Origin: Massilia atriviolacea
GTDB lineage: Bacteria > Pseudomonadota > Gammaproteobacteria > Burkholderiales > Burkholderiaceae_D
Direction: 5' to 3'
Assembly (NCBI RefSeq): GCF_003953935.1
Contig: NZ_RXLQ01000029.1
Span: 1 to 41,538, forward strand
Length of the DNA: 41,538 nt
Of this stretch, positions 1-41,538 are shown one piece after another (position 1 is the stretch's first letter; each line of letters starts with the position of its first letter). The notes beneath the pieces were generated by a model. The model worked only from the letters and a program-made list of their open reading frames with translations. It was not told the origin of the DNA and made no database searches. The translations under genes and the position numbers were made by a program.

Positions 1-2
1 CC

Positions 3-740
3 AAACGCGCGCGCCGCGCCGCCGCCGCCATCGGCGCCGCGCTGGCGCTGCTGGCCGGACCGGCCTGGCTCACCGCCACGACCTATCGGCCGGCATGGCT
101 GCTGGCCGACGTGCGCGCCGGCGCCGGCCAGTGGCACAGCCGCACCCTGGACGACGGCAGCCGCATCACCCTGGGCGGCGCCAGCGCCGTCAACCTGCGC
201 TTCGACGCCGGCCGCCGCACGCTGGAACTGGTGCAGGGCGAGATCCTGGTCGACGTGGCCAAGGATGCGGCGCGCCCCTTCGTCGTCGAGACGGCGCAAG
301 GCAGCATGCGCGCCCTCGGCACGCGCTTTACGGTGGCGCGCCAGGACGCGTCCACCGTCCTCACCATGCTGGAATCGCGCGTGGCGGTGCAGGCCGCTGC
401 CGGTGGCGAAACGACGGTGGCCGCCGGCCAGCGCGTGCGCATCGACGCCGCCGGCATCGGCGCCCCGGCCCCGATCGACCCGGCCAGCATCGACGACGCC
501 TGGCGCCTGCACCAGCTGGTGGTGTCCGACCGTCCGCTGGCCGAGGTGCTGGCGCAGCTGAACCGGCACCGGCGCGGGCGCATCCAGTACGACCCGGCGC
601 AACTGGCCGGCATCCGCGTGTCCGCCGTGCTGCCGCTGGACGACAGCGACCGTGCCCTGCGCCTGCTGCGCGAGAGCTTCCCGCAACTGCGCATGCGCAG
701 CGTGACGCCGTGGCTGGTCCTGGTCGACACGAACAAATAG
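3..740 (+). CDS. FecR-family anti-sigma/sensor protein, 5' end missing
   Basis: Seen: an open frame enters from the left edge and ends at 740. The visible part starts with a basic stretch, then one hydrophobic helix (about residues 9-24 of the fragment, AAIGAALALLAGPAWL), then a region with FecR character: W-H-S-R-T-L-D-DGSRITLGGASAVNL and an AxGTRFxV-like motif (ALGTRFTVARQD). The end resembles the C-terminal region of FecR that binds the receptor's STN domain. Known: FecR proteins sit in the inner membrane, hold an ECF sigma factor (FecI type) and receive a signal from a TonB-dependent receptor. Inference: its partner receptor is the next gene, and the sigma factor gene probably lies just upstream, outside the window. 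A GTG at 111 is internal to the domain and is not the start. Confidence 0.85.
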   Translation, partial: KRARRAAAAIGAALALLAGPAWLTATTYRPAWLLADVRAGAGQWHSRTLDDGSRITLGGASAVNLRFDAGRRTLELVQGEILVDVAKDAARPFVVETAQGSMRALGTRFTVARQDASTVLTMLESRVAVQAAAGGETTVAAGQRVRIDAAGIGAPAPIDPASIDDAWRLHQLVVSDRPLAEVLAQLNRHRRGRIQYDPAQLAGIRVSAVLPLDDSDRALRLLRESFPQLRMRSVTPWLVLVDTNK

Positions 741-767
741 AAAATTTTTGCGATATCGGGTTCCGGT
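740..767 (+). promoter_or_regulatory. Weak candidate iron-starvation (FecI-type) ECF promoter
   Basis: Between the FecR gene and the receptor there is GAAAAT (740-745), 16 bases, then TCCGGT (762-767). This is loosely like the GGAAAT-N17-TCC arrangement known for FecI at fecA. The gene order sensor-receptor makes such a promoter plausible. The match is weak and rests on one sequence. Confidence 0.25.
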
Positions 768-820
768 TTTGTTTTTTGCTTCGTCATGTCAATGAAACCC
801 ATCAACAAGGAAGCATCGAC

Positions 821-3289
821 ATGTTTACATCATCCCCTTCGCGCAGCCTGCGCGCCTCCGCCATCGCCATCGAGCTCGCCTGCGGCGCCTTGCTCAGCGC
901 CGGTCCGGCCCTGCACGCGCATGCCCAGGCCCAGGCCCAGGCGCGCCAGTACAGCATCGCTGCCGGCCCGCTGGCCGACGCCCTGAACCGCTACGCCCAG
1001 CTGGCCGGCGTCGCCATCGCGGTCGACGCCGCCAAAGTCCAGGGCTTGCGCAGCCAGGGCCTGTCCGGCAGCTACGGCGTGGAACAAGGTTTCGAGGTCC
1101 TGCTGCGCGGCACGGGCTACGCGGCCGGCAAGTCGGGCGCCGGTTACCTATTGATCGCGGCGCCGGCGCCAGCGTCCGCCAGGCCGGCCGTCGCGCCTCC
1201 TGTACCCGCGCAGACCATGCATGAAATCAAGGTCAGCGCCCAGACCGTGCGCAGCGCCAGCACCGAAGGCAGCAACTCCTACAACAGCAGCCTGGTGACC
1301 CTGGGCAAAGGCGAACTGGCGCGCAAGGAGATCCCGCAATCGGTCAGCGTCCTGACGCGCGAACAGATGGACGACCAGGGCCTGGCCGACCTGATGGACG
1401 CCGCCAACAACATCACCGGCGTGGTCGGCGTCAAGGGCGTCGGGCAAGGGATGATCATCAACGCGCGCGGCTTCCAGATCGATTCCTGGCAATACGACGG
1501 CGTGCCGATTCCGCGCAACACCTATGCGCTGGGCAACTGGGGCACCGAAGGCCTGGTCTATTTCGACCGCGTGGAAGTGCTGCGCGGGGCGGCCGGCCTG
1601 CTGCAAGGCACAGGCAGTCCGGGCGGCGTCGTCAACCTGGTGCGCAAGCGCGGCCAGGCCGAACGCACGGTGGCGCTCTCGGCCAGGGCCGGTTCCTGGG
1701 ATCACGCCGGCGTCCAGCTCGACGCCGGCAGTCCGCTCAATGCCGACGGCACCCTCCGCGCGCGCGTGCTGGCCGATGTCGACAACAGCCACTCCTTCAT
1801 CGACCAGGTCTGGGAAAAGAACCGCGCCCTGTACGCCGCGCTCGACTACGACATCAGCCGCGATACCAGCCTCGGCCTGGCCGTGAGCAGGACCGACAAC
1901 CGCACGCGCCCGATGGTGCGCGGCCTGCCGCGCTATCCGGACGGCGGCGACATCGGCCTGCCGCGTTCGACCTACGTCGGCGCCCACTGGAACCGCGCCG
2001 AAATCGCGCAAACCACCGTCTACGCCGACCTCAGCCACCGCTTCAGCGCCAACTGGACCCTCAGGGCGGCCGCCGTCCACATGGACGAAAACAATTCCTC
2101 GGTACACCAGCGCATGCACGGCAAGGTGGCCGCCAACGGCAGCGGGGTCGACTTTGCCGACTGGTCCACCGACTTCAACTCGGCCAAGCTGGGCGCCGAT
2201 ATCTACCTGAACGGCCGCTTCGATGCGCTCAGCCTGCGCCATGACGTCATGCTCGGGGCCAATTACTCGAAATACACCTCGGACGACCGCTTCGCGCGCA
2301 CCTTCAATCCGGGCGGCAACATCTTCAACATCGACCACGACCGTCCATGGATGGACTTCGACACCATCGTCGCGCGCGGCGGCCGGGCCACCTACGCCAA
2401 TTACGATGTCCGCCAAAAAGGCGTCTACGGCAGCTGGCGCGCCAGGGTCGGCGACGCCCTGACCGCGATTGCCGGCGCGCGCGCAAGCTGGTACGACGAA
2501 CTCTACCGCCAGCCGCGCCTCAACCAGCAGAGCACCGTCACGGCCTCGGGCAAGGTGACCCCGTACGCCGGCCTGGTGTACGCCCTGAACCCGCAATGGT
2601 CGGCCTACGGCAGCTACACCGATGTCTTCGAAACCCAGTCCGGGCGCAACGTTGCCGGCCAGGCGCTCGAACCGATCATCGGCAGCAATATGGAAGCCGG
2701 CATCAAGGGCGAACTGATGGACGGCAAGGTCAACACCTCGCTCGCCCTGTTCCGCTACGACCACAAGAACCGCTCGGTGGCCGATTACGCCGCCGGATTC
2801 GCCTGCGATGGCTGGTATTGCTACAAAGCCAGCGGCAAGGTGCGCAGCCAGGGTGTGGAAGCCGAGGCCAGCGGCGAAGTGCTGCCCGGCCTGCAACTGT
2901 CGGCCGGCTACACCTGGAACACCACCAAGTTCCTGCAGGATGCCGACAACCAGGGCAAGACCTTCAGCCAGTGGACCCCGAAGCACCTGCTGCGCGTATG
3001 GAGCCGCTACCAGTTGCCGGGCGACTGGAACAAGCTCAGCGTCGGCGCCGGTTTCAGCGCGCAAAGCCATTCCATCGGCTACGAGCGCACCTACAAGATT
3101 GCCGGCTTCAAGGTCTGGAACGCGCGCCTGGCCTGGCAGCTCAACCCGGAAGTGTCGCTGGCGCTCAACGTCAACAATCTGTTCGACAAGCGCTACTACA
3201 TTCCGGCCTTTAACCAAACCGACGGCAACAACGACTACGGCACGCCGCGCAGCGTCATGTTCACCGTCAAATACACGCCCGCACTGTAA
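821..3289 (+). CDS. TonB-dependent siderophore receptor with STN signalling domain
   Basis: 822 aa from the ATG at 821, preceded by an AAGGA-type ribosome site (808-813). Domains in order: signal peptide (about 1-38, ending in an alanine/glutamine repeat AHAQAQAQA); STN secretin/TonB N-terminal domain (about 40-112, RQYSIAAGPLADALNRYAQL); TonB box region (HEIKVSA); plug domain with IPQSVSVLTREQMDDQ and RVEVLRGAAGLL plus GSPGGVVNLVRK; 22-strand barrel to the end (VNNLFDKRYY, near the C-terminus). Known: receptors with an STN domain both import ferric siderophores across the outer membrane and signal to FecR. The partner is the FecR protein directly upstream. The last residue is Leu rather than the usual aromatic, which is odd but tolerated in the family. 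The ligand cannot be told from sequence; the FhuE/FpvA group is the closest in style. Confidence 0.93.
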   Translation: MFTSSPSRSLRASAIAIELACGALLSAGPALHAHAQAQAQARQYSIAAGPLADALNRYAQLAGVAIAVDAAKVQGLRSQGLSGSYGVEQGFEVLLRGTGYAAGKSGAGYLLIAAPAPASARPAVAPPVPAQTMHEIKVSAQTVRSASTEGSNSYNSSLVTLGKGELARKEIPQSVSVLTREQMDDQGLADLMDAANNITGVVGVKGVGQGMIINARGFQIDSWQYDGVPIPRNTYALGNWGTEGLVYFDRVEVLRGAAGLLQGTGSPGGVVNLVRKRGQAERTVALSARAGSWDHAGVQLDAGSPLNADGTLRARVLADVDNSHSFIDQVWEKNRALYAALDYDISRDTSLGLAVSRTDNRTRPMVRGLPRYPDGGDIGLPRSTYVGAHWNRAEIAQTTVYADLSHRFSANWTLRAAAVHMDENNSSVHQRMHGKVAANGSGVDFADWSTDFNSAKLGADIYLNGRFDALSLRHDVMLGANYSKYTSDDRFARTFNPGGNIFNIDHDRPWMDFDTIVARGGRATYANYDVRQKGVYGSWRARVGDALTAIAGARASWYDELYRQPRLNQQSTVTASGKVTPYAGLVYALNPQWSAYGSYTDVFETQSGRNVAGQALEPIIGSNMEAGIKGELMDGKVNTSLALFRYDHKNRSVADYAAGFACDGWYCYKASGKVRSQGVEAEASGEVLPGLQLSAGYTWNTTKFLQDADNQGKTFSQWTPKHLLRVWSRYQLPGDWNKLSVGAGFSAQSHSIGYERTYKIAGFKVWNARLAWQLNPEVSLALNVNNLFDKRYYIPAFNQTDGNNDYGTPRSVMFTVKYTPAL

Positions 3290-3292
3290 ACC

Positions 3293-3580
3293 ATGACCCT
3301 CAGCCCCACCCTGCAAATGTGGTCCCGCCTGCTCGCCGCCGTGCTCGGCGGCTATGCCTTCGCCGCCGCCCTGGCCGTGTTCCTCGGCGCGGTGTTGCCG
3401 ATGGCGCGCGCCGAAGCCGTGCTGATGGGCACCTACGCCAGTTTCGCCGCTTACACGGCGGCCGTCGTCTGGGCCTTCTCGCCCTACCCGCTCGGCCGCG
3501 TCTGGCTGACACTGGCTGGCGCGAGCCTTGTCCTCGGCGGCGCCGGCATGCTGCTGGCGCGCAGCGGGAGCGGCGCATGA
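3293..3580 (+). CDS. DUF3649 small membrane protein of siderophore operon
   Basis: 95 aa, three hydrophobic helices (about 10-35, 43-65, 69-88). It begins 3 bases after the receptor stop and its last four bases (ATGA) overlap the start of the PepSY gene, so it is certainly cotranscribed and probably translationally coupled. The size, the helices and the position between a TonB receptor and a PepSY-TM protein match the DUF3649 family, seen in many Gram-negative siderophore loci. Function is not established; by context it helps the inner-membrane step of iron release or import. Confidence 0.8.
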   Translation: MTLSPTLQMWSRLLAAVLGGYAFAAALAVFLGAVLPMARAEAVLMGTYASFAAYTAAVVWAFSPYPLGRVWLTLAGASLVLGGAGMLLARSGSGA

Positions 3581-5172
3581 AGGCCGGCTGGCGCCAGTCC
3601 ATGGCCTGGCTGCATACCTGGTGCGGGCTGTGGTTCTCGTGGCTGCTGTACGCCGTTTTCCTGACCGGCACCCTGGCCGTGTTCGACGAACCGATCACGC
3701 ACTGGATGTCGCCCGAGCACGCGCTGGAAGAACACGCCGCCGCGCCGGCCGTGCCGGTGCCCCTGTCCGAGCGCAGGCAGCGCCTGGCCCTGGGCGCCGC
3801 CTTCATGGCCCAGGCCCACCCGCGCGCCGACATGTGGGAAATCTGGCCCATCAACCGCAACGACAACAACGCGCTGACGGCCTACTGGTTCAACCGGCAA
3901 GGCGGCTATGCCGAGGCAAAGCTCGACCCGGCCAGCGGCGCCCCGGTTGCCGCCAGCGCCGCCCACAAGCCGGTGCGCCCGACCCTGGGCGGCCACCACT
4001 TCGTCGATTTCCACTACGAGCTCCACGCCGGCAAGGTGGGCCTGTGGATCACCGCCATCGCCGCCATGGCGATGCTGGTGGCGCTGGTGTCGGGCATCGT
4101 CACGCACAAGCGCATCTTCAAGGACTTTTTCACCTTCCGCCCGGCCAAGGGCCAGCGCAGCTGGCTCGACGCGCACAACGCGATGGCGGTGCTGACCCTG
4201 CCCTTCCTGATCATGATCGCCTACACCGGCCTGGCCATCTCCAGCGTCACCCTGATGCCGGCGCCGCTGCTGGCCCGCTACGGTCCCGGCGTGGACAACA
4301 TGAAGCAGTTCCTGGCCGACCTGGGCGGCCCGGCGAAACTGGCGCGCAGCGGCGACGCGCTGGCCGTGCCCGACCTGGAACGCTATGCCGCGCGCGCCGA
4401 GGCCCTGTTCAGGCAGCCGGTGCGCTGCATCGTCATCGACAACCCCGGCGACAGTTCCATGCGCATCGGCGTCTACGGCTGGGACGACGAAGCCGACTCC
4501 ATGACGCGCATCGCCAACACCACCGGCATGGTCCTGTTTTCGGCGGCCAGCGGCGAGGTGCTGGCGGTGCGCCAGGGCGGCCAGGTCGACGGCGGCGCCG
4601 CCTCGCTGACCCGGCTGGTCATGGGCAGCCTGCACATGGCCAGCTTCGGCGGCCTGGCAATCCGCTGGCTGTATTTTGTGTGCGGCCTGGCTGGTACGGC
4701 GATGATGGCCACTGGCGCGATCCTCTTCATGGTCAAGCGCCGCAACAAGCATGGCGCCGAATTCGGCGCGGCCACGGCCCGTGTCTACCGCCTGGTCGAA
4801 GGGCTGAACGTGGCCGCGATTGCCGGCCTGGCCGTCGCCTGCATGGCATTTTTGTGGGCCAACCGCCTGCTCCCGCTCGACCTGGAACAGCGCGCCGGCT
4901 GGGAGCTGCGGGTCTTCTTCGGCGCCTGGGTAGCGGCGCTGGCGCACGGTTTGCTGCGCGCGCCGGCCGCCGCATGGCGCGAACAGCTAGGGGCCCTGGC
5001 CGGCCTGTGCCTGCTGCTGCCGCTGCTGAACTGGATGACCACGGGCGACCACCTGGTGGCGCAAATCGCCGGCCGCGCCGACTGGGAGAGCGCCGGCGTG
5101 GAACTGGCGGCGCTGCTGGCCGGTGCGCTGGCCGCATGGGCCGCCCTGAAGACCGGCCGGAGGACAGCATGA
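3577..5172 (+). CDS. PepSY-TM inner-membrane protein, probable ferrisiderophore reductase
   Basis: 531 aa from the ATG at 3577. N-terminal helix with the family's WLHTWxGLWFSWLLYAVFLTG signature (about 11-31), a periplasmic PepSY-like region, then GGHHFVDFHYELHAG (about 133-147, several His), further helices (about 150-172, 205-225, 360-385) and more helices towards the C-terminus. Known: PepSY_TM proteins such as FpvG (pyoverdine) and FoxB (ferrioxamine) reduce or help release iron from siderophores at the inner membrane; conserved His residues are thought to bind haem. Inference: it does the same for the siderophore taken up by the upstream receptor. It overlaps both neighbours by four bases (ATGA), so the three small inner-membrane genes form one unit. 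Confidence 0.87.
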   Translation: MKAGWRQSMAWLHTWCGLWFSWLLYAVFLTGTLAVFDEPITHWMSPEHALEEHAAAPAVPVPLSERRQRLALGAAFMAQAHPRADMWEIWPINRNDNNALTAYWFNRQGGYAEAKLDPASGAPVAASAAHKPVRPTLGGHHFVDFHYELHAGKVGLWITAIAAMAMLVALVSGIVTHKRIFKDFFTFRPAKGQRSWLDAHNAMAVLTLPFLIMIAYTGLAISSVTLMPAPLLARYGPGVDNMKQFLADLGGPAKLARSGDALAVPDLERYAARAEALFRQPVRCIVIDNPGDSSMRIGVYGWDDEADSMTRIANTTGMVLFSAASGEVLAVRQGGQVDGGAASLTRLVMGSLHMASFGGLAIRWLYFVCGLAGTAMMATGAILFMVKRRNKHGAEFGAATARVYRLVEGLNVAAIAGLAVACMAFLWANRLLPLDLEQRAGWELRVFFGAWVAALAHGLLRAPAAAWREQLGALAGLCLLLPLLNWMTTGDHLVAQIAGRADWESAGVELAALLAGALAAWAALKTGRRTA

Positions 5173-5516
5173 GCGACACCGCATTCGCCGGCGCTTTGGC
5201 GCTGGCCCTGGCCTACGCCGGCATGGCGCTGCTGTGCCTGGCGATGGACCGCCATCATCAACAGGTGTGGGGGCGCGAACCGTCGCGCAGGCAGCGCCTC
5301 GGCCTGCAGGGCGGCGGCTCGGTCCTGCTGGCGCTGGCCCTGCTGCCCTGCGTGGCGGCGTGGAGCGCGACCGTCGGCGTCGTGCTGTGGCTCGGCTTTC
5401 TGTCGGCCGGCGTGCTGCCGCTGGTGTTCCTGCTGCCGTACGCGCCGCGCGCCACGGTATGCTCGGCGCTGCTGCTGGCGCCCCTCGCGCTGGCCGGCCT
5501 GACGTCGCTCCTGTGA
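5169..5516 (+). CDS. DUF3325 small membrane protein
   Basis: 115 aa, four hydrophobic segments, short basic loop QVWGREPSRRQRL. Starts inside the end of the PepSY gene (ATGA overlap). Fits DUF3325, which regularly ends PepSY/DUF3649 siderophore operons. Precise function is unknown. It is the last gene of the iron block: the next strand-specific signals are a new -10 box at 5542. Confidence 0.78.
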   Translation: MSDTAFAGALALALAYAGMALLCLAMDRHHQQVWGREPSRRQRLGLQGGGSVLLALALLPCVAAWSATVGVVLWLGFLSAGVLPLVFLLPYAPRATVCSALLLAPLALAGLTSLL

Positions 5517-5541
5517 AAGCGGGGCCGTAAAAGCGATCGAC

Positions 5542-5547
5542 TATAAT
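5542..5547 (+). promoter_or_regulatory. -10 box upstream of PBP1A
   Basis: Perfect TATAAT in CTATAATTCG, 56 bases before the chosen start. No good -35 hexamer is seen at 16-18 bases. It marks the probable start of a transcript separate from the iron operon. Confidence 0.5.
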
Positions 5548-5559
5548 TCGCCCGGAACA

Positions 5560-5583
5560 GGGCCGTCACTCCCCGAACGGCCC
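5560..5583 (+). other. Small hairpin in the PBP1A leader
   Basis: GGGCCGT (5560-5566) and ACGGCCC (5577-5583) form a perfect 7-bp stem with a 10-base loop. If transcription starts near 5554, this hairpin is close to the 5' end of the mRNA. No T-run follows, so it is not a terminator; a role in mRNA stability is a guess. Confidence 0.35.
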
Positions 5584-5602
5584 CGCACTGGCGGACATCG
5601 TT

Positions 5603-8062
5603 TTGACTACAGACTCCTTACCCTCCTTACCCTCCTTACCCACGCGCTGGCTGACGCGCAAATACCTCGTTCGCGCAGTGCTCTCGATCATCGCCGCCGG
5701 CCTGCTGGCGCTGCTTGGCCTGCTCGGCTACTTCTACGGCGTGATCGTGCCGCGCGTGCCGGCCATCGACGCCGTGGTCGACTACCGGCCCAAGATCCCG
5801 CTGCGCATCTACACGGCCGACAATGTGCTGATCGGCGAATTCGGCGAAGAACACCGCGACTTCATGCCGATCGAGAAGGTCCCGGCGATGATGAAAAACG
5901 CCGTGCTGGCCATCGAAGACACGCGCTTCTACACGCACGGCGGGGTGGACTGGATCCGCGCCGGCGGCGCCGCGCGCGCCAACCTGCGCGGGGGCTTCCG
6001 CGAGGGCGCGTCGACCATCACCATGCAGGTGGCGCGTAACTTCTTCCTCACGCGCGACAAGAAACTCGGGCGCAAGGCCGACGAGATCGCGCTCGCCTTC
6101 AAGATCGAGGACGCGCTCACGAAGGACAAGATCCTCGAACTGTACATGAACCAGATTTTCCTGGGACGGCGCTCGTACGGCTTTTCCAGCGCCGCCCAGG
6201 CCTACTTCGGCAGGCCGCTCGACCAGCTCTCGATCGCCGAAATGGCGATGCTGGCCGGCGTGCCGCGCGACCCGGTCGGCAACAACCCGGCGGTCAACCC
6301 GCGCAACGCCAAGAAGCGCCAGATGATCGTCCTCAAACGCATGCGCGAACTGGGCTACCTCGACGACGCCCAATACGCGAGCGCGAAGGAAGAACCGATC
6401 CGGGTCGCCGCCAAGCGCCAGGAATTCGACACCCACGCCGAGTACGTGGCCGAACTGGCGCGCCAGGCCGTGTTCGAACAGTACAAGGAAGAAGCCTACA
6501 CGCGCGGCATCAGCGTCTACACCACCATCCTCAAGGCCGAACAGGACGCCGCCTACGACTCGCTGCGCCGCAACGTGCTGGCCTACGACCAGCGGCACGG
6601 CTACCGCGGCCCGGAATCGTTCATCGAGCTCCCGAGCGATCCCCAGGAACGCGCCGACGAGATTCGCGAAGAACTGCGCAAGCGCCCCGTCAGCGACGGC
6701 CTGACGGCCACCGTGGTCACCGACGTGTCGAGCAAGCTGGTGGCGCTGGAAACCATGGACGGCGAACGCATCGAGATCGGCGGCGCCGGCCTGCGCTTCG
6801 TGGCACCGGCGCTGGCCGCCAGCGCCAAGCCGGCCATCAGGCTGCGCCCGGGCGCGGTGGTGCGCATCGCCCAGGACAAACAGAAGGACAAGGACAAGGA
6901 CAAGGACAGGGAGAAGAGCTGGTCGATCGTCCAGCTGCCGCAGGTGCAGGCCGGCTTCGTGGCGATCGATTCGGCCACCGGCGCCTATCATGCGCTGGTC
7001 GGCGGCTTCGATTACGGACTGAACAAATACAACCACGTGACCCAGGCCTGGCGCCAGCCCGGTTCCTCGATCAAGCCGTTCGTGTACTCGGCGGCGCTGG
7101 AAAAAGGCTTTTCGCCGGGCACCCGCATCCTCGACGAAGCCCTGTCCATGCCGAGCGGCGCGAACGGCGCCACCTGGACCCCGCAAAACGACGACGGCAA
7201 GTTCGATGGCGAGGTGACCATGCGGCGCGCCCTGGTGCACTCGAAGAACGTGCCGACGGTGCGCCTGCTGCGCGCCATCGAGGTCGGCTACGGCCATGAG
7301 TACCTCGGCAAATTCGGCTTCGACCTGGCGCGCCATCCGAAGAACCTGACCATGGCGCTCGGCACCGGCGCCGTCACCCCGCTGCAACTGGCGGGCGCGT
7401 ATGCGATCTTCGCCAACGGCGGTTTTTCGGTCAAGCCCTACCTGATCGCCAGGATCACGGACGGCAACGGCACCATTTTGCAGGAGACGCCGGAGCCGGC
7501 CGCCGGCGACGAAACGCTGCGCGTGATCGACCAGCGCAACGCCTTCATGACCGACAGCATGCTGCGCGACGTTACCCGCTTCGGCACCGCCGCCGGCGCC
7601 ACCCGCGCGCTGGGCCGCAACGACCTGGCCGGCAAGACCGGCACCACCAGCGACGCCATCGACGGCTGGTTTGCCGGCTATGCGGGCAATGTGGTGGGCG
7701 TGGCCTGGATGGGTTACGACGATCCGCGTTCGCTCGGCGGGCGCGAGTTCGGCGCCACCCTGGCCATGCCGATCTGGGTCGACTACATGCGCGCGGCCCT
7801 CGACAAGCGCCCCGCGAAGGAGCGCCCGGTGCCGGAAGGCGTGGTGCGCGAGGACGACGACTGGATCTACGCCGAATACGCGGGCAGCACCGAATTCAAG
7901 ACGATCGACATGAACGAGCTGCCGCCGCTGCCGGACGACGGGACCGAGCCGGGCGAGCCGGGAGAACCGGACCAGCCGCCGCTGCCGGGTACGCCGCCGG
8001 CGCCGGCGCGCCCGCCCCAGCCGCAGTTCAACCACGGCGCCGAATCGCAGGCCGGCGGCTAG
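5603..8062 (+). CDS. mrcA: Penicillin-binding protein 1A (bifunctional transglycosylase/transpeptidase)
   Basis: 819 aa from a TTG start at 5603; no ATG exists before the membrane anchor. Short cytoplasmic tail, TM helix about 24-46, then the GT51 glycosyltransferase: AIEDTRFYTHGGVDW with catalytic Glu105, GASTITMQVARNFF (136-149), and the KIEDALTKDKILELYMNQ region. A central OB-like domain contains a low-complexity KDKDKDKDR insert. Penicillin-binding domain: SSIK (Ser488-Lys491), SKN (547-549) and KTG (678-680). Known: it polymerises lipid II and crosslinks peptidoglycan in the periplasm. The C-terminus is Pro/Gly-rich (about 770-819). The N-terminal tail has three SLP units encoded by 9-base tandem repeats. 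Single gene with its own promoter signal. Confidence 0.95.
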   Translation: MTTDSLPSLPSLPTRWLTRKYLVRAVLSIIAAGLLALLGLLGYFYGVIVPRVPAIDAVVDYRPKIPLRIYTADNVLIGEFGEEHRDFMPIEKVPAMMKNAVLAIEDTRFYTHGGVDWIRAGGAARANLRGGFREGASTITMQVARNFFLTRDKKLGRKADEIALAFKIEDALTKDKILELYMNQIFLGRRSYGFSSAAQAYFGRPLDQLSIAEMAMLAGVPRDPVGNNPAVNPRNAKKRQMIVLKRMRELGYLDDAQYASAKEEPIRVAAKRQEFDTHAEYVAELARQAVFEQYKEEAYTRGISVYTTILKAEQDAAYDSLRRNVLAYDQRHGYRGPESFIELPSDPQERADEIREELRKRPVSDGLTATVVTDVSSKLVALETMDGERIEIGGAGLRFVAPALAASAKPAIRLRPGAVVRIAQDKQKDKDKDKDREKSWSIVQLPQVQAGFVAIDSATGAYHALVGGFDYGLNKYNHVTQAWRQPGSSIKPFVYSAALEKGFSPGTRILDEALSMPSGANGATWTPQNDDGKFDGEVTMRRALVHSKNVPTVRLLRAIEVGYGHEYLGKFGFDLARHPKNLTMALGTGAVTPLQLAGAYAIFANGGFSVKPYLIARITDGNGTILQETPEPAAGDETLRVIDQRNAFMTDSMLRDVTRFGTAAGATRALGRNDLAGKTGTTSDAIDGWFAGYAGNVVGVAWMGYDDPRSLGGREFGATLAMPIWVDYMRAALDKRPAKERPVPEGVVREDDDWIYAEYAGSTEFKTIDMNELPPLPDDGTEPGEPGEPDQPPLPGTPPAPARPPQPQFNHGAESQAGG
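5614..5640 (+). repeat. 9-base tandem repeat, three units, in the PBP1A start
   Basis: CTCCTTACC occurs three times head to tail (5614-5622, 5623-5631, 5632-5640), encoding SLP-SLP-SLP in the cytoplasmic tail. The units are identical, which suggests recent slippage. Length change by whole units would keep frame. Confidence 0.85.
6884..6907 (+). repeat. Hexanucleotide repeat (AAGGAC)x4 inside PBP1A
   Basis: Four exact AAGGAC units encode Lys-Asp four times, in the OB-like domain between the glycosyltransferase and transpeptidase. Six-base units keep frame, so copy number could vary without breaking the gene. Confidence 0.85.
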
Positions 8063-8120
8063 CCGGGGTCCCCGGACGCGTTCCCACCCGCGGTCGCGTC
8101 GCTCCCGCGCAGGCGGGAAC
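8063..8120. repeat. REP-like palindromes after PBP1A
   Basis: Directly after the stop there is CCGGGG-T-CCCCGG (8063-8075). At 8103-8118 TCCCGC-GCAG-GCGGGA forms a 6-bp stem, within CTCCCGCGCAGGCGGGAACC. The second resembles the dispersed CCCGCGCAGGCGGGAA palindromes common between genes in many beta- and gammaproteobacteria. Copy number in this genome is unknown; no T-run follows. Confidence 0.45.
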
Positions 8121-8188
8121 CCAGGCGCGTCGTGCGGCGAGCGGCCAGGAACGCACGCATTTCGCTTTCCCGTTCCCGCTTTGCCAGC

Positions 8189-8194
8189 TATGAT
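8189..8194 (+). promoter_or_regulatory. Possible -10 box of the OPT transporter gene
   Basis: TATGAT in CCAGCTATGATGAG, 41 bases before the start. The hexamer 17 bases upstream (TTTCCC) is a poor -35. Confidence 0.35.
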
Positions 8195-8235
8195 GAGACG
8201 CTTTTTTAGCACCCTCATACATACTGGAGCACTGG

Positions 8236-10218
8236 ATGGCGATTGTCGCACTGGCGGGACCGAAAGAAATCACGATCCGAGGAGTCCTCCTCGGCATCGT
8301 CATCACCCTGATCTTTACAGCCGCCCAGGTCTACCTGGGCCTGAAAGTCGGACTCACCTTCGCCACCTCGATCCCGGCCGCCGTGATCTCGATGGCGCTG
8401 CTCAGCGCCTTCAAGGACGCCACCATCCAGGAAAACAACATCGTCCAGACCATCGCGTCGGCGGCGGGCACGCTGGCGTCGGTGATCTTCGTGCTGCCGG
8501 GCCTGATCATGATCGGCTGGTGGGCCAAGGTGCCGTTCTGGCCCGTGTTCGGCGCCTGCGCCATCGGCGGCGTGCTGGGCGTGATGTACACCGTGCCGCT
8601 GCGGCGCGCGCTGGTGTCGCAGTCCGACCTGCCCTATCCCGAAGGCGTGGCCGCCGCCGAAGTGCTGAAAGTCGGCACCTCCTCGCGCAGCGGCGCGGCG
8701 GAAGGCAAGCTTGGCCTGATGGCGGTGATCTGGGGCGGCCTGGCCTCGGCCTTTTTCGCGGCCGCCGCCGGCGCCAAGCTGATGGCCGCCGAAGTGGCCT
8801 TCTACTTCAAGACCGGCAGCGGCGCCACCGGCATCGGCGCGGCCAGTTCGCTGGCCCTGCTGGGCGCCGGCCACCTGATGGGCATCACCGTCGGCGTCGC
8901 CATGCTGGTCGGCCTGCTGATCGCCTGGGCCGTGCTGGTGCCGGTATTGACGTCGATGGAACCGGCATCGACCCTGTCGGCCGCCGACCAGGCGCTGGGC
9001 ATGTGGAGTTCCAAGGTGCGCATGATCGGCGCCGGCGCCATCGGCACCGCCGCCATCGTGACCCTGGCCAGCCTCGGCAAACCGGTCCTGGGCGGCCTGA
9101 AATCGGCGCTGGAAGCGGCGCGCAAGGCCAAGGCCGAAGGCGCCGCCATCGACCGCGCCGACCAGGACCTGCCGATCTTCATCGTCGGCCTGGTGACCCT
9201 GCTGGCCATGGTGCCGGCCGGCTGGCTGCTGGCCAGCTTCCTGCAAGGCGGCGTGCTGGCCAGCCTGTCGCTGCCGCTGGTGGCGGTGGGCGTCGGCTAC
9301 ATCCTGGTGGCCGGCGTGTTCGCCGCCGCCGTATGCGGCTACATGGCCGGCCTGATCGGCTCGTCCAATTCGCCGGTGTCCGGCATCGCCATCCTGACCA
9401 TCCTGGGCGCCTCGCTCAGCGTCGGCTTCGTCGGCAAGCACGTCATGGGCCCGGAAGTGGCGCACGCGCTGGTCGCCTACGCGCTGTTCGTCACCACCGT
9501 CGTACTGGCGGTGGCCGTGATCGGCAACGACAACCTGCAGGACCTGAAAACCGGCCAGCTGGTCGGCGCGACCCCATGGAAGCAGCAGGTGGCCCTGCTG
9601 ATCGGCGTGGCCGCCGGCTCCACCGTGGTGCCGCTGGTGCTGGACCTGCTCAATAACGCCAAGGGCTTCGCCGGCGCCGCCAACGTCGGCGTGCCCGGCG
9701 ACGATCCGCTGGCAGCCCCGCAGGCAGCTTTGATTTCGACCCTGGCCAAGGGCGTCATCGGCAATAACCTGGACTGGAAGCTGATCGGCTACGGCGCCAT
9801 GCTCGGCCTGGCCCTGGTGGCGGCCGACTTCATCATCCGCAAGTCCAGCAAGGAGCGTTTCAGCCTGCCGCCGCTGGGCGTGGGCCTGGCGATCTACCTG
9901 CCGGCGGCGGTCACCTCGCCCGTCATCGTCGGCGCCGTGGCCGGCTGGCTGTTCGAACGCGCAGTCAGCAGCGCGACATGGGGCGAAGCGGCCAAGCGCA
10001 TCGGCGTGCTGGTGATGTCCGGCTTTATCGTCGGCGAAAGCCTGTTCAACGTCGGCCTGGCCGGCCTGATCGTGGCCACCAACGTGGCCGAACCGCTGGC
10101 CATCGACAACGGCATGGGCGAAACCACGCACATGCTGATCGCCCTGGTGCTGGGCGGAGCGATCGTCAGCGGCCTGTATCGCTGGGCCGCCCGCAGCGCG
10201 CAAAAAGTCGCGGGCTGA
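8236..10218 (+). CDS. OPT-family oligopeptide/metal-chelate transporter
   Basis: 660 aa, ATG at 8236 with GGAG (8226-8229) in front. About 14-16 hydrophobic helices across the whole length, starting with KEITIRGVLLGIVITLIFTA and the QVYLGLKVGLTFATSIPAAV segment typical of the bacterial OPT branch. Further family-like pieces are YPEGVAAAEVLK (about 134-145) and GLIGSSNSPVSGIAILT (about 373-389). Known: OPT proteins import oligopeptides, siderophores or metal chelates using the proton gradient; the bacterial branch is poorly characterised and its substrates are mostly unknown. It stands alone between PBP1A and the signalling genes. Iron-chelate transport is possible given the nearby iron block, but that is a guess. 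Confidence 0.9.
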   Translation: MAIVALAGPKEITIRGVLLGIVITLIFTAAQVYLGLKVGLTFATSIPAAVISMALLSAFKDATIQENNIVQTIASAAGTLASVIFVLPGLIMIGWWAKVPFWPVFGACAIGGVLGVMYTVPLRRALVSQSDLPYPEGVAAAEVLKVGTSSRSGAAEGKLGLMAVIWGGLASAFFAAAAGAKLMAAEVAFYFKTGSGATGIGAASSLALLGAGHLMGITVGVAMLVGLLIAWAVLVPVLTSMEPASTLSAADQALGMWSSKVRMIGAGAIGTAAIVTLASLGKPVLGGLKSALEAARKAKAEGAAIDRADQDLPIFIVGLVTLLAMVPAGWLLASFLQGGVLASLSLPLVAVGVGYILVAGVFAAAVCGYMAGLIGSSNSPVSGIAILTILGASLSVGFVGKHVMGPEVAHALVAYALFVTTVVLAVAVIGNDNLQDLKTGQLVGATPWKQQVALLIGVAAGSTVVPLVLDLLNNAKGFAGAANVGVPGDDPLAAPQAALISTLAKGVIGNNLDWKLIGYGAMLGLALVAADFIIRKSSKERFSLPPLGVGLAIYLPAAVTSPVIVGAVAGWLFERAVSSATWGEAAKRIGVLVMSGFIVGESLFNVGLAGLIVATNVAEPLAIDNGMGETTHMLIALVLGGAIVSGLYRWAARSAQKVAG

Positions 10219-10321
10219 CCCTCATCCCGTCGCCATGACGCCGCCCGGTGTCGTGGCGAACCGGGGGCCGGCGTATTCGATGCTACACTTGTTGTCGTTC
10301 GAATACTATTTCTCGCGCCCC

Positions 10322-11083
10322 ATGGCTCCCTCCCGTCTCAGTCTCCTCATTGCCGCGCCGGTCGCACTGCTGTCCGCGCTGGCGCTGGGACTGGGCGTCC
10401 TGCTGCACCTGTCCCGCCTGGACGAGGCCACCCGCGCCATCGACGAATCGCGCTTGCGCTTTACCTTGGGCGAGCTGCGCGCCGATGTCGAGGCGCGCAT
10501 GGCGCTCGGCATGCCGCTCGCGGGCTTGCCCGGCGTCGGCGCCGCCCTGGAGCGCGAACTGGGACGCGACCCGGCCATCGCCGCCATCAGCGTCGTCGAC
10601 AGCGCCGGCAAGACCGTCTTCCACGCGGGCGCCCCGGACCCGGCCGCGCCGGCGCTGCTGGCGCGGCAGACCGCGCGCGACTGGCTGCTGCGCGAAACGG
10701 GCGGCGTCACCCTGGGAGCGCGCCTGTCGCAGCGCGACGGCGCGCCGGCCGGCACGCTGCTGCTGCGCCACGCCATGCGCCGCCAGCAGGACGCCGTGGC
10801 GCTGGTGGCGCGCGAACTGGCCCTGGCCGCCGTGTGCGCCGCCCTCCTCACCACCCTGTGCTTCGTGTTCGGGGTCGACCTGCTGGTGCGGCGCATGCGG
10901 CGCACCCTGGCCGGGATGCACGCCGCCCTCGGCGACGGCGCACCGCCCAAGCAAGCCATACCGCATGCGAACGCGCTGGTGGGCGACGTGAATGTCATGG
11001 CGGCGAATGCCCTGCACGACCTGGCGGCGGCGCGCGACACGCTCGCCCCGGCGCACGCCAGCGCCCCGCTGGCCATCGAATGA
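10322..11083 (+). CDS. Two-helix membrane sensor-like protein, family not recognised
   Basis: 253 aa from the ATG at 10322. An extended -10 (TGCTACACT, 10280-10288) lies about 35 bases upstream, which argues against longer in-frame starts at 10235 or 10280. Helix 1 (about 8-28), an extracytoplasmic region of about 130 residues with AISVVDSAGKTVFHAG (sensor-like beta pattern), helix 2 (about 165-187), and a C-terminal part (VRRMRRTLAGMHAALGDG...) that looks like a degenerate HAMP. No kinase, cyclase or methyl-accepting region. It overlaps the next gene by four bases (ATGA). The next protein has the same sensor plan plus HAMP and MFS helices, so the two may form a heteromeric membrane unit; this is inference. 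Confidence 0.7.
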   Translation: MAPSRLSLLIAAPVALLSALALGLGVLLHLSRLDEATRAIDESRLRFTLGELRADVEARMALGMPLAGLPGVGAALERELGRDPAIAAISVVDSAGKTVFHAGAPDPAAPALLARQTARDWLLRETGGVTLGARLSQRDGAPAGTLLLRHAMRRQQDAVALVARELALAAVCAALLTTLCFVFGVDLLVRRMRRTLAGMHAALGDGAPPKQAIPHANALVGDVNVMAANALHDLAAARDTLAPAHASAPLAIE

Positions 11084-12615
11084 AGCAGGTACTGCGGCGC
11101 GACCGCGAACTGTACGCGCGTCCCGTGCGCCTGCTGTGCGCTTTCATCCTGGGCGTGATGCTGCTCACCCAGGCGGCGCTGGCGGCGTATGCCTGGTCGC
11201 TCTCCGGCCAGCGCTTCCTGCCCGCGCTCGAACAAAAGGCGCTCACCATCGCCGAGGCGCTGGCGCAGCGCCAGGCGCGCGCCATCGGCCAGGGCGCGCC
11301 GCTGCCGGCCGGCGGCCCGGCCTGGGATGCGATCCTGGCGCAACACCCCGACATCGCCTACATCACGCTGACCGACGCCGCCGGCAAAGTCCTGTACCGG
11401 GGCGGCAAGGGCGCCGAAGTGGTCGCGCCAGAAGACCATCTCGACACGCGCGCCGACATCGTGCACCGCTTCGCCAGGCACGGCCAGGTGCACGTGGGCG
11501 TGGCGCGCGGCTACGTGCAAAGCCGCATGAGCGCCCTGCGGCCCGAGCTCGCCGTGCTGCTGGTGGCCAGCCTGCTGATCGCCTTCGAGGCGCTGTGGTT
11601 CATCCTCACCGTGCATTGTTCGGCGCCGGTGCGCCAGGTGATCGCGGTGATGAGCCGCATGGCCGCCGGCGATTTCCGCTTTCGGGCCGGCGATGCGCAG
11701 GCCGATGGCCTGGAGGCGCGCCTCGATCGGCTGGAGGCGCGCATCAACGCCGGCTTTCGCGAGGTGGTGCGGCGCGCCGGCGCGCCGGGACAGCAGGCGC
11801 TCGGCGCCATCGTGCTGCGCCGCCTGCGCGCCCGGTACCGCTTCAGCGAAGACGCCGACAGCGCCCAGCTGGCGCGCCAGCGCATCGCCGGCGTGCGCAT
11901 CCTGGCCTTTTTGTGCGTCTTTTCCGCACTGCTGGTGCAGCCGGTGCTGCCGCAGCACGCCGTCGGCGCCGGCCTGCCTGGCGCCGCGCTGCCGGCCGGC
12001 GCCGGCCTGCTGGCCCTCGCGCTCGCGCTGCCCTGGGCCGCGCGCTGGTCGGACCGCGCCGGCCGCCGCCGTGCCTTCGTCGCCGGCGCGGTGGGCGCGG
12101 CGGCCGCCCTGGCCTGCGCCGCCTTCGCACCCGATCTGGCGGCCCTGGCACTGGCGCGCGCGGCAGGCGGCGCCGGCGTGGCGCTGATGCTCACAACCTG
12201 CCATGGCCACGTGCACGACCACGCCGACAGCGGCGCAACCGCGCGCGGGCTGTCCATGCTGGCCGGCGGCGCCGCGCTGGCGGCCTGCTGCGCCCCGGCG
12301 GCGGGCGCGCTGCTGGCCGACCACCTGGGCGTCGGCGGTGCTTACCTGGCCGCCGCCGGCACGGCCTTGCTGGCGGGGGCCGTGGCAGGCTTCGTGCTCG
12401 ATCCACGCGGCGCGCGTCCGCGCACGGCAGACGGCCGGCGGCGCTTGCTGGCTGCGGCGGCATTGCCGTGCGCGGCGCTGCTGACGGTGATCGTCCCCTC
12501 GGCGACGGCGCTGCGCGACGGCGCCGGCCCATGGCCCTGGCTGTCCGGCCTGGCCGCAGCCTTGCTCATTACCCTGTTCGCGCGCGCTGGCCGCATGCCC
12601 CGGCGGGTGTCCTGA
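11080..12615 (+). CDS. Sensor-HAMP protein fused to half of an MFS transporter
   Basis: 511 aa. Helix 1 (about 17-38), extracytoplasmic sensor of about 115 residues with IAYITLTDAAGKVLYRGG (93-110), helix 2 (about 157-178), HAMP-like region (about 180-230, PVRQVIAVMSRMAAGDF), linker, then an MFS-type bundle from about 270. The MFS signature between its helices 2 and 3 is clear: WAARWSDRAGRRRAF (319-333). Helices follow at about 334-350, 353-372, 390-412, 420-440, 455-475 and 487-503, about eight in all, where a complete MFS protein has twelve. The loop before the fifth contains CHGHVHDH (374-381), possibly metal-binding. Start overlaps the previous gene. What it senses or moves is unknown. 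The PP2C phosphatase gene follows 96 bases later. Confidence 0.72.
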   Translation: MKQVLRRDRELYARPVRLLCAFILGVMLLTQAALAAYAWSLSGQRFLPALEQKALTIAEALAQRQARAIGQGAPLPAGGPAWDAILAQHPDIAYITLTDAAGKVLYRGGKGAEVVAPEDHLDTRADIVHRFARHGQVHVGVARGYVQSRMSALRPELAVLLVASLLIAFEALWFILTVHCSAPVRQVIAVMSRMAAGDFRFRAGDAQADGLEARLDRLEARINAGFREVVRRAGAPGQQALGAIVLRRLRARYRFSEDADSAQLARQRIAGVRILAFLCVFSALLVQPVLPQHAVGAGLPGAALPAGAGLLALALALPWAARWSDRAGRRRAFVAGAVGAAAALACAAFAPDLAALALARAAGGAGVALMLTTCHGHVHDHADSGATARGLSMLAGGAALAACCAPAAGALLADHLGVGGAYLAAAGTALLAGAVAGFVLDPRGARPRTADGRRRLLAAAALPCAALLTVIVPSATALRDGAGPWPWLSGLAAALLITLFARAGRMPRRVS

Positions 12616-12711
12616 ACCGGTTTTTGCCGTATTCCACCGGACAAAGCGGAACCTGCGTGCTAGGATGGCAATGCGCGAATGGCGTACGCCAGTCCATCTT
12701 CAGGAGCCGCC

Positions 12712-13566
12712 TTGTATTTTTGGAAGCAACTTTCACCGTCCACACCGCACCGCCTCGCCGCCGGTACGGCTTTCGGCATGACCGACACCGGCACCGTACG
12801 CCCCTCGAACGAGGATAATTTCCTGATCGATGCCGGGCTGGGCCTGGTGGCCGTGGCCGACGGCATGGGCGGCCACGAATCGGGCGAGATCGCCAGCGCC
12901 GAAGCGCTGACCTCGCTGGCCCATTACCTGCGCGCCGCCACCGACCCGGACAGCGGAGCGCTCGCGCCCAACTTCCGCGCCAGCCCGTTCGACCCCGAAT
13001 CGACCGATCCGGACGCCATCTGGGGCGAGGAGACGCTGGCCAGCATGGTGACGCTGCACGAGGCGGTCGAATTCGTCAACCAGCGCATGTACCAGACCAA
13101 CCTGGCCGCGCGCCGGGGCGACGGCGGCGGCATGGGCACCACCCTCACCGGCGTATGGCAAGCCGAACCGGGCGCCCCGCTGCTGGTGTTCCATGTCGGC
13201 GACAGCCGCCTGTATCTCTACCGCGCCGGCGAGCTGACCCAGCTCACGCGCGACCACACCATGTACCAGGATGCGGTCGACGCCGGCGCCACCGAAAACC
13301 TGCCGCCCCGCAACCTGCTGCTGCAAGCCATCGGCCCCTCGGGCGACGTCCTTCCCGAGCTGCACATCCAGGCTGTCCAGCCCGGCGACCTGTACCTGCT
13401 GTGCAGCGACGGCCTGTACGGCGCCACCGCCGACGAGCGCATCGCCGCCGTGCTGGCCGACGCCCGCCCGGGCCAACTCGGCGATTGCTGCAAGGAACTT
13501 ATCGCCACGGCCCTGCACGACGGCAGCCGCGATAACGTCACGGTCGTCCTGTTTCATTGCGATTAA
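12712..13566 (+). CDS. PP2C-family Ser/Thr protein phosphatase
   Basis: 284 aa from a TTG at 12712, which sits 5 bases after AGGAG (12702-12706); an in-frame ATG at 12679 has no such site. All metal-binding motifs of the PPM/PP2C fold are present: TGTVRPSNEDNF, VAVADGMGGHESGE, GMGTTLTG, FHVGDSRLYLYR, LYLLCSDGLYG and SRDNVTVVL. Length and layout match bacterial Stp/PrpC-type enzymes that remove phosphate from Ser/Thr with Mn/Mg. It is soluble. Targets are unknown: the neighbouring sensor-HAMP-MFS gene suggests a membrane signalling link, and the only Ser/Thr kinase in the window is at 25290-27476. A TAGGAT (12660-12665) upstream may be its -10. Confidence 0.93.
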   Translation: MYFWKQLSPSTPHRLAAGTAFGMTDTGTVRPSNEDNFLIDAGLGLVAVADGMGGHESGEIASAEALTSLAHYLRAATDPDSGALAPNFRASPFDPESTDPDAIWGEETLASMVTLHEAVEFVNQRMYQTNLAARRGDGGGMGTTLTGVWQAEPGAPLLVFHVGDSRLYLYRAGELTQLTRDHTMYQDAVDAGATENLPPRNLLLQAIGPSGDVLPELHIQAVQPGDLYLLCSDGLYGATADERIAAVLADARPGQLGDCCKELIATALHDGSRDNVTVVLFHCD

Positions 13567-13694
13567 GTCAAGATTAAAGTTCGACAAACATGCGTGCACC
13601 AGACACGACGCCGGACAAGGTCAGCCTGAGTTTCTACTGAGTAATCATGTAAAATCCCGGGTACAGCCTTTGTGCAGGAAAAAGAGAACAAGCA

Positions 13695-14693
13695 ATGAAA
13701 CGGTGGCTGAAGAATTTGTTGGGCGGCGACAGCGAGGAAAGCAAGCCTGCGCCCGTCGCCGTGGCCGCGCCGGCGCCTGCCAGGACGCGGGCGCCCGACG
13801 CTGCGCACGCCGCCATGGTGGACCTGCTGTTCTACCGCTGGCTGGCCGGCATCACCCAGAACAGCGGCCCGTCCAGCGACGAAAAAGTGGTCCTGGTCGA
13901 ACTGGCCTACGTGACCCAGCTGCCGCTTGCCGAGATCGCCCTCGCGCCCAGCCGGCCGGCCGTGTTCACGCCGCTGCTGCGCTCCATGCGCGACAGTTCC
14001 GTGTCCGGCGCCGACCTGGCGCGCCAGCTGTCGCAGGACAAGGCGCTGATCGCCGAAGTGCTGCGCGAAGCGAACCGGCCCTGCCACCATCCGCACTATC
14101 ACGCCAACGACCCGGTGACCACGGTCGAACGGGCCACCATGCTGCTGGGGGTGAACGGCTTGCGCATGCTGGTCGGACGCGCCTCGCTGCTGCCGGTCAT
14201 CATGAGCATGCATCCGGGGCCGTTTTCGCAATTGTCCACGCCGCTGCTGTGGCGCCAGTGCGAAAAATGCGCGCTTGCCGCCAGCGTGCTGGCGCCCTCG
14301 GTGCGCGCCAACCCGGTCGAAGCGTATTTCGCCGGGCTGCTGCACAATATGGGCCTGATCGTCGCCTTCCGCGTGCTGGACCAGGCCAATACCGAAGCGT
14401 CGCTGCCGCAGTCGGAAGACTTTGTCGCCGCCCTGCACGCGCAGGCGCGCGCGCTGTCGGTGCGGATCGCCGAAGCATGGGGTTTTCCCGACACGGTGAC
14501 GAGCGCCATCCGCGAAGCCGGCCGCCTGGACGGCACGCCGCTGTCGCAGGCGGTTGCGCTGGCCGACATGCTCAGTCGCCTGCGCATGCTGGTCGATTCG
14601 GCCCACTTCGAAGAGGACGACCCGTTCGTGCTCGAAGGGCTGGACGCGGCCGGCCTGGCCTGTTTCGAGGAACTGCATAGCGACGATGAATAA
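13695..14693 (+). CDS. HDOD-domain signalling protein
   Basis: 332 aa from ATG 13695, with AGGAAAAAGAG upstream. A basic/Pro-Ala-rich N-terminus (about 1-40) precedes an HDOD domain (about 85-290). Visible features are LARQLSQDKALIAEVLREAN, TTVERATMLLGVNGLRMLV and YFAGLLHNMGLIVAFRVL. Known: HDOD domains are HD-like folds that often lack the full metal site; they act in motility, type IV pilus and stress signalling, usually by protein contact. This one has no attached output domain. A TAAAAT (13650-13655) could be its -10. The nucleotidase gene starts 12 bases after the stop, so the two are probably cotranscribed. Confidence 0.85.
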   Translation: MKRWLKNLLGGDSEESKPAPVAVAAPAPARTRAPDAAHAAMVDLLFYRWLAGITQNSGPSSDEKVVLVELAYVTQLPLAEIALAPSRPAVFTPLLRSMRDSSVSGADLARQLSQDKALIAEVLREANRPCHHPHYHANDPVTTVERATMLLGVNGLRMLVGRASLLPVIMSMHPGPFSQLSTPLLWRQCEKCALAASVLAPSVRANPVEAYFAGLLHNMGLIVAFRVLDQANTEASLPQSEDFVAALHAQARALSVRIAEAWGFPDTVTSAIREAGRLDGTPLSQAVALADMLSRLRMLVDSAHFEEDDPFVLEGLDAAGLACFEELHSDDE

Positions 14694-14705
14694 CGAGGAT
14701 GACTG

Positions 14706-15647
14706 ATGCCGTTCGAGATTGAGCACAAGCTGGTGATCGGCGTGGCGTCGAGCGCCCTGTTCGACCTGACCGCCTCGCACCAGGTGTACCTGGACAGCGG
14801 GCCGGACGAATACCGCAGGTACCAGGAGCGCAACCTGGACGTCATTCTCGGCAAGGGCGTGGCGTTTCCCTTCATCCGCCGCTTCCTCAACATCAACAAG
14901 GTGTTCCCGCGCCAGACTCCGGTCGAAGTGGTGCTCTTTTCGCGCAACTCGCCCGAAACCGGCCTGCGCGTGATGCGCTCGATCGCCCACTACGGCCTGG
15001 ATATCTCGCGCGCGGCCTTCATCACCGGGAAGTCGCCCTACACCTACCTGCCGGCCTTCAACGCGGCCCTGTTCCTGAGCGCGAACGAAGAAGACGTCAA
15101 GAGCGCCATCGCGGCCAACTATCCGGCCGGGCTGGTGCTGCCGTCGAAGACCGTCGACGACGACGAGGACATCGAACTGCGCGTGGCCTTCGACTTCGAC
15201 GGCGTGATCGCCGACGACGAATCCGAGACCATCTTCAAGCGCAATAACGACCTTGAGGAATTCCATGCCCACGAGACGCTGCACATGGCGGTGCCGCACC
15301 AGCCGGGCCCCCTGGCCGAGATGTTCCGCAAGCTGTCGCTGATGCAGCGGCTGGAGGAACGCGCGCAAAAGCGCGACCCGGACTACAAGCGGGTGCTGCG
15401 GATCGCCATCATCACCGCGCGCAACGCGCCCTCGCACGAACGCGTGGTGACCACGCTCAAAAGCTGGGGCGTGTCGGCCAGCGAGACGTTTTTCCTGGGC
15501 GGCATGAACAAGACGCGCGTGCTGTCGATCTTCAAGCCGCATATCTTTTTCGACGACCAGCTGACCCACCTGAGCTCCTCGCCGGGCGGCACGATCCCGA
15601 TGGTGCACGTGCCCTTCGGGATCGCCAACCGGCGCCCGGGCGGGTGA
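14706..15647 (+). CDS. Cytosolic 5'-nucleotidase (NT5C1-like)
   Basis: 313 aa, ATG at 14706 preceded by GAGG. Matches the family of animal cytosolic 5'-nucleotidase I and its bacterial relatives. Seen: LVIGVASSALFDL near the start, the VAFDFDGVIADDESE motif (about 162-176, nucleophile and acid Asp), RIAIITARNAPSHERVV, ETFFLGGMNKTRVL, FFDDQ and a final PMVHVPFGIAN. Known: these HAD-like enzymes hydrolyse nucleoside 5'-monophosphates (AMP and others) to nucleosides. It follows the HDOD gene closely. No membrane segment, so cytoplasmic. Physiological role in bacteria is not well defined. Confidence 0.9.
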   Translation: MPFEIEHKLVIGVASSALFDLTASHQVYLDSGPDEYRRYQERNLDVILGKGVAFPFIRRFLNINKVFPRQTPVEVVLFSRNSPETGLRVMRSIAHYGLDISRAAFITGKSPYTYLPAFNAALFLSANEEDVKSAIAANYPAGLVLPSKTVDDDEDIELRVAFDFDGVIADDESETIFKRNNDLEEFHAHETLHMAVPHQPGPLAEMFRKLSLMQRLEERAQKRDPDYKRVLRIAIITARNAPSHERVVTTLKSWGVSASETFFLGGMNKTRVLSIFKPHIFFDDQLTHLSSSPGGTIPMVHVPFGIANRRPGG

Positions 15648-15705
15648 CGCAAGCGGGCGTATTCGCGGCCCCGGGCGGGCACAGTCAGCATTATCCAGTT
15701 CCAGC

Positions 15706-15711
15706 TATAAT
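15706..15711 (+). promoter_or_regulatory. -10 box of mfd
   Basis: Perfect TATAAT in CAGCTATAATTACC, 31 bases before the mfd start. No convincing -35 hexamer at the usual distance. Confidence 0.5.
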
Positions 15712-15741
15712 TACCCGTCCCGCTCACAGCCAGCAGCCCGC

Positions 15742-18700
15742 ATGCCCTTCGATTTAAAGAAATCACTCCCAAAAACCGGTAACCGCTTCGCCCTCCCGAC
15801 CCTGTACGGATCCTCGGATGCGTATGCGCTGGCGGTGGCGGCGCTCGAACTCAAATCCGCCAGGCAGATGCTGACCGTGATCGTGGCCAATGCCAGCGAC
15901 GGCCAGCGCCTGCTCGACGAAATCCCCTGGTTCGCCGACGGCAAGCTGGCCTGCCACCTGCTGCCGGACTGGGAAACGCTGCCCTACGACGCCTTTTCGC
16001 CGCACCAGGACCTGGTCTCCGAACGCCTGGCGACCCTGCACGAAATCCAGAACGGCCAGTGCGACGTGCTGATCGTGCCCGCCACCACGGCCCTGGTGCG
16101 CCTGGCGCCGCCGTCGTTCCTGGCGGCCTACACCTTCTTCTTCAAGCAGGGCGAAAAGCTCGACGAAACGCGCCTGAAGGCGCAGCTCACGCTGGCCGGC
16201 TACACCCACAATTCGCAGGTCATGTCGCCCGGCGAATACTCGGTGCGCGGCGGCCTGATCGACCTGTTCCCGATGGGTTCCGCCCTGCCCTACCGGCTCG
16301 ACCTGTTCGGCGACGAAATCGAATCGATCCGCACCTTCGACGCCGACACCCAGCGCTCGATCTTCCCGGTCAAGGAAGTGCGCCTGCTGCCGGGCCGCGA
16401 GTTCCCGATGGACGAAGCGGCCCGCACCACCTTCCGCAGCCGCTGGCGCGAACGCTTCGAAGGCGATCCATCGCGCTCGGTGGTGTACAAGGACGTCAGC
16501 AGCGGCATCGCCTCGGCCGGCATCGAGTACTACCTGCCGCTGTTCTTCGACCAGACCGCGACCCTGTTCGACTACCTGCCCGCGAAAGCCAGCCTGGCGC
16601 TGGTGGGCGACATCGACGGCGCCATCAAGCGCTTCTGGCTCGACACCGAATCGCGCTACCGCTTCCTCAAGGCCGACCGCGACCGCCCGATCCTGGCACC
16701 CGATGAACTGTTCCTCAGCGACGAGAACTTCTTCACGCTGGCCAAGGCCTACGGCCGCTGGGTGATCGGCAAGGACGCCGATGCGCAGGCTTCCGAACTG
16801 TCGGCGCCGATTCCCAACATCGCGGTCAACCGCCGCATCGACGACCCGCTGACCAACCTGCGCGCCTACCTGCTGCAGAACCAGCGACACGATTCGCGCG
16901 TCATGATCTGCGCCGAATCGAACGGCCGCCGCGAAACGCTGCAGCAGTACTTCAACGAATACAGCCTGGCGCTGGCGCCGGTGGAAGGCTTCGCCGGCTT
17001 CGTGCAGTCGGACGCCAGGCTGGCGCTGGGCGTGGCGCCGCTGCAGGCCGGCTTCGAACTGTCCGAGGCGGGCACCGGCAACCTGATCTTCATTACCGAG
17101 ACCGAGCTGTATGCGGGCTCGGGCCGGCGCGCCGGCAAGAAGAAGCAGGAAGGGGTGACCCAGGTCGAGTCGATGGTGCGCGACCTGTCGGAGCTGAAGA
17201 TCGGCGACCCGGTGGTCCACATCAATCACGGCATCGGGCGCTACATGGGCCTGACCAGCATGGACCTGGGCGAAGGCGAGACCGAGTTCCTGCACCTCGA
17301 CTACGCCAAGGACGCCAAGCTGTACGTGCCGGTATCGCAGCTGCATGTGATCTCGCGCTACTCGGGCGCTTCGCCCGAAGACGCGCCGCTGCATTCGCTC
17401 GGCTCGGGCCAGTGGGACAAGGCCAAGCGCAAGGCGGCCGAACAGGTGCGCGACACCGCCGCCGAGCTGCTTAACCTGTACGCGCGGCGCGCGCTGCGCC
17501 AGGGCCACTCCTTCGAATACTCGGCGCACGACTACCAGAACTTCGCCGACAGCTTCGGCTTCGAAGAAACCCCCGACCAGGCCGAGGCGATCAACAACGT
17601 CATCAAGGATATGACCGCCGGCAAACCGATGGACCGCCTGGTGTGCGGCGACGTCGGCTTCGGCAAGACCGAAGTGGCGCTGCGCGCGGCCTTCATCGCG
17701 GTCATGGGCGGCAAGCAGGTGGCGATCCTGGCGCCGACCACCTTGCTGGCCGAGCAGCATGCGCAGACCTTCGCCGACCGCTTTGCCGACTGGCCGGTGC
17801 GCATCGCCGAGCTGTCGCGCTTTCGCACCGGCAAAGAGATCAACAACGCCATCAAGGGCATGGCCGACGGCACGCTCGACATCGTGATCGGCACCCACAA
17901 GCTGCTCTCGCCGGACGTGCAGTTCACCCGCCTGGGCCTGGTCATCATCGACGAAGAACACCGCTTCGGCGTGCGCCAGAAAGAAGCGCTCAAGGCCCTG
18001 CGCGCCGAAGTCGACGTGCTCACGCTCACCGCCACCCCGATCCCGCGCACGCTCGGCATGGCGCTGGAAGGCTTGCGCGACTTTTCGATCATCGCCACCG
18101 CGCCGCAGAAGCGCCTCGCGATCAAGACCTTCGTGCGCAGCGAAGACGGCTCGGTGATCCGCGAAGCCTGCCTGCGCGAACTCAAACGCGGCGGCCAGAT
18201 CTACTTCCTGCACAACGAGGTCGAGACCATCCAGAACCGCATGGCCATGCTCACCGAGCTGCTGCCGGAAGCGCGCATCGGCGTGGCCCACGGCCAGATG
18301 CACGAGCGCGACCTGGAAAAAGTCATGCGCGACTTCGTGGCGCAGCGCTTCAACATTTTGCTGTGCACGACGATCATCGAGACCGGTATCGACGTGCCGA
18401 CCGCGAACACCATCATCATGCACCGCGCCGACAAATTCGGCCTGGCGCAGCTGCACCAGCTGCGCGGGCGCGTCGGCCGTTCGCACCATCAGGCCTACGC
18501 CTACCTGCTGGTCAATGACGTCAGCAGCCTGACCAAACAGGCGCAGCGGCGCCTGGACGCCATCCAGCAGATGGAAGAACTGGGCAGCGGCTTCTTCCTG
18601 GCGATGCACGACCTGGAAATCCGCGGCGCCGGCGAAGTACTTGGCGAAAACCAGTCCGGCGAGATGCTCGAAGTCGGCTTCCAGCTGTATTCCGACATGC

Positions 18701-19197
18701 TCAACGAAGCGGTACGTTCGCTCAAGGCCGGCAAGGAACCCGACCTGGCGGCGCCGCTGTCGACCACCACCGAAATCAACCTGCACGTCCCGGCGCTGCT
18801 GCCGGCCGATTTCTGCGGCGACGTGCACGAACGGCTGTCGATCTACAAGCGGCTGGCCAACTGCAACGCGCAGGAAAAGATCGACGACATGCAGGAAGAG
18901 CTGATCGACCGTTTCGGCAAGCTGCCCGACCCGGTCAAGGCGCTGATCGAAACGCACCGCCTGCGCATCGCCGCCAAGACGGTCGGCATCATCAAGATCG
19001 ACGCGCACGGCGAAGCGGCCAGCCTGCAGTTCATGGTCAACCCGCCGATCGACTCGATGCGCATCATCACGCTGATACAGAAGAACCGCCACATCAAGCT
19101 GGCCGGCCAGGACAAGCTGAGAATCACCGCCAGCATGCCGGACCTGGCGGCGCGGGTCACGCAGGTCAAGCAAACGATCAAACAACTGTTAGCGTAA
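15742..19197 (+). CDS. mfd: Transcription-repair coupling factor Mfd
   Basis: 1151 aa, the usual length. Domain order is complete: UvrB-like N-terminal region (about 1-340, HLLPDWETLPYDAFSPHQD and SVRGGLIDLFP), RNA-polymerase interaction domain (about 485-560, IGDPVVHINHGIGRYMG), then the superfamily 2 translocase with Walker A GDVGFGKTE (Lys642), DEEH box (737-740), and LTATPIPRTL. Helicase motifs V/VI are in TTIIETGIDVPTANTI and QLRGRVGRS, and a C-terminal TRCF domain follows. Known: it removes stalled RNA polymerase at DNA lesions and recruits UvrA. Only 7 bases separate it from serB, so the two are likely cotranscribed. Confidence 0.98.
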   Translation: MPFDLKKSLPKTGNRFALPTLYGSSDAYALAVAALELKSARQMLTVIVANASDGQRLLDEIPWFADGKLACHLLPDWETLPYDAFSPHQDLVSERLATLHEIQNGQCDVLIVPATTALVRLAPPSFLAAYTFFFKQGEKLDETRLKAQLTLAGYTHNSQVMSPGEYSVRGGLIDLFPMGSALPYRLDLFGDEIESIRTFDADTQRSIFPVKEVRLLPGREFPMDEAARTTFRSRWRERFEGDPSRSVVYKDVSSGIASAGIEYYLPLFFDQTATLFDYLPAKASLALVGDIDGAIKRFWLDTESRYRFLKADRDRPILAPDELFLSDENFFTLAKAYGRWVIGKDADAQASELSAPIPNIAVNRRIDDPLTNLRAYLLQNQRHDSRVMICAESNGRRETLQQYFNEYSLALAPVEGFAGFVQSDARLALGVAPLQAGFELSEAGTGNLIFITETELYAGSGRRAGKKKQEGVTQVESMVRDLSELKIGDPVVHINHGIGRYMGLTSMDLGEGETEFLHLDYAKDAKLYVPVSQLHVISRYSGASPEDAPLHSLGSGQWDKAKRKAAEQVRDTAAELLNLYARRALRQGHSFEYSAHDYQNFADSFGFEETPDQAEAINNVIKDMTAGKPMDRLVCGDVGFGKTEVALRAAFIAVMGGKQVAILAPTTLLAEQHAQTFADRFADWPVRIAELSRFRTGKEINNAIKGMADGTLDIVIGTHKLLSPDVQFTRLGLVIIDEEHRFGVRQKEALKALRAEVDVLTLTATPIPRTLGMALEGLRDFSIIATAPQKRLAIKTFVRSEDGSVIREACLRELKRGGQIYFLHNEVETIQNRMAMLTELLPEARIGVAHGQMHERDLEKVMRDFVAQRFNILLCTTIIETGIDVPTANTIIMHRADKFGLAQLHQLRGRVGRSHHQAYAYLLVNDVSSLTKQAQRRLDAIQQMEELGSGFFLAMHDLEIRGAGEVLGENQSGEMLEVGFQLYSDMLNEAVRSLKAGKEPDLAAPLSTTTEINLHVPALLPADFCGDVHERLSIYKRLANCNAQEKIDDMQEELIDRFGKLPDPVKALIETHRLRIAAKTVGIIKIDAHGEAASLQFMVNPPIDSMRIITLIQKNRHIKLAGQDKLRITASMPDLAARVTQVKQTIKQLLA

Positions 19198-19204
19198 AAC
19201 GAAC

Positions 19205-20056
19205 ATGACGACAATGAACCTGGTGCTGCAAAGCCTCGACGCCACCCCCGACACCCTGCGCCGCATCGCCGCGCTGGCCAATCCGGCGCGCGTGACGCAA
19301 CTCGGCGAGCGCGCCATCCGCGCCGAAGACATTGCATTTTCCGATGTGCTCAAGCAGACCATCGAGGTGGCTGCCAACGCGGCAGGCATCGACGCCACCT
19401 TCATCGCGCCCGGACGCACCCTGGCCGATTTCAAGCTGGTGGCGATGGACATGGACTCGACGCTCATCACCATCGAGTGCATCGACGAAATCGCCGACAT
19501 GCAGGGCCTCAAGCCGCAAGTGGCGGCCATTACCGAGGCGGCCATGCGCGGGGAGCTGGAGTTCGCCGAGAGCCTGACGCGGCGCGTGGCGCTGCTGGCC
19601 GGGCTGGACGCTGCCGCGCTCGAACGCGTGTACGAGGAGCGGCTGGCGATTTCGTTGGGCGGCGAAGCGATGCTGGCGGCGGTGCGCGCGGCCGGCCTGC
19701 GCACCTTGCTGGTGTCGGGCGGGTTCACCTTCTTCACCGAACGCCTCAAGGCGCGCCTGGGGCTCGATTACACCCATGCGAACGTGCTGGAAATCGTCGA
19801 CGGCAAGCTGACCGGCCGCGTGCTGGGCGGGATTGTCGACGCCGAGGAAAAGAAGCGCACCGTCGAACGCGTGTGCGCCGATATCGGCATCGACACGGCG
19901 CAGGCGATTGTCATGGGCGACGGCGCCAATGACCTGAGCATGATGAGCGTCGCCGGGCTGTCGGTGGCGTTCCGCGCCAAGCCGGTGGTGCGGGCGCAGG
20001 CCGATGTGGCGCTGAGCTACACGGGCCTGGACGGCCTGCTCGCCATTCTCGCCTAA
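19205..20056 (+). CDS. serB: Phosphoserine phosphatase SerB
   Basis: 283 aa from ATG 19205 (an ATG at 19214 is an alternative). HAD-family core with VAMDMDSTLITIECIDEIAD (nucleophile Asp82, acid Asp84), LVSGGFTFF (motif II Ser), KKRT (motif III Lys) and IVMGDGANDLSMM (motif IV). An N-terminal region of about 75 residues replaces the longer ACT-containing part of some homologues. Known: last step of serine synthesis, O-phosphoserine to serine, in the cytoplasm. Directly follows mfd; converges on the GNAT gene with 5 bases between stops. Confidence 0.96.
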   Translation: MTTMNLVLQSLDATPDTLRRIAALANPARVTQLGERAIRAEDIAFSDVLKQTIEVAANAAGIDATFIAPGRTLADFKLVAMDMDSTLITIECIDEIADMQGLKPQVAAITEAAMRGELEFAESLTRRVALLAGLDAAALERVYEERLAISLGGEAMLAAVRAAGLRTLLVSGGFTFFTERLKARLGLDYTHANVLEIVDGKLTGRVLGGIVDAEEKKRTVERVCADIGIDTAQAIVMGDGANDLSMMSVAGLSVAFRAKPVVRAQADVALSYTGLDGLLAILA

Positions 20057-20061
20057 GTGCG

Positions 20062-20592
20062 CTACAGGCGGCGCCCCATCCGGGTCAGCCGCACGATTAC
20101 CCCGCCGCTCAAGCGCAGGGCGATCGGCTCGATCGCCGCGAAGCCGTGCGCCAGGTACAGCGGCTCGCCCGGCATGGTCGACACCAGTTCCAGCGATGTG
20201 AATCCGGCCTGCGCGGCCGCCGCCATGCAGTGATTGAGCAGCATGCCGCCAAGGCCGCGCCGCGCCATCGACGGGTCGACGAAAAACGCGCGGATGCGGG
20301 CCGGCTCCGTGGCCGGGTCGAGCAGGCGGTCGGTGCCATGCTTGGCGCCGTCGCCGCCGAAATCCGTCGCACGCCGGCTCCAGCCGCCGCAGGCGACTAC
20401 CACGCCATCGTCCTCGATGGCGAAATACGTCCCGTCTTCCACCAGCGCGCTGTCGACGCCGAACACCTCGCGCGTAATGGCGAGCGCTTCCTGCGGCGTA
20501 TAGAAACCGTCGGCCAGGCCGATCCCGGAACGCGCGATCAGCGCCTCCAACAAGGGTTTTTCGGACATGCGGGCAAGGCGGATCGTGAACAT
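20062..20592 (-). CDS. GNAT-family N-acetyltransferase
   Basis: 176 aa from the ATG at 20592, with a strong AGGAG ribosome site on the minus strand (plus CTCCT, 20599-20603). GNAT fold: N-terminal strand MFTIRLARMSE, central FAIEDDGVVVACGGW, and the acetyl-CoA site region RAFFVDPSMARRGLGGMLL, which carries the R/Q-x-x-G-x-G/A motif as RRGLGG. LAHGF near the end is typical. Substrate cannot be told. The gene has its own -10 (TATACT at 20625-20620 on the minus strand). Confidence 0.9.
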   Translation of the reverse strand: MFTIRLARMSEKPLLEALIARSGIGLADGFYTPQEALAITREVFGVDSALVEDGTYFAIEDDGVVVACGGWSRRATDFGGDGAKHGTDRLLDPATEPARIRAFFVDPSMARRGLGGMLLNHCMAAAAQAGFTSLELVSTMPGEPLYLAHGFAAIEPIALRLSGGVIVRLTRMGRRL

Positions 20593-20619
20593 ACATGCTC
20601 CTGTGTGAGTGGACTGCCA

Positions 20620-20625
20620 AGTATA
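20620..20625 (-). promoter_or_regulatory. -10 box of the GNAT gene
   Basis: Minus-strand TATACT, about 27 bases from the start. The -35 position falls in the T-run of the neighbouring terminator (20642-20649), so no consensus -35 exists. Confidence 0.45.
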
Positions 20626-20641
20626 GACGACACCGGCGGCC

Positions 20642-20672
20642 AAAAAAAACGCGCACATGATGTGCGCGTTAA
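20642..20672 (-). terminator. Intrinsic terminator of the sigma-54 operon
   Basis: AACGCGCACA (20648-20657), loop TGA, TGTGCGCGTT (20661-20670): a perfect 10-bp stem. On the minus strand it ends in eight T (plus A-run 20642-20649). It lies 47 bases beyond the stop of the haem protein gene, in the right direction to end that transcript. Confidence 0.9.
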
Positions 20673-20718
20673 AAGGAGACGACCGGTGTGGCGGTGGGCG
20701 CGGTGGAACGCCATCCGC

Positions 20719-21969
20719 CTATCGTCTTGCTGTAATCCTCGTTCGATCGAGGTTATGCGGTGTCGACGCCTGCTCCACTGGCAGCGCGTTGATGGTCAGG
20801 ATGCCCCAGATGAAATCGTTGGCGACGATATCGGCCGGGAGTTTGACGGTCCCCATCGGGAAGGCCGTCAGTTGTTTGGTGTACGGGCTGCCGTCGCGCC
20901 CGAAACCGGCGCTGGCGTGGCAGGAAATGCACGAGGAGCGCGTCAGCGGAATGCCGGCTCCCACGCGCTCGGTGAACGAGTTGCCGTGCATGAGCGGGGC
21001 GCCGTCGCGCGCCGTGAAGGCAATCTCGGACGCCTTGAGGCAGTAATTGTCCCAGGCCGCCGCCACGCGTTTGACCTCGAACAGTTTTTTCAGGGCCGCC
21101 GTCTTGGCGCAGCCGGCGTACTGGCGGTTCTGCGCCCCGCCCAGCGGCGCGATGCGGCGCCGGGTCGCGCCGTAGCTGTCGTTGCAGCCCATGGTGTCGC
21201 AGCGGCCGGGATTGAAGCGGTGCTCGAAACTGGCCCAGACCCAGTTCGGCGCGTCCTTGGAACTGACATGCATGGCCACCAGCGCGTAGCGGCGGCCCTC
21301 GACGAGCGTGGTGTAAAACGCTTCGCGCAGCTGCGCCGGGTTCTGGCGCACGCCGTTGCGCGCCAGCCAGGCGGCCAGGGTGTCGAACGGGACCCAGTCG
21401 GCCTTGACCTGGACCGCGTCTTCCGGCAGCGACACGCGCCATCCGCCCTGCGCCTTCTGGTACGCGGCGGCCAGCCCGGCCTGGGTATTGAGCTGGTTCT
21501 GCACGATGTAGCGGTACGTCGCGCGGTTGCGCCGCACTTCTTCGGCAAAGCACGGGACCTGCCCGGCCCGCCCCGACTGCACCGGAAAATTCCCGGCGGC
21601 GGCGTTGGCCACGACGCCGCAGTCGCTCTCGCCGGCCGCCGACTCGGCGCCGTGCGGCGCCAGTAGGCGCCGCAACACGCTCGCGCGCAGGCGCCGCGCC
21701 GCCTGTGCCGCCGGGCCGGGCCAGGCCGGGGTCTCGCTGTAGATGTCCTCGTCGGCGGCCCAGGTTTCGAATTCGACCCGGCCGCGCGACGCCGGCGCGA
21801 CGATGGCGGCGAAGTGCTGCCAGGCCAGCCGGTCCGAGTGCACGCCGGACGCCAGCACGCCGCCGCTGGCGGCCACCGCCTGCGAGGCGCGCGCCGGCAG
21901 GTCGGCCGCCAGCGCCAGCACGGCCATGAGGATCAGGATCCAGTCACGCAGCTTCAAGCAAGACTCCAT
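20719..21969 (-). CDS. Periplasmic protein with one c-type haem motif, function unknown
   Basis: 416 aa from ATG 21969. N-terminal signal sequence (about 8-28, WILILMAVLALAADLPARAS). One CxxCH haem attachment motif near the C-terminus (Cys347-Ile-Ser-Cys350-His351) followed by a Met-containing stretch (FPMGTVKLP, Met372 is a possible axial ligand). At least six other Cys (117, 140, 257, 262, 287, 310) could form disulfides. The first 330 residues match no family I recognise; bits such as WVWASFEHRFNPGRCD recall uncharacterised cytochrome-c-like proteins of soil bacteria. It overlaps the upstream gene by 26 bases, so it is the second gene of an operon controlled by the sigma-54 promoter at 22831-22848 and ended by the terminator at 20642-20672. 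Electron transfer or a haem-based role outside the cytoplasm is inferred only. Confidence 0.75.
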   Translation of the reverse strand: MESCLKLRDWILILMAVLALAADLPARASQAVAASGGVLASGVHSDRLAWQHFAAIVAPASRGRVEFETWAADEDIYSETPAWPGPAAQAARRLRASVLRRLLAPHGAESAAGESDCGVVANAAAGNFPVQSGRAGQVPCFAEEVRRNRATYRYIVQNQLNTQAGLAAAYQKAQGGWRVSLPEDAVQVKADWVPFDTLAAWLARNGVRQNPAQLREAFYTTLVEGRRYALVAMHVSSKDAPNWVWASFEHRFNPGRCDTMGCNDSYGATRRRIAPLGGAQNRQYAGCAKTAALKKLFEVKRVAAAWDNYCLKASEIAFTARDGAPLMHGNSFTERVGAGIPLTRSSCISCHASAGFGRDGSPYTKQLTAFPMGTVKLPADIVANDFIWGILTINALPVEQASTPHNLDRTRITARR

Positions 21970-22768
21970 AGGCGGTAATCCCGCTCGGCGGGGCCGACTT
22001 CTGCACCTTGCGGGCGGCGAACCAGCCGGTCAGGCGACCGTCCTGGCTGCTGATGATGGGACAGGACGCGCTCAGCATCGTGTTGCGCCCGCTTTCGCCG
22101 ACCAGCGCGCCGCCGCCGGCGACCACCGCGTTGCCGTGCGGGACAGCCACCAGCGCGCTCGGATAGCCGGTCAGCAGGCTGGTATTGGAAACGATGCGCG
22201 CTTCGAGCGCCACTTCCGGGCCGGTGCGGATGCCGATCACGAAGGCGGTGACGCGGGCCTGGTCGGCCGCGTCGTGCTCGCGCCCGGAGGCGCTCCAGCC
22301 GCAGATATTGCCGTCGGCCCCGATCAGCGGGTAGCTGGCGGTGAGCATATTGCCGTTGACGGGACTGGCGTAGTTATCCTGGGCGCCGCCGCCGGTGCCG
22401 ATCCAGCCGGCGCCGAGCTTGACGCTCACGCCCGGGTCGGACACCAGCGCGCTGGTGGCGGAAAACACCTGCTGCTCGATCTTCACCGGTTCGCCGTCGC
22501 GGGTGATGCGGATGCCGACCGCGTACACGGCCAGCGGGACCGGGTCGGCCAGGCCGAAGTCGCGTCCGGCCGCCGCCCAGCCGGTGTACACGCCGGACTG
22601 GTTGCGGGTCGGGTAGCAGGCGGTCAGCGTGTTCGAGGTGCCGCGGCCCATGTCGTAGGCGCCGCCACCGGTGAGCGTGAAGCCCGGCGGCAGCCACACT
22701 TGCGCCGTCGGCCCGGTTGCCCGGGTTGCCACTCCAACGAATGCATAACTTTCGATCACGATACCCAT
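21944..22768 (-). CDS. Three-repeat beta-rich protein, family unknown
   Basis: 274 aa from the ATG at 22768; an in-frame TTG at 22777 is less likely. The protein consists of three repeats of about 70-75 residues. Each has GGGA (34-37, 126-129, 218-221), then a T/S-A-x-x-P step (TACYP 49-53, TASYP 143-147, SASCP 233-237), then GW-x-A (63-66, 157-160, 248-251), and ends with a YAVGIR-like strand (82-87, 176-181, 267-272). Repeats of this style occur in uncharacterised secreted or adhesive proteins, but this one has no signal peptide, so it looks cytoplasmic unless exported another way. First gene of the operon behind the sigma-54 promoter; it overlaps the haem protein gene by 26 bases. No function is proposed. 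Confidence 0.75.
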   Translation of the reverse strand: MGIVIESYAFVGVATRATGPTAQVWLPPGFTLTGGGAYDMGRGTSNTLTACYPTRNQSGVYTGWAAAGRDFGLADPVPLAVYAVGIRITRDGEPVKIEQQVFSATSALVSDPGVSVKLGAGWIGTGGGAQDNYASPVNGNMLTASYPLIGADGNICGWSASGREHDAADQARVTAFVIGIRTGPEVALEARIVSNTSLLTGYPSALVAVPHGNAVVAGGGALVGESGRNTMLSASCPIISSQDGRLTGWFAARKVQKSAPPSGITAYGVLLEAA

Positions 22769-22830
22769 GTTCCCCAACTCTCTTCAACGGATTAGCTTCT
22801 TCCTGCCCGACAGGGCCGTGATGACATACT

Positions 22831-22848
22831 TAGCAACTAGCGTGCCAA
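22831..22848 (-). promoter_or_regulatory. Sigma-54 (-24/-12) promoter
   Basis: Minus strand TTGGCACGCTAGTTGCTA. It fits the YTGGCACG-N4-TTGCW consensus at every fixed position, with GG and GC exactly 10 bases apart (GG at 22846-22845, GC at 22834-22833). Predicted transcription start near 22821, about 53 bases before the ATG of the three-repeat protein. A divergent gene encodes a sigma-54 activator, which supports the call. Confidence 0.9.
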
Positions 22849-22867
22849 GCTGATAATAGGGGGAATA

Positions 22868-23029
22868 TGACATGCAAACTGGGTGTTCCTTGCCTCAACA
22901 CATGTCAACGAGCATGTAAATCCCGCCGAATTTACATGTCGCACGGAAAGATGGCGCAACGGTGCGTAGCGCGACTTCGACACCCGACGTGTCAAACACG
23001 TGTAAGCGTACGCCTCTTTACATGTCAAC
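22868..23029. promoter_or_regulatory. Cluster of ACATGT-type sites, probable enhancer for the sigma-54 activator
   Basis: Between the divergent promoters there are repeated cores: TGACATGCAAA (22868-22878), ACATGTCAAC (22900-22909), GCATGTAAA (22912-22920), TTTACATGTC (22931-22940), GACGTGTCAA (22986-22995), ACACGTGTAA (22996-23005) and TTTACATGTCAAC (23017-23029). Several are paired as TGTCAA...TGTAA. The stretch is visibly less GC-rich than the flanking genes and has no plausible gene. It spans about 22-181 bases upstream of the -24 element, suitable for enhancer binding. Confidence 0.7.
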
Positions 23030-23046
23030 AATGGATAGCCTTGCTC

Positions 23047-23052
23047 TATAAT
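23047..23052 (+). promoter_or_regulatory. -10 box of the sigma-54 activator gene
   Basis: Perfect TATAAT in GCTCTATAATTGGC, 36 bases before the GTG start. The -35 position overlaps the last repeat site (TTTACATGTCAAC), so the activator may control its own gene. Confidence 0.6.
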
Positions 23053-23088
23053 TGGCAATTACTAAACGCTGTACCATGGAGCCCTCTG

Positions 23089-24648
23089 GTGAATGATGTT
23101 GATAACACGTTGACGACGCAGCTTTTCTCGCAAAAGAATGGCATCACAAGTGCCTTGCTCGGCCTGACGATCCTGTGGCATCCGGACACCGAACGCATCG
23201 GCGAGCAGTTCCTCGGCCCGGCCGAGGAAGGCGCGATCGAGGTGTGCCGCTATACGCCGCTGTTTTTCCGGCCCGGCCAGGATGGCATCGCGCTCGGCCA
23301 CCGCGCCATTGCGCGCGCGCCGCTGACGGTACGCCGCAACGCCGACGACAGCGTCGACCTGGTCGCGCCCGACAGCCGCATGGCGCTCGAGGTCAACGGC
23401 GCGCTGCTGGCCGGCACGCGCCACTTTACACGCGACGACATCGGCGCCGGCGTGGTGCTGGGCCTGGGCGGCCAGGTACTGCTGTGCCTGCATTGGATGA
23501 CGAGTTTCCCGCGCCCCAACCTGTTCCCCGGTTTGCTGGGCGTGAGCAGCGGCGCCATCGCCACGCGCGAGCTGATCCGACAGGTGGCGGGCACCGACCT
23601 GGCTGTGCTGCTGCTGGGCGAAACCGGCACCGGCAAGGATGTGGCGGCGCGCGCCATCCACCAGGCCAGCAAGCGCAGCGCCAATCCGCTGGTGGCCGTG
23701 AACATGGCGACCCTGAGCGAATCGCTGGCGGCGGCCGACCTGTTCGGCGCGGTCAAGGGCGCCTACACGGGCGCGCAGGCGCCGCGCCAGGGTTTGTTCG
23801 CCGAGGCCGACGGCGGCACCCTGTTCCTCGACGAATTGGGCGATACGCCGGCGTCGGTGCAGCCGATGCTGCTGCGGGTGCTGGAAACGGGCTGCTACCG
23901 CCCGCTCGGCGCCAGCGCCGATGCGCGCACCACGGCGCGCCTGATCGCCGCCACCGACCAGGACCTGGACGCGCGCGGCTTCAACCAGCCTTTGCTGCGC
24001 CGCATGGAAGCGTTCGTGATCCGGGTGCCGACCCTGCGCGAGCGGCGCGAGGATATCGGCCTGCTGCTGGCGCACATGCTCAAGGGCTGCGACTTGTCCG
24101 CGGCCGAGATTGCCGCGTTTCCGCCGGCGCTGGTGAGCGAGATGTGTAATTACGACTGGCCGGGCAATATCCGCCAGCTGGCGAATGTGGCGCGGCGCAT
24201 GGTGATGGCGCTGCAGGCGGGCGAGCGCCCGGTGCTGTCGCAGTATGTGCATGCGCCGGCGGCGCCGCGTTCGGCCGGCGCCGGCTACGCCATGTCGGCC
24301 GAACAGCCGCGCAGCGCCAGCCTGAAAAACCCGGCCGATGCCGCGCCACGGCGCAAGCTGGCCGAGATCAGCAACGACGACCTGCTCGGCGCGCTGGAAG
24401 AACACGGCTGGCAGATCAGCGGCGCGGCCCAGCAGCTGGGTTTGTCACGGCCGTCCTTGTACAAGCTGATCGAAGCGCATCCGGCGATCCGGCCGGCGGC
24501 CCTGATCCCGCGCGAGGAACTCGACGCCGCCCTGCGCGCCCATGGCGGCGACCTGGCGCTGTGCGCCTCGCGCCTGAAAAACCCGAGCGAGGCGCTGCGC
24601 CGCCATTTGCGCGTGCTGGGACTCGATGCCAGCCCCGCGCAGGTCTGA
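23089..24648 (+). CDS. Sigma-54-dependent activator with FHA-like N-terminus and two Fis-type HTH units
   Basis: 519 aa from the GTG at 23089, 7 bases after GGAG (23078-23081). An in-frame start at 22867 would run through the operators and both promoters and add an implausible Cys-rich peptide. Residues about 20-135 look like an FHA domain ([15 protein letters not shown], then ISR-like [11 protein letters not shown] and a beta-rich remainder). AAA+ domain about 150-390: Walker A GETGTGKD (177-184), GAYTGA (224-229, a Tyr form of the GAFTGA sigma-54 loop), Walker B GGTLFLDE (242-249), and WPGNIRQL (357-364). C-terminus: Fis-like HTH (432-463, [20 protein letters not shown]) and a second, diverged copy (478-510, [20 protein letters not shown]). 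No response-regulator receiver domain. Inference: it is switched by phospho-threonine binding or phosphorylation, and activates the divergent operon. Its stop abuts the stop of the convergent unknown gene. Confidence 0.9.
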
Positions 24649-25293
24649 TCAGGCCGGCGCTACGCCGCCGCCCACTTCGCTTTCCGGCATGCACGCGACT
24701 TCGTCCGCCGCAGCGTCCGGATTGAGCGCCGCGATGGTTGGTGCGACCCCGCCGCCAACCTCGCTTTCCGGATCGAACACGAAGACGCGCTCGGTCGTCT
24801 CGCCGGAGGCGCGGGTGATGAGCACGGTGAGGACGAAGGAGACTTCCCAACGCCCGGTACAGGTGCCCACAGTCAGATGGTTATCCCATTTGAGCGCTTT
24901 TTTGTAATAGTGGGGATCATCGCTGTCGGCCTTGTCACGCGAGAACTGCTGCGCAGGGATCTGTACGCTGGCGCCTTTGATGCTGACATGCTCATTATCG
25001 ATAAATGGCGATGGCGGCGCATATGTCGGCAGCATGCCCGGCGCAATCGAACGAATCTGAGGACGCGTGATCAGGGTGCAGTCGAGCACCTGGAACGACT
25101 CGAATTTCTCGTAACCGCCGGCGCGGATGCGTACATGCATCCGCTCGCCGATCGTGAAGTAGATGGAGCCGGCATAGCGGCCCTTGACGGGATTGCCGTT
25201 GCCGTCCTTACGGCTGAACTTCCATTCCAGGGTCTCGCCGATCTGGTTAATATCGAAGTTCGCTTCCAGTAGCATCGATGTCGGTTTTTTCAT
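24649..25293 (-). CDS. Unknown protein with duplicated C-terminal PESEVGGGVAP peptide
   Basis: 214 aa from ATG 25293, which overlaps the kinase stop by four bases (ATGA), so it is translated from the kinase mRNA. No signal peptide or membrane helix. Residues 1-175 look like a compact mixed beta domain (MLLEANFDINQIGETLEW, YAGSIYFTIGERMHVRI, HYYKKALKWDNHLTVGTCTG, RWEVSFVLTVLI); I do not recognise the family. The last 40 residues hold an exact 11-residue repeat, PESEVGGGVAP, at 175-185 and 203-213, joined by an Ala/Asp linker. The two copies differ at six codons, all synonymous. By context it is a partner or substrate of the upstream kinase; the repeats could be docking or modification sites. 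Its stop touches that of the convergent activator gene. Confidence 0.7.
   Translation of the reverse strand: MKKPTSMLLEANFDINQIGETLEWKFSRKDGNGNPVKGRYAGSIYFTIGERMHVRIRAGGYEKFESFQVLDCTLITRPQIRSIAPGMLPTYAPPSPFIDNEHVSIKGASVQIPAQQFSRDKADSDDPHYYKKALKWDNHLTVGTCTGRWEVSFVLTVLITRASGETTERVFVFDPESEVGGGVAPTIAALNPDAAADEVACMPESEVGGGVAPA
24655..24771 (-). repeat. Duplicated 33-base coding unit for PESEVGGGVAP
   Basis: Unit 1 at 24739-24771 and unit 2 at 24655-24687 (minus strand). Both encode the same 11 residues. Five codons are identical and six differ only at the third base, so the peptide appears conserved while the DNA has drifted. Confidence 0.85.
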
Positions 25294-27476
25294 TTTTCGC
25301 CTTTGGTGGTGGATTGGATATAGCGGGAATCGCGCCGCAACGCGGTCAGGTCGGGCTCGGACCGGATCAGGCTGGCGGGATAACCGCGCTCTTGCGCGAT
25401 CGTCAACTCAGCCAGGGCAGCGTCCCGGTCACCCATGATTTCGTGCGCCATGGCGGCGCGGAAGCGGACATCCGCATTGCCCGGGTCGGCCTTGAGCGCC
25501 CGGCGGGTGTACTCGATGGCGGCCTCGCGGTCTCCCAGACGCGCCGAATACAAGCCCATGCGGGACATCAGCACCGGTTTCGACCCAGAGCGCTCAAGCA
25601 GCGGTTTCAATAGATTCACGGCCTGGCGATATGCATTGTTCGACGCGGCGGTGCGTCCGGGTATCCAGCGCAGGGTATCGCCCAGGTTAGCCCAGCGCAA
25701 GTAGTCGTTGGGGTTGCCTTTTGTGCCAGAAACCGATTCCTCAAACGCTTGCGCGGCGCCAACATAATCACCGCGATTGAACAGGACGTGTCCGAGGTTG
25801 TTGTAGAGCCGGCCGCTCGGGCGAACCTGTAGCCCCTGCTGCAACACTTGCAGCGCTTCATCCGACCGGTTCTGGCGCAACAGCGCCGAACTCAGGTTGG
25901 CATAGGCGATCACCGCATCCGGCTCCAGGGCGATGCTGCGGCGAAAGGATTGCTCCGCCGCCGGATACTTGCCCTGGTTATGGTAAAGCGTCCCCAACAG
26001 GTCGACAAACAGATGGTCGCGCCCATACATGCGCAGCGCGTCAAGCAGCGTTTGCTCCGCCTCGGGATAGCGCCGCATGCGCGTCAGGGCATCGCCCTTG
26101 AGGATCAATCCGAAGCGGTTCATCGGATCGAGCCGCAACGCCTTGTCGGCAAAATCGAGCGCTTCCGCGTCGCGTTGCTGTCCCATCCGGACGACGCCCT
26201 GCGCCGCGTACGCCAGGGCCAGCTGGTCGTTCAGTTTCAGCGCAAGCTGGGCGCTGGCGTCGGCACGCTGCAGCCAGACATCGTCGCGCGTGTCCCCCGT
26301 GTGGCGAAACGCGTAAGCCAGCGACACGCCGGCCGCCGCGGCGGCATGATCGGGCTGGCGGTCGAGAATCGAAGTGAAGTGGCGAATCGCCAGATCGAGG
26401 TTTTCGTCGCGGTCGAAATTCTTCAGCGCCGCCAGTCCGCCCTGCATGGCCGCCGATTCGGAAAAGAAGGGCGTGTGCCGTTCGAACCACTCGGACGAGA
26501 TCGCCACCTGCCTGGCGCCGATGGCGCAGGCCGCGACGGCGGCGGCGATCAGCGCGTAGCGGCGCGCCGGCGTTTTGAGCAGCAAGGCCGCCGCGCGGCT
26601 CCTGAGCGAGCGCACCGGCGGCGACGCAGGCAAGGCCGGCGGATCCGACGGCTCGCCGCCGAGCGCAGCGACGGCCGCGCTGACCGCCTGCATCGACCCG
26701 AGCCGCTCCGGCACATGGCGCGCCGTCATGGCGCGCACGAGCGCCACCACAGCGGGCGAGACATCCGGCGGAAACGGCCACACGTTGGACGAGGACTGGA
26801 TATGGGCCGCCGCCAGCGCCAGCCCGCTCAGGTGCGAAAACGGGCGCGTGCCGGTCAGCAGTTCGTACATCACCACGCCGAGCGCGTACACATCGCTTTG
26901 CGCGCTGAGCGTGGAACCCATCATCAGCTCCGGCGCCAGGTAGGCGATGGTGCCTTCGGTCTGGTCGATCACCACCGATTCGGTCGCTTGCGGGTCGATC
27001 TTGCGCGCCAGGCCGAAGTCCATGATGCGCACCTTGCCGCCCGGTTCGAGCATCAGGTTGGCCGGCTTGATGTCGCCGTGAATGAGCTTGGCGTCATGCG
27101 CTTCGCGCATGGCCTCGGCCACCTGGCTGACGATGTCGAGCACCTGGGCTTGCGGCATCGGCCCGCGCTTGCCCGCTTCGCGCAGGGTGCAGCCGTCGAC
27201 GAATTCCATGACGATCGATTGCTCGGCGGCGTCGCCCTCGATCGAGAAGATGCGCACGAAGCTCGGGTGGCGCAGGGACGCGGCGAGACGTGCCTCGTCG
27301 AGCAGGTTGTCTGGTCGCGTGGAAAGCAGTTGCGGCTTGAGCCGCTTGATGGCGATAATACGCTGGAGTTTGGAATCCCACGCTTCGTATACCTGCCCGA
27401 AGCCGCCCTCGCCCAACAATCGCTTCAGTTGATAATGACCGAGTTCCTGCTCTTCATGCTGCAAATTGCGCTCCAC
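25290..27476 (-). CDS. Membrane-anchored Ser/Thr protein kinase with TPR domain
   Basis: 728 aa from a GTG at 27476; an in-frame stop lies two codons upstream, so no earlier start exists. Hanks-type kinase domain (about 14-270): glycine loop GEGGFGQV (22-29), Lys44, catalytic HGDIKPAN (133-140), DFG (153-155), APE (181-183) and DVYALGVVMYELLTG. The catalytic loop is HGD rather than HRD, a non-RD kinase. One TM helix (about 306-325) follows a Pro-rich linker, then an outward region of tandem TPRs (about 350-715, e.g. AYANLSSALLRQNRSDEALQVL). This layout matches bacterial PknB/PknS-like sensor kinases. The next gene overlaps by four bases. Inference: it signals to the FHA-domain activator encoded convergently. 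Confidence 0.93.
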   Translation of the reverse strand: MERNLQHEEQELGHYQLKRLLGEGGFGQVYEAWDSKLQRIIAIKRLKPQLLSTRPDNLLDEARLAASLRHPSFVRIFSIEGDAAEQSIVMEFVDGCTLREAGKRGPMPQAQVLDIVSQVAEAMREAHDAKLIHGDIKPANLMLEPGGKVRIMDFGLARKIDPQATESVVIDQTEGTIAYLAPELMMGSTLSAQSDVYALGVVMYELLTGTRPFSHLSGLALAAAHIQSSSNVWPFPPDVSPAVVALVRAMTARHVPERLGSMQAVSAAVAALGGEPSDPPALPASPPVRSLRSRAAALLLKTPARRYALIAAAVAACAIGARQVAISSEWFERHTPFFSESAAMQGGLAALKNFDRDENLDLAIRHFTSILDRQPDHAAAAAGVSLAYAFRHTGDTRDDVWLQRADASAQLALKLNDQLALAYAAQGVVRMGQQRDAEALDFADKALRLDPMNRFGLILKGDALTRMRRYPEAEQTLLDALRMYGRDHLFVDLLGTLYHNQGKYPAAEQSFRRSIALEPDAVIAYANLSSALLRQNRSDEALQVLQQGLQVRPSGRLYNNLGHVLFNRGDYVGAAQAFEESVSGTKGNPNDYLRWANLGDTLRWIPGRTAASNNAYRQAVNLLKPLLERSGSKPVLMSRMGLYSARLGDREAAIEYTRRALKADPGNADVRFRAAMAHEIMGDRDAALAELTIAQERGYPASLIRSEPDLTALRRDSRYIQSTTKGEK

Positions 27477-27504
27477 GTTATGTTAGTTGCAAAAACATTT
27501 CCGT

Positions 27505-27534
27505 AGTGTACCTGCACGAGGGAGTCAATGACAA
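27505..27534 (-). promoter_or_regulatory. Sigma-70 promoter of the kinase operon
   Basis: Minus strand TTGTCA (27534-27529), 18 bases, TACACT (27510-27505). Five of six and four of six consensus bases. The start would fall about 22-24 bases before the GTG. No strong Shine-Dalgarno is seen. Farther upstream, TTTCATGTC and TTGTCATGAGTGTAA (27539-27563) resemble the sites in front of the sigma-54 activator. Confidence 0.5.
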
Positions 27535-27636
27535 AAAAGTTTCATGTCTTGTCATGAGTGTAACAAGGTGTAAGTAGCAGCGCCGGCATGCGCCGTTTGC
27601 CTATAGTGATCGGATCGGAATAAGGAGTCCCTTGCC

Positions 27637-28074
27637 ATGAAAAACCTCTTGCTTATCGGAACGCTGGTCGCGCTGGGCGGCTGCGCCACCTACCCTTCGT
27701 CGCCAGGCTACGCCAACCGCGGCTATGCGCAGCCATCCGATCCCTCGCAATGGCGCGTGGTGTCGGTGACGCCGGTTGCGCCCGGTACCGGCGACAGGGT
27801 GGCGGCGGCCTCGCCCAACGGCTCGCGCGTCGAGTATTCCTCGCGTCCGGTCACGGTGACCCAGCCGGTCTACGTGCCGGCGCCGGTCTACGTGCAGCAG
27901 CCGGTGTATGTACCGGCGCCGGTGTACATCGAGGAACCGTTGTGGTATCCGCCAGTCTCGCTGAGCCTGGGGTTCGGCTTCGGCCGCTCGTGGGGCCGGC
28001 ATGGATTCGGCAGCGCCCATGTGGGCACCGGCTGGGGCCACGGCTACGGACGGCGCGGCTGGCGCCATCGTTGA
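27637..28074 (+). CDS. Small lipoprotein with Pro-Val-Tyr repeats and Gly/Arg tail
   Basis: 145 aa, ATG 27637 with AAGGAG (27622-27627). Signal sequence ending in a lipobox (LGGC, Cys16), then a variable stretch and a repetitive segment PVYVPAPVYVQQPVYVPAP (about 85-106), followed by Gly/Trp/His/Arg-rich sequence to the end. Lipid-anchored envelope protein of no recognised family; such Pro-Tyr repeat lipoproteins are common in Burkholderiales with no assigned role. TATAGT (27603-27608) may be its -10. It is divergent from the kinase operon. Confidence 0.72.
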   Translation: MKNLLLIGTLVALGGCATYPSSPGYANRGYAQPSDPSQWRVVSVTPVAPGTGDRVAAASPNGSRVEYSSRPVTVTQPVYVPAPVYVQQPVYVPAPVYIEEPLWYPPVSLSLGFGFGRSWGRHGFGSAHVGTGWGHGYGRRGWRHR

Positions 28075-28081
28075 TGGCCGC

Positions 28082-28480
28082 TTACAGGTAGCCCGTTTCG
28101 GCGGGCGGCTTGTCCCACTCGTCGTTGCGTCCATCCACGTAGCGGATCGGCACCCACGACAATTCCTCGTCGGTCACGCCGTCCAGGCAGGCCACGTTCA
28201 CGCCGTAAAACTTGCCGAGCCGGGCCGACTGGCCGATGCCGAACGGGCGCACGCCGCAGTGGCGGCAAAACAGGTGGTGCTCGACCCGCCGCTGGAACTG
28301 GTAGTCGCCCAGCTCGGAGGCGCCGCACAGCAGGCGGAACGATTCCGGCTTCACGATGGCCGCCCACCAGCGGATCTTCTTACACAGAGAACAATTGCAG
28401 CGCAAGGTTTCCGCGCTCAAGTCGATATCGGCCTCGAAGCGCACCGCGCCGCAATGGCAACTTCCTTGATACGTTTTCAT
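28082..28480 (-). CDS. GFA-family (CENP-V/GFA) zinc protein
   Basis: 132 aa from ATG 28480. Conserved zinc-binding cysteines of the GFA fold: GSCHCGAVRF (Cys8, Cys10), RCNCSLCKK (Cys28, Cys30, Cys33) and FCRHCGVRPFG (Cys72, Cys75). Family named after glutathione-dependent formaldehyde-activating enzyme, but that activity is in doubt for most members; other members bind or modify glutathione adducts. Ends 8 bases after the convergent lipoprotein gene. Cytoplasmic, monocistronic. Confidence 0.9.
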   Translation of the reverse strand: MKTYQGSCHCGAVRFEADIDLSAETLRCNCSLCKKIRWWAAIVKPESFRLLCGASELGDYQFQRRVEHHLFCRHCGVRPFGIGQSARLGKFYGVNVACLDGVTDEELSWVPIRYVDGRNDEWDKPPAETGYL

Positions 28481-28622
28481 CGTCAGTTCACCGCCCCGCC
28501 AAGTCGCCTGGTGTTCATTTAAGTTTCAGTTAAGCATCCCGCATGAGTGTACCAGCAAGCGCCGCGATCGCGCCACCCGCTTGCGATGGACAAGCACCAT
28601 GCCAGCTTGTATGCTTGCCAGC

Positions 28623-28895
28623 ATGAACATCACCCAGCAGATCGCCCTGACCCTGAGCACGGTCGCCCAAGCCCATGCCGCCAACTGGCGCGCCTACGCG
28701 GCGCTGGCCGGCATGCTCCTGACCATCGGCGGCATGGTCGCGATGATGTGGTTCCTGTCCTCGCAACCGACCCTGGACCTGCGCGGCTGGCTGTGCGGCG
28801 GCGCCAGCCTGGCCGGCCTGGCCCTGTGGCGCGCGACGCTGCCGCGGGCGGTGCAGCAGGTGGAGCAGCGCCGGCTGCGCGGCGGCGGACGCTGA
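28623..28895 (+). CDS. Small two-helix membrane protein, unknown
   Basis: 90 aa from ATG 28623 (an in-frame TTG lies at 28581). Two hydrophobic helices (about 25-46 and 54-72), with a basic C-terminus (RRLRGGGR). No clear ribosome site in front. Codon pattern is like the neighbours, which supports a real gene. Family not recognised. Confidence 0.55.
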   Translation: MNITQQIALTLSTVAQAHAANWRAYAALAGMLLTIGGMVAMMWFLSSQPTLDLRGWLCGGASLAGLALWRATLPRAVQQVEQRRLRGGGR

Positions 28896-29012
28896 CGCCA
28901 TGTGCGGGGGCGCGCCGGCGGCTGCGGTAAAATCGCGCCTTGCTCCCCTCACCCAGCCCCACCCATCCATGCCAGCACCCCATCCTGTCCACGTTCGCGG
29001 CACCGTCCACTG

Positions 29013-31208
29013 ATGCGCCTGCGTTCCCATTACCTCGTCCTGGCCCTCTCGATCGTCGTTCCGCTCGCCGTCTTCGGCGGCATCGCGCTGCACGTGCTGC
29101 AGGATACCCAGCACAGTTCCGCCATCGGCCGCATCGAACAGAGCGCCATCCTGACCGCGCGCGCCGTCGACGCCGATATTTACCGCGCCCAGTCGGTGCT
29201 CAAGGTGCTCGGCCGCTCGCACGCGCTGGCGCAGGGCGACCTGCAGCGCTTCTATGAAGAAGCGCGCGAAGCGAGCGCCGCGCCGGGCGGCTGGATTATC
29301 CTGTACGACACCGGCGGCCAGCAACTGCTCAACACGCGCCGCCAGTATGGCGTCGAGCTGCCGAAGCGCCCCGATCCCGAGCAGATCGGCACCATGCTGG
29401 CCTCGGGCCGGGGCCAGGTCACCGGCATCAAGTGGGGCGAGGTGCTGAAAAACCACTTCGTCATGGTGGAAGAGCCGATCCGGACCCCGTCCGGGCAGCG
29501 CTACGTGATCGGACAGGCGTTTTCGCCGGCGTTTTTTGCGCACTCGTTTACCGGCCGCGCCCTGCCGCCGGGCTGGCGCGTGGCGATCCTCGACAGCGCC
29601 GGCATCATCATCGCGCGCAGCGAGAACGCCGACAAATTCGTCGGCCGTTCGGTCCGCCCCGACACGCTGGCCGTCATCAACAAGACCCGCAGCGGCGTAT
29701 TTACCCATCTGTCTGGCGACAACAGGGAAGTGGTGGACGCCTTCACCCGCTCCGAGCGCTCCAACTGGTCGATCGTGATCGGCGCGCCGGTCGACGAAAT
29801 CAACGCGGCCGTCTGGCGCGGGGTGCCGTTCATGAGCGCCGGCCTGGTGATCGCCCTGGTGGCGGCGCTGGCGCTGGCCATGCTGGCCGGACGCCACCTG
29901 GTGCGCTTCGTGGCGCGCGCCTCGCAGGCGGCCGCCCTGCTCGGCCAGGGCGGCGAAGTGCGCGAACTGCCGCGCTCCGGCATCCACGAACTGGAACGGC
30001 TGAACATCGCGATCCGCGAAGCGAGCGACCGCCTGCAGGCCGAAATGCGCTCGCGCAGCGACGCCGAAAGCGAGCGCAATGCCCTGCTGGTGTCCGAAAA
30101 AACCGCGCGCGCCCGCGCCGAAGAGCAGAACGCGGCCAAGGACGAATTCCTGGCCATGCTCGGCCACGAACTGCGCAACCCGCTCAGCGCGGTGGCCAGC
30201 GCCGTGTCGATCCTCGACAACGCGCGCCAGGTCGACGACGCCATGGCCCAGCGCGCGCGCGACGTGCTGCGGCGCCAGACCGACCACCTGCGCAAGCTGG
30301 TCGACGACCTGCTCGAAGTCAATCGCGCCCTGATGGGCAAGCTGGAACTGCAAAAAGCGCCGGTCGACCTGGCCGAGGTGGTGCAGCGCTGCGTCGATAC
30401 GCTCAAGGCCAGCGGGCGCACGGCGGCCTTCACGGTGCGCGTCGACAGCGTGCCGGCGACGGTCAACGCCGACCCGACCCGGCTGCTGCAAATCATCGAC
30501 AACCTGCTCGACAACGCCATCAAGTACAGTCCGGGCGGCGGCGAGATCGCACTGACCGTGCGCCAGGTGGGCGACGCGGCGGAGTTTTCGGTGCGCGACT
30601 CGGGCCTGGGTATCGCGCCCGAGCTGCTGCCGCACGTGTTCGATATTTTCGTGCAGGGCAAGCAAAGCCTGCAACGCGCGCACGGCGGGCTGGGGATCGG
30701 CCTGTCGCTGGTGCGCCGCCTGGTCGAGCTGCACGGCGGCTTCGTGCGCATCGACAGCGAAGGCAGCGGCAAGGGCAGCACCGCCACCGTCACCCTGCCG
30801 CGCCTGGCCGGCCCCGCGCCCGCAGCCCCTGCGGCCGCAAGTGCCGCAGCCTCACGCCTGCGCCGCGTGCTGCTGGTGGAAGACAACCCGGATGCGCGCG
30901 AGATGATGTCGATGCTGCTGCAACTGCGTTCCTGCGACGTGGTCAGCGCCGCCAGCGGGCCGGAGGCGATCGCCAGCGCGCTGGCCGCGCAACCGGAACT
31001 GGCCTTCATCGATATCGGCCTGCCCGGCATGGATGGCTACGCGCTGGCGCGCGCGCTCAAGGCCGACGCCCGCACCGCCGCCATCGAACTCATTGCGCTG
31101 ACCGGCTACGGCAGCGAGAAGGACCGCACCCAGGCGGTCGACGCCGGGTTTGCGCGCCACTTCACCAAGCCGATCAGGCTGGAAGACCTGGACCAGGCGC
31201 TGGCATGA
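29013..31208 (+). CDS. Hybrid sensor histidine kinase
   Basis: 731 aa from ATG 29013. TM1 (about 8-28), periplasmic sensor of about 240 residues with two beta-rich halves (WIILYDTGGQQLL and WRVAILDSAGIIIA, double-Cache-like), TM2 (about 273-293), HAMP-like linker and coiled coil (about 330-378). HisKA domain: DEFLAMLGHELRNPLS with phospho-acceptor His385; HATPase: N-box DNLLDNAIKYS (496-506), G1 DSGLGI (529-534), G2 GLGIGLSLVRRL (559-570). A receiver domain follows an Ala/Pro linker (about 615-731) with Asp667 in FIDIGLPGMDG and Lys719. No response regulator gene is adjacent. TAAAAT (28928-28933) may be its -10. Its last 35 bases overlap the convergent DUF72 gene. Confidence 0.93.
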   Translation: MRLRSHYLVLALSIVVPLAVFGGIALHVLQDTQHSSAIGRIEQSAILTARAVDADIYRAQSVLKVLGRSHALAQGDLQRFYEEAREASAAPGGWIILYDTGGQQLLNTRRQYGVELPKRPDPEQIGTMLASGRGQVTGIKWGEVLKNHFVMVEEPIRTPSGQRYVIGQAFSPAFFAHSFTGRALPPGWRVAILDSAGIIIARSENADKFVGRSVRPDTLAVINKTRSGVFTHLSGDNREVVDAFTRSERSNWSIVIGAPVDEINAAVWRGVPFMSAGLVIALVAALALAMLAGRHLVRFVARASQAAALLGQGGEVRELPRSGIHELERLNIAIREASDRLQAEMRSRSDAESERNALLVSEKTARARAEEQNAAKDEFLAMLGHELRNPLSAVASAVSILDNARQVDDAMAQRARDVLRRQTDHLRKLVDDLLEVNRALMGKLELQKAPVDLAEVVQRCVDTLKASGRTAAFTVRVDSVPATVNADPTRLLQIIDNLLDNAIKYSPGGGEIALTVRQVGDAAEFSVRDSGLGIAPELLPHVFDIFVQGKQSLQRAHGGLGIGLSLVRRLVELHGGFVRIDSEGSGKGSTATVTLPRLAGPAPAAPAAASAAASRLRRVLLVEDNPDAREMMSMLLQLRSCDVVSAASGPEAIASALAAQPELAFIDIGLPGMDGYALARALKADARTAAIELIALTGYGSEKDRTQAVDAGFARHFTKPIRLEDLDQALA

Positions 31209-31944
31209 GCGCCTGCAGGTCGAGCGCATTCGGCAGCGCGGCGCCGGACGCCGTGTTATCGAAGACCACCCAGACGTCGCGCCCCTGGCGCGCATGGATC
31301 GCCATGTCGCGCGCCAGCTGCGCGATGTAGTCCGGCGAATACGAGGAATAGTAGATGCGCGGCGCGCCGTGCAGGCGCACATAGATCGCCTGCGTGGTCG
31401 GCACGTGCGGCCCCTCCTGCCCCTTGGCCGGATCGGCGATCACGCGCGTGATGCCGCAGCGCCGCAGCAGCTCGGTCGCATCCTCGCCGAACCAGCTCGG
31501 ATGGCGCGCTTCGCAGGCGACCATGCAGCCGAAGCGCTCGCTCACGCGCGCGAAAAAGTCGCCGGCGATGGCGCTGTCGAAGGCGGATGCGGAGGGCAGC
31601 TGCACCAGCAGGCAACCGAGTTTTTCGCCCAGCGCGCTTGCCTCGCCGGCGAACCGGTCGAGCAGCGGGTCGATGCCGGCCAGGCCCGCATCGTGCGTGA
31701 TGGTGCGCGGCAGCTTGACCGCGAAGCGGAACGCCGGCGGCACGCTGGCGGCCCAGCGCGCGTAGGTCTTGGCCTGGTGCGGACGATAGAAGGACGAGTT
31801 GATTTCGACAGTGCCGAGCACGCGCGCATAGCGCTCCAGGTGGCTGCCTTCGGTATCGAAGGCGGCGGCCGCCTCGCGCGAGATGGCCCAGCCGGCGCAG
31901 CCGATGCGCAGCACGCCGGGCGCTTGAAGTGGTTCGGTTCTCAT
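31174..31944 (-). CDS. DUF72 (YecE-like) protein
   Basis: 256 aa from ATG 31944. TIM-barrel DUF72 features: LRIGCAGWAIS (12-22), VEINSSFYRP, the R/K-x-F-R-F-A-V-K strand (FRFAVKLP), CLLVQLPSA, ACEARHPSWF and the IYVRLHG strand late in the protein. Structure of relatives is known, function is not well defined. Its 3' end overlaps the histidine kinase gene tail to tail by 35 bases. Confidence 0.9.
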   Translation of the reverse strand: MRTEPLQAPGVLRIGCAGWAISREAAAAFDTEGSHLERYARVLGTVEINSSFYRPHQAKTYARWAASVPPAFRFAVKLPRTITHDAGLAGIDPLLDRFAGEASALGEKLGCLLVQLPSASAFDSAIAGDFFARVSERFGCMVACEARHPSWFGEDATELLRRCGITRVIADPAKGQEGPHVPTTQAIYVRLHGAPRIYYSSYSPDYIAQLARDMAIHARQGRDVWVVFDNTASGAALPNALDLQALMPAPGPGLPA

Positions 31945-32004
31945 GGCGGGAAAGTGTAGCAGCCCGCGCGCGCGAGGCCGAACACGCTTGGACGGCGCCC
32001 GGTC

Positions 32005-32010
32005 TACAAT
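32005..32010 (+). promoter_or_regulatory. -10 box of trxC
   Basis: TACAAT in GGTCTACAATGGCG, 34 bases before the start; no good -35 seen. Confidence 0.4.
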
Positions 32011-32043
32011 GGCGTTTTACCAATCTGTCCGCAGGAGGATTCC

Positions 32044-32487
32044 ATGACCGACCCCGTCCACATCGTCTGCCCGCATTGCGAAGCGGTCAACCGGCTGGCC
32101 CGCGAGCGCCTGAACGACACGCCGGTGTGCGGCAAGTGCGCCAAGGAGCTGTTCGTGGGCGCGCCGATCGACGTCAACACGGCGCGCTTCAACAAGCATA
32201 TCGAACGCAACGACATTCCGGTGCTGGTCGACTTCTGGGCCGAATGGTGCGGGCCGTGCAAGATGATGGCGCCGGCCTATCTGCAGGCGGCCAGGCGGCT
32301 GGAGCCGCGCGTGCGCCTGCTCAAGGTCGATACCGAGCATCTGCAGGACCTGGCGGCGCGCTACAACATCCGCAGCATCCCCACGCTGGCGCTGTTTCGC
32401 AACGGCCGCGAAGTGGCGCGCCAGCCGGGCGCGATGGATGTCAACGGTATCGTGTCCTGGGTCGATGCGCTGATGCGGCACGCATGA
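32044..32487 (+). CDS. trxC: Thioredoxin 2 (TrxC)
   Basis: 147 aa, ATG 32044, strong CAGGAGG (32031-32037). An N-terminal zinc ribbon with CPHC (Cys9, Cys12) and CGKC (Cys29, Cys32) distinguishes TrxC from TrxA. Thioredoxin fold follows with WCGPC (Cys69, Cys72) and the cis-Pro loop SIPTLALF. Cytoplasmic disulfide reductase, usually induced by oxidative stress. A TACAAT -10 is at 32005-32010. Confidence 0.97.
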   Translation: MTDPVHIVCPHCEAVNRLARERLNDTPVCGKCAKELFVGAPIDVNTARFNKHIERNDIPVLVDFWAEWCGPCKMMAPAYLQAARRLEPRVRLLKVDTEHLQDLAARYNIRSIPTLALFRNGREVARQPGAMDVNGIVSWVDALMRHA

Positions 32488-32527
32488 TATGCATGCAAAA
32501 GTTGCGGATCGGGCGCGGCGGGACTGC

Positions 32528-32533
32528 TACAAT
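32528..32533 (+). promoter_or_regulatory. -10 box of the DUF4870-like gene
   Basis: TACAAT, 29 bases before the start. TTGCGG (32502-32507) is 20 bases upstream, longer than ideal. Confidence 0.4.
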
Positions 32534-32562
32534 CGGGTCACATTGCTAAAGGAGCATGCAAC

Positions 32563-32940
32563 ATGACGCAAGACCTGACCTTGGAGCGGAATATGGAAGA
32601 ACATAAAAACATGGCGCGCATTCTGTACATCGTGCATGCGCTGGCACTGGTTTTCTCGCTGGGCCTGCTGTCGATCATTCCGCTGATCGTCAACTACATC
32701 AAGCGCGGCGACGCCCAGGGCACCTTCGTCTACAGCCATCACAGCTGGATGATCCGCTCGTTCTGGTGGTATGTCTTCTGGATGGTGGTCGCCATCATTT
32801 TCCTGGTGGCGCTGGGCTGGCTGTTCGGCCTGGGCGTGTTCATCGCCTGGATCATCGGCGGCGTGGCGTGGATCTGGAAAGCGTATCGCCTGCTGAAAGG
32901 CTTCTTCGACCTGGAAAAAAACCAGGCGATGCCGGCTTAA
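32563..32940 (+). CDS. DUF4870-like small membrane protein
   Basis: 125 aa, ATG 32563 with AAAGGAG (32548-32554). Three hydrophobic segments (about 19-45, 64-88, 90-108) with HHSWMIRSFWW in between; the layout matches DUF4870-type proteins, membrane proteins of unknown function. Ends at a GC-rich hairpin shared with the convergent metC. Confidence 0.8.
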   Translation: MTQDLTLERNMEEHKNMARILYIVHALALVFSLGLLSIIPLIVNYIKRGDAQGTFVYSHHSWMIRSFWWYVFWMVVAIIFLVALGWLFGLGVFIAWIIGGVAWIWKAYRLLKGFFDLEKNQAMPA

Positions 32941-32950
32941 GGCTATATAC

Positions 32951-32979
32951 GGCCGTCCCGCGCCGGGCGCGGGAAGGCC
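32951..32979. terminator. GC-rich hairpin between convergent genes
   Basis: CCCGCGC (32957-32963), loop CGG, GCGCGGG (32967-32973), extended by outer GGCC pairs (32951-32954 with 32976-32979). No T-run on either side, so it is at best a weak or Rho-assisted terminator for both converging transcripts. Confidence 0.45.
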
Positions 32980-32983
32980 GCCA

Positions 32984-34144
32984 TCACAGCCGCGCCAGCC
33001 CCTGCGCCAGGTCGGCGATCAGGTCGTCGGCATCTTCCAGCCCGATATTGAAGCGCACCAGTATTCCCGCATCCTTCCACGCCTTGCGCATCGCCTGCAT
33101 CCGGTACGGCATGACCAGGCTGTTCGCCCCGCCCCAGCTGTAACCGATCCCGAACAGCGCCAGGCTGTCGACGAAGCGGTCGGTCTGCGCCTCGCTGTAG
33201 CGCGCGTCGAACACCACCGAAAACAGGCCGCCCGCGCCGGTGAAGTCGCGCTTCCAGTGCGCGTGTCCCGGGCAGTCGGCAAAGGCCGGATGCAGCACCC
33301 GCGCTATTTCGGGACGGGCCTTGAGCCAGGCCGCCACCTTGCGCGCCGCCGCATCGTGCGCCTCGAAGCGCAGCTTCATGCTGCTCAAGCCGCGCAGCAC
33401 CAGGTAGGCGTCGTCGGCGCTCACGCCCATGCCGAGCCGCATATGCGCCATCGCCAGGCGGTCGTTGAGCGCGCGCTCGCGCGTGATTACGGCGCCCATC
33501 AGCACGTCCGAACCGCCCGACTGGTACTTGGTCAGCGCCTGCATGACGATGTCGACCCCATGCTCGAAGCCGCGCAGCGCCAGCCCGGCCGACCAGGTGT
33601 TATCCAGCGCCACCAGTGCGCCGGCCGCATGCGCCGCGGCGCAGATAGCCGGCAGGTCGGGCACTTCCATCGACACCGAGCCGGGCGCCTCGGTCCAGAC
33701 CAACCTGGTATTAGGCTGCATGAGTTGCGCGATGCCGGCCCCGATCAGGGGATCGTAATAGCGCGCGCTGACGCCGAAGTCCTGGCTCAGCCAGCGCCCC
33801 AGTTCGCGGTTCGGGTTGTAGACGTTATCGGGCAGCAGCACGTCGTCGCCGCTCTTGAGCAGCGCAAAGTCGACCATGGCGATGGCCGCCAGCCCGCTCG
33901 GCGCCAGCAGACAGAACTGGCCGTCTTCGATGGCGGCCAGGCGCGCTTCCAGGGTGAAGGTGGTGGGCGTGCCGTGCAGGCCGTAGGTATAGGCGTTCTT
34001 GTCTTTCCAGTCGCCCGAGCGCATGGCCGCGACGTCCTTGAACAGGACCGTCGAGGCATGATGGATCGGGGTGGGAAAGGCCGCGAAGCCGGCGGGCGGC
34101 TCGTAGGCGTTGTGGATCAGTTGCGTCTGGAGGGAGGTCGTCAT
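32984..34144 (-). CDS. metC: Cystathionine beta-lyase (PLP enzyme)
   Basis: 386 aa from the ATG at 34144; the upstream in-frame extension is Arg-rich and non-coding in look. Fold-type I PLP enzyme of the Cys/Met metabolism family: PIHHASTVLF near the N-terminus, TYGLHGTPTTFTLEARLAAI, APSGLAAIAM, the Asp181 (VALDNTWSAG) that pairs with the pyridine nitrogen, and the PLP lysine Lys206 in ALTKYQSGGSD. VRFNIGLEDADDLIADL near the end is typical. Length and motifs fit MetC (cystathionine to homocysteine, pyruvate and ammonia); a cysteine-degrading side role is possible. 62 bases downstream of the rimO stop on the same strand. Confidence 0.88.
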   Translation of the reverse strand: MTTSLQTQLIHNAYEPPAGFAAFPTPIHHASTVLFKDVAAMRSGDWKDKNAYTYGLHGTPTTFTLEARLAAIEDGQFCLLAPSGLAAIAMVDFALLKSGDDVLLPDNVYNPNRELGRWLSQDFGVSARYYDPLIGAGIAQLMQPNTRLVWTEAPGSVSMEVPDLPAICAAAHAAGALVALDNTWSAGLALRGFEHGVDIVMQALTKYQSGGSDVLMGAVITRERALNDRLAMAHMRLGMGVSADDAYLVLRGLSSMKLRFEAHDAAARKVAAWLKARPEIARVLHPAFADCPGHAHWKRDFTGAGGLFSVVFDARYSEAQTDRFVDSLALFGIGYSWGGANSLVMPYRMQAMRKAWKDAGILVRFNIGLEDADDLIADLAQGLARL

Positions 34145-34206
34145 CTGGCTGGCGGCTTTGCAGTGGCGGCGCGGCCGCTTGCTTCGGCCGTGCCAGCCGG
34201 GTTGGA

Positions 34207-35586
34207 CTAGACCACCGATGCCCAGAGGTCGTGGGCGTCGGCGGCGGTGATGGTGACGTCGGCGAATTCGCCGACGCTGAGCTTCTTGCCCGGTACCAGC
34301 GAACGCTTGATGTGGACCACGCCGTCGATTTCGGGCGCGTCGGCCCACGAGCGGCCGATGGCTTCCTTGCCGCCGACTTCATCGACCAGCACGCGCATGG
34401 TCTTGCCGACCTTGGCCTGCAGGCGCTTGGCGGAGATTTCTTCCTGCAGCAGCATGACGCGGCCGCGCCGTTCTTCGCGCACTTCTTCCGGCACCGGATT
34501 GTCGAGCAGGTTGGCGGTGGCGCCTTCCACCGGCGAATACGCAAAGCAGCCGAGGCGGTCGATCTGGGCTTCCTTGAGGAAGTCCAGCAGGTATTCGAAT
34601 TCGGCCTCGGTCTCGCCCGGGAAGCCGGCGATGAAGGTCGAGCGGATCGTCAGGTCCGGGTTCATGGCGCGCCATGCCTGGATGCGGTCGAGGTTTTTTT
34701 CGCCGCTGGCCGGGCGCTTCATGCGCTTGAGCACGTCCGGATGGGCGTGCTGCATCGGGATGTCGAGGTAAGGCAGGACCGAGCCGCCGCTCATCATCGG
34801 GATGACCTGGTCGACGTGCGGATACGGATAGACGTAGTGCAGGCGCACCCAGGCGCCGAACTGCGCGGCCAGCTGGCCCAGCGCTTCGACCAGTTGCGTC
34901 ATGTGGGTCTTGACCGGGCGTCCGTTCCAGAAACCGGAGCGGAACTTGACGTCGACGCCGTAGGCGCTGGTGTCCTGGGAAATGACCAGCAGTTCCTTGA
35001 CGCCGGCCTTGAACAGGTTTTCGGCTTCCAGCATCAGGTCGGCGATCGGGCGCGACACGAGGTCGCCGCGCATCGACGGGATGATGCAGAAGCTGCAACG
35101 GTGATTGCAGCCTTCGGAAATCTTGAGGTAAGCGTAATGTTTCGGGGTCAGCTTGATGCCTTGCGAGGGCACCAGGTCGAAGAACGGCTCGTGCGGCTTG
35201 GGCAGGTGCAGGTGGACCGAATCCATGACTTCGCCGAGGGCGTGGGGACCGGTCACGGCCAGCACTTTCGGGTGCACCTTCATGATGATGTCGTCGCCGG
35301 CGGCATCTTTCTTGGCGCCGAGGCAACCGGTGACGATGACCTTGCCGTTTTCGGCCAGCGCTTCGCCGATGGCGTCGAGCGATTCCTGCACGGCGGCGTC
35401 GATGAAGCCGCAGGTGTTGACGATGACCAGGTCCGCGCCTTCATAGGACTTTGCGGTATCGTAGCCTTCGGCGCGCAGCTGGGTCAGGATCTGTTCGGAG
35501 TCGACCAGCGCCTTGGGGCAACCGAGCGAGACAAAGCCGACTTTGGGAGCGGCGGCAGGAAGGGGGATACGGCGAAGTTCGGACAT
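34207..35586 (-). CDS. rimO: Ribosomal protein S12 methylthiotransferase RimO
   Basis: 459 aa from ATG 35586. UPF0004 domain with [13 protein letters not shown] (Cys23), [10 protein letters not shown] (Cys59) and VTGCLGAK (Cys88) for one 4Fe-4S cluster. Radical-SAM domain with [18 protein letters not shown] (Cys160, Cys164, Cys167). C-terminal TRAM domain (about 390-459). These features, including [15 protein letters not shown] and DTSAYGVD, mark RimO rather than MiaB. It methylthiolates Asp89 of ribosomal protein S12 using SAM. Its promoter -10 (TATAAT, minus, 35624-35619) is 33 bases upstream. A -35 is not evident. Confidence 0.97.
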
Positions 35587-35618
35587 GATGGAGGCACAAT
35601 AAGGCAGGGTAATCTGCG

Positions 35619-35624
35619 ATTATA
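35619..35624 (-). promoter_or_regulatory. -10 box of rimO
   Basis: Minus strand TATAAT in CAGGTATAATCGC, well placed for rimO. Confidence 0.5.
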
Positions 35625-35680
35625 CCTGTTTGGGAGGGGGAGTTGGTGGTTTGAACGTCCGCCAGCCTCCTGAAGGTCCA

Positions 35681-35731
35681 GCGCCCTCGGCGACGTCGTC
35701 CCCGAGGGCGCGCGGACGACGCCGCCGAGGG
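35681..35731. other. Two mutually exclusive stem-loops after phaR
   Basis: GCGCCCTCGG (35681-35690) pairs perfectly with CCGAGGGCGC (35702-35711). The overlapping CCCTCGGCGACGTCGTCC (35684-35701) pairs at 17 of 18 positions with GGACGACGCCGCCGAGGG (35714-35731). The two folds share the left arm and cannot form together. It lies between the phaR stop and the rimO promoter; no T-run follows. Confidence 0.75.
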
Positions 35732-35751
35732 CGGCGGCAATCACGCCGGAC

Positions 35752-36306
35752 TTACTTCTTCTCCACCGGCGGGAACGGAAACGCCGCGCCGAAAATACTC
35801 TTGCTCTGGCTCTGCATCTGCTCCTGCATCTGCACGAACAGGTTCTTGCTCTGGTCGATGTAGTTGTTCATCATCCCCTGCATCATCGGTCCCTGCACAT
35901 TCATGAACTGGGTCCACATCTCCGGACTGAAAGGCTTGCCTTCGAAGGCGCCGGTCGAGCCGGTGGTGAACTTGTTCTGGATATCGGTGAACGCCTGGAC
36001 ATTCTTCTCCAGGTAAGACCCCATCATCCCCTGCATGGCATGGCCGTAGTAGCGAATAATCTGCGACAACACCCCGCTCGAAAACATCGGCGCGCCGTTC
36101 GCTTCTTCTTCCAGAATGATCTGCAGCAAGATGCTGCGGGTCAGGTCTTCGCTGGTCTTGGCATCGACCACGGTGAACTCATCGGCGTCGAGCACGAGCT
36201 GCTTGACGTCGGTCAGGGTGATGTACGAACTGGTCTGGGTATCGTACAGACGACGATTCGGGTACTTCTTGATCAGGCGTTCCGTACTTTTTTTTGCACT
36301 ACTCAT
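35752..36306 (-). CDS. phaR: PHA synthesis repressor PhaR
   Basis: 184 aa from the ATG at 36306 (a GTG at 36351 is less likely, since it lies next to the terminator). The N-terminal DNA-binding domain has the family signature RLIKKYPNRRLYDTQTSSYITL (two overlapping halves, RLIKKYPNRRLYD and TQTSSYITLTDVK). The central PHB-accumulation regulatory region has SEDLTRSILLQIILEEE and GMMGSYLEKNVQ, and the C-terminus is Met/Gln-rich. Known: PhaR binds nascent PHA granules and DNA, and represses phasin and its own gene. It follows phaC in the same direction behind a terminator. Confidence 0.95.
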   Translation of the reverse strand: MSSAKKSTERLIKKYPNRRLYDTQTSSYITLTDVKQLVLDADEFTVVDAKTSEDLTRSILLQIILEEEANGAPMFSSGVLSQIIRYYGHAMQGMMGSYLEKNVQAFTDIQNKFTTGSTGAFEGKPFSPEMWTQFMNVQGPMMQGMMNNYIDQSKNLFVQMQEQMQSQSKSIFGAAFPFPPVEKK

Positions 36307-36352
36307 CTCAAGGTTCCACTTATTGCGCCGCAGCGCATGTTGACTGATCACG

Positions 36353-36377
36353 AAAAAAAAGCGGACCGGGGTCCGCT
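36353..36377 (-). terminator. Intrinsic terminator between phaC and phaR
   Basis: AGCGGAC (36360-36366), loop CGGG, GTCCGCT (36371-36377) on the plus strand; on the minus strand the stem is followed by eight T (plus A-run 36353-36360). It is oriented to stop transcripts from phaC, and it also lies 15 or so bases after a possible phaR start site. Confidence 0.88.
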
Positions 36378-36398
36378 CCTGACAGGCCTGCTTTTTGC

Positions 36399-36404
36399 AT
36401 TATA
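36399..36404 (-). promoter_or_regulatory. Possible -10 box for phaR, upstream of the terminator
   Basis: Minus strand TATAAT in CACTCTATAATGC. The predicted start is near 36392, before the terminator. The -35 hexamer 17 bases away (GGTATT) is poor. Confidence 0.4.
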
Positions 36405-36479
36405 GAGTGGATATTCGCCAAAATACCACTTTACGCGGCCGTGTGCAGCAAATAGTGCGCCGCACCCAAACCGTAAGTA

Positions 36480-36501
36480 CCGGGCAACGCCCGTTGCCCG
36501 G
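36480..36501. other. Near-perfect hairpin after phaC
   Basis: CCGGGCAACG (36480-36489), CC, CGTTGCCCGG (36492-36501): a 10-bp palindrome (9 bp with a four-base loop), 15 bases after the phaC stop. No T-run, so it may protect the 3' end of the mRNA. Confidence 0.6.
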
Positions 36502-36515
36502 CCTCATTGCACGGC

Positions 36516-38318
36516 TCAGTCGGCCCGCACCTTCACGTAACGGCCCGGCGCCGGCTCGATCGGCTGGTAATCGGCATTCCCGGGTTTCTTGGGAGCACTG
36601 ACGTCCTTGCCGCCGTTGGCAGCCAAAAACGCCGCCCATTCCGGCCACCAGCTGCCCGCATGCTCGGTGGCGCCGTCGAGCCATTGCCCGGCCGGCGCAA
36701 TCGCCGCGCCCGCCGCGGCCTCTCCCTCGACCCTGGCCCTGGCTTTCCCCTTGCCCTTGGCCGGTGCCGCGACCGGCGCCGGATCGTTGGTCCAGTAGCT
36801 GCGCTTGTTTTTCGATGCCGGATTGATCACGCCGGCAATGTGCCCGGACGCGCCCAGCACGAAGCGGTTGGCGCCCGCCTTGCCCGGATTGAGCAGATGC
36901 ATCGACGCATAGCTGGCCTTCCACGGCACGATATGGTCTTCGCGCGAGCCGTACACGAACACCGGCGCATCGATGGCGCCCAGGTCGACCCTGGAGCCGG
37001 CCACGGTCAGCTTGCCCGGCTGCTTGAGGCTGTTTTCCAGGTAGGTATTGCGCAAATACCAGCAAAACATCGGCCCCGGCAGGTTGGTGCTGTCCGAATT
37101 CCAGTACAACAAGTCGAACGGCGGCGGTTCCTTGCCCTTCAAATAGTTCGACTGCACGTAATTCCACACCAGGTCGTTCGGCCGCAGCGAGGAAAAGGTC
37201 GTCGCCAGGTCGCGTCCCGGCATCAGCCCGCCCTTGGCCAGCGCCTGTTCGCGCAGGGCCACCTGGGCCTCGTCGATGAACACTTCCAGCACGCCGGTGT
37301 CCTCGAAGTCGAGCAAGGTGGTCAGCAGGGTCAGGCTGGCGGCCGGCTGTTGGCCGCGCGCGGCCAGCACCGCCAGCGCCGTGCTCATGATGGTGCCGCC
37401 GACGCAGAAGCCGAAGGCGTTGACCTTGTCGGCGCCGGAAATGGCGCGCGTGACCTCGATCGCCTTGATCGCGCCGGTTTCCACGTAATCGTCCCAGGTC
37501 GTGCCGCCCAGCGAGGGATCCGGATTGCGCCACGAGACCAGGAACACGGTGTTGCCCTGCTCTACCGCGTAGCGCACGACCGAGTTTTCGGGCTGCAAAT
37601 CGAGGATGTAGAACTTGTTGATGCAAGGCGGCATCATCAGCAGCGGCACCTCGCGCACGGTCGGCGTGGCCGGGCTGTACTGGATCAGCTGGAACAGATG
37701 GTTTTCGAACACCACCTGGCCCGGCGTGGTGGCCACGTTGCGGCCCACTTCGAAGGCCGACTCGTCGGACAGCGAAATGCGCCCTTTCTGCATATCGGAC
37801 AACATGTTCGACAGGCCGCGGGTCAGGCTCTCGCCCTTGGTTTCGATGAGCTTTTGCTGCGCTTCCGGATTGGTCGCCAAGAAATTGGCCGGCGACATGG
37901 CGTCGACCATCTGCTGCACGGCGAAGCGGATCTTCTGGCGTTCGCGCGGGCCGGCCTCGACGGCATTGGCCATGGCGGTCAGGAATTCGGCGTTTAACAG
38001 GTATGATGCGGCACTGAAGGCGGACATCGGGTTGGACAGCCATTCCGGCGCGGCGAAACGGCGGTCGGCCAGCGCGGGGGTTTTACCAGAAAGAAATTCC
38101 TGCCACAATCCCGCTGCCTTTTGCAGATAGTCGTTGCGCAGCGTTTCCAGCGCCTGGGGCGGGATGGTGGCGCCGGCGTCCTTGAGCAGGCTGGCGACCG
38201 GGCTGGCGTCGAGGGCCGGGGCTTTGAACATCGCCTGCCAGGCGGACGGATCGGTCATTTGCGACATCCATGCGGAGGCCATCGCTTGCGGGTCGGGCAT
38301 ATTCATGTTTGCGTTCAT
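36516..38318 (-). CDS. phaC: Class I poly(3-hydroxyalkanoate) synthase PhaC
   Basis: 600 aa from the ATG at 38318; an in-frame TTG at 38336 would add six residues. N-terminal domain (about 1-195), then the alpha/beta-hydrolase core with the lipase-like box GFCVGG (nucleophile Cys305), Asp461 in GSREDHIVPW and His493 in ASGHIAGVINP. Known: it polymerises hydroxyacyl-CoA into storage polyester on granules. Odd feature: between YWTND and WLDGATEH a stretch of about 30 residues (about 514-545) rich in Ala, Lys, Gly and Arg (APAKGKGKARARVEGEAAAG) replaces the usual short loop. Length is about 589 in well-known class I enzymes. Divergent from a small membrane protein gene with only 28 bases between starts. 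Confidence 0.97.
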   Translation of the reverse strand: MNANMNMPDPQAMASAWMSQMTDPSAWQAMFKAPALDASPVASLLKDAGATIPPQALETLRNDYLQKAAGLWQEFLSGKTPALADRRFAAPEWLSNPMSAFSAASYLLNAEFLTAMANAVEAGPRERQKIRFAVQQMVDAMSPANFLATNPEAQQKLIETKGESLTRGLSNMLSDMQKGRISLSDESAFEVGRNVATTPGQVVFENHLFQLIQYSPATPTVREVPLLMMPPCINKFYILDLQPENSVVRYAVEQGNTVFLVSWRNPDPSLGGTTWDDYVETGAIKAIEVTRAISGADKVNAFGFCVGGTIMSTALAVLAARGQQPAASLTLLTTLLDFEDTGVLEVFIDEAQVALREQALAKGGLMPGRDLATTFSSLRPNDLVWNYVQSNYLKGKEPPPFDLLYWNSDSTNLPGPMFCWYLRNTYLENSLKQPGKLTVAGSRVDLGAIDAPVFVYGSREDHIVPWKASYASMHLLNPGKAGANRFVLGASGHIAGVINPASKNKRSYWTNDPAPVAAPAKGKGKARARVEGEAAAGAAIAPAGQWLDGATEHAGSWWPEWAAFLAANGGKDVSAPKKPGNADYQPIEPAPGRYVKVRAD

Positions 38319-38346
38319 TGTTTCAATCTTTTCCAAGGAAAGTTGT

Positions 38347-38694
38347 ATGTGGCTTGTCGCTATTGCATGGATCTATGTGGTCGGACTGATGGCGCTGACC
38401 GAGCACAGTATTGTCGCAGGGATTATGACCTTTTTGGGCTACTGTGTGTTCCCTTTGTCAATAGTCTGGTACATCGCCGGGTCCAGGATGCGGCGCATGA
38501 AGATCGCACAGAAAGAAGAAATGGCGCGCCGCCTACGCGCGGGACGCCAGCCGGACGGTGTCGACGCCACCGGCGAGCGCGAGCACCTGCGCTCTTCGCG
38601 GGGCCGCCGCGACAACGACAACGACAATGACAATGACAGCGGCAGCGACGGCGGCGACAGCGGTGCTGGCGACGGCGGCGGCGGCGGCGACTGA
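38347..38694 (+). CDS. Small membrane protein with Asp/Asn/Gly tail, unknown
   Basis: 115 aa from ATG 38347, with AAGGAAAG (38335-38342) as ribosome site. Two helices (about 1-19 and 22-45), a basic amphipathic stretch (MRRMKIAQKEEMARRLRAGR), then a low-complexity acidic tail of DN repeats and Gly. No family recognised. The start lies 28 bases from the phaC start on the other strand, so control regions overlap. The tail is encoded by GACAAC/GACAAT repeats and GGCGGC runs and may be variable. Confidence 0.65.
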   Translation: MWLVAIAWIYVVGLMALTEHSIVAGIMTFLGYCVFPLSIVWYIAGSRMRRMKIAQKEEMARRLRAGRQPDGVDATGEREHLRSSRGRRDNDNDNDNDSGSDGGDSGAGDGGGGGD

Positions 38695-38703
38695 GGCCGC
38701 GCC

Positions 38704-39492
38704 TTATTTAATCCAGATCAGGCTGGCCTGGCGGCCTGTGACATGGTCGCGGCGGTAGGAATAAAAGCGGCCGCGCTCGCTGGCAGTGCAGTAGGTCCCG
38801 CCGGAAACACGGTGCACGCCATCGCGTGCCAGCACGATGCGCGCCAGCAGATAGATATCGGCCAGATACTTGCCGGGATGGCCGGCCAGTCCGGCGAAGG
38901 CTTGCGTGATCGATGCCGCCTCGGCAGCATCGCGCGCGGCGCCGACAAAACTGTCCAGCACATCGCTGCCGACCTCGAACTGGCTCGGACCGATCGCCGG
39001 CCCCAGCCAGGCGGTGATCTCGCCGGCGCCGGATGCGCGCATGGACGCTACCGTTTCGCCCAGCACCCCGGCAGCCAGCCCGCGCCAGCCGGCGTGGGCC
39101 GCGCCCACCACCTTGCCATCGATGGAGGCGAACAGCACCGGCAGGCAATCGGCCGTCATGATCGCGCACACCACCCCGGGTGCGGCGGCAATGCTGGCGT
39201 CGCCCACCTGTACCGGCTGGCCTTGCTCCACGGTGGCGGCGTCGACCACCCCCACCCCGTGTACCTGGGAAATCCAGGCCGGCTCGCCCGGCAGCGCCTG
39301 GCGCAGGCGCGCGCGGTTCAGGCCGACCAGCACCGGATCGTCGCCGACATGGTTGCCCAGGTTCAAGCCACCGCCGCCGGCGCCATCGTCGTACGGCGCC
39401 GGACTGACGCCGCCGCTACGCGTGGTCGCCATGGCCCCGACCGTGGCCGGCAGGTCCGGCCAGTCGGGCGTGATGACATGCACGCCGCTCAT
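38704..39492 (-). CDS. pgeF: Laccase-domain purine nucleosidase/peptidoglycan editing factor PgeF (YfiH)
   Basis: 262 aa from ATG 39492, which overlaps the rluD stop by one base (TGATG), so translation is coupled. COG1496 features: TTRSGGVSPAPYD, LNLGNHVGDD, WISQVHGVGVVDA (His), TADCLPVLFA (Cys) and AAHAGWRGLAAGVL (His), which form the metal site, and GSDVLDSF. Known: this family was described as polyphenol oxidase and later as broad purine nucleoside phosphorylase and as an enzyme that stops wrong amino acids entering peptidoglycan. Neighbour of rluD in many proteobacteria. Confidence 0.92.
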   Translation of the reverse strand: MSGVHVITPDWPDLPATVGAMATTRSGGVSPAPYDDGAGGGGLNLGNHVGDDPVLVGLNRARLRQALPGEPAWISQVHGVGVVDAATVEQGQPVQVGDASIAAAPGVVCAIMTADCLPVLFASIDGKVVGAAHAGWRGLAAGVLGETVASMRASGAGEITAWLGPAIGPSQFEVGSDVLDSFVGAARDAAEAASITQAFAGLAGHPGKYLADIYLLARIVLARDGVHRVSGGTYCTASERGRFYSYRRDHVTGRQASLIWIK

Positions 39493-40541
39493 CAGACCTG
39501 CTCGGGCTCGGGAATCCCGGCGCGGGCGATCAGTTCGGCAAAATCATCGGCCAGCGGCACGATCCACTCCATGTCCTCGCCGGTTTCCGGATGCACCAGC
39601 CCCAGGCGGCGCGCCTGCAGCGCCTGGCGCGGGAATACCGGCGTCAGGTGCTGCTTGCCGTACACGGCGTCGCCCACCAGCGCAAAGCCGATCGACAACA
39701 TGTGCACGCGGATCTGGTGGGTACGGCCGGTCTCCAGCTGGCATTGAACCAGACTGACGGGACGACGGTCCAACATGCCGGTGGCGATGCGCTGGTAATG
39801 GGTAATGGCCGGCTTGGCCGAAAAATTGGTCGACACCGCCATCTTGACGCGGTCTTTCGGGTGGCGGCCCATCGAGGCATCGATGGTGCTGCTCAGTTGC
39901 GGCGTGCCCCACACCAGCGCAAAGTACTCGCGCTTGACGCTGCGCGCCTGCAGCTGGCGCACCAGGTCGGTTTGCGCCGCCAGGGTCTTGCCGATCACCA
40001 TCAGCCCGCTGGTGTCCTTGTCGAGCCGGTGCACGATGCCGGCGCGCGGCACGCCGGCCAGTTGCGGGCAATGGTGCAGCAGGCCGTTGAGCAGGGTCCC
40101 GGCCCAGTTGCCGGCGCCCGGATGCACGACCAGTCCGGCCGGTTTGTTGATGACGATGATATGCTCGTCCTCGAAGACAATGTTCAGCGGCATCGCTTCC
40201 GGCGTGTAGGCCTCGTCTTCCGGCGCGCTTTGTGGCAGGATGACGACCGCTTCGTCGCCATAGGCCGTGTCTTTGCCGCGTGCGGGCTTGCCGTCGACCA
40301 GCACGTGGCCGGCGTCGAACCAGAGTTGCAGGCGGCTGCGCGAAAATTGCGGAACCAGGCCGGCGATGACCTTGTCCAAACGGTGACCGCAGGCTTCCGG
40401 GGTCAGCGCAAGGTGGATCGGAGAGAGGTCGATGCCGGGGGCGGCGGGGACGTCTTCGTCACCCGCTTCGTCGTCGAGGTCGATCTCCAGATCGGGGTCT
40501 AAGGGCAAATCCGCCGAATTCGGCGTTGGAGTTAATATCAC
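39492..40541 (-). CDS. rluD: 23S rRNA pseudouridine synthase RluD
   Basis: 349 aa from a GTG at 40541 (no upstream ATG before the neighbour promoter). An acidic N-terminal extension (about 10-40), S4 domain (about 52-100, HRLDKVIAGLVPQFSRSRLQ), catalytic domain with HRLDKDTSGL (Asp174), the motif I-like INKPAGLVVHPG, and TGRTHQIRVHM. Modifies U1911, U1915 and U1917 in helix 69 of 23S rRNA in the well-studied enzyme. Followed by pgeF with a one-base overlap; divergent from bamD, an arrangement common in betaproteobacteria. Confidence 0.95.
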   Translation of the reverse strand: MILTPTPNSADLPLDPDLEIDLDDEAGDEDVPAAPGIDLSPIHLALTPEACGHRLDKVIAGLVPQFSRSRLQLWFDAGHVLVDGKPARGKDTAYGDEAVVILPQSAPEDEAYTPEAMPLNIVFEDEHIIVINKPAGLVVHPGAGNWAGTLLNGLLHHCPQLAGVPRAGIVHRLDKDTSGLMVIGKTLAAQTDLVRQLQARSVKREYFALVWGTPQLSSTIDASMGRHPKDRVKMAVSTNFSAKPAITHYQRIATGMLDRRPVSLVQCQLETGRTHQIRVHMLSIGFALVGDAVYGKQHLTPVFPRQALQARRLGLVHPETGEDMEWIVPLADDFAELIARAGIPEPEQV

Positions 40542-40556
40542 AGCAGTCCCATCGGC

Positions 40557-40562
40557 TATAAT
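40557..40562 (+). promoter_or_regulatory. -10 box of bamD
   Basis: Perfect TATAAT in GGCTATAATCAGCC, 44 bases before the ATG, within the 65-base divergent gap with rluD. A TTAATA 19 bases upstream is a weak -35. Confidence 0.5.
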
Positions 40563-40606
40563 CAGCCTTTCGTTGAATCTCAGTTAATACTCTCTTGCAA
40601 AAAGTT

Positions 40607-41437
40607 ATGCAAAAAAAATTATCGCGTGTTGTTGCCAGTACAGTTGCTACTACTCTTCTGCTCGGTTTATCCGCTTGCAGCTTGTTGCCGGAAAAAACCG
40701 ACGAGACCAAAAACTGGCCGGTGACGAAATTATACGCTGAGGCACGCGAAGAAATGGCGGGTGGTCACTACGAGGCGGCAATCAAGCTGTTCGAGCGCCT
40801 CGAAACCAACTACCCGTTCGGCAATTACGCAGCGCAGGCGCAGATGGAGATTGCCTACGCTTACTACAAGAGCCAGGACCAGGCGCAGGCGCTGGCGGCG
40901 GTGGAGCGCTTCATCAAGCTGCACCCGAACCATCCCAACGTCGACTATATGTACTACCTGCGCGGGCTGATCAACTTCAACGACCAGATCGGCTTCCTCA
41001 GTTTCGTGTACGAGCAGGACCCGACCGAGCGCGACCCGAAAGCGACGCGCGAAGCGTTCGCCGCCTTCAAGGCCCTGGTCGACAAGTTCCCCGACAGCAT
41101 CTACGCAGCCGATTCGATCGCCCGCATGAAGTACCTGGTGAACGCGATGGCGCAGTACGAAGTGCACGTGGCCAACTACTACCACGACCGTGGCGCCTAC
41201 CTGGCGTCGCTGAACCGGGCGATGGCGGCGGTGGCGGACTACCAGGACGCGCCGGCACGCGAAGAAGCGCTGTTCCTGATGATGCGCAACTACGACAAGC
41301 TCGGCATGCCGGAGCTGCGCGACGACACCAGGCGCATTTTCGTGCGCAACTACCCGAACAGCAAATACCTCGACCCGAATTCCGGTGAGCAAGCCTGGTG
41401 GAAATTCTGGGCCAAGTCGAGCCGTCCTGCCCGATAA
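40607..41437 (+). CDS. bamD: Outer membrane assembly lipoprotein BamD
   Basis: 276 aa from ATG 40607; a TTG at 40595 is an alternative. Lipoprotein signal with lipobox LSAC (Cys24). TPR repeats then fill the protein (AREEMAGGHYEAAIKLFERLETNYPFGNYA in two parts: AREEMAGGHYEAAIKLFERL and ETNYPFGNYA; later HPNHPNVDYMYYLRGL). BamD is part of the BAM complex that inserts barrel proteins into the outer membrane and is essential. A strong terminator follows at 41463-41483. The rluD/bamD pair is divergent. Confidence 0.97.
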   Translation: MQKKLSRVVASTVATTLLLGLSACSLLPEKTDETKNWPVTKLYAEAREEMAGGHYEAAIKLFERLETNYPFGNYAAQAQMEIAYAYYKSQDQAQALAAVERFIKLHPNHPNVDYMYYLRGLINFNDQIGFLSFVYEQDPTERDPKATREAFAAFKALVDKFPDSIYAADSIARMKYLVNAMAQYEVHVANYYHDRGAYLASLNRAMAAVADYQDAPAREEALFLMMRNYDKLGMPELRDDTRRIFVRNYPNSKYLDPNSGEQAWWKFWAKSSRPAR

Positions 41438-41462
41438 CAGCGCGTTGGCGAGGACCTGAAAG

Positions 41463-41483
41463 ACCGGGGAAACCCGGTTTTTT
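41463..41483 (+). terminator. Intrinsic terminator of bamD
   Basis: ACCGGG (41463-41468), GAAA tetraloop, CCCGGT (41473-41478), then T-run to 41483. Well formed and 26 bases after the stop. Confidence 0.92.
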
Positions 41484-41502
41484 GTTGCCCTACCCACCAG
41501 TT

Positions 41503-41538
41503 TGATGTCCACCCCGGTGCCAGGTCTGACAATCGGAC
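41503..41538. repeat. Possible dispersed repeat at the window edge
   Basis: The last bases contain GTGCCAGGTCTGACA next to GTCCACC and ATCGGAC. From memory, similar GGTGCCAGGTCTGAC strings are scattered between genes in Massilia-like genomes; this could not be checked here. Only part of the unit is in the window. Confidence 0.3.

Follow-up and report, generated by a model that had tools for sequence, protein, structure and literature searches.

What would a membrane Ser/Thr kinase and a sigma-54 activator, encoded tail to tail, be doing beside an operon whose first gene belongs to no known family? The window that raises this question (the whole stretch of DNA analysed, 41,538 nucleotides) is an entire contig, C22, one of 80 in a genome of 7.36 Mb. 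A sequence-only reading had assembled a kinase, a partner protein, an activator, a cluster of repeated sites, a sigma-54 promoter, an operon and a terminator into one circuit, and every one of these elements could be located. From right to left come the kinase, the partner, the convergent activator, and then the divergent genes rep3 and haemC and the terminator, while the repeated sites and the sigma-54 promoter sit in the intergenic region between activator and rep3:

20648..20670, minus strand: intrinsic terminator of the rep3-haemC operon, a 10-pair stem and a T run, folding z -4.7
20719..21969, minus strand: haemC, 416 aa, single-haem protein (CISCH), overlapping the end of rep3 by 26 nt
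21944..22768, minus strand: rep3, 274 aa, three repeats of about 85 aa, without hydrophobic segment or known family
22833..22849, minus strand: sigma-54 promoter of rep3, TTGGCACGCTAGTTGCT (5'-3' on the minus strand), called by exact match and conservation
22868..23028, no strand assigned: cluster of activator-type sites, called by repeated copies and by relatives
23017..23028, no strand assigned: full palindrome TTTACATGTCAA, the only exact TTKACATGTMAA in the genome
23025..23052, plus strand: sigma-70-like promoter of the activator gene, 10 of 12 consensus matches
23089..24648, plus strand: sigma-54 activator, 519 aa, GTG start at 23089, with FHA-fold domain, AAA+ domain and Fis-type HTH
24649..25293, minus strand: partner, 214 aa, overlapping the kinase stop by 4 nt
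25290..27476, minus strand: membrane Ser/Thr kinase, 728 aa, with N-terminal kinase domain, hydrophobic segment and C-terminal TPRs

The activator has an AAA+ domain (aa ~154-308; Pfam Sigma54_activat PF00158, E 1.1e-48) with Walker A GETGTGK and a GAYTGA loop, followed by a Fis-type HTH (aa ~434-459; PF02954, E 1.1e-8), and the genome carries one rpoN gene. Its N-terminus had been thought to look like FHA rather than a receiver. Fold prediction agrees: residues ~20-140 are predicted to form an FHA beta-sandwich, with EmbR structures among the fold matches, and a search for a receiver domain in the protein gave no match, which sets it apart from the NtrC-type response regulators. The Pfam FHA model gives no match in the window activator, and it matches 6 of 65 aligned activator sequences weakly, with a best E of 0.08.

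The pocket that would bind phosphothreonine is degenerate in the window protein. Ala75 stands in place of the Ser of SRxH, Met98 in place of the Asn of S-x-N-G, and the pocket also has His changed to Pro. Across the 65 aligned sequences, position 75 is Ser in 54, Thr in one and Ala in 10, position 98 is Met in 61, and Arg54, which may correspond to the phosphate-binding arginine of the GR motif, is present in all. Because Ala replaces the Ser or Thr found in 55 of the 65, it is doubtful that the FHA domain of the window's clade reads phosphothreonine in the classical manner. With the substitution at position 75, gating by the partner or a contact independent of phosphate has to be taken seriously, and signalling in this clade may pass through a modified or phosphate-independent FHA contact.

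If the arrangement matters, it ought to be found in relatives, and it is. Eight of 16 same-genus genomes searched have the activator at 71% identity or more; in those eight loci (activator 69-93% by tblastn) the order kinase, partner, activator, rep3 is unchanged, and mfd and serB adjoin the cassette in all eight. At one locus, L036, tblastn covers kinase residues 326-719 only, yet there is a 723-aa ORF there. When named genomes were scanned with aligned activator N-termini, 71 loci emerged, mostly from Oxalobacteraceae (Massilia, Duganella, Pseudoduganella, Undibacterium, Herbaspirillum, Janthinobacterium, Rugamonas, Glaciimonas, Telluria and unnamed bins), five of which (L116-L120) are outlying. 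The distribution is patchy, since the activator was found at E <= 1e-100 in 27 of 195 family genomes drawn and in 7 of 44 genera. A paralogue in the window's own genome (L009, 52% identity, with kdp neighbours as judged by eye) does not amount to a second circuit: GAFTGA, enhancer, promoter and kinase are all missing from it.

Conservation is also what gives the sigma-54 promoter its weight. TGGCACG-N4-TTGC at 22847..22833 on the minus strand is the sole exact match in the window. By itself I reject the string as evidence, for the genome holds 8 exact matches as compared with 10 for the pattern read backwards, and matches with up to 2 mismatches number 20 in the window, fewer than the 27.65 in shuffles. 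The comparison across loci raises it above chance. Adding seven loci from the window's genus, the window included, to the 71 brings the number examined to 78, of which 74 were long enough for a control. A promoter was called where the score was high, the site lay within 700 bp of the activator and it was directed away from the activator. With a score threshold chosen after the scores had been seen, 51 of the 78 loci have such a divergent sigma-54 promoter. Among the 74 with a control the number is likewise 51, whereas the opposite strand gave 1, and random positions in the same loci yielded 5.7 on average and at most 12 in 200 draws. GA[FY]TGA is intact in each of the 50 promoter-bearing loci whose activator can be read, and none of the 9 activators without it has a promoter (Fisher p 2.9e-5, a value that is too small because the nine fall in about three lineages); in 18 loci GA[FY]TGA is kept and the promoter was not found.

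Then there are the repeated sites. The cluster contains half sites at 22868-22878, 22900-22908, 22913-22921, 22931-22940, 22987-22995 and 22996-23005 (the last by eye), and the copies at 22900-22908, 22931-22940, 22987-22995 and 23017-23028 are retained in most of seven aligned relatives, so the cluster proposed earlier is real. The palindrome TTKACRYGTMAA lies between promoter and activator in 38 of 51 regions exactly and in 47 of 51 with no more than one mismatch. There are 40 exact sites in 10,675 bp between promoter and activator, with centres 44-357 bp upstream of the promoter, against 6 in the 963,877 bp of the loci outside those regions, and an exact enhancer is present in 3 of the 27 loci without promoter; these counts of TTKACRYGTMAA are descriptive and no independent test, because the motif was derived by eye from the same sequences.

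Does the activator then govern a global regulon? The idea is not supported. The genome has a single copy of the strict form TTKACATGTMAA, at 23017-23028, relaxed matches number 38 against 72 in a reversed control, and no second site cluster was seen among those relaxed matches. The absence of further strict enhancers argues against a regulon and is not remarkable in itself, an AT-rich 12-mer being expected, by estimate, less than once by chance in this GC-rich genome. The one strict site has a further neighbour. The -35 hexamer of the activator's sigma-70-like promoter overlaps the palindrome, which makes it likely that the activator represses its own gene, as is also suggested by the conservation of that promoter's TATAAT in 5 of 7 aligned relatives.

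On the other side of the activator, the kinase is what it had been said to be, a membrane Ser/Thr kinase with TPRs (Pfam Pkinase, E 5.6e-52) and a single hydrophobic segment (aa 308-326), the TPR part probably lying on the periplasmic side. The IAIK lysine, HGDIKPAN and DFG are all present, as in a Hanks-type kinase. The catalytic loop reads HGD instead of HRD in all 51 kinases examined, and DFG is kept in 47 of the 51. In 57 of the 71 loci a related kinase (40% identity or more) is encoded downstream of the activator and on the other strand, in 55 of them with a gap of 2 kb or less; L072 has one on the same strand as the activator, making 58 loci in all. The 13 loci without include four with less than 1 kb of contig left (L056, L066, L080, L096), two kdp-side paralogues (L088, L102) and the five outlying loci. 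A PP2C phosphatase gene at 12778-13566, 12 kb off and tied to the system by position alone, could reset it.

Cotranslation of partner and kinase had been proposed, and the two genes do overlap, by 4 nt at the kinase stop. The partner is predicted to be a beta-sandwich with a conserved DPE..VG tail; the window copy has PESEVGGG twice, and in the FAD-oxidoreductase clade no such tail was found. Comparison with the PixA/AidA inclusion-body proteins gave no PF12306 match, and I do not accept the partner as a clear member of that family. The likeness is weak, and the protein may be a distant PixA-like beta-sandwich. The hhalign result for A7 against A5 (100%) is inflated because the window sequence belongs to both.

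It is the output that does not stay constant. The three repeats of rep3 align pairwise with scores of 79-112, against shuffle maxima of 43-55, and the protein has nothing above cut-off in Pfam or NCBIfam and nothing in PHROGs, PADLOC or PDB sequences. The other output gene, haemC, belongs to a widespread unnamed single-haem family (PHROG match weak, E 8e-4). With one CISCH motif and a hydrophobic N-terminus, HaemC is probably exported. Its gene is complete in only 4 of 9 rep3 loci (the window, L033, L034 and L035). Three others, L030-L032, which come from the genomes that also hold L051-L053, keep a remnant of 64 aa, and L036 and L037 lack the gene, so it stands outside the core output, an accessory often lost. 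The strong terminator claimed behind the two genes is there; over its full range the terminator scan returned 8 terminator-like sites, where 5.6 were expected.

Elsewhere the first genes behind the promoter form eleven blastp clusters, seven of them found in at least 2 loci and four of them singletons:

rep3: 10 loci, one of them broken
FAD-dependent oxidoreductase with tryptophan-halogenase similarity: 11 loci
AAA_16-like protein: 10 loci
short protein with hydrophobic N-terminus, with two companions in some: 7 loci
amine oxidase and peptidase-M61-N-like protein: 3 loci
400-aa protein: 2 loci
small ORF, haem-oxygenase-2-like enzyme and radical SAM protein: 2 loci
singletons: L039, L082, L090, L107

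In most families the name comes from Pfam on one member. The genes were called by a simple codon scorer that may miss short genes, misplaces the start of the window's rep3 and at L058 and L071 found no operon. When output labels were placed on a tree of 72 activators (6 of the 78 are omitted: L066, L080, L107, L108, L113 and L120), the 13 labels, including 'none', the kdp paralogues and the outgroup, require 15 changes, where the minimum is 12 and shuffled labels require 49.3. Outputs keep to their activator clade and vary from clade to clade, rep3 marking one clade, and one genome, G013, has two cassettes, L035 and L039, each with a kinase but with outputs unlike each other. The claim that the circuit drives the rep3-haemC operon survives in part. 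The promoter with its linked sites speaks for it, and the two-gene output is one of many fillings of an output slot, not part of the conserved machine.

The kinase, its helper and the FHA-type sigma-54 activator look like a conserved cassette whose neighbouring target varies by lineage. I propose that they are a locally wired signalling cassette, running from kinase to FHA activator to the neighbouring sigma-54 output operon, and I consider this probable, if well short of assured; what sequence supplies is the parts and their conservation, a prediction of the FHA fold, and the sites with the promoter. The membrane kinase, its TPR part probably in the periplasm, would sense a cue, and its signal, which may activate or inhibit, would reach the convergently encoded activator at the FHA domain. 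The partner, cotranslated with the kinase, would probably be an adaptor or a phosphorylated ligand. The activator would bind the TTKACRYGTMAA enhancers that lie between the activator gene and the output operon, and its GAYTGA loop would remodel sigma-54 polymerase to turn on rep3, the putative effector (and haemC where present), while at the last site the same protein would cover the -35 of its own sigma-70-like promoter.

An alternative view is that the activator acts at the rep3 promoter, that the kinase and partner are a separate pair, and that the FHA domain answers to some other ligand or only mediates oligomerisation. The degenerate pocket of the window's clade fits this, as does the convergent orientation of kinase and activator, without co-transcription, and in L062 and L063 the kinase lies more than 6 kb from the activator. 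It would then be hard to see why 58 of 71 loci pair the activator with a kinase at 40% identity or more despite the changing output, or why kinases of 33-34% identity stand beside three of the five outlying loci. A mirror-tree comparison, for which 51 loci had a long and unbroken kinase match, gave r = 0.87, a value uncorrected for species relatedness and drawn from non-independent loci, and I count these two limits against the explanation that I prefer. Separate neighbours seem to me unlikely, though well worth keeping in mind.

Two more familiar functions suggest themselves. Kinase-FHA pairs and sigma-54 activators control type VI secretion elsewhere (PMC10482370), and the genome has three TssC/VipB matches, so the window might hold a displaced T6SS regulator. 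Those matches lie on contigs C9 and C12, none on the window contig, which agrees with the earlier remark that no secretion genes are nearby; the strict enhancer is nowhere else in the genome, with relaxed matches below their control, and none of 20 output-side proteins scanned with Pfam matches a T6SS family. It is too much to expect a T6SS regulator from such surroundings. A role in phage defence or conflict is hardly better placed, though slightly less improbable. Kinases and STAND-like ATPases are recurrent components of such modules, the kinase domain is recognised by PADLOC kinase models (PD-T4-6 is an example), and one output family has AAA_16 similarity (the L086 protein). Set against this, the PADLOC matches are to generic kinase and AAA+ domains, and no PADLOC family reaches E <= 0.001 with rep3, the partner or HaemC.

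The local cassette that I prefer can be carried one step further, to a reusable plug-in switch of kinase, PixA-like adaptor, degenerate-FHA activator and private enhancer, its slot refilled with unrelated operons and its FHA domain, in the rep3 clade, gated by the partner rather than reading phosphothreonine classically. I offer so specific a version tentatively, as possible and less than probable.

How much of this is new? EmbR of Mycobacterium tuberculosis, an FHA-bearing DNA-binding regulator controlled by the Ser/Thr kinase PknH, is not known to be a sigma-54 activator and has a canonical FHA pocket. The window protein shares with it an FHA domain in a DNA-binding regulator and differs in being a sigma-54 activator with a degenerate pocket. 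VtsR of Vibrio alginolyticus likewise carries an FHA domain. The Ser/Thr kinase PpkA2 is reported to act on VtsR in control of T6SS2 (PMC10482370), a pairing of kinase with regulator like the one whose action I propose here from the genes. Unlike that system, the window contig is without a T6SS gene as judged by TssC/VipB, the kinase has a TPR tail and the predicted output is a local operon. Jelsbak, Givskov and Kaiser (2005) reported FHA-domain enhancer-binding proteins, with the same architecture of FHA and sigma-54 activator, from Myxococcus xanthus. In the window the FHA domain is invisible to Pfam, kinase and partner genes adjoin and the strict enhancer is single-copy in the genome. Among open-licence PMC papers, a search for the kinase-partner-FHA activator cassette found none, and one for Ser/Thr-kinase or FHA control of sigma-54-type regulators found only T6SS and myxobacterial development. 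FHA activators and kinase-regulated regulators are thus already known; the conserved cassette with varying outputs seems to be a new variant among them.

Since the cassette is compact, its enhancer distinctive and its outputs varied, the wiring is testable in a few isogenic strains. Moreover, the enhancer-promoter signature gives a candidate target in each of 51 loci, oxidases and a radical-SAM peptide-type cluster among them.

The kinases of the cassette carry a fixed non-RD signature, the catalytic loop reading HGD instead of HRD in all 51 of those compared. In the activator clade whose output is an FAD-dependent oxidoreductase, the first kinase is immediately followed, to the right of the activator, by another that shares about 30% identity with the window's kinase (L076, L077, L081, L100, L104 and L106; L-numbers denote loci with activator homologues, each with its own coordinates). 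Judged by eye, four tandem partner-like ORFs stand between activator and kinase at L099 (11487-13436), and a thioesterase-like ORF occupies the expected position of the partner protein at L077 and L100.

The window's own genome holds a further copy of the activator.

L009 7931-9391 (contig C34): full-length activator paralogue

It adjoins what, judged by eye, is a kdp operon, and it lacks the GAFTGA loop; kinase, enhancer and sigma-54 promoter are likewise absent from the locus. A comparable solitary copy is present in six sister genomes, and the three checked (L042, L088 and L102) are also missing GAFTGA.

Among the outputs, the window's haemC (20719-21969) belongs to a widespread unnamed family with one CxxCH, in which 111 or more homologues reach E <= 1e-3. 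Some of these occur in Terriglobus and Chromobacterium, and the family is therefore present outside the cassette. Two other loci have outputs whose gene make-up resembles that of a modified-peptide cluster.

L043 4208-6485: small ORF, haem-oxygenase-2-like iron enzyme, radical SAM protein
L111 7589-9704: small ORF, haem-oxygenase-2-like iron enzyme, radical SAM protein

There is also a phosphatase gene in the window, 12 kb from the cassette kinase.

12778-13566, + strand: PP2C-type Ser/Thr phosphatase (PP2C_2, E 3.5e-10)

At L036 a relative (316-1107) lies close to mfd, next to a small separate kinase (1817-2587). The window's phosphatase is a possible antagonist of the circuit.
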